Shown one piece after another: positions 1-32,956 of a stretch of 32,956 nt of DNA. This DNA comes from Gemmatimonadota bacterium. Its GTDB lineage: Bacteria; GCA-2686955. The notes under the pieces are model-generated. The model saw only the letters and a program-made list of their open reading frames with translations, ran no database searches and was not told the DNA's origin. The stretch lies in NCBI GenBank assembly GCA_002686955.1, contig NYZA01000093.1, positions 1-32,956 of the forward strand. Direction: 5' to 3'. How positions within the stretch are numbered: the stretch's first letter is position 1; the number at the start of each line of letters is the position of its first letter. A program made the position numbers and the translations under genes.

Positions 1-495
1 AGCCACCGCCGCGCTGAGCTTGTTCAGCGCAGCCACCACCTGTGCCATTCCGGCACCAGCGGTGACCTTGCGGGCCCTGCGCTTCGGCGCGGCCTTCCGA
101 GCCGCGGGACGCTTCTTCGCCGTTGCCTTCCGAGCGACGGTCTTCCGAGCGACGGTTTTCCGACCGACGGTCTTCCGAGTCGCCTTCTTGGGCGCCGCGG
201 CTTTGCGGGTCGTCTTCTTGGCCGTTGCGGCCTTGGGACGGCCAGGCTTCCTGCGAACAGGACCGGCTACCTTCGGTCGCGGCGTCACTCTCTTGCCGAC
301 CTTCTTGAGGCCCTCTTCCCGCATATCCTGGAAGACCTTCACGGAAGACTTGCTGAAGACGGTGCGTTTGCCCATCTTCTTCGTCTTGAAACGGTTGGGT
401 GCACTCTTGACGTATTTGTGCAGCTGGGCACGGTTGATCCCCGTCAAACGAGACATCTCAGACAAGTTATACCAAGCGCTGCTGGCGGCTGCCAT
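1..495 (-). CDS. H1-like DNA-binding protein with N-terminal helix-turn-helix (3' end outside window)
   Basis: The frame is open from ATG at 495 to the window edge (165 codons), so the C-terminus is missing. Residues about 8-60 look like a MerR-type winged helix (YNLSEMSRLTGINRAQLHKYV, then a basic wing and FSKSSVKVFQDM). An AT-hook-like core KPGRPK lies near residue 85. After it comes a Lys/Ala/Arg/Thr tail with KTVARKTVARK repeats, like the tails of bacterial histone H1-like proteins. The last visible residues (MAQVVAALNKLSAAVA) return to a non-basic helix. A strong ribosome site, AGGAGG (504-509 on the plus strand), sits 8 nt before the ATG and fixes the start. The likely role is nucleoid binding or regulation in the cytoplasm. 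The DNA-binding class is well supported; the precise function is unknown. Confidence 0.8.
   Translation of the reverse strand, partial: MAAASSAWYNLSEMSRLTGINRAQLHKYVKSAPNRFKTKKMGKRTVFSKSSVKVFQDMREEGLKKVGKRVTPRPKVAGPVRRKPGRPKAATAKKTTRKAAAPKKATRKTVGRKTVARKTVARKATAKKRPAARKAAPKRRARKVTAGAGMAQVVAALNKLSAAVA
127..180 (-). repeat. 15-bp tandem repeats coding RKTVA-type pentapeptides
   Basis: Three consecutive 15-bp units begin at 127, 142 and 157, with a partial fourth from 172. Units 1 and 2 are identical (CTTCCGAGCGACGGT on the plus strand) and unit 3 differs at two positions. They encode the RKTV(A/G) pentapeptides in the basic tail of the H1-like protein. Because the unit is a multiple of three, repeat slippage would change tail length without breaking the frame. 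Confidence 0.85.
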
Positions 496-630
496 GAGGA
501 TATCCTCCTGCGATGTGTGGCGGTCGATCCCGCCCCTTGCTCTATGTGTGACTAGATCCAAGGATGCGCCTTCGGCACAACGATCCGTCAAATGACAATC
601 GCCGTTGCCTTGGAGGCCTCCCTGGCGCTG

Positions 631-675
631 CACTCGACCGGCCCAACACACTCCTGTGTGCAGGCCGATCGAGTG
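631..675. other. Long two-part hairpin (13-bp outer stem, 5-bp inner stem)
   Basis: The outer arms 631-643 (CACTCGACCGGCC) and 663-675 (GGCCGATCGAGTG) pair at 12 of 13 positions. Inside them, CACAC (647-651) pairs with GTGTG (656-660) around a TCCT loop. Neither side has a T-run placed for Rho-independent termination; on the plus strand the hairpin is followed by AAAA. Its place between divergent genes fits a structured leader, a small RNA or a regulator-binding palindrome. The structure is seen directly; the role is unknown. Confidence 0.6.
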
Positions 676-863
676 AAAACTGAGGTGGTGGCGCGTACAT
701 CAGACGCGGCTGCGAGGAATTGCATCCGGTGATATTGAAGCGGCATCCGCTCTCTGAAGTTGAACCCGAGGTTCGATAATAGCGGCATGGTCAGCTGATC
801 GGATTCCGTTGACCACTTGGTTTTGAACATGGCGCTAGCAATGTTGGCGGGCAACATAAGACA

Positions 864-892
864 ATTTCAACTCGGCGTCTACCTTTTATATT
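864..892 (+). promoter_or_regulatory. Candidate sigma70-type promoter for the lipoprotein gene
   Basis: TATATT at 887-892 matches five of six bases of the -10 consensus. ATTTCA at 864-869 is a weak -35, 17 bp upstream. Transcription would start near 899 and give a leader of about 70 nt before the ATG at 972. This is motif matching only. Confidence 0.3.
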
Positions 893-971
893 GCCGCATC
901 GCGAACCGGTCGACACATGAGATGTTATCCTCGAAATGAACGTTCAAACACCCAGAAAGAGACCATCCAGA

Positions 972-1541
972 ATGAAGAGAGTACGACTCTGCGCCGGTTC
1001 CGGGTTCGTTGCCATCGCCTTTCTCGGTGTCTTTTGTCTGGCGGGTTGCGGCAAGGAAGAGGTTGCTGGTGATGCATGCGAGACGGGTCTGTGGCAAGTT
1101 GTCCAGACACTCACTCCTTGTCTCCAGGCTACGCAGACCGTCGTAGACGATTGTCGAGAGCTCGACGATCCTGTATCCGCCGTTGAGGAATTCGCCACGC
1201 CGGAGGGCCTACCGGAGGAGTGCGCACCGCAAGCAAACAACGGCGAGCTCCTGGTCGACTGCCGTGTAGAGGCGGATCTGGACAGCTTGGTTGCGGCATT
1301 AGACGGGGATTTGGTGGAAGAATACCTTGGAGAAACAGACCTCAGCGGGTGTACAGCGATCTTCTCGATGAGCGGCGACGGGGAGTACTCGGAACAGTCG
1401 TTCGACTATCGGCTTGAGACCTGGCTGCGTTGCAAGGCAGGTTGTTCACCCGAGACTCTCGAGATCTGTCTCGCTCTTCAGCTCGTTGTGGGAAGCCAGT
1501 TCTGTCCGACGATTCACGAGCTCGAAGGAGTGATGTACTAG
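972..1541 (+). CDS. Cysteine-rich lipoprotein, unknown function
   Basis: The protein is 189 aa from the ATG at 972. An upstream in-frame ATG at 936 would add 12 residues in front of the signal peptide, which is less typical; neither start has a clear ribosome site. The N-terminus MKRVRL followed by a hydrophobic stretch and the lipobox LAGC is a lipoprotein signal peptide. After the lipidated Cys the mature protein has ten further cysteines, an even number that suggests disulfides in an exported acidic domain. I recognise no family. Its TAG stop (1539-1541) overlaps the TAG stop of the opposing sugar transferase gene, so the two genes converge without a spacer. Confidence 0.75.
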   Translation: MKRVRLCAGSGFVAIAFLGVFCLAGCGKEEVAGDACETGLWQVVQTLTPCLQATQTVVDDCRELDDPVSAVEEFATPEGLPEECAPQANNGELLVDCRVEADLDSLVAALDGDLVEEYLGETDLSGCTAIFSMSGDGEYSEQSFDYRLETWLRCKAGCSPETLEICLALQLVVGSQFCPTIHELEGVMY

Positions 1542-2881
1542 TACGCACCTCGCCCGAACAACACCGCCGGCAAGGTAGCCATGATGATCTCGAGGTCGAA
1601 GAGTATCGATCGGTTCTCCAGATAGTAGAGGTCGAGCAGCACCATCTCTTCGAATGCGATTTCGCTTCGACCGGAGATTTGCCAGAGACCGGTCATCCCC
1701 TGCCGCCCGCGAAGGCGATGCCTCTGCCAATCCCTGTAGCCTGCAACCTCTTGTGGGAGTGCCGGCCGAGGACCCACGAGACTCATATCGCCGTTCAGCA
1801 CGTTCAGAAGCTGCGGCAGCTCGTCCAGTGACATCCTACGGAGGAAGTGCCCAACGCGGGTCACGCGCGGGTCTCTACGAATCTTGAATATCGGGCCGCT
1901 CGCCTCGTTACTTGCCTCCAGTGAGCCCTTTAGCTGCTCAGCTTCAGCAACCATGGTGCGGAACTTGAACATGTCGAATGTCTTGCCGGCAGTAGTCACC
2001 CTCTTCTGCCGAAAGAGGGCAGGTCCCCTCGAATCGACCCGAATGGCCACCGACAAAAGCACCGAAACCGGTGCCGTCAGAATGAGCAAGAGGAGAGAGG
2101 CGAGCACGTCGCCTCCACGTTTGGCCCAATCGTGAAGTCGCTCCCTGGCGCCCGCCGGTGCTGAAACAATCGACACACCGGTCAAGTCGTGGACGCGTGT
2201 TCGCTCGAGAAGCAGATCGGTACTGTCTGAGAGGTATCGCAGCTGTAGACCGGCTTCGCGGCAGCGTCGAGCCAACTCCAAATGTCTCGGATCTCTGGTG
2301 TTCCATTCCAGCGTGAAGATCAGATCGAGTTGGTGATCCGCCGCCACCTTCGATAGCTCGCCCACAGTTCCGATCGTCGCTGCGCAATCTTCACCGAGTC
2401 GACGTTCAGCAAAGGGATCGTCATCGGACACGATTCCCACTATTTCGTAGCCCAGCTCGGGTGCCTGCGCAAAGCGGCGAAACACGTGAGACGCGGACTG
2501 GCCGGAGCCGAGAACCGCGGCTCGACGGATCCCGATACCGTTGCGATTGAGCAGCACATGAAGCGTGTGCATGCCGATGCGACTGAGAAAGAGGGCGAAG
2601 GGGACGAGAGCGGAAACGGTTATTACGCAAAGGCGCGTCCCATCCACGAGCCGAAGTGAGAGAAGTGCGCTTGCCGTCAGAAGAGAGTAGATGCATACAC
2701 AGCGCGCGACAGCCTCGACCTGGCGCTGAAAGGACAGCCTGGTGACGACTCGGTAGCCGCCGAGATAGACCATGCACAGAAAGAGGACGACCAGCGAGCC
2801 GATCATTCCCAGAAGAATGGCCGGCGGTATCGCCCATGGTGGTGTCGCGGTCTGGAAACGGAGATCGTACGCGGCCACCAT
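1538..2881 (-). CDS. Polyprenyl-phosphate sugar-phosphotransferase (initiating transferase)
   Basis: This enzyme would load the first sugar phosphate onto the undecaprenyl carrier at the inner membrane and so start repeat-unit synthesis. The protein is 447 aa from ATG 2881. Residues about 20-110 hold several membrane helices. A CoA-binding-like middle region (about 118-225, AAVLGSGQSASHVFRRF) follows. The C-terminal catalytic domain starts at about 253 (KRGGDVLASLLLL) and has FRQKRVTTAGKTFDMFKFRTM, SLDELPQLLNVLNGDMSLVGPRP and GMTGLWQISGRS, all hallmarks of the bacterial sugar transferase family (WbaP/ExoY type). The frame stays open upstream to about 3034 and reads like the missing part of the first membrane helix, but it lacks ATG, GTG or TTG. 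The true start may therefore be non-canonical (ATT at 3025). It is the last gene of the cluster. Confidence 0.92.
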   Translation of the reverse strand: MVAAYDLRFQTATPPWAIPPAILLGMIGSLVVLFLCMVYLGGYRVVTRLSFQRQVEAVARCVCIYSLLTASALLSLRLVDGTRLCVITVSALVPFALFLSRIGMHTLHVLLNRNGIGIRRAAVLGSGQSASHVFRRFAQAPELGYEIVGIVSDDDPFAERRLGEDCAATIGTVGELSKVAADHQLDLIFTLEWNTRDPRHLELARRCREAGLQLRYLSDSTDLLLERTRVHDLTGVSIVSAPAGARERLHDWAKRGGDVLASLLLLILTAPVSVLLSVAIRVDSRGPALFRQKRVTTAGKTFDMFKFRTMVAEAEQLKGSLEASNEASGPIFKIRRDPRVTRVGHFLRRMSLDELPQLLNVLNGDMSLVGPRPALPQEVAGYRDWQRHRLRGRQGMTGLWQISGRSEIAFEEMVLLDLYYLENRSILFDLEIIMATLPAVLFGRGAY

Positions 2882-3030
2882 GGCCGCAAAGGCCGAGAGC
2901 AGATCGGAGGTAATCGCCAGCGGAACCCACAGGTCCGCGAGTCGACTCCATTGCCTCCGTCCGAGACCCTCCTGAGATGCGAGATCTCCGCCAGCTACCG
3001 GAGCTGATGCGGTGTTGAGCGAAATGGGAG

Positions 3031-3960
3031 CTACCTAGTCTTGAAGTACTCGATCGTTTCTCGAAGTCCGTCCTCGAGTTTCACGACCGGTTCCCAATCG
3101 AGGACGCGGCGAGCCTTCGTGATGTCGGGCTGCCTGACCTTAGGGTCATCGACCGGTAGCGCCTCGTACTGAGTCTTCTCGGGAACTCCCGCCACGTTGG
3201 CTATCTTCTTCGCGAAAGTCGCTATCGTCATCTCTCGCGGATTGCCCAGATTCACCGGCTCCTGCTCATCGGAGAGCAAGAGCCTGAAAATCCCGTCGAC
3301 GAGGTCGGACACGTAGCAGAAGCTGCGCGTCTGCGAGCCGTCTCCATAGACTGTCATCGCTTGGCCGGCCAGTACCTGGCTGATGAAATTAGGGACGACG
3401 CGGCCGTCTCTCGCGCGCATTCTGGGCCCGTAGGTATTGAAGATGCGAACGATTCTGGTTTCGACTCCATGGTATCGCTGGTAGGCCATCGTCAGTGCCT
3501 CCGCGAATCGCTTCGCTTCGTCGTAGACTCCCCTGGGACCTATCGGGTTCACATTCCCCCAATAGTCCTCTGTTTGCGGGTGAATCAGCGGATCCCCATA
3601 GGTCTCCGAAGTCGACGCGAGCAGCACTCGTGCACCTTTGGCGCGGGCCAACCCGAGCACCTTATGAGTACCCAGGGCGCCGACCTTCATGGTCTGGATC
3701 GGGAACTCGAGGTAGTCGATCGGGGAAGCTGGAGAGGCAAAATGCAGGATGTAGTCTATCTTCCCCTCGATATCGAGATACTGAGTGACATCGTGTTCAA
3801 CGAAGCGAAAACGGCTCTCGCTCGACAGGTGGGCGATGTTCCTGCGAGACCCCGTGATGAAGTTGTCCATTCCTACCACTGTGTAGTCATTGCTCAGAAA
3901 GAGGTCTGCAAGGTGCGAGCCGATGAAGCCCGCGGCTCCGGTGATCAAGACGGTGGCCAT
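3031..3960 (-). CDS. UDP-glucuronate decarboxylase (UDP-xylose synthase)-like SDR
   Basis: The protein is 309 aa, the usual length for bacterial UXS. The NAD-binding GAAGFIGS lies at residues 8-15, STSETYGDP at 116-124, and the catalytic pair Tyr146/Lys150 falls in YDEAK. Family-specific segments are visible: [29 protein letters not shown], and [17 protein letters not shown]. The enzyme would convert UDP-glucuronate to UDP-xylose using bound NAD in the cytoplasm. The ribosome site AGGA (TCCT at 3968-3971) is 7 nt from the ATG. The gene is 23 nt downstream of the RmlD-like gene and directly upstream of the sugar transferase. Its substrate would be supplied if the cluster's nucleotide-sugar dehydrogenase acts on UDP-glucose. 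Confidence 0.9.
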
Positions 3961-3983
3961 CGTTGGTTCCTATCCTCGCGATC

Positions 3984-4835
3984 TCATCGCCCGCAGGTCA
4001 TGAGCTCCGCGCGTACGTAGTCGCTCAACGCCTCGCGCCAGGGGCGCATCGGGTTTCGTCCCATCAAACTTAGTTTGTGGTTGATGGCGCTCTCGTTGTT
4101 CCCACGCTTCGCCGGCAAAGGAAATACCTCGGAAGACACCGGCGAGATCGTGATGTCGTCTCGCCCAAGGATCTTCGCGATCTCGATCGCCATGCTGTAA
4201 CGGGTGCAGACACCGCCCCCGTTGACCATGTGATACGTTCCGAAAAGTCCTGTTTCGATGTGGGCGAGGATTCCGTCGCAAAGATCTTTGGCGTAGGTAG
4301 GGCTTCCGGTCTTGTCGTCGACCGCGACCAGCTCATCTCGAGTCTTCATGAGGTCGAACATCTTGCCAACGAACTTGTGGTCTTTCCCTCCACCGCCCAG
4401 CATCCAGCCTGCTCGGAAAATGTAGTGCCGGTCGCAGATCTCCCGTACGATCTTCTCCCCTTCGGCCTTGCTCGCCCCATAGGCGTTCACGGGATCCACT
4501 TCGTCGAATTCGGTGTAGGGATCATCCTTCTTGCCGTTGAAGACTTGTGTCGTGCTGATATAGGTGAGAATCGCACCCACCTCTCTTGCCGCCGCGGCTA
4601 CGTGCAGCGTTCCAATGGCGTTGGTGCGGCAGCAATCCTCGATATGGGACTCTGCTCCATCGACGTCGGTCCAGGCGGCGAGGTGCAGAACGTGGTCGGG
4701 GCGATGCTGCCTGAACATGTCGCGAACGCAATCGAAATCGGTGACATCCATCTCGGGAATGTCGGTTTTGAGCACGGTCTCGCTCGGGAAATAGCTTCCG
4801 ACCATGCCGTTGGCGCCGGTGGCGAGAATCATGGG
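3984..4835 (-). CDS. RmlD-like NAD(P)-dependent sugar reductase
   Basis: The protein is 283 aa from the ATG at 4835, where the Rossmann motif begins directly (MILATGANGMVGSYF). A 21-residue in-frame extension to ATG 4898 has no family features and is left out. Tyr118/Lys122 in AYGASK form the catalytic dyad. HLAAWTDVDGAE, STTQVFNG and AGWMLGGGG match dTDP-4-dehydrorhamnose reductases (RmlD/RfbD superfamily). It probably reduces a 4-keto-6-deoxy nucleotide sugar to a deoxyhexose donor. RmlA, RmlB and RmlC are not in the window, so the exact substrate is uncertain. A gap of 114 nt separates it from the upstream glycosyltransferase and contains a TATAAT box. Confidence 0.83.
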   Translation of the reverse strand, partial: PMILATGANGMVGSYFPSETVLKTDIPEMDVTDFDCVRDMFRQHRPDHVLHLAAWTDVDGAESHIEDCCRTNAIGTLHVAAAAREVGAILTYISTTQVFNGKKDDPYTEFDEVDPVNAYGASKAEGEKIVREICDRHYIFRAGWMLGGGGKDHKFVGKMFDLMKTRDELVAVDDKTGSPTYAKDLCDGILAHIETGLFGTYHMVNGGGVCTRYSMAIEIAKILGRDDITISPVSSEVFPLPAKRGNNESAINHKLSLMGRNPMRPWREALSDYVRAELMTCGR

Positions 4836-4910
4836 GATGGATTCCGGGTTGGAGGAGACCCAGTCGCGACGAGCGACGAGAGGCCTGTGGTGGAGCATGA
4901 AGCGGCCGAG

Positions 4911-4940
4911 ATTATATGCGGGAAAGCAGCGGCCGATCCA
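4911..4940 (-). promoter_or_regulatory. Possible internal promoter before the RmlD-like gene
   Basis: On the minus strand a perfect TATAAT occupies 4916-4911. TGGATC at 4940-4935 is a weak -35 (3 of 6) at an 18-bp spacing. This is the only sizeable gap (4836-4949) inside the polysaccharide cluster, which makes a second promoter plausible. It would give a leader of about 70 nt. Confidence 0.3.
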
Positions 4941-4949
4941 GGCCCCATG

Positions 4950-6245
4950 CTATCGCAGCACGGCATGCACCGGCGTCGCCACCGAACGCTCACCGGAGAT
5001 TGCATCATAGGCCCTGACCAGAACGGCCGCCGATTGCTGCCATGACAGCTTCTCTATCAGGCGTTCTCTGCCAATGCGGCCCATTCTCTTGCGGCGAGGC
5101 GCGTCGTCTAGAAGCTCGATCAGACGGTCTCCGAAATCGTCGCAGTCGTTGTCTCGAGCATAGAGCGCCGCTTCGCCGGCCGAGCGTTGGGTTTCCACCA
5201 ATCCGAACGACACGATCGGCTTGGCCATGGCCATGTACTCCAGGATCTTGTTCATCGTGGAGAGATTGTTCAAGGGATTGACGGGATCGGGAGCGACGCA
5301 GACATCCGCCGTCGACAGCCAACGGCGCAGTTCGTCATCGGGAACCCTCCCCGTGAAATGCACGACACCATCGAGATCAAGCTCGGTCACGAGCGATCGA
5401 AGATCGGGGATCGAGTCTCCACCACCGATCAGCACGACGCGAATGTCGGAGCGACCGCGATCATGAACAACATGGCGCACCGAACGGATCAGATAGTCGC
5501 CGCCATCTTGAGGCGCCATCGTGCCAAGATAGCATACTAGATGGGACTGTCCTCCTCGGAGTGCCTTGTCAGGTCGCTCGGGGCGGAATTCTCGCACATC
5601 GGGCGCACTTCTAACGACAAAGACTGTGTCGGGATCACATGCCCCACGACGGATCGCGGTTTCCCGATACGACTCGTTCGTTGCGATGACGATATCGGCG
5701 GTTCGGAATGTCAGCGACTCGAGAAGCTGGAGAGTCCGGTAGAGTAAGCCGCTCTGTCGCCCGAAACGACTGGTGAACGCCTCTGGACAAAGATCGTGCT
5801 GGTCGTAAACGAATCTCACGCCGAGCGGGCGGAAGATCCACCCCACCAGGAAGAAGAGATCCGGTGGATTGCATGCGTGAATTACATCGAAACGATCACG
5901 CACAAATACGACCAGCGCAAGAAGGAGGGTCATCAGCATCGCCCATGGGTACTCCCAGAAGTAGCCCAATGCGCTGTTGGTTTCGGGCAAAGGCAGCGGA
6001 AAACGATAGATCCGCACACCGCTACGCACTTCGTAGGTCTTGCGATCCACCATCTTGGGACAGATGACACTGACGGTGTGGCCGGCTTTGATCAGAGATC
6101 GCGCTTCGCTCCACACCCGCCGATCGAATGGAACCGAGAGGTTCTCTACCAGGATCAAGACACGGCGAGGGCTCTTGGCTCTGGGTGTAGCGATGCCGAC
6201 GCCTTCCTGGCCGGCTCCGTTCTCAATTGAGGTATCCAAGGGCAC
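4950..6245 (-). CDS. GT4-family glycosyltransferase
   Basis: The protein is 431 aa from GTG 6245. That start is chosen because GGAGG (6252-6256) lies exactly 6 nt upstream; a longer frame reaches 6359 but extends into coding sequence of the previous gene. Its N-terminal GT-B domain opens with VLILVENLSVPFDRRVWSEA, followed by HACNPPDLF and YDQHDLCPEAF. The C-terminal donor-binding domain has VCYLGTMAPQDGGDYLI, FTGRVPDDEL and a region ending in NNLSTMNKILEYMAMAKPIV, where Glu would contact the nucleotide sugar. One hydrophobic stretch (WAMLMTLLLALVVFV) may associate with the membrane. It probably adds one sugar to the lipid-linked glycan. The gene overlaps the upstream phosphatase gene by 23 bp, indicating translational coupling. 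Confidence 0.9.
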   Translation of the reverse strand: MPLDTSIENGAGQEGVGIATPRAKSPRRVLILVENLSVPFDRRVWSEARSLIKAGHTVSVICPKMVDRKTYEVRSGVRIYRFPLPLPETNSALGYFWEYPWAMLMTLLLALVVFVRDRFDVIHACNPPDLFFLVGWIFRPLGVRFVYDQHDLCPEAFTSRFGRQSGLLYRTLQLLESLTFRTADIVIATNESYRETAIRRGACDPDTVFVVRSAPDVREFRPERPDKALRGGQSHLVCYLGTMAPQDGGDYLIRSVRHVVHDRGRSDIRVVLIGGGDSIPDLRSLVTELDLDGVVHFTGRVPDDELRRWLSTADVCVAPDPVNPLNNLSTMNKILEYMAMAKPIVSFGLVETQRSAGEAALYARDNDCDDFGDRLIELLDDAPRRKRMGRIGRERLIEKLSWQQSAAVLVRAYDAISGERSVATPVHAVLR

Positions 6246-8430
6246 GAATCGCCTCCAGTGCTGTCCGATGTCGATCCCCGTCCAAGCCGGCGGCCAAGTC
6301 GGGAGAGGCAGAGGGCAGGGCACGACGACGAACCGGGTCTCTTTGCAGACAATCGGCACTGATCACGATTTCGAGACCATCGCTTCGATGCCCAGGCTCG
6401 AGGGGAAGGCCCATGAGATGAAGCGCGATCGGAGCGATATCTAGCGTGGAGACTCCATCCACTCGACCCACTCGTAGGTCTGGCGCGAGGGCGGCAAAGA
6501 CTCCGTAGCGACCGAGTTCTCTTCGCAGCGCGGGCAACGATCTGCCGTGGATGCCCCTGATTCCCCTGTCCGCTACATAGTCCGAAAGCGGATTGGAAGC
6601 ACTACTTCCTCCGACTACGTCGAGATTCCGCAGCTCATCGAGCGAAATCTCGACAAGTCCACCCAGCTGCAATCGACTCGCGGCATGATCCGCGATGCAG
6701 CGGGAAAAGAGGCGGCGACCATCTGAAAGAACGAGGTCCGCCAAACTTCGCCGCGCGATGCTCAGCGCGCCCTCGGGCGAATCCGCCCGCAAGACAAGCT
6801 CCGGCTCCTTTGGCGAATCGAGTCGCAGCCATGGACCTTTGTCGTCAAATAGTCCCAGATCGAAGAGCAGTCTCGCCCAGTCCAGCTCGAACACCTGCGA
6901 GACGACCGGAGCGACGATTCCCGCCGGCAGCGGCTCCATCCCGTGGTCCGATACGATTATGGGGGAGTACCCCCGTGCGCTCAGATCACCGATCATTGCA
7001 TCGACGTCTTCAACGAGCGAGAGCAATCGCTCGACCGATGGGCTCTTGGAGTGAGATTCGTTGCTTGCTACCGCTCCAACCGCCTCGGCCAGACGATGCC
7101 CCAAACCGTCCGGGAAGTAGAAGACATGAGAGTAGAAATCCAGCTCTCGGTCGCGATTCAGGATTTCGGAAGCCAAGCCACACCCGACAGCGACCTCGGA
7201 TTCGGCCGAGTCGAGATAATGATCCAACTTGTCACCATGGGAAGACGCGGCGAGTGGCCGTCCTCCGGCGATCGACCGAGCCAGCGCCAGAAGTTCTTCG
7301 TCGTTGCCTCCTACTGGTGTGCGCCACCCTTCCGCCCAACCGCTGATCACGGTCGCGGAGGATCCCCGCGCGGGGAGAGTGAATAGCCATCTGACCACGG
7401 TCGCGCGCCTCCCCGACCGGGCCACGATCTCCCAAAGACGTGGGGAGCGAACACCGATCGCATCGGTCGGTACGAGATCGTACGCTTCCGCAGTTCGTGG
7501 AGCCACGATCGTCAGGAGTGGATGCAACACTCGTCGCGCCAGCCAACGACCTGGAGCCGCACACGCCCTCGCGACGGAGTTGTCGAGCAAAGCCGCCGAT
7601 GTCTCGCCACGCTCGAGTAGGCGTGCACCGAGGAAGGACCAGCCGGTCGGCGCGAGAGGCATCCGCGTGCCGTCGGGATAGGCACGCTGCACGAAGTCGT
7701 CGACACCGTGATCCGATACATGCAAGCCAGTCGCGATCGTTGTCCAGGAGGGCGGAGAGAAAGCTCGATCCGCGCGGAGCGGACCCCACACGCCTTCGCT
7801 TCTGATCCGGTCCAGATGCGGAGTGTGGCCGTGGCGCGATGCCAGATCGAGAAGCTCCCAATCGGCACCATCGAGCCCGATCAGCGCCACTCGATCCCCG
7901 GCAACTGCCTCTGAATCCTCGATGAGCTCCAATGGTGGCGCAGCCGCGGCGGCGCCGCCGGTCGGTGTCGCGCCCACATACATGAGGAACAGCCCCATGA
8001 CGGTACAGATCGATGCCTGGATCGTGCCGCTTCGAGTGTTGCCGCCTTGCCGATTCCCCAGGAGGCGTGCACCGACTTCGGCTGCCAGAAGCCAGCCCAG
8101 TCCGATGTTCAGAATCATCGGCGCCAGGGACAGATCGGAGGATCGATCGTAAGCATCGAGTCCGATCACGCAGGCGAGGATCGCGAGGAGAAGAGCGGTC
8201 AGACGGACGAGGATCTCGCGCAAGTCCCTTGTCTTGGGGGATCGGTGAACCCGCGTGGCGAAAGCGATCACCGCCGGAGCCAGCACCGCGAACAGACACG
8301 CTCCTCCCAGCCCCGCAAGAGCCGCCGCCTCCTTTGTACCACCACTCACGGTGACCACGGCGCCGAAGAGAAGCGCACCGGCGAGTCCCAAACGAGGGCC
8401 GTGCCGCACCAGCGCTAGAGGGATGCGCAT
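6223..8430 (-). CDS. Membrane-anchored alkaline-phosphatase-superfamily (type I phosphodiesterase) protein
   Basis: The protein is 735 aa from ATG 8430. The frame is open further up but reads antisense to the dehydrogenase gene there. The first ~150 residues contain about four hydrophobic helices. The remaining ~570 residues form the hydrolase domain: VALIGLDGADWELLDL (first metal Asp), FSPPSWTTIATGLHVSDHG (Thr/Ser nucleophile region), FYFPDGLGH and IIVSDHGM (further metal ligands). These are the landmarks of the type I phosphodiesterase/nucleotide pyrophosphatase branch. The domain probably faces the periplasm and hydrolyses or transfers a phospho- or related ester, perhaps modifying the glycan or its carrier; the substrate is unknown. 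The C-terminus ends ALGYLN, echoing the ALGYLE end of the sulfatase-like protein at 20798-22279. Confidence 0.82.
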   Translation of the reverse strand: MRIPLALVRHGPRLGLAGALLFGAVVTVSGGTKEAAALAGLGGACLFAVLAPAVIAFATRVHRSPKTRDLREILVRLTALLLAILACVIGLDAYDRSSDLSLAPMILNIGLGWLLAAEVGARLLGNRQGGNTRSGTIQASICTVMGLFLMYVGATPTGGAAAAAPPLELIEDSEAVAGDRVALIGLDGADWELLDLASRHGHTPHLDRIRSEGVWGPLRADRAFSPPSWTTIATGLHVSDHGVDDFVQRAYPDGTRMPLAPTGWSFLGARLLERGETSAALLDNSVARACAAPGRWLARRVLHPLLTIVAPRTAEAYDLVPTDAIGVRSPRLWEIVARSGRRATVVRWLFTLPARGSSATVISGWAEGWRTPVGGNDEELLALARSIAGGRPLAASSHGDKLDHYLDSAESEVAVGCGLASEILNRDRELDFYSHVFYFPDGLGHRLAEAVGAVASNESHSKSPSVERLLSLVEDVDAMIGDLSARGYSPIIVSDHGMEPLPAGIVAPVVSQVFELDWARLLFDLGLFDDKGPWLRLDSPKEPELVLRADSPEGALSIARRSLADLVLSDGRRLFSRCIADHAASRLQLGGLVEISLDELRNLDVVGGSSASNPLSDYVADRGIRGIHGRSLPALRRELGRYGVFAALAPDLRVGRVDGVSTLDIAPIALHLMGLPLEPGHRSDGLEIVISADCLQRDPVRRRALPSASPDLAAGLDGDRHRTALEAIRALGYLN
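6252..6256 (-). promoter_or_regulatory. Ribosome binding site that fixes a GTG start
   Basis: GGAGG on the minus strand, 6 nt before GTG 6245, inside the 3' end of the upstream phosphatase gene. It is the best-placed ribosome site among the alternative starts of the downstream glycosyltransferase. Confidence 0.7.
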
Positions 8431-8456
8431 CTTTCTTGCTCGGGAGGCCCCGTCGA

Positions 8457-9773
8457 TCAGGTAGTGACAGCGGCGTGGACCGCAACGAATGCGTCGGGTG
8501 GAAAGGCGCCCGCCAGGTCGATGACCAGTCGCTGCCGGTCGATGCCGATCAGATCGGGAAGCCGGGCGAGCGGCGGCGCCGCGGAGCCGACAACCAGAAC
8601 CTCGCCGAATTCCACCGCGTCTTCCAAGGTGTCGACGAGGAGCGAAGAGATGTGGGGGATCTTCTCTTCGAGATAAGCCTTGTTCGCCCCAATGAGTCGA
8701 GACAGGCGCACATTCTCGTCGAAGATCCGAAGCTGGCGGCCCTTTCCGATCAGAGTCTCCGCGAGGCACATCATTGGGCTCTCCCGCAGATCATCGGTTC
8801 CCCCTTTGAAGGCGAGCCCCAGAAGCCCGATCCGCTTGCCTTCGTGCTTGAGCACCTGTTGGATCCCCCGGTCCAGGTGCGCTTCGTTCGCGGGCAGGAT
8901 CGAGCTCAGCAGAGGTGTCCGAAGGTCGAGACGATTTGCTCGATAGGTAATCGCCCTGAGATCCTTTGGAAGACAGGAACCCCCGAACGCGAACCCGGGG
9001 CGCAAGTAGGCGCGCGAGATGTTCAGCTTGGTGTCGCGGGTGAGCAGATCCATGACGACTCGGCCATCGGTGCCCTGGGCGGCGCAGATCTCGCCGATCT
9101 CGTTGGCGAAGGCGGCCTTCAGCGCATGAAAGGCGTTGCTCGCGTACTTCACCATCTCGGCCGCACCGAGGGGAATCCGATAGAGGGGTGCTTCGATCTC
9201 CTGGTAGAGCTCCGCCGCCACATCACCGGCCGCGCGATCCGACTCACCAATGATCGTGAAGGGTGGATGGTTGAAGTCCTCGACAGCACTTCCCTCACGG
9301 AGAAACTCCGGGTTCACGCAAAGTCCGAAATCCTCCCCGGCCTTCTTGCCGGAACGTAGCTCCAGTATCTCGCGAACCCCCTCTATGGTGCCCGGGAGAG
9401 AGGTGGACCGAAGGATGACGACGTGGTAGCCGGCCCGCATCCGAAGACCGGAGCCGATCGATTCCATCGTTCGGTGGATCGCCTCGGTGTCGAGGGATCC
9501 GTTCTCACGGGAGGGCGTGCCGACACAGACCAGCGAAGCCTCGGTCATCGCCACAGCGGCGGGACCGTCGCTCGTGGCATGCACGGCGCCGAGAGCGACC
9601 GCCTCGCGGATCATCTCGGCCACCCCCTCCTCAACGACGGGTGAGGTGCCGGAGTTGAGCAGATCGACCTTCAGCGGGTTGACGTCAACGCCAACCACCT
9701 CGTGGCCCGCTTCGGCGAAGCAGGCGGTGGACACGGTTCCGACATAGCCGAGACCGAAGATGGCGATTCTCAT
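8457..9773 (-). CDS. Nucleotide-sugar 6-dehydrogenase, AlgD (GDP-mannose dehydrogenase) type
   Basis: The protein is 438 aa, full length. The NAD-binding motif FGLGYVG lies at residues 6-12, NPEFLREGSAVEDF at 154-167, and catalytic Cys267 in FAFGGSCLPKD. The stretch NISRAYLRPGFAFGGSCLPKD and the start MRIAIFGLGYVGTV resemble GDP-mannose dehydrogenase (AlgD) more than typical UDP-glucose dehydrogenase. The enzyme oxidises C6 of a nucleotide hexose to a uronate in two NAD-dependent steps. The family points to GDP-mannuronate, but a UDP-xylose synthase in the same cluster would need UDP-glucuronate, so the substrate is open. Its ATG overlaps the TGA of the heparinase-like gene (ATGA at 9773-9770), showing translational coupling. 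Confidence 0.88.
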   Translation of the reverse strand: MRIAIFGLGYVGTVSTACFAEAGHEVVGVDVNPLKVDLLNSGTSPVVEEGVAEMIREAVALGAVHATSDGPAAVAMTEASLVCVGTPSRENGSLDTEAIHRTMESIGSGLRMRAGYHVVILRSTSLPGTIEGVREILELRSGKKAGEDFGLCVNPEFLREGSAVEDFNHPPFTIIGESDRAAGDVAAELYQEIEAPLYRIPLGAAEMVKYASNAFHALKAAFANEIGEICAAQGTDGRVVMDLLTRDTKLNISRAYLRPGFAFGGSCLPKDLRAITYRANRLDLRTPLLSSILPANEAHLDRGIQQVLKHEGKRIGLLGLAFKGGTDDLRESPMMCLAETLIGKGRQLRIFDENVRLSRLIGANKAYLEEKIPHISSLLVDTLEDAVEFGEVLVVGSAAPPLARLPDLIGIDRQRLVIDLAGAFPPDAFVAVHAAVTT

Positions 9774-12130
9774 GGTTGCACTTCCTGATTCTCTGGTGGA
9801 CCGAATCTGGCGCCCTCGAACTCTTCGACAGAAACCGCCCCGAGTTGAGTCGCCGATCCCGCGAGGCTCTCGATCGTTGGCCGGCCGCCATCGCGTGGCT
9901 CGAAAAGCGACGCCGCCACGCCGGAAAAACGAAGAGGGCCGAGCTCGAGGCTCCGACCCGGAACTCCAGGCGCGACCAGGGCGGTCCAGCGGGTTCCGGA
10001 GGGGTCATCGATCCGGAGGCCGACGCTGTGCGGTGCCGGTGTCCCGTCCCGCCGCAAGACCGGCATCCATGAGCCGTGGTGAGCGAGATCTCCGACCTCT
10101 TCTTCCGCTGCCGCTCCGGCGAAATAGGTGAAAAGCCGCGCGGAGCCTTCGATCCGCCCCGTGACCCGCAGCAGCGGCGCCGCTTCGCGCTCTCCAAAGC
10201 GCCGCGAAATCGATCCCTCGTCCACTTCGACCCGCGCGGGAAACGACGCCCCGAGAAGCATGTCGATTCCGGCGCCCGTCGAAGTGGCGATGAATACGGC
10301 CAGTCCCTCCTCCGGAATGGCGTCGTGCTGATGCGCCTCCTTCGCTCCGGCGGGCAAGGGAAACGCGAGGCGCAAATCGTGTTCACGCTCGCAATCGATG
10401 GTGTCGTATATGAGGAAGCGACCGGGGCCGAGATGGAGCACGCTGCGTCGATGCCACACGGGATCGCGGAGCCCCTGGTATCCATCGTGCTCAGCGGAGA
10501 CCAGCTCCAGATCCCCCCCGAGGTGGCACTCGGTGATGCGGGCTCGCGCCCTGGATCGCCAAAGAAAAGGACCGGCGATCCGGCTCTGATCCACGCCATC
10601 GATCTCGATCGTCGCGTGGGCCGCCGTCGATCTGAATCGGTCGCGCCAAACCCCCCCGGAGTGGTAGCGGTAGGTTCCCGGATCGACGACCACCTCGTCT
10701 CCGTCGACGTACAGCGCGAAGGAGAGAGCGTCGGCATGGGCGTGGGCGTCGAGCGGGGCAAGGCCGTGCGGACCGGCGTCGAAGAAGAGGGTTTTGCGGG
10801 GGGTTCCACCCCGAAAGACGATCCAACCGGCATCGGGACTGATGCTCGATTCGCCACAACTCCCTTTGAAACCGGGGGGGAAACGAATGGGATTCAGAAA
10901 CCACCGGGTCGAAGGGAAGATCTGAGCGCGAAGGGCGGGGGGAAGTACCTCGGTGGAACCCGACGCGAAAGCGGCGGCCTGCGCTGTCTCAGCCAACGAT
11001 CGATCCGGTGATCCCCCAAGGCCGTGGACCACGCCATCATCGCTATCCCCCGGCTCGATCGCGTAGTTGCCCTCGACCACCAGCTCGACGAGAAAACGAG
11101 CGGAGCGTCGCAGGTGCTCCTCGAGAAACGCGGGCGCCGGTCGGCCGGCGCGCCGGAGGGCGAGAAGCGCCTGTAGGACAAAGCCGGTGGCGAACGCCTG
11201 GTAGTGAGGTGCCTGCTCTCGTCCCGATCCATCGCGGGCGAACTGCCGCGACAGCTCTCGTCGCAAGGTCCGCGTCCCTCGGTCGATCCAGTTCTCGGCG
11301 CTGCGCAGGGAGGGGAGGCACGCACCCAAAACGATCAAGCCGGCCGCCTCGCCGATGGTGTGGTTGTTGGCCGACGATCCCCGCGAGAGCGAACGCGCAA
11401 TCGCCGCACCGTGGTGCGCCGCGCAGACGCCAAGCTCCCGGCCGAGCTCTTCGGAGATCGCTCCGGAGCCCGCGATCAGATCGGCGGCGTGAAGCATGGC
11501 GATCATGCGAATGGCCAACTCTAGCGGGGACTGCCAGGCAATTCCGGTCTCCGGAGGATTTGCGTCGAGCCAACTCCGGAGCACTTCGGCGACTCCCAGA
11601 GCGAATCGCCGGTCTCCCGTCGCGCAATAGGCGCGCCCCAGAAGGGCGAGCTGGGGAAGGCGATGGAGCTCCCAGACGAAACGCGCCCCGCCACGCGTGC
11701 TATCTCGATGGTTGATCAGCGGTGCGAATTCTCGCGGCCACTTCCCCGCTCCGAGGGGATCGCGGTGCCAATCATCCGCCTCGCGGATTGGTATCGATGC
11801 GAGACCGAAGAGAGGGCACCATCCTCCCCGGAGCGTAGCTTCCGCGGCGTCGACGCAGGGATCGAAGCGCTCCTGATCAACCGTTCGGATTTCGGGGAGC
11901 GGATTGGCGAGAAGGAAAGAGCCCCGGTCCCAAACGACGTGTCGACCGCCCCCTTTGATCACCCTCCGATTGCGTGGGTCGCCGGGATCGTAGTCGGAAG
12001 GGAGCACACCGGCTGCCCAGAGCGCGGAGCGGAGTCGATCGCGCAACCAACGGAACGAACGTGAACCGATCTCGACGGGCGTCATCACCGCCAGCCTTCG
12101 CAATCGCCAACCGATCGGGTCGGGAATCAT
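9770..12130 (-). CDS. Heparinase II/III-family (alginate-lyase-like) polysaccharide lyase
   Basis: The protein is 786 aa from ATG 12130, four nt after the upstream glycosyltransferase stop. The N-terminal part (to about 340) is an alpha-toroid rich in helices, with SANNHTIGEAAG near residues 253-264 and GSGREQAPHYQAF near 301-313. The C-terminal beta-sandwich carries LDAHAHADALSFALYVDGDEVVVDPGTYRYH, the heparinase II/III hallmark. Such enzymes cleave uronic-acid-containing chains by beta-elimination. I see no convincing signal peptide, so either export is non-classical or the start is wrong. Lying immediately before an AlgD-type dehydrogenase, it probably trims or edits the uronate polymer made by this cluster, as AlgL does for alginate; that comparison is inference. 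Confidence 0.85.
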   Translation of the reverse strand: MIPDPIGWRLRRLAVMTPVEIGSRSFRWLRDRLRSALWAAGVLPSDYDPGDPRNRRVIKGGGRHVVWDRGSFLLANPLPEIRTVDQERFDPCVDAAEATLRGGWCPLFGLASIPIREADDWHRDPLGAGKWPREFAPLINHRDSTRGGARFVWELHRLPQLALLGRAYCATGDRRFALGVAEVLRSWLDANPPETGIAWQSPLELAIRMIAMLHAADLIAGSGAISEELGRELGVCAAHHGAAIARSLSRGSSANNHTIGEAAGLIVLGACLPSLRSAENWIDRGTRTLRRELSRQFARDGSGREQAPHYQAFATGFVLQALLALRRAGRPAPAFLEEHLRRSARFLVELVVEGNYAIEPGDSDDGVVHGLGGSPDRSLAETAQAAAFASGSTEVLPPALRAQIFPSTRWFLNPIRFPPGFKGSCGESSISPDAGWIVFRGGTPRKTLFFDAGPHGLAPLDAHAHADALSFALYVDGDEVVVDPGTYRYHSGGVWRDRFRSTAAHATIEIDGVDQSRIAGPFLWRSRARARITECHLGGDLELVSAEHDGYQGLRDPVWHRRSVLHLGPGRFLIYDTIDCEREHDLRLAFPLPAGAKEAHQHDAIPEEGLAVFIATSTGAGIDMLLGASFPARVEVDEGSISRRFGEREAAPLLRVTGRIEGSARLFTYFAGAAAEEEVGDLAHHGSWMPVLRRDGTPAPHSVGLRIDDPSGTRWTALVAPGVPGRSLELGPLRFSGVAASLFEPRDGGRPTIESLAGSATQLGAVSVEEFEGARFGPPENQEVQP

Positions 12131-12134
12131 GAGC

Positions 12135-13397
12135 TCAGGAGACCTCGGCCGGGGGCTGCGCCCTGGCGCCAAGGGAGGTGTCGGTGGTGTCTCCGCGGCC
12201 GCTCCCACGTGAAAGAACGCGCAACGCTCTCCGCTGCTGCGCCAAGGGCAATCCGATCCCTTGCCGGACCATCACCGCCGCATAAACCTCTCTCAAGCGG
12301 TCAGCGACGCGATCGGGTGAATGCTCCGCACCCCGCCTTCGCCCCGCCAACGAGAACTCGCGTCGTCGCGCACGATCGCCGAGCAGCGAAGCGATTCGTT
12401 GCGCGAAGGCCGCGGAATCACGCGCCGGAACCAGATGCCCCACCTCCCCATCCCGCACGAGATCGCCGATTCCTCCGACGTCGGAAGCCACGACGGGCTT
12501 GCCCGCCGCGAGCGCCTGCGTGATCGCGATCGGTGCGGAGTCCTCGACGGAGCTCAGTGCGAACAGATCGGCCGCACGGTACTCCTCGAGGAGCTCGTCA
12601 TGGGAGACGCGGCCGGTGAACGACACTTTCTGCCTCAGCCCCAGCTCCTCGGCTATTGAGCGCAGACGATCGCAATACCCGGCGTCGTCCACCGCACCCG
12701 CTATACGAAGCGTAGCCCAATCAGGCAATAGCGGCACCGCTCGAATCAGTGTCTCCAGATCTTTGCGGGGGGTGATGAGCCCAACGAACAACACACGCCC
12801 TGGTTCCGGGTTGTCCTCCAATCCGCACCAACAAGGTTCGATCGGGTTGGGAACCCAATGAAGCTCCGCCTTGCTGTCCCGTTCGACCGCGTCGGCCACA
12901 TGGCGGCTCATCACGATTGTGTCGTGGGCGGCCGCGAGTACCCGTCTCTCCACGTTTCGCCACAGCGCGGCTCGCGCGATCCGGATCGGAGGGAACCCGT
13001 CGAGCAGCCGGTTCTGCGCCTGGAGCAACCCATGGACCGACACCACACAAGGAAGGCCACTGCGGATCGCGGCCAAAGCATGACCTTCCTGGCTGTGTGC
13101 ATGAATCAGGTGGGGCCGAATCCGCTCGATGACCGCCTTCACCGCCGCCATATCGAAGGTCGCCGCCCTCAGGCTCGCGGGAAGAGAGGGGACTCTCATC
13201 TCGTGCACCATCACACCTTGGTCGACTCGCGATCGGCTCGCGTTGAGGCGAGGCGAGGGCGCGGCTACATGGATCTCGAGATCCTCATGGGCCGCAAGGG
13301 CGATCGCCGTAGCCCTGACGACGGCCTGCACCCCTCCCCGATTGATGCCTCGAGGATAATCACCGGCGATGAGAATGCGCAGGCGACTCATCCTCAT
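12135..13397 (-). CDS. GT4-family glycosyltransferase
   Basis: The protein is 420 aa from ATG 13397, whose ATGA overlaps the stop of the upstream epimerase gene (13396-13394). A start two codons later (13391) is also possible. The GT-B fold is clear: ILIAGDYPRGINRGGVQAVV at the N-terminus, HLIHAHSQEGHAL, then VLFVGLITPRKDLETLI, FTGRVSHDELLEEY and SSVEDSAPIAITQALAAGKPVVASDVGG in the donor-binding half (the Glu-containing E-x7-E-like region). It probably extends the lipid-linked oligosaccharide in the cytoplasm. The last ~30 residues are low-complexity and polar. Confidence 0.9.
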   Translation of the reverse strand: MRMSRLRILIAGDYPRGINRGGVQAVVRATAIALAAHEDLEIHVAAPSPRLNASRSRVDQGVMVHEMRVPSLPASLRAATFDMAAVKAVIERIRPHLIHAHSQEGHALAAIRSGLPCVVSVHGLLQAQNRLLDGFPPIRIARAALWRNVERRVLAAAHDTIVMSRHVADAVERDSKAELHWVPNPIEPCWCGLEDNPEPGRVLFVGLITPRKDLETLIRAVPLLPDWATLRIAGAVDDAGYCDRLRSIAEELGLRQKVSFTGRVSHDELLEEYRAADLFALSSVEDSAPIAITQALAAGKPVVASDVGGIGDLVRDGEVGHLVPARDSAAFAQRIASLLGDRARRREFSLAGRRRGAEHSPDRVADRLREVYAAVMVRQGIGLPLAQQRRALRVLSRGSGRGDTTDTSLGARAQPPAEVS

Positions 13398-14347
13398 CCC
13401 ACTTCTTCGGCGGCCATCGAAATGGAGCGTCCCCACTCGACCGTCGCGGGCAGCCCATCCTCGATCGACGTGTCCGCGATGATTCCGATTCCGTTCAGAC
13501 GCCCTGCGTCGCCGCGCCAGCGTTGAGGATCTCCAGGCCGCACGGCTCCGGTGAAGCGGAATTCCGGTGCCTCACCGAGGCATGCCGCGATCTCACGCGC
13601 GAGATCGGCGGTGGTGACACTTCGCCCCGTAGCAACGTTGTAGGTCTCGCCGCACAGGGGGGCGCACTTCACAATCTCTATGAAGGCCCGAGCGACGTCC
13701 GCGACATATACCAAATCCCGCGCCTGCGTTCCGTCACCGAGAATCTCCACTTCCCGGGGATCGGCGAGCGTCTTTCCGATCAGATCGAAGACGACCTGCT
13801 TTCTCTGCCTCGGCCCGTAGACCGAAAAGAGCCGAAGCGAAGCCGCCGGGATCCTGTATAGCTTGGCGAATACATCGACGTAGCGTTCCGCGGCCAACTT
13901 CGAAACACCGTATGGACTGATCGGCGCGGAAGGGGTTTCATCGGTGATCGGCATCCGGCGGGGATCCCCGTACACCGCTGCCGACGATGCGAGTACGAAT
14001 GGCGGCGGCGATTCGATCTCGCGCAGCCGCAGCAATAGACGAAGCGGCAGAACGAGATTCGCATCGAAGTCCATCGCGGGATCGTCGACCGATGGCGGTA
14101 CATATGCGCTGCCGGCCAGATGCAACACCGCGGCGAAGCGCTCCTGACCGAGCATTTCCAACACGCGCTCGCTCCCGGCGTCGTCGACGATCAGCTCCAA
14201 TTGATCGCTCGCTTCGGGTTTCGCGCAGCTCGAAGAGAGATCGTCGACAACGAGACAATGTTCACCTCTGTCGATCAATTCCTCTACGATATGGCTCCCA
14301 ATGAAACCGGCTCCTCCGAGCACTAGCCAACGTTTATGAGCAGACAT
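13394..14347 (-). CDS. NAD-dependent epimerase/dehydratase, UDP-glucose 4-epimerase-like
   Basis: The protein is 317 aa with GGAGFIGSHIVEEL at residues ~11-24, LASSAAVYGDP near 120-130 and the YGVSK catalytic dyad near 146-150. SVYGPRQRKQVVFDLIG and GDGTQARDLVYVADVARAF are typical of GalE/WbpP-type extended SDRs. It would interconvert the C4 epimers of a UDP-hexose or uronate. GGGAG lies 6 nt before the ATG, inside the end of the upstream glycosyltransferase gene (14-bp overlap), so the start is well supported. The exact nucleotide sugar cannot be read from the sequence. Confidence 0.88.
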   Translation of the reverse strand: MSAHKRWLVLGGAGFIGSHIVEELIDRGEHCLVVDDLSSSCAKPEASDQLELIVDDAGSERVLEMLGQERFAAVLHLAGSAYVPPSVDDPAMDFDANLVLPLRLLLRLREIESPPPFVLASSAAVYGDPRRMPITDETPSAPISPYGVSKLAAERYVDVFAKLYRIPAASLRLFSVYGPRQRKQVVFDLIGKTLADPREVEILGDGTQARDLVYVADVARAFIEIVKCAPLCGETYNVATGRSVTTADLAREIAACLGEAPEFRFTGAVRPGDPQRWRGDAGRLNGIGIIADTSIEDGLPATVEWGRSISMAAEEVG

Positions 14348-15521
14348 GCGCTCTCCCGGATTCTATATGTTGTTTCTCCATCGCGCTGGCCCTGGACCCC
14401 ATCAGACATAGACAGATTCGTTCGTACCGATCCAGCAGAGATCGCGTACTGAACTCATCGCCTACGATCTTCCGGGAGCTTCGCTCCATCTCCAGCGCCA
14501 ATTCGGAATCGAACGCGAGCCGCGAGACCGCGGCCCGCAGTTCGCGGGCATCTCGGGCAATCACACCGGCTCCACGCCTGGAGATCGCCCGCTGCGGATC
14601 CGATCCCATCGAAATAACAGCGACGCCGCGAACCCATGCTTCGAGAAACGTGTTCGGGAACCCCTCGGCCCTAGAGGTAGAGACGAAGATATCCGCGAGG
14701 TCGAAGAAGCGCCCGATCCGCTCCGGCTTGACGTAGCCGAGGACTTCGAGGTTCGGCAGACCGGCGGCGCGAGCGTTCACCCACTCCGGAAGCCCCGGCC
14801 GGCGCGGATCGGAGCCGCCGATGAGGGTGAAATCGATCTCGGGCAACGATGCCGCGAGCTCCACGAAGAGCTCCGGACGCTTCCAGGGACGCAGGGTGCC
14901 GACCCAGAGAACGCGTACGCGGCCCGATTGCCGCCGTCGAGGACGCCTCCTCCCCTGCGCTGGATCGATGCCGTTGGGAACGATGATCGAATCGAGTCCC
15001 GTGCTCTTGCGCAAAAGCTCTGACTGCGACTCGGTCTGCGCGATGATCCGGTCGACCCGATGAAGGCCCCGCTTGAATAGCCAGCGGTCGCGAGCATTCA
15101 AGATGCCGCGCAACTGTAGGGTCGCCTCTCGGTCGTGGGAGAGGGCCAGAACCGACGCCGCGCCAACGGCCCGCGCGTGCGCCGCGATCACGGCGGACCA
15201 GATCGACGCGGTGCGCGTCAAGTAGACGTCAGCCGGTGTGGCTCGCAGAGCCCTGCGAACCGAGAGCAGCCGCGGCCAAATGAAGCGGGCGATCGGAAGC
15301 CCCGCGCTCGGCGGGTAGGTCGCCCGAATCTCGATCGGAGATGCCCTGGTCAGCTCCTCTTGGCCGTGATCCTCGGTCAGGAAGCTGACCTTCCACCCCC
15401 GCGCCGCCAGGCCCTTCGCGATACGCACCTCTTGCGCCTCGGCCCCTCCGGCGAATTCCGGTCCGTGCTCGCTCAGATAGGGCAGTGCGTTGAGAGACAG
15501 AAAGCACAGTCTGCCGGTCAA
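14334..15521 (-). CDS. GT4-family glycosyltransferase (first gene of the cluster)
   Basis: The protein is 395 aa from TTG 15521. No ATG or GTG lies upstream in frame, and a purine-rich GAAAG lies about 6 nt before the TTG. Segments include CFLSLNALPYLSEHGPEFAGGAEAQEVRIAKGL (acceptor-domain loop), QTESQSELLRKSTGLDSIIVPNGID, VLWVGTLRPWKRPELFVELA, LGYVKPERIGRFF and SRAEGFPNTFLEAWVRGVAVISM, which carries the conserved EGFPNTFLEAW donor site. It probably transfers one sugar to the growing glycan. It appears to be the promoter-proximal gene of the minus-strand cluster and is divergent from queC, 112 nt away. Confidence 0.88.
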   Translation of the reverse strand: MTGRLCFLSLNALPYLSEHGPEFAGGAEAQEVRIAKGLAARGWKVSFLTEDHGQEELTRASPIEIRATYPPSAGLPIARFIWPRLLSVRRALRATPADVYLTRTASIWSAVIAAHARAVGAASVLALSHDREATLQLRGILNARDRWLFKRGLHRVDRIIAQTESQSELLRKSTGLDSIIVPNGIDPAQGRRRPRRRQSGRVRVLWVGTLRPWKRPELFVELAASLPEIDFTLIGGSDPRRPGLPEWVNARAAGLPNLEVLGYVKPERIGRFFDLADIFVSTSRAEGFPNTFLEAWVRGVAVISMGSDPQRAISRRGAGVIARDARELRAAVSRLAFDSELALEMERSSRKIVGDEFSTRSLLDRYERICLCLMGSRASAMEKQHIESGRAHVCS

Positions 15522-15633
15522 GTGCTTCTTTCGATCGATGTGCGTGGATGCTGGGAGAACACATCCTTCGCATCGACGCGTCTCCGAAGGACTTGAATCT
15601 CGCGAGCCGGCTCCGCCGCGCTACGATCCGCAC
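15522..15633. other. Short divergent region between the polysaccharide cluster and queC
   Basis: These 112 nt must hold the promoter of the cluster and of queC. I see no convincing -35/-10 pair on either strand. A TACGAT at 15622-15627 lies so close to the queC ATG that it would give a nearly leaderless transcript, and no Shine-Dalgarno sequence precedes that ATG. Both points are weak. Confidence 0.35.
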
Positions 15634-16314
15634 ATGCAACGCACGATCGTTCTGCTCTCGGGAGGACTCGACTCGGCCACGGTGCTTGGGCTGGCGCGAG
15701 CGGAAGGGCTCGAGTGCTACGGGCTGAGTTTCGACTACGGCCAGAGGCACCGGATCGAGCTCGATTTCGCCCGCCGCCAGGCCGAATCGCTGGGAGCGGC
15801 GCGACATCTGGTCTTGCGGGTCGATCTCGACAAACTCGGTGGCTCCTCTCTGACGACCGGAGCTCCCGTTCCCCCCGCCGATCCGGGCCGCGAGGGGATC
15901 CCATCGACCTACGTGCCCGCGCGAAACACAATCTTCCTCGCGCACGCCCTCGCCTGGGCGGAAGTCGTGGGAGCCTCCCGGATCGATCTCGGCATCAACG
16001 CGGTGGACTACTCCGGCTACCCCGACTGCCGCCCGGAGTACTTGGAGGCCTTTCGGGCTCTCGCCAATCTGGCTACGGCTACGGGAGTCGAAGGGCGCAC
16101 CCGGCTCACTGTCCACGCCCCCCTGCTTCGGCTCCGAAAGAGTGAGATCATCCAAAAGGGAATCGCCTGTTCTGTCGACTACGGGCTGACCAGTTCCTGT
16201 TACGACCCCGGGTCGAAGGGCGCCCCTTGCCGCCGATGCGACTCATGCGCAATCCGACTGAACGCCTTCGGTGAGCTCGGCATCGAGGATCCGGCGCTGC
16301 GGCGCATCGTCTGA
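15634..16314 (+). CDS. queC: 7-cyano-7-deazaguanine synthase
   Basis: The protein is 226 aa from ATG 15634, matching QueC length. A 48-residue upstream extension reads antisense to the glycosyltransferase start and is excluded. The PP-loop SGGLDS lies at residues 9-14. STYVPARNTIFL (91-102) is a QueC signature, and the zinc site is Cys189, Cys199, Cys202 and Cys205 in SSCYDP...PCRRCDSC. The enzyme makes preQ0 from 7-carboxy-7-deazaguanine with ATP and ammonia, for queuosine tRNA modification or another 7-deazapurine pathway. No queD, queE, queF or dpd genes are adjacent. Confidence 0.96.
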   Translation: MQRTIVLLSGGLDSATVLGLARAEGLECYGLSFDYGQRHRIELDFARRQAESLGAARHLVLRVDLDKLGGSSLTTGAPVPPADPGREGIPSTYVPARNTIFLAHALAWAEVVGASRIDLGINAVDYSGYPDCRPEYLEAFRALANLATATGVEGRTRLTVHAPLLRLRKSEIIQKGIACSVDYGLTSSCYDPGSKGAPCRRCDSCAIRLNAFGELGIEDPALRRIV

Positions 16315-16364
16315 GTCCGGTACCCCCGTTTCGGGACACTGGCGCGTACCCCTGGCGCCACCCA

Positions 16365-16380
16365 CGAGGGACGGCCCTCG
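16365..16380 (+). terminator. Hairpin downstream of queC (possible terminator)
   Basis: CGAGGG (16365-16370) pairs perfectly with CCCTCG (16375-16380) around an ACGG loop, 50 nt after the queC stop. A second GGCGC/GCGCC hairpin lies just upstream (about 16340-16358). No T-tract follows, so Rho-independent termination is not certain. Confidence 0.35.
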
Positions 16381-16506
16381 GGAATGAAACCTGCAAGACA
16401 TTCATGTGCAGCTGTTTATGGCTGTTCTCACCACTGGCCCGGATCCTGCTATCGCATAGACCTTGGCTTCAACCAGGTCGCAATTCATGCGCCGCAGGAG
16501 ATTCCG

Positions 16507-17223
16507 ATGAAAAAGTTGCTTCTAGCTACAGCGGTCGCCTTCGTCGCGACCCCCTCCATCGCCCTGGCCGATGACTATTCGGCCTCTTCGCTGCTTTTCG
16601 AAGAGGAATGGCATCCAGCCCGGGTCCATGTCCACAGCGTGCCCTCCCGCCATGCGGCGGGGTCCACCTACCTTCGACTCGGCTCGTTCAAACCCACCAG
16701 CGACGATCTGAACACCGGCGTTGCGCTCGGGCTGGAGTTCGCCGGTGGGTCGACCGGTCGCCTCGAATTCGGCTTTTCGATCGACTACTACCGCAACGCC
16801 ATTCACGATCCGAACTCGGTCTTTCAAGGTGAAGATCTACTCGGCAATCCGATCGAGATCATCGAGCAGGGGGACTCATACGTCTCGAACCACGTGCCAA
16901 TGCTCTTCACCGGCCGCTACTTCCTCCCCGTGCTCTCCGAGACCGGATTCAATCCCTACTTCTCGGGTGGACTGGGCTACGGAGTCGTGTGGACGGTTCA
17001 GAACCGCGAAGGGAAAATCAGCCGGGATGTCTATGGCGGGATCGCCTGGCAGGTCGGCGGCGGAGCCGGCTTTCATCTGAGCAACATGGTGAGTCTGATC
17101 GGAGAGCTTCGTTACACCCACAACGTCGTACGAAGCCGAGAGGAGATCGGCGACAAGATCTACATCACCCGACTCGATGCGTCCGGTCCATCCGCATGGG
17201 TCGGCCTTCGCTTCGGGATCTGA
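16507..17223 (+). CDS. Small outer-membrane beta-barrel protein
   Basis: The protein is 238 aa. AGGAG (16496-16500) lies 6 nt before ATG 16507 and fixes the start. MKKLLLATAVAFVATPSIALAD is a classical Sec signal peptide cleaved after ALA. The mature part alternates hydrophobic and polar residues in many short strands (STYLRLGSFKP, GVALGLEFAGG, FGFSIDYYR, YFSGGLGYGVVW, VSLIGELRYTHN) and ends in a final strand WVGLRFGI. This is the layout of an OmpW/OmpA-like or surface-antigen 8-stranded barrel. No ligand or specific function can be inferred. It stands alone between hairpins on either side. Confidence 0.8.
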   Translation: MKKLLLATAVAFVATPSIALADDYSASSLLFEEEWHPARVHVHSVPSRHAAGSTYLRLGSFKPTSDDLNTGVALGLEFAGGSTGRLEFGFSIDYYRNAIHDPNSVFQGEDLLGNPIEIIEQGDSYVSNHVPMLFTGRYFLPVLSETGFNPYFSGGLGYGVVWTVQNREGKISRDVYGGIAWQVGGGAGFHLSNMVSLIGELRYTHNVVRSREEIGDKIYITRLDASGPSAWVGLRFGI

Positions 17224-17548
17224 CACCCTCTCGCCAGGAGCGGGCCAAGCCGCCACGCCTGTTCTTCGTTCAGGCTGGCGGCTTCTTCGTGCCTTCTGGA
17301 TCCTAAAGCCTATGCGCACCAGGCTCCTGATTCGGATGGTCTCGGACGGGGCGTGCTACTCGAGGAGAGGAGCCGGCGCTTCTTGGAACCCGGGTGCGGC
17401 GGCTGAATCGTGCTAGCCCGCATCGATCCACGCTGCTCGATCGGTTCATGTCGACTGCCACGGAAGAGTGTTCTCGCCGCTGACGATCGCCTGATTGATC
17501 GTCGGATCTCTCTCTTGGCCGGACCGAGTGCGGCTCGCAAGGGCGGGC
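17224..17548. other. Convergent intergenic region between the barrel protein and NorB-like gene
   Basis: Apart from the terminator-like hairpin at 17247-17284, this region contains a perfect inverted repeat GACGATC/GATCGTC (17482-17488 with 17497-17503, 8-nt loop). That repeat could end the minus-strand transcript. I see no gene here; the reading frames present are extensions of antisense frames from the NorB-like gene. Confidence 0.5.
17247..17284 (+). terminator. Long hairpin terminator after the outer-membrane protein gene
   Basis: The left arm AAGCCGCCACGCCTG (17247-17261) pairs with CAGGCTGGCGGCTT (17271-17284), 14 bp with a single bulged C, around a 9-nt loop TTCTTCGTT. It starts 24 nt after the stop codon. 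The sequence after it (CTTCG) is only mildly T-rich. It lies between two convergent genes and may act in both directions. Confidence 0.6.
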
Positions 17549-18919
17549 TCAGCCCTCTGATCGGAGTCGACCGAGCACCACGAGTCCCCACTGGGCCAGG
17601 ATCCAGAGCAAGGCCAGGGCGAGGCCGAATCCGCTCAGCAGGACGATCGGTGGGAAGACGGCGATCAAGGTGGAGAAATCGGGCGAGGAAGGGCCCGTAT
17701 AGCGACTCCAGCCGGCGGCCAGCCCACGGAGGAAAAAGGCCAGCCAGAATACGAAGAGGAAGAGGTTCACGACTGGAACCAGAACGCGGACACGCGCACC
17801 CGAAACCACGGGATGATCCACGCCGACCCAGGTCCGAATCACGAACGACAGGGCGGCCATCAGGATCATGGTGTCGATCCCGACCATGGTGCCCATCGAA
17901 TGCGATACCACCACGTGAGTGCCGTGGATCATGGCATTCAATGGTGGAATCGAGATGAGGAGCGCCAGAATCAGCATCAGCCCGGTCCAGTACGTGGCCG
18001 AGCGCATGAAGGAATCGGTGACGCGCAGATCGTCGGTCTGAACTTGAACGTTGCGCAGGTCGAGCAGGTCGATGAAGACCTTTGCCAGGATGATGGCCTC
18101 CAACATGCTCACGCTGAAGCTGATCCAGTGGAGCCACGGTGTCTGCGGGAGGTGGTAGGTGTGATGCCCGTAGTTGGTGAAGGTGTTGAGCACACCGATG
18201 CAGAAGAGCGCGAAGGCCGTGCGCGAATGGGCATAAGCGTCATCACCTCGAATCATGCCCGCCACGTACATGAGGGATCCGTAGACCAGTAGGTTGAACG
18301 AACCCACGAGGACGCCATTGGACTTCCACTGAATCGCGATGTCGCGAATCGGTCTGCCGCTCACATGATCCAACAGGTAGAGATGACCTTCGATGTATGT
18401 GATCACGAAGAGGGGGATGGCCACCGTCCACATGTAGAGATACACGGGGCGACCCTTGAGCCGGGTTCCGAGCAGGTCGAAGAAATTCCAGGCGAATACG
18501 AGCCATCCGAGCAGAATCAACAGCGAGAAGAGCGGCTGATAGCCCAGGTATTCGCGGCCGGAGAAGGAGCCATCCAATAACGTGATCAGAATGCTCAGGC
18601 CGGCGACGACCCAGAGCAGGAGTTGGACGACCATCCTGCGCTGGGTGGCCCTACCCAGGGGACCATGCGCATTGTGAAGGTAGAAGTACACGATCGCTGT
18701 TCCGCCGAGAAAGGCCCAGGCAAAGGCAAAGGTCTCGTGTACGGGTCGAATATGCTGGAGCGTGATCCCCACCGATCGAAGGAGAGGCTCATAGCTGCTA
18801 TAGACGATCGACGCAGCCATCCCGCTCACGAGCGTGACCGCGCAGGCGCAGAGTGACAGGAGGACGAGGATCAGGTGGGGCTTCGTGGGGCGCAAGGTAC
18901 GGTCCGAATCCTCACTCAT
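17549..18919 (-). CDS. NorB-like heme-copper superfamily membrane subunit with altered ligands
   Basis: The protein is 456 aa with about 12 membrane helices. ATG 18919 is chosen because it overlaps the cytochrome stop as ATGA. I compared it with NorB from memory. His61 (RPVHETF) matches the low-spin heme ligand. Y-I-E177-G matches the HLWVEG helix, but the His there is Ile173. GHH (252-253) matches the FeB/CuB histidines, Glu274 (SMLEA) matches the conserved helix glutamate, and HGTHVVVSHSM (332-342) matches HGTQLTAAHGH. His340 is thus the likely high-spin heme ligand, while the second axial ligand of the low-spin heme would be Met342 instead of His. Such proteins are often labelled cbb3-type oxidase subunit I, but the partner subunit points to the NO-reductase branch. 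Activity (NO or O2 reduction) is not proven. Confidence 0.8.
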   Translation of the reverse strand: MSEDSDRTLRPTKPHLILVLLSLCACAVTLVSGMAASIVYSSYEPLLRSVGITLQHIRPVHETFAFAWAFLGGTAIVYFYLHNAHGPLGRATQRRMVVQLLLWVVAGLSILITLLDGSFSGREYLGYQPLFSLLILLGWLVFAWNFFDLLGTRLKGRPVYLYMWTVAIPLFVITYIEGHLYLLDHVSGRPIRDIAIQWKSNGVLVGSFNLLVYGSLMYVAGMIRGDDAYAHSRTAFALFCIGVLNTFTNYGHHTYHLPQTPWLHWISFSVSMLEAIILAKVFIDLLDLRNVQVQTDDLRVTDSFMRSATYWTGLMLILALLISIPPLNAMIHGTHVVVSHSMGTMVGIDTMILMAALSFVIRTWVGVDHPVVSGARVRVLVPVVNLFLFVFWLAFFLRGLAAGWSRYTGPSSPDFSTLIAVFPPIVLLSGFGLALALLWILAQWGLVVLGRLRSEG

Positions 18920-19734
18920 TGATACTCGAACCAAGGTATGGCGCTCCAGGATATGTTCTCTCGCCCCACCAAGCGGTCGTTGAGCTCGATCAGCTCACTC
19001 CGATGCTCCGATGCCCAACTCAAATAGCCACTGAGATCCTCCACATCTTCATCCTCCATGGGAAAGGCCGGCATGAGGCCGCGTCCCTCTCGAAGCAGCG
19101 TCCATAGCGACGGAATCGAGCGGTCGAGGGCAGCGGCGGACAGATCGGCGGCTCGATGCCGTCCTTCGGTGAAGGGTACGTGGCAGGCGCCGCAACGGTT
19201 TCTCGTCAAGACATCGAGACCCCGTTCCACGGCAGCGGGCAGGGCCTCGCTCTCTTCCCTCACCCACATCTCCGCGATCAGCCTGCTGTGCTCCCACGAG
19301 TCCACCGCGCGTCGGGCGCCCAGACGGGGCGGGAGAGAGGTTCCGGTGCGGTTCATGGCCCGCAAGAAGGCCAGGACGGCTGCCTGATCGGCATCCGAGA
19401 GCTTCAGGGCGGGCATTCGCCCGAGGCCTTTGAACAGGATCCACTGGTAGGCATCGTCCGGTGTGTCATCGGAAACCCGGTTGGTCAGATCCGGCCCCAG
19501 GAAGCCGCCGAACCCGTGGAGTTGATGACAGGCTTGGCAGTTCCTGGCCCTCCAGACCCCGAGGCCCTCCCACTCCAGCGCGCTCAGAGGGGAATTCTCG
19601 GGTTCTCTGGGATAGTCGGTGTAGACGACGATCGAGACGGATAGATAGATCAACAAGAGCAGGCCGAGGGCAGCCTCTCGCCGGACGCTACCGACTTGAG
19701 CGCGCGCGCGCGCATCCTGTTCGCGGCTTTCCAT
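18916..19734 (-). CDS. NorC-like membrane-anchored di-heme cytochrome c
   Basis: The protein is 272 aa from ATG 19734. It has an N-terminal membrane anchor (residues about 23-38) and two periplasmic c-type domains: CQACH (66-70) with likely Met107 (GRMPA), and CGACH (181-185) with likely Met221 (GLMPAFP). The first domain, CQACHQLHGFGGFLGPDLTN, matches the NorC pattern CxxCHxxxGxGxxxxPxLTN. NorC itself has one heme, so this looks like NorC with a second cytochrome domain added at the C-terminus. It would pass electrons to the NorB-like subunit, with which it is co-translated by an ATGA overlap (18919-18916). A (CG)n run at 19701-19713 encodes an Ala-Arg repeat near the N-terminus. Confidence 0.85.
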   Translation of the reverse strand: MESREQDARARAQVGSVRREAALGLLLLIYLSVSIVVYTDYPREPENSPLSALEWEGLGVWRARNCQACHQLHGFGGFLGPDLTNRVSDDTPDDAYQWILFKGLGRMPALKLSDADQAAVLAFLRAMNRTGTSLPPRLGARRAVDSWEHSRLIAEMWVREESEALPAAVERGLDVLTRNRCGACHVPFTEGRHRAADLSAAALDRSIPSLWTLLREGRGLMPAFPMEDEDVEDLSGYLSWASEHRSELIELNDRLVGRENISWSAIPWFEYQ

Positions 19735-19830
19735 GAGAAGGGGGTCTCCGAGACAGGGTCCGCTCCGGTCGCTTACGGGGATCGAGCCGGAGGGGCGCGC
19801 AAGAGGGTAGCGGATGAGAGCGGTTTCATT

Positions 19831-20009
19831 AGGGTCGGCGAAGAAGCAACTCCCGTGTTTGCATCCCATCTGCACCGCACCTCCGGCCGATCGGGGCGAC
19901 CAGAATCCTCGAAACAGGCCTGCTATTCCTCCGGTTTCGGGCGCCTCGATCGACCGGATCTACGGCACATCTGGGCGCAAACCGAGGGAGTCGTTTCTTC
20001 GCCGACCCT
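19831..20009. repeat. Long imperfect inverted repeat, about 180 nt, single giant hairpin
   Basis: The left arm 19831-19901 and right arm 19939-20009 are reverse complements at about 54 of 72 hand-aligned columns. The outermost 15 bp are perfect (AGGGTCGGCGAAGAA at 19831-19845; its complement at 19995-20009). An inner stem CGAAAC (19910-19915) / GTTTCG (19934-19939) continues it towards the loop. Many mismatches are transitions that can still pair as G-U in RNA. It begins two nt after the kinase stop codon and ends about 97 nt before the cytochrome start. I see no target-site duplication. It could be a MITE- or REP-like element, a terminator, or a structured RNA. Confidence 0.75.
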
Positions 20010-20011
20010 CA

Positions 20012-20686
20012 CTACTCCGAAGGAAGCTCCAAGCTGAAGCAGGCACCGCGCACGGAACGTAGAAGCTCCAGCCGGCCCCGCATCGCTCCGAGTGCCCGGC
20101 GGGCGAGCGCCAGGCCCAGGCCCGCCCCATGATGCTCGCGGTCGATCCTCTCGTCGCCTTGGCGGAAGTCGTCGAAGATGAGCTCGGCGAGATCGGTGGG
20201 AACGCCGGGGCCTTCGTCCTGAACCGCCAGCGCGACTCCACCGGCGGTGGACCGCTCCGCTCGCAGCCAGATCGTTCCCCGGCCCGCGAACTTGATGGCG
20301 TTCTCGAGGATGCAGCGCAGGGAGAGCTGCAGGAGCTCCGCATCGGCCTCGATGCGTGGAGGGCAGTCGGGTGCCTTGCCCACGACTAGGCGCAGCCCCG
20401 CTCGGTCGATCATCTCGCGATGCGTTTGGTCGGCCGCCTCGAGCACTTCGTCCACGCTCAGCGAGTGGACATCGGTCACGATCTCGCCGCCGGTCAGACG
20501 TGCCAGTTTGAGGATGTCCTCGATCAATCGCAGCAGATTTGTCCCGTTCGTCCGAATCCTCTGTGCATAACCGGCCTCGTCCTCCGCCTGTCCTTCCATC
20601 ATCTCGGAAAGACCGATGATGGTGGTCAGCGGAGTACGAAGCTCGTGACTGAGACGCATCAGGAGTTCGGAAGATGTAGGCAACAT
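20012..20686 (-). CDS. Short soluble histidine kinase lacking a sensor domain
   Basis: The protein is 224 aa from ATG 20686 (GTG 20707 would add 7 residues; neither has a clear ribosome site). The H-box SHELRTPLTTIIG comes almost at once (His about residue 15), followed by the N-box ENAIKFA, G1 DEGPGVP, FDDF and G2 GAGLGLALA. All the catalytic ATP-binding boxes are therefore present, but there is no room for a sensor, HAMP or membrane segment: the divergent sulfatase-like gene starts about 110 nt upstream. No response regulator is adjacent. It may rely on a partner protein for input or be the remnant of a longer kinase. Confidence 0.85.
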   Translation of the reverse strand: MLPTSSELLMRLSHELRTPLTTIIGLSEMMEGQAEDEAGYAQRIRTNGTNLLRLIEDILKLARLTGGEIVTDVHSLSVDEVLEAADQTHREMIDRAGLRLVVGKAPDCPPRIEADAELLQLSLRCILENAIKFAGRGTIWLRAERSTAGGVALAVQDEGPGVPTDLAELIFDDFRQGDERIDREHHGAGLGLALARRALGAMRGRLELLRSVRGACFSLELPSE

Positions 20687-20797
20687 GAGCGTTCGATCCG
20701 ATCGCACGGAGGCTGCTCATACCATCGGTGCGCGGGGGTCCCGGCTTGACCGGAAGGAGCTCTCCCGCCACGGGTTCTGATAGGGTGGACGGTCACG

Positions 20798-22279
20798 ATG
20801 TCACCCCCTCCGCGCCTCCTCGTCCTGCTTCCGGTCCTCCTTCTGGGCGCGTGCGGCCGATCGGAAGGCCCCTCGGTCGTCCTGATCACGGTCGATACGC
20901 TCCGATCGGATCACCTCGCCACCTACGGCTATTGGCGGATGACCTCGCCAAATATCGACGCGCTGGCGGATCGTGGCGTGCTCTTCGAGACTTCGTACAG
21001 CCAGACCAACAGCACAAACCCCTCTCACACCACCCTCTTCACGGGCCGCCACGTTCGAGCGCACGGGGTCGCCGACAACCTCACCGCATTCGATTGCAGG
21101 GAGATCCGCACGCTCGCCGAGCGCTTCCAGGAGGCGGGTTACAGGACCGGAGCGGTGGTGAGCGCGGCCCATCTGAACGGCGCGCACTCTGGACTGGACC
21201 GCGGTTTCGACGACTTCGTCGATGTGCAGGCTCGACACGGCGCCTCGGAGCCGGACTACGTCGAGTGGACCCGGCCCGCGGCGGAGGCGGTGAGCGCGGC
21301 AAAAAGCTGGATTCGAGTGCACGGTACCCGTCCTTATTTCCTATGGCTCCACCTCTTCGACACCCACTTGCCCTACGTCCCCGAAGAGGAGTTCGAAAGG
21401 CTCTTCGTGGAAAGGCTCGCGGGGCGCGTCGATCTGATGAAGAAGCTGCACCGAAAGCAGATCGCTCCCGAACGGATCTTCCAGCAGAATCCGGATCTGG
21501 CTCCCATGGAAAGGGTTCTTTTCCAGGCAGTGCACGACCACGAGATCCCGGCGGACGCGCTGATCTACAACGGCGTCGGGTGGACCGAAGAGGAGATCGA
21601 AACGCTCACGGCGCTCTACGATTCAGAGATCGCGCAGGTGGACCATGCGCTGGGGGAGCTGATCGACGCGCTCGATTGGGATGGCGGGCGGCCGCTGGTG
21701 GTGCTCACGGGTGACCACGGAGAGGCTTTTGGTAAGGGCGGGATCTACTTCGATCATCGCGGGATCTTCGAACCATCGGTGCGGGTGCCGCTGATCATCG
21801 CCTGGGAGAACGTGGCGGATGCGGGGCGCCGAATCTCCGAACCGGTGCAGGCGATCGATGTTGCGCCGACGATATTGGAGCTCGCCGGGCTCGGAATACC
21901 CGATGATCTGCCGGGCCAGAGTCTGGCGGGGGTGGTCGCCGGAACCGACTTGCCGATTCCACGACCGATCTTCATCGAGCACGCCAATCGATCCGCGGTG
22001 GCGATGGTGGATGGTCGCTGGAAGCTGATCCTCTCACTCTTGTCAGATAGCAAGAGCGACGACGATCTGGTCTACCGGCACGAGGCGTTGGCCCTCTACA
22101 ACCTCGAGATCGACCCTTCCGAGAGCACCGATCTGTCGGAATCGGAGCCGATTCGGCTGTCGCGGATGGTAAACGCGACCCTGTCGTGGTTGGCCGCGAA
22201 TGCGGAACGTGAGCGCGTGGCGACAGAGCTCACGCCCGAAGTGCGTGAGCGGCTCGCGGCCTTGGGGTACCTCGAGTAG
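20798..22279 (+). CDS. Sulfatase-like lipoprotein with non-canonical active site
   Basis: The protein is 493 aa with lipobox LLGAC (Cys19), so it is likely anchored in the periplasm or outer membrane. VVLITVDTLRSDHLATYGY (first metal Asp33), TNPSHTTLFTGRH (73-85), FLWLHLFDTHLPY and VVLTGDHGEAFG define the sulfatase/alkaline phosphatase fold. The usual C/S-x-P-S-R formylglycine motif reads T73-N-P-S-H77, so formylglycine cannot form and the arginine is His. A Thr or Ser nucleophile, as in phosphotransferases of this superfamily, is more likely than sulfatase chemistry. It ends RERLAALGYLE, like the phosphatase at 6223-8430. It probably acts on a surface glycan or lipid. Confidence 0.85.
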   Translation: MSPPPRLLVLLPVLLLGACGRSEGPSVVLITVDTLRSDHLATYGYWRMTSPNIDALADRGVLFETSYSQTNSTNPSHTTLFTGRHVRAHGVADNLTAFDCREIRTLAERFQEAGYRTGAVVSAAHLNGAHSGLDRGFDDFVDVQARHGASEPDYVEWTRPAAEAVSAAKSWIRVHGTRPYFLWLHLFDTHLPYVPEEEFERLFVERLAGRVDLMKKLHRKQIAPERIFQQNPDLAPMERVLFQAVHDHEIPADALIYNGVGWTEEEIETLTALYDSEIAQVDHALGELIDALDWDGGRPLVVLTGDHGEAFGKGGIYFDHRGIFEPSVRVPLIIAWENVADAGRRISEPVQAIDVAPTILELAGLGIPDDLPGQSLAGVVAGTDLPIPRPIFIEHANRSAVAMVDGRWKLILSLLSDSKSDDDLVYRHEALALYNLEIDPSESTDLSESEPIRLSRMVNATLSWLAANAERERVATELTPEVRERLAALGYLE

Positions 22280-22344
22280 CTGGATTCGGCGGCGCCGGAA
22301 TGCCGATCGGTTGGGCGAGGGACTCTCATCTCGAGCCGATCATC

Positions 22345-23592
22345 ATGACGCCGCGCATTCCACAACTCCGCACTCCGCTCGCCGCGATGGCCGTGGCGTG
22401 GATCGTGGCGTGCTCGGCGACCGATCAGACCTTGCTCGCCCCGGATGGGGATCCGGCGGAGGATGGCTCCCCCCTGCCGGGGGTCTTCGACGACGACACG
22501 ACGGTTTCCGGTGAGCTGGTGATCCGGGAGATGTTGAGGGTCTCGCGGGGCACCACGCTGACGGTGGCCGCCGGCAGCGCACTGCTCTTCAGAGACGATG
22601 GAGACAGCATCGCGGGGATCGATGTGGCGGGTGTTCTGCTGGCCCAAGGGAGCGCGAGCTCTCCGGTGCGCTTCGGATCGGCCGATACGGTGCCGCGTGC
22701 CGGAGATTGGGAAGGGATCTACGTTCACGGCGGAAGCGCGGTGCTCGCCCACACTCGGATCGACCATGCCAGGATCGGATTGCGGGTCTCTGGCGGGGCG
22801 TTGGCGAGGATCGATTCGTGCGTGATCGATTCGCACGAGCAAAGTGCGGTGATGACCGAGTCGGGCTGGGCGAACATCACCGGCAGCACCTTGGAAGCAG
22901 AGCGGTTCGGAGTGCGCGCGGAGGGCGGCGGCGTGGTTGTCAGAGGGGGCTCGATCACTGGGAAGAGCGAGGCGGGATTTCTGGGACACGCGAGCACCGA
23001 CACGGTTTTGGCGGCGACTCTGGACGGAGAGGATGCGCTGGTGATCGATGGGGGCTACCAGACTCTGGTGCGGGGGTGTGTGCTTCAGGGGGATCGGTAC
23101 GGCGTCTCATTGGTCGGTCGGGTTTCGGACGCGCTGATCGATTCGAACACGGTCCTTCCCGGGATGACCGGGATCTTCGTGGTGGACTCGCGGCGGACCC
23201 AGGTGAGCCGAAACACGATCCGGAAGTCGATCGATGCGGGGATCGAGTGCCGGGACGCGGACGTGGAAGTGACCGCGAATCTGGTGGATACCTGCGATAT
23301 CGGCCTGTGGGTCGCGGGCGGTGACGTGATGGCCTCGGGGAACGCGTTGGCGGGCAACCACAGCGACGGAATCCGGATCGATGCGGGGGTGCCCGAGATC
23401 GTGGGGAACAGCATCGTGGGGAACGGCGGGTATGGCGTGCGAACCGAGGTTTACGGGATCGACGCGAGCGGCAACTGGTGGGGCGACGCGAGTGGGCCGT
23501 ACCAGGAGCTCTACAATCCCGGCGGGACGGGGGACCGCGTGCCGCGGGTCCTGATCGTCAATCCCTGGCTCGATGCTCCTCCCTCGCAATGA
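22345..23592 (+). CDS. Right-handed parallel beta-helix lipoprotein
   Basis: The protein is 415 aa from ATG 22345, 65 nt after the sulfatase-like gene; an in-frame ATG at 22300 is an alternative. The N-terminus leads to WIVAC, a plausible lipobox. From about residue 55 on, short rungs with G-[IVL]-x-V-x-[GSN] patterns repeat (IDVAGVLLAQG, GSAVLAHTRIDHARIGLRVSGG, DALIDSNTVLPGMTGIFVVDS, NSIVGNGGYGVRTE). The chain closes with GNWWGDASGPY, a motif common at the end of pectate-lyase-like/NosD-type helices. It is probably an exported polysaccharide-binding or -cleaving protein, but I see no catalytic residues that define a lyase family. Its 3' end overlaps the opposing glycosyltransferase by 35 bp. 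Confidence 0.85.
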   Translation: MTPRIPQLRTPLAAMAVAWIVACSATDQTLLAPDGDPAEDGSPLPGVFDDDTTVSGELVIREMLRVSRGTTLTVAAGSALLFRDDGDSIAGIDVAGVLLAQGSASSPVRFGSADTVPRAGDWEGIYVHGGSAVLAHTRIDHARIGLRVSGGALARIDSCVIDSHEQSAVMTESGWANITGSTLEAERFGVRAEGGGVVVRGGSITGKSEAGFLGHASTDTVLAATLDGEDALVIDGGYQTLVRGCVLQGDRYGVSLVGRVSDALIDSNTVLPGMTGIFVVDSRRTQVSRNTIRKSIDAGIECRDADVEVTANLVDTCDIGLWVAGGDVMASGNALAGNHSDGIRIDAGVPEIVGNSIVGNGGYGVRTEVYGIDASGNWWGDASGPYQELYNPGGTGDRVPRVLIVNPWLDAPPSQ

Positions 23593-24820
23593 CGCCGGAT
23601 AGGATCTCGATATAGCGCTCGAGCTGCGCCCTCTGCTCATAGTGGCGCCAGGCGCGTTCCCGTCCCCTCTCCCCCATCGCGCGGGCTTCGGCGGGATCGT
23701 CGAGGAGCCGCTCCAGGCCCCGGCGCAATGAGGCGCGGTCGCCGAACGGTGCGAGGATGCCGGTGTCAGGGACTGAGAGCCACTCGCTCACGCCCCCCGC
23801 GTCGAAGGCGACAACGGGCAGGGCATGGGCCTGGGCCTCGATACCGACCGCGCCGAACGACTCGGGGATGAGGGAGGGGAAGGCGAGGATGGAGATACCG
23901 CGGTAGAGACTCGGGATGTCGGCGGGCGACACGTGGCCGAGGATCTCGATCCGCTCTGGGAGGCCGGCGGCGCGCACCTGTTCGCGCGCGGCCCCCAGGT
24001 TCGGTCCCTCACCGACGAGACGGGCCGAAAAGTCGCGACGGGGGGCCATTTCGATCAGGATGTCGAGCAGGAGCTCCATCCCCTTGACGGCGTCCCAACG
24101 TCCCACCGCGCCGATGACAGGGCGGGCCGGCGGCGGCTCGAGGGGGGCGAGGGTGTCGCGCGGCCATGGGATGGTCTGTCCCACAACGTGGATTCGGTCT
24201 CGGGAGATGCCGTTTCTTTCGAGCTCGATGCCGATGTAGGCGGAGTCGCAGAGCAGCGCGGGTAGGCGGCGGAATGCGCGCAGCTCGGTCCAGCGGATCA
24301 GCGTTTCGCGGGCCTGTTCGACTAGCGACCCCGCGGCGAGAGGGTCGCGGCGGTCTTCGGAGAGGCAGCCCCGAGTCAGGCAGCGATGGCCGAAAGGGTA
24401 GGGGCAGATGCGGGGACGGTTTTCGCTGGGATCGGTGTCCGGCAGCACCTTGGACCGAGTTTTCGGGCAGAAGACGCGGGCGTCGTGCACCTGCTTGATG
24501 GTCGGCACCCCGCGCGCGCAGCCACGGAGGACCGGGGCGGTGAGGAAACCGATCGTGGTGTGGAAGATGGCGACGTCGGGAGCGTGACGATCGATGATCC
24601 GCTCCAGAGCGGCCAGGGCGCGGCGGCCGGTGGCGAATCCTCGGGCGCGGGGGAGGGTCAGCTCGATGCGACCTGGATGGCGAAAGGGGGCGGGATCGTC
24701 GTCGGGCGAGGCGATGATCACCTCGTGACCCATCTCTTCGAGGGCTTCACTGGTGCGGAGCAGGTAGAATTCCGCTCCGCCGAACGGCCTGTAGAGGTTG
24801 TGGACTCGCAAGATTCGCAC
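23558..24820 (-). CDS. GT4-family glycosyltransferase with cysteine cluster
   Basis: The protein is 420 aa from GTG 24820. It has a GT-B fold: ILRVHNLYRPFGGAEFYLL at the N-terminus, VHDARVFCPKT, then a cysteine group (C-PYPFGHR-C-LTRG-C) seen in a subset of GT4 enzymes that may bind zinc. The donor domain has VIGAVGRWDAVKGMELLLDI, ILGHVSPADIPSLYRG, FPSLIPESFGAVGIEAQAHALPVVAFDAGG with the ESFGxxxxEAxAxGxPV-type site. It stands alone, far from the main cluster, convergent with the beta-helix gene (35-bp overlap) and divergent from moaC. The acceptor is unknown. Confidence 0.87.
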   Translation of the reverse strand: MRILRVHNLYRPFGGAEFYLLRTSEALEEMGHEVIIASPDDDPAPFRHPGRIELTLPRARGFATGRRALAALERIIDRHAPDVAIFHTTIGFLTAPVLRGCARGVPTIKQVHDARVFCPKTRSKVLPDTDPSENRPRICPYPFGHRCLTRGCLSEDRRDPLAAGSLVEQARETLIRWTELRAFRRLPALLCDSAYIGIELERNGISRDRIHVVGQTIPWPRDTLAPLEPPPARPVIGAVGRWDAVKGMELLLDILIEMAPRRDFSARLVGEGPNLGAAREQVRAAGLPERIEILGHVSPADIPSLYRGISILAFPSLIPESFGAVGIEAQAHALPVVAFDAGGVSEWLSVPDTGILAPFGDRASLRRGLERLLDDPAEARAMGERGRERAWRHYEQRAQLERYIEILSGVIAREEHRARD

Positions 24821-24838
24821 GGGCGCAGAATAGCGCCC
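24821..24838. promoter_or_regulatory. Palindrome in a 44-nt divergent gap before moaC
   Basis: GGGCGC (24821-24826) and GCGCCC (24833-24838) form a perfect inverted repeat with a 6-nt spacer AGAATA. It abuts the GTG start of the glycosyltransferase and fills much of the 44-nt gap to moaC. It could be an operator shared by both genes or a hairpin in the glycosyltransferase leader. Confidence 0.4.
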
Positions 24839-24864
24839 AGGGTCCGCGAGGAAAGAGAAAGAGA

Positions 24865-25389
24865 ATGAGCGAGACTCGAAAAGCCCGGATGACCCACGTG
24901 GACGGGAGCGGGAGGGTCAAAATGGTTGACGTGGGCGAGAAGGAAGTGACCCGGCGCAGGGCGGTCGCGGAGGGCCGGATCTCGACCTCGGCCGAGGCGG
25001 TCGCTCAGGTGCTGGAGAGCCGGGCGGCGAAAGGGGATGTTTTGGCGGCGGCGCGGATCGCCGGGATCTCGGCGGCCAAGCGAACCTCGGAGTGGATTCC
25101 GCTCTGTCACTCGGTGCCGATCGATTCGGTGGGTGTGGAGATCCGGCCGGTGGAGGGAGCGGATGGGGAGGATTCGAGCGAGGGGGACTGGAAGGGACCG
25201 GGGTTCGTGGTGAAGGCGGAGGCCGTGGCCACGGGGCGAACCGGGGTCGAGATGGAAGCGCTCACGGCGGTGAGCGGGACGCTCTTGACGCTCTACGACA
25301 TGCTGAAGGCGGTCGATCGGGCGATGGAGATCGGGGGCGTGCGGCTCCTGTTGAAAGAAGGGGGACGGAGCGGAAGGTGGACACGATGA
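24865..25389 (+). CDS. moaC: Cyclic pyranopterin monophosphate synthase
   Basis: The protein is 174 aa, slightly longer than the usual ~160 because of an acidic insert near residue 95-110. Family signatures are all present: MTHVDGSGRVKMVDVGEKEVTRR, AARIAGISAAKRTSEWIPLCHSVP and VEMEALTAVSGTLLTLYDMLKAVDRAM, including the catalytic Lys and Asp in the last block. It converts the MoaA product to cPMP in molybdenum cofactor synthesis. A purine-rich GAGGAAAGAGAAAGAGA precedes the ATG. It overlaps moeA by four bases (ATGA at 25386-25389), so the two are co-translated. Confidence 0.96.
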   Translation: MSETRKARMTHVDGSGRVKMVDVGEKEVTRRRAVAEGRISTSAEAVAQVLESRAAKGDVLAAARIAGISAAKRTSEWIPLCHSVPIDSVGVEIRPVEGADGEDSSEGDWKGPGFVVKAEAVATGRTGVEMEALTAVSGTLLTLYDMLKAVDRAMEIGGVRLLLKEGGRSGRWTR

Positions 25390-26586
25390 TCGAGGTCAGC
25401 GAAGCGCGAGAGCGAGTGGAGCGGGCGATCCGGCGGATGCCCGAGGAGCATCTGCCCTTGGACGAAACGCTCGGCATGGTCTTGGCGGCCGATGCGCGCT
25501 CCGACGTGTCGGTGCCGCCCAGCGATTGCTCGGCGATGGACGGGTTCGCGGTGCGCGCGGACGATCTGGGGGGTGAAGCGACGAGGCTCCGGGTCGTGGA
25601 AGAGATCATGGCTGGTCGGTTTCCGCGGCGCGAGGTCGGGGCGGGAGAGGCCGCGAGGATCATGACGGGGGCGCCGATGCCAGGGGGGGCCGACGCGGTG
25701 GTGATGGTAGAGAAGACAACGTCGCCCTCGCGCGAGATGGTGGAGGTTCGGGACGCCCCCGAGGCGGGGCAGCACGTGCGTGTCGCCGGGGAGGATCTGA
25801 GCGAAGGTTGTGTCGTTCTGCGCGCAGGAACAGCGATTCGCGCGGCGGAGATCGGGCTTTTGGCGTCGGCTGGGTGCGAGCCGGTGCCCGTGTTCAGGCG
25901 CCCGGTGGTGGCTGCGCTCACGACGGGCGATGAGATCGTGCCGCCGGGTGAGAAGCCGGGACTGGGGCAGATCCGCGATTCGAACGGGCCGGCGCTTCGG
26001 GCGGCGATCCGCGAGGCCGGCGGCGTTCCGCTCGACCTGGGGACCGCGCGCGATGAGCGGGGGCACACCGAGGAGCTAGTGCGCAGGGGGCTCGACGAGG
26101 CCGATTGCCTGGTGACCTCGGCGGGGGTGTCGGTGGGGGACCGCGACTATGTGCTCGATGCACTCGAGGCGGCGGGGCTGGAGCGGAGCTTCTGGCGGGT
26201 GAAGCAGAAGCCGGGAAAGCCGCTGCTCTTCGGGGTGGCCGGGGAGAAGCCGGTCTTCGGGCTGCCGGGCTATCCGGTGTCGACGCTGATCAGCTTCGAG
26301 CAGTATGTGCGGCCCTCGATTCGGCGAATGCTTGGGCTGACCGGGCACGGACGGCGGATGATCGTCGCTACGGCTACGGAGGAGATTCGCGGCGCGAAGG
26401 AGCGGCTGACCTTCTTGCGTGTCGTGGTCGAGCGCGGCGAGACGCGCGGCTGGCGGGTGGCCTTGGCCGGCGCGCAGGCGTCGGGGGTGCTCTCGACGAT
26501 GGCCCGCGCCGACGGGCTGATCGAGCTCGAAGCCGGGCGGGTGATCGAGGAGGGCGGACGCATCGAAGTGCGCCTGCTCCGGCCGA

Positions 26587-26594
<8 letters not shown>
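25386..26594 (+). CDS. moeA: Molybdopterin molybdenumtransferase
   Basis: The protein is 402 aa from ATG 25386, the family length. DCSAMDGFAVRADD, GEAARIMTGAPMPGGADAVVMVEKT, TGDEIVPPGEKPGLGQIRDSN, SAGVSVGDRDYV, KQKPGKPLLFG and FGLPGYPVSTLISFEQYVRP are the MoeA landmarks. It inserts molybdate into adenylylated molybdopterin. GGAAGGTGG precedes the ATG inside the end of moaC. The 3' end overlaps that of the convergent glyS gene by 8 bp. The other cofactor genes (moaA, moaD, moaE, mogA) are not in the window. Confidence 0.96.
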
Positions 26595-27927
<1,333 letters not shown>

Positions 27928-27975
27928 TTCTGCTCTTGCCTGTGGTCGTTGGGGTTGGGAACTGGCGAGGGTAGC

Positions 27976-30027
27976 ATGGGGGGGGGTGACGCGCCGGCGG
28001 GCGTGATCGTTCAGCCCGTTCCGGAGATCAATCTGCTGGAGAATCCCGGGTTCGAAACCAAGATCAACCCGAACAACCTGAGCTCGATGTTCGGTTGCGG
28101 GACCGCTCTGCCGCCGGGGGAGCATGTGGTCCAATGGTGGGGTGTCGAGATCGAGAATTCCGACTTCAACTACTACGGTGTGATGGAACCGGGCGCGGAC
28201 CCCCAGCGGCAGATCGAGTTCGCGACGGAAGCAGGAGGGAACACGGTCGCCCATTTCAAGTGGGGCGCGCCGGTCGATGAGTACTTCTTGACCTATCGGC
28301 GAAGCCCTACTTCATGTACCTACCTCCAGAACCAGTCGATCAGCATCGACCAGTGGGAGAAGGAGGACATCCACATTCGATTCCGGGCCAAGGGGACGCC
28401 CGGCGAGCAGCTGACCGTGACCGCGCTGCTCTCGAATGTACGCTTTCTCGATTTCGCACAAGACGACCTCGATGAAGTAGTGGACCCGCGCACCGATGTC
28501 GCTCTGGCGGCGGCCTGGACGGACCACGAGATCGTGATCGACAAAGCGACCCTCCCCTGGGCGATCCGATCGATGTCGATCCGTTTCGCGCTCGAGAATC
28601 CCAGCGCTCAGGCCGCGCTCGACGATGTCGAGATCGTCGACGAGCTGCTGTGGATCACACAAAGTGGAGAGGCGAACGACGTCGAGATCCACCCCGACGG
28701 GCAGCTTCGCGTAAACGGCGAGCCTTACGCGCTTTCCACCCTGGACGACAAGGCACAGCCAAGCTCTCTCCAGGGCCTGAAGGATCGGTATCAGAAGATC
28801 GGGTTCGGTGAAGAGGGGCTCGAATTCAACACCGTCATCTTCAACCCAGAGCACGCGAACAGCTACCCGACCAAGCGGCATGCCCTCCTTGCTCTCGACG
28901 CCGCCCAGTCCGCGGGAATGAAGGTCATTCTGTGGCTGCCCAACTACCCCGCGACCGATCCTGGCACCCCCCTCCCGCTCGTACCGGGCCTGACCGAGGA
29001 GTGGGTCAACGCCTTCAACGATCATCCCGCTTTCCTCGGCTGGAGCTACGGGGACGAGCTCGCCCCGAGCCAGGTGGAGCTGGCAAACGATCCGATCCAC
29101 TGGGACGACAAGAGCCTGCTGCGGCTCTACGAGGAGATCGACGCGCTCGACACGGCCTTCCAGCCGATCTTCGCCTACACGTCGGGGATCATGTTCGAAG
29201 ACTTCAATCACCCCGTCGGTGGAGCGCCCCAATGGGCGAACAGCGACCTCTGCAAGGATGACCGTCCCTACGGCTGCCTACGGGCCATGCTCGAAATGAC
29301 GCACATCGTGATGCCGAACTATCACCCGATCCGAGCCAGCGGCAGCGAGCCCGAGGATGTGATCGGCATGCTCTCTCAGTGGTGTTGGTCGGCCGCGTAC
29401 CATCACTATGTGGAGAAGATCATCTCGCCGGAAGGCGTGTCACCCACCGACGCCCGCGCGGTGCTGCCCGTCGTACAGTTCCGGCCGTACCACTGCAGTG
29501 CGGCGCGCCCGGCGTGGGGCTACCAGGTGCGGGCGATGGCAGCGCAGGCGGTGGCCTCGCACGGGATCGGGTATATCGCGCACGACAACGCGGCACTGGT
29601 GGACGGATTTCCGGACGGAGACTGTGACGACCATGTTCCGCCGGCGCAGACATGGATCTGGGACATTCTGGACGAGGAGAATCGCGCGCTGTGGCAGGCG
29701 TACTACAACGGCACCGACCACGCCACCGATATCCTCGACCAGTTCCCGGACGTCAATCGCACGGCGGAGAATATCGCCGAGAGGCGCTTCGACGGGCTCC
29801 CGGCCTTCAACACGTTGCCGCCCAAGATCGTGCTGCACGGCGCGCCCAAGACCACGCACGGGGGGCCAACCTGGACGGTTCAGGATGGGTGGATGAGCAA
29901 GGGCGGTGAGCTGGGCCAAGACATGTTGGTCCGCTCGTCGGACGTGTGCGGAGGCATCGAGTTGGGAGACTGCACCGGCTTCGGCGTCGTCGATTTCGAC
30001 GACCTGAGCGGAGTGATCGACCCCTAG
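27976..30027 (+). CDS. Glycoside-hydrolase-like protein, part before an in-frame TAG
   Basis: There are 683 codons from ATG 27976 to TAG 30025-30027. The start codon lies in a run of nine G (27978-27986), and no signal peptide follows, odd for this kind of protein. NLLENPGFE (~19-27) opens a beta-sandwich like those of carbohydrate-binding modules, extending to about residue 230. A likely TIM barrel follows: LKDRYQKIGF, AAQSAGMKVILWLPNYPA, HPAFLGWSYGDELAPS with acid pair Asp360/Glu361 placed like the acid/base of clan-A hydrolases, then ILVMPNYHP-like and GIGYIAHDN strands. No known GH family is recognised. After the TAG the same frame stays open for 325 more codons, so this is probably the first two thirds of one 1009-codon gene. 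Confidence 0.75.
   Translation: MGGGDAPAGVIVQPVPEINLLENPGFETKINPNNLSSMFGCGTALPPGEHVVQWWGVEIENSDFNYYGVMEPGADPQRQIEFATEAGGNTVAHFKWGAPVDEYFLTYRRSPTSCTYLQNQSISIDQWEKEDIHIRFRAKGTPGEQLTVTALLSNVRFLDFAQDDLDEVVDPRTDVALAAAWTDHEIVIDKATLPWAIRSMSIRFALENPSAQAALDDVEIVDELLWITQSGEANDVEIHPDGQLRVNGEPYALSTLDDKAQPSSLQGLKDRYQKIGFGEEGLEFNTVIFNPEHANSYPTKRHALLALDAAQSAGMKVILWLPNYPATDPGTPLPLVPGLTEEWVNAFNDHPAFLGWSYGDELAPSQVELANDPIHWDDKSLLRLYEEIDALDTAFQPIFAYTSGIMFEDFNHPVGGAPQWANSDLCKDDRPYGCLRAMLEMTHIVMPNYHPIRASGSEPEDVIGMLSQWCWSAAYHHYVEKIISPEGVSPTDARAVLPVVQFRPYHCSAARPAWGYQVRAMAAQAVASHGIGYIAHDNAALVDGFPDGDCDDHVPPAQTWIWDILDEENRALWQAYYNGTDHATDILDQFPDVNRTAENIAERRFDGLPAFNTLPPKIVLHGAPKTTHGGPTWTVQDGWMSKGGELGQDMLVRSSDVCGGIELGDCTGFGVVDFDDLSGVIDP
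27978..27986 (+). repeat. G9 homopolymer spanning the start codon of the GH-like gene
   Basis: Nine consecutive G begin at the third base of the ATG at 27976. Such tracts are prone to slippage in cells and to miscalling in sequencing, so the reading frame upstream of about 27986 is the least certain part of this gene. Confidence 0.8.
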
Positions 30028-31005
30028 TTGGTGGAACAAGCCAGGTTGCACTTGACTCTGCACTCGCTCTGGCCGAGTCCCGGAGTTTGCGACGATATCC
30101 GCTTCTGCGGCTATCAGTCGGCCACCCCGCATATCGGCCGCCTGCCCTCCAACGCCGGCCAAACCGATTCGCTGGTCTGGAACTGGGGCATGTTGTGGAA
30201 CGACTTCGTCAACTACAACGATCAGCATGGAGTCTTCAAGCATGTGAACGATCAGATCACCCACTTCGATCTAGGAGCGCAATTCCTCGTCGCGGGAAAG
30301 CACCTCTTCGGCGTCCACCAGGCCATCGAGAATCCCTCGGTACCCGTAGGCGCCGGCGCGTGGCCATTCAACCAGATGACCGCTTTCGACGTCACTCCGG
30401 TGGTCCGGCTCTGGGCGGCGTCGAACGATTTGAACAACGGCTTCTTTGTTCAGCCCTATCTGCCGATGCGCTCCTACGAAATCGACACCTACTTCCATTC
30501 CAGTCTGAGCCAGGACAGTCGAGAGGGCGTGAAGCCCTTCCTCGCGATCTATCAGCGCCCCTCCTACGATCCACCGTACCAGCCGCCGGGCGAGCGGGCG
30601 GTGATCTACTACGAAGCCACCAATAAGGCGGTGCGGGTGTACGAGCTGGAGCGCCTTCCGGAATCGCGCAGCACCGAGCTCTTGGTGGTCAACGGCAGCG
30701 GGGTCGATCAGTGCTTGCGCCTCTACTCGAATCGTGAATCGGCCCAGACGCCCTTGCTGAGATCCGCCGTCACCGGCAACTCCGTCGGACACGCGAACCC
30801 GGTGCCGAACGCGGAGTTCGTCGATCTCGGTGCGTGGGAGGCGCAGTGGACCGCCTGCCCCACGTCTCTGGACACCGACCCAGAGATCTGGGCGGACGAG
30901 ACCTACCAGCCGATTACTCGCTGGGACATCAACGTTCCCACAGCGCATGGCGATCTGGGCAGCCCATTTCTGATCCTGATCACCGATCCGCCGCTTCCGC
31001 AATGA
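30028..31005 (+). CDS. Same-frame continuation of the GH-like protein after the TAG codon
   Basis: These 325 codons follow the TAG directly in the same frame (TTG GTG GAA). There is no gap and no visible ribosome site for independent initiation; the TTG could serve only weakly. The sequence reads as a continuation of a mixed beta domain: VVDFDDLSGVIDP, stop, LVEQARLHLTLHSLWPS, then DIRFCGYQSATPH, VPVGAGAWPFNQMTAFDVTPVVRLW, YEIDTYFHSSLSQ and AVIYYEATNKAVRVYELERL, all beta-rich. It ends in TGA overlapping the next ATG as ATGA, which implies ribosomes do reach this stop. Possible explanations are a recent nonsense mutation, a sequencing or assembly error, or readthrough. Confidence 0.65.
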   Translation: MVEQARLHLTLHSLWPSPGVCDDIRFCGYQSATPHIGRLPSNAGQTDSLVWNWGMLWNDFVNYNDQHGVFKHVNDQITHFDLGAQFLVAGKHLFGVHQAIENPSVPVGAGAWPFNQMTAFDVTPVVRLWAASNDLNNGFFVQPYLPMRSYEIDTYFHSSLSQDSREGVKPFLAIYQRPSYDPPYQPPGERAVIYYEATNKAVRVYELERLPESRSTELLVVNGSGVDQCLRLYSNRESAQTPLLRSAVTGNSVGHANPVPNAEFVDLGAWEAQWTACPTSLDTDPEIWADETYQPITRWDINVPTAHGDLGSPFLILITDPPLPQ

Positions 31006-32956
31006 GTTGGCCATCGGGACTCGGGTCGGCCCTCGCCTCCCTCGCCCTCACTTGTGGGGCGAGGGCCGCCGGCCTGGACGGCAGCGGATACGAGTTGGTC
31101 TCGAGCCTGGATTTCAGTGCCATCGGCGGCCAAGACGGAGGTAGAGGACGGCTGATCGCCGACGGTGAACGGGTGGTGCGGCTGGGAGGGCTCGTGGAGC
31201 GTTTCTCCTACGACCCGGAAGGCCGCATACCGATCGATGTGGAGGTCTTCGTGCCTCACAACAGATCCTGGGCGGCCCTGCCCTTCGAGGGCAAGCTGCG
31301 CATTCTCGAGTGGGAGCGCGGCGGCGTCTGGACACCGGAGGCCGACCACCGCCTGGAGCTGAGCTCACCATTCGACTTCAACTGGATGAGCATGGCCCGA
31401 TCGGGACCCTACCTGATCTGTGCGGGAAGCGAGTTCGGGGGCCCTGGCTTCGGGCCGATCTTCCAGACCCTCGAAAGCGACGGTCGCGGCGGAGTGCGAG
31501 AGGTGGCCCGTACGACCGATCGCACCGCCGGTGTCGGGGTAGCGACGTGGCTCACCGCCGACCGGCAGAATGGCCTGTACTTCGCGGACAATGGTGGCGC
31601 CTATGGAGCCAGGCTCGAAGCCGACGGCACCGTGACGATTCAAGGCGAGCTGCTCGAAGGCAACACGCACGATATTCTGGCCAGCCCGAAGCTCGATCTT
31701 CTCTACTACACGAGTGATGATGTCGGATTGCTGATCCACCGGATCATCGAACCGGGCTGGACCGAGCCGGCGGACCAACTGCTTCAGGGGCACTTCCTGT
31801 GGGACATTGCCGCGTGGCACGACACTGTTGCCAATCTGGATCGAGTGGCGACGATCTCCGAGGATAGCCTCCATGTTTTCGAGATCGACAACAACGCCAC
31901 AACCACCCGACTGCTCACCGAAGCGCTAGACCGCGGAAGGCACTCGGCTCGCGTGACATTCCTGGAATCCGGCGCGTTGATCTGCGCGACGGGGACACTG
32001 GGGGCATCGATTCGGCCGGCCGATGATCTCTCCCGCCGTAGAGAGGTCGAGCTACCGCCGGCGGGGATCCTCATGGATTTCGAGCCGCAGGGTCGAACCG
32101 CTCTGAGCCTGGCGGGTGACATACCGGCCGAACCGCTGCGCAAGTTCGTGCTCTCGGAGCATATTCGCACGGAATCGGGGGCCTATCTTCCCCGTGCGAA
32201 CCTGGTTCTGACGCACGGGCACAGCTTCGCGACCCATGAGAACTTCGTCTATGTGTACACATCGAAGAACGGCTTCGACTACCGAATCCACGTCGTGGAA
32301 CGGCTCCCGGGGCCCCGGCTCAGCTTGGTCGATTCGGTCGCGACGGCCGGCTGGTTCACGGCCCCGCTCTTGGCTGCCGATGGGCTCTTGATCGCGGGCT
32401 CGGAGATCTTCGACCTCAGCGATCCGCGCCATCCAACGGTTTTGGCGACGATGAACCACAGAACCGACACGGTCAGGGAGCGGTCCCATCCGATCGAGCC
32501 GCGTGCGCGGCTCGTGGCATCCGCCTCCTACTACTACTTCACCGAGCCCGACTCCGTATTTCTTTGGCGACTCTCTCGGGAGGAGGGTCTGGTGCGCGAA
32601 TGGGGCGACAGTCTTTCGCTGGCGCCGAGCGGCCATATCGCGCTCGACGACACCCGAGACCTGATGTACCTGAGCGAGGGGGTCCGGATCTTCGTGTTCG
32701 ACATCGCCGATCCCACCGATCCGGAGCTGCTGAGCGAGTTCTCGTACTACGACAATCAGCAGCGATGCCTCCGGGGCCTCGCCGCCGCCGACGGCCTGCT
32801 CCACATTGCGGACTACCACTGTTTCGACAACTATCAGCTTTATCAGCTACGACCATGGTGGTGGAACGGCGATGAGCCGGTGCCGGTCGGCCCGGCACTG
32901 CGCACTCCGATCCGCGGTCGGCATCTGCATGGCAGAGAGGGTCACATCATCTACCC
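31002..32956 (+). CDS. Exported beta-propeller-like protein (3' end outside window)
   Basis: The frame is open from ATG 31002 to the window edge (651 codons), and the ATG overlaps the upstream TGA as ATGA. The N-terminus MSWPSGLGSALASLALTCGARAAG resembles a Sec signal peptide. The mature part consists of repeated short beta blades alternating with D/G-rich turns. Two stretches, IFDLSDPRHPTVLATM and VFDIADPTDPELLSEFSYY, match the LVIVD-type repeat [IV]xDISDPxxPxLLSxF found in surface beta-propellers. There is no catalytic motif. Co-translation with the GH-like protein suggests a joint extracellular or cell-surface role, perhaps in binding or handling polymers. Confidence 0.75.
   Translation, partial: MSWPSGLGSALASLALTCGARAAGLDGSGYELVSSLDFSAIGGQDGGRGRLIADGERVVRLGGLVERFSYDPEGRIPIDVEVFVPHNRSWAALPFEGKLRILEWERGGVWTPEADHRLELSSPFDFNWMSMARSGPYLICAGSEFGGPGFGPIFQTLESDGRGGVREVARTTDRTAGVGVATWLTADRQNGLYFADNGGAYGARLEADGTVTIQGELLEGNTHDILASPKLDLLYYTSDDVGLLIHRIIEPGWTEPADQLLQGHFLWDIAAWHDTVANLDRVATISEDSLHVFEIDNNATTTRLLTEALDRGRHSARVTFLESGALICATGTLGASIRPADDLSRRREVELPPAGILMDFEPQGRTALSLAGDIPAEPLRKFVLSEHIRTESGAYLPRANLVLTHGHSFATHENFVYVYTSKNGFDYRIHVVERLPGPRLSLVDSVATAGWFTAPLLAADGLLIAGSEIFDLSDPRHPTVLATMNHRTDTVRERSHPIEPRARLVASASYYYFTEPDSVFLWRLSREEGLVREWGDSLSLAPSGHIALDDTRDLMYLSEGVRIFVFDIADPTDPELLSEFSYYDNQQRCLRGLAAADGLLHIADYHCFDNYQLYQLRPWWWNGDEPVPVGPALRTPIRGRHLHGREGHIIY

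Follow-up and report, generated by a model that had tools for sequence, protein, structure and literature searches.

A two-gene unit encoding a NorB-like subunit of the heme-copper oxidase (HCO) family and a NorC-like membrane cytochrome c lies on the minus strand of the window, the 32,956-nucleotide stretch of Gemmatimonadota DNA analysed here. The NorB-like subunit belongs to a widespread and apparently uncharacterised family of Planctomycetota, Gemmatimonadota and Bacteroidota. Four of the six histidines of the HCO sextet are kept; in all covered members, the helix VI histidine is gone, and the second heme b histidine is replaced by methionine. Judged from sequence, there is about an even chance that the pair is an enzyme that takes electrons from cytochrome c to act on NO, most likely as a reductase, with a His/Met heme b of high potential and a distal site that departs from the canonical one. 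To our knowledge, the characterised NO and O2 reductases of the superfamily are all thought to need a second metal beside the high-spin heme. A conserved family that keeps its electron donors and NO-linked genes after the loss of part of the metal site would hence test how much of this site NO chemistry needs.

The open reading frame proved to be real, and E177, H252-H253 and SHSM (H340-x-M342) lie where a preliminary description of this DNA had placed them. As in that description, residues of the NorB-like subunit are numbered from the ATG at 18919. The features of the pair are as follows:

17549..18919, minus strand: NorB-like subunit of the heme-copper oxidase family, 456 aa; its ATG overlaps the partner's stop, and the longest start is a TTG at 18934.
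18916..19734, minus strand: NorC-like membrane cytochrome c with two CxxCH motifs; probable ATG at 19734, longest start a GTG at 19875.
19525..19539, minus strand: first heme c motif CQACH in a NorC-like context, NCQACHQLHGFGGFLGPDL (sequence and PDB match to NorC).
19180..19194, minus strand: second heme c motif CGACH, which canonical NorC does not have (sequence).
18737..18739, minus strand: H61 of the RPVH motif, first axial His of heme b (His in 80/80 of the family).
18389..18391, minus strand: E177 at the end of helix V, with no homologue in cNOR or cbb3 (invariant in the family; modelled helix 159-177).
18302..18331, minus strand: Q197-G206, QWKSNGVLVG of helix VI, with K199 near-invariant (alignments and profile-only matches).
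18293..18295, minus strand: N209, invariant and aligned with the second helix VI Glu of cNOR (VWEL) (family alignment, hhalign and profile matches).
18161..18166, minus strand: H252-H253, the kept HH pair ending helix VII (82/82; modelled helix 233-253).
17900..17902, minus strand: H340, axial His of heme b3 (82/82).
17894..17896, minus strand: M342 at the second axial position of heme b, a His in cNOR, cbb3 and A-type oxidases (82/82 and independent profile matches).

The first domain of the NorC-like partner matches NorC of Pseudomonas aeruginosa in a PDB search (3o0r_C, E=3.6e-8). A NorC-like gene also stands upstream in most family loci; it carries two hemes in the resolved relatives from Planctomycetota and Gemmatimonadota and one in Bacteroidota. 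The other genes of the window are mainly for polysaccharide biosynthesis, and the window genome, at 84.5% completeness, encodes a single A-type oxidase and gave no matches to NirK, cNOR/qNOR or NosZ. Therefore, the function in the window organism has to be read from its relatives. Also on the minus strand, 278 bases upstream of the likely ATG of the norC-like gene, lies a short histidine kinase gene (HisKA and HATPase domains; 20012-20707).

Standard models recognise the NorB-like subunit poorly. It reached 53.8 bits with the Pfam COX1 model, which is over the cut-off, and no NCBIfam model gave it a name; the one relative scored with the ccoN model obtained 34 bits against a cut-off of 583. 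With such weak matches, the protein is easily taken for cbb3. The proposal of the preliminary description that it represents a NOR-like branch that has received little study, with changes at the metal site and a Met as heme b axial residue, was supported. A single-sequence phmmer search against the PDB returned no match, and the family profile alone reached cNOR and cbb3. The AF2 model (pLDDT 91.5, pTM 0.92) has the 12-helix fold of subunit I and superposes on cbb3 and cNOR with TM scores of about 0.8 at 13-16% identity (Foldseek). In a 53-row tree, the family forms one clade (SH-aLRT 100) that is separate from the cNOR/qNOR/Nod clade and also from that of cbb3, with the deeper order and the sister group left open by long branches. 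The family is hence monophyletic and heme-copper-oxidase-like.

The family was sampled by a pattern scan of the genome collection, driven by a two-row seed alignment of the window protein and a relative from another genome. The scan yielded 80 loci in Planctomycetota, Gemmatimonadota, Bacteroidota and one assembly labelled Competibacteraceae. The member in this last assembly (L069, G423) has a Bacteroidota-like neighbourhood and was probably mis-binned or transferred. For the alignment, 82 members were combined with canonical cNOR, canonical cbb3 and the A-type oxidase of the window genome. H252, H253, H340 and M342 were each found in 82/82 members and H61 in 80/80, while H335 is not invariant. 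The GHH pair, reported as kept in the preliminary description, is thus kept throughout the family, and so is the heme b3 His. The claim of a Met in place of the second heme b His was likewise borne out. M342 aligns with the cNOR His by the HMMER profile against PDB chains, by hhalign (cNOR and cbb3) and by MAFFT, and Met is invariant in the family where every canonical sequence has this His.

Because the initial scan relied on peptide patterns, the invariance was re-tested by profile searches, which are independent of such patterns, in 297 genomes of Bacteroidota and 294 of Planctomycetota. Strong matches (>200 bits) numbered 24; four of them are loci already in the set, and about 20 are independent of the seed patterns. 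Wherever covered, E177, the HH pair, N209, E274, H340 and M342 are kept in the 24 matches, and K199 is kept with the exception of one Arg. The weaker matches inspected (about 110 bits or less) all proved to be canonical HCOs, in which the helix VI and heme b positions have their His, and a clear score gap separates the family from these enzymes with all six histidines. Members occur in about 20 of the 294 Planctomycetota and about 5 of the 297 Bacteroidota genomes sampled; no plasmid-borne relatives of the family were found. Since the substitutions are conserved across the family, including the 24 matches found without the seed patterns, the departure from the canonical ligands is more than chance. 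An artefact, a pseudogene or a local misassembly has a negligible probability: nothing speaks for it beyond the unusual residues themselves, whereas the reading frame and its overlapping partner are intact, and identical substitutions recur in about 100 sequences from independent assemblies. The conservation across phyla refutes an artefact or a decaying gene.

The histidine sextet, with two ligands for heme b, one for heme b3 and three for the metal, has been called a signature of HCOs (PMC3413370). The preliminary description had located the HLWVEG helix of NorB around E177, with Ile at the His position and the Glu kept. The loss of the helix VI His stood, but the stretch itself is the end of helix V, and the homologous Glu is gone as well. 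In the AF2 model, helix V spans residues 159-177, helix VI 190-224 and helix VII 233-253. FVITYIEG, which contains E177, is hence the last turn of helix V, and the identification of E177 with the NorB glutamate was rejected. The true counterpart of the NorB motif WWTxHLWVEG, and of QWWYGHN in cbb3, is IQWKSNGVLVG in helix VI (QWKSNGVLVG being residues 197-206). In the alignment, the helix VI His of cNOR corresponds to N201 (Y, C, N, A, S or T in relatives), the His of cbb3 and A-type oxidases to G202, and the catalytic Glu of cNOR to V205. Three independent alignments (MAFFT, the HMMER profile against PDB chains, and hhalign) concur on the helix VI register. Between the cNOR and cbb3 registers, the helix VI His shifts by one residue, so that its exact column is uncertain to this extent; covered members have no His at either. 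Moreover, no covered family member has a His aligned with the third metal ligand or with the heme b axial ligand; such a His would have contradicted the altered-ligand claim.

The preliminary description had also predicted a metal site of two His plus Glu. Homology does not support such a site, as the counterpart of the NorB Glu is V205 and not E177. E177 is nonetheless invariant (82/82) despite this lack of homology. Furthermore, it ends helix V as the HH pair ends helix VII, and in the model the two may lie at matching membrane depth. A His2Glu NO reductase, in which H252, H253 and Glu177 would bind a functional FeB or another metal, is therefore conceivable but unlikely.

FeB and its His and Glu ligands are considered essential in characterised NORs, so the loss of one His and the Glu could abolish NO reduction. 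The protein may be a pseudo-enzyme for NO binding, NO sensing or electron transfer, in which hemes b and b3 were kept and catalysis was lost with the metal site, perhaps helping Nod or NosZ. This explanation is possible, with a probability of around one in four by our judgement. It draws on the disappearance of the two helix VI residues, His and Glu, from which the FeB site is built, and on the frequent co-occurrence and adjacency of other NO-consuming enzymes. The importance of FeB insertion in cNOR points the same way (PMC9976466). However, the HH pair, the b3 His, E177, K199, N209, E274 and the cytochrome c donor are strictly kept across three phyla, and a simple sensor would hardly need these.

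In the preferred reading, an enzyme acting on NO, a periplasmic cytochrome c would pass electrons to the heme or hemes c of the NorC-like subunit and from there to the low-spin heme b, predicted to be bound by H61 and M342. The potential of such a His/Met heme is expected to lie above that of a bis-His heme. Heme b would then reduce heme b3 (H340), the site at which NO would bind and, most probably, be converted to N2O by reduction. On the other side of heme b3, the HH pair would be what is left of the usual non-heme metal site with its three His. A third ligand or a proton donor, if any, would come from elsewhere; failing that, the enzyme would work with no canonical FeB. E177, K199 and N209 are the first candidates for such a ligand or donor because they vary little or not at all within the family and are peculiar to it. 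A more far-reaching proposal is put forward tentatively, with the balance of probability against it: NO may be converted at heme b3 without the canonical three-His non-heme metal, perhaps by means of the invariant Lys199/Glu177 or a two-His metal, with the high-potential His/Met heme b feeding the reaction. The family could then represent a so far overlooked NO reductase of Planctomycetota, Gemmatimonadota and Bacteroidota, or else act as a partner of NO dismutase (Nod).

Among solved structures, the cNORs are closest in sequence profile. The family profile ranks cNOR 4xyd first among PDB chains (1.7e-24), followed by cbb3 (2.5e-19). With cNOR (NorB/NorC; 3o0r, 4xyd), the family shares the two-gene pair, the NorC-like cytochrome c, the HCO fold, the HH pair, the heme b3 His, the HGT motif and the helix VIII Glu (E274). 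In contrast to cNOR, where three His and a helix VI Glu bind FeB, it has N201/G202 and V205 at these helix VI positions, and Met replaces the heme b His. It also differs in its separate clade, its 14-15% identity to the solved structures and, in the window, a di-heme partner. With the cbb3 subunit CcoN (3mk7), it shares the fold (TM 0.82-0.84), the QW motif of helix VI and the HH pair. Unlike in CcoN, a Gly (G202) stands at the position of the CuB His, so the three-His CuB site is missing, and Met again occupies the heme b His position. No neighbours of the CcoO/CcoP type were seen at family loci.

An enzyme reacting with O2, i.e., a cytochrome c oxidase or a peroxidase-like enzyme that might clear O2 from Nod, was also considered and is judged quite improbable. 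The Foldseek order, with cbb3 slightly above cNOR, and the Nod-like genes that adjoin in some Bacteroidota would fit it. Yet the family lacks a helix VI His that could bind CuB, no residue corresponding to the oxidase tyrosine was identified, and Nod is absent from most loci; the sequence profile is nearest to cNOR, with which E274 and HGT are held in common.

Nod resembles the family in its HCO fold, the loss of one metal-ligand His and the NO context, and in Bacteroidota it is often encoded by the neighbouring gene. It is, however, qNOR-like and keeps the helix VI His, while the second His of the HH pair is changed to Asn (SHNFYW) and the Glu to Gln. Moreover, Nod has no cytochrome c partner. 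The family keeps HH in 82/82 members, and the window protein, at 456 aa and with a separate cytochrome c, does without the qNOR-like N-terminal domain of Nod. The eNOR, sNOR, gNOR, bNOR and nNOR groups are similar to the family as non-canonical NOR-type HCOs with changed active sites. Descriptions of eNOR, sNOR and gNOR set them apart by a subunit II of the cupredoxin type and an altered residue (Q/N/D) close to the active site (PMC8756737). Membership in bNOR, eNOR, sNOR or gNOR is hence unlikely, as the partner of the family is a NorC-like cytochrome c. No description of an HCO family with a His/Met heme b and without the helix VI His was found in the mostly open literature covered, and a prior description is possible.

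The gene neighbourhoods in Bacteroidota include NO-related genes. Rrf2 regulators occur at 36 loci, 6-PTPS/QueD-like genes at 29, DGC-domain genes at 16, RIC/YtfE iron-sulfur repair genes at 15 (the one tested is over the TIGR03652 cut-off) and CRP/FNR regulators at 10; truncated haemoglobin, NirK and NarG/NarK genes were also seen. FNR boxes upstream of 61 Bacteroidota norC-like genes were not enriched compared to shuffles. In three Planctomycetota loci, nar genes lie 7-10 kb away. Near the family, no convincing NorQ-like MoxR genes were found, and the short cNOR control loci were likewise without any.

A qNOR-like, Nod-like gene is present in 17/63 Bacteroidota loci, some of them near-identical, so that independent cases are fewer than 17. 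It is immediately adjacent and divergent in 12 loci, separated by a fatty-acid hydroxylase gene in 2 and 6-9 kb off in 3. Bacteroidota matches of 776-825 aa were first read as qNOR, until the motifs showed six of them to be Nod-like. The full-length copies have SHNFYW for HH, and those inspected have FSTLQ for FSALE; His-to-Asn and Glu-to-Gln are the changes known from NO dismutase (PMC3413370). Such genes were located at L053 (7151-9502, minus strand), L056, L058, L072, L083, L100 and others, most of them adjacent to and divergent from the norCB-like pair, and they form part of a conserved block that also holds genes for DGC-domain, thioesterase, U32 peptidase, QueD-like and Rrf2 proteins. 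This adjacency offers a concrete handle on dark-oxygen pathways in Bacteroidota.

Similar associations appear at the genome level, in tests that ignore phylogeny and in which the Bacteroidota carriers are biased to a few orders. NosZ is encoded in 28/34 Bacteroidota carriers versus 99/296 random Bacteroidota (33%; p 6e-8), and Nod in 7/34 carrier genomes versus 3/297 (p 6e-6). In Bacteroidota, the enzyme would probably remove NO and supply N2O to NosZ, repeatedly paired with a Nod-like gene. NirK exceeds the cut-off in 13/52 carriers. Canonical cNOR is present in six carriers and qNOR in several Planctomycetota, and many carriers also have cNOR, qNOR, Nod or other putative NOR-type HCOs. Given the co-occurrence of cNOR and qNOR, the family is not simply replacing NOR.

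Denitrifier genomes with nir and nosZ and without nor have been reported (Gemmatimonadota 13%, Bacteroidota 9%) in a survey that left out sequences without the conserved ligand residues (PMC12569097). Because of this exclusion, the family may account for some of the genomes scored in this way. In three Gemmatimonadota carriers (G391, G392, G403), the remaining HCOs are A-type oxidases only, and the NirK matches are below the curated cut-off. The notion that NirK-positive carriers without cNOR or qNOR lack any NOR holds for these three only. It was dropped for G425, G428, G434 and G437, which encode further, eNOR/sNOR-like HCOs in which the helix VI His is followed, four residues on, by Gln or Asn.

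Several further HCOs were noted in these and other genomes. L167 (G425) and L170 (G428) encode a paralogue of about 560 aa with GHSSQQ in helix VI (Gln four after His) and GHFK, i.e., a Lys at the usual second heme b His. An sNOR/bNOR-like HCO at L177 (G434) has QH for the HH metal pair, with an Asn-type helix VI in its relatives L175 and L176. At L112 (G405), a 642 aa NOR-like protein with HYWVEA in helix VI and a C-terminal extension forms a long branch near qNOR/Nod. Finally, a stand-alone cbb3-like subunit I of 465 aa is encoded at L005 (G349; 1504-2901), directly downstream of a multi-heme cytochrome c gene at 3-1499, and L141, L201 and L206 in other genomes are similar to it.
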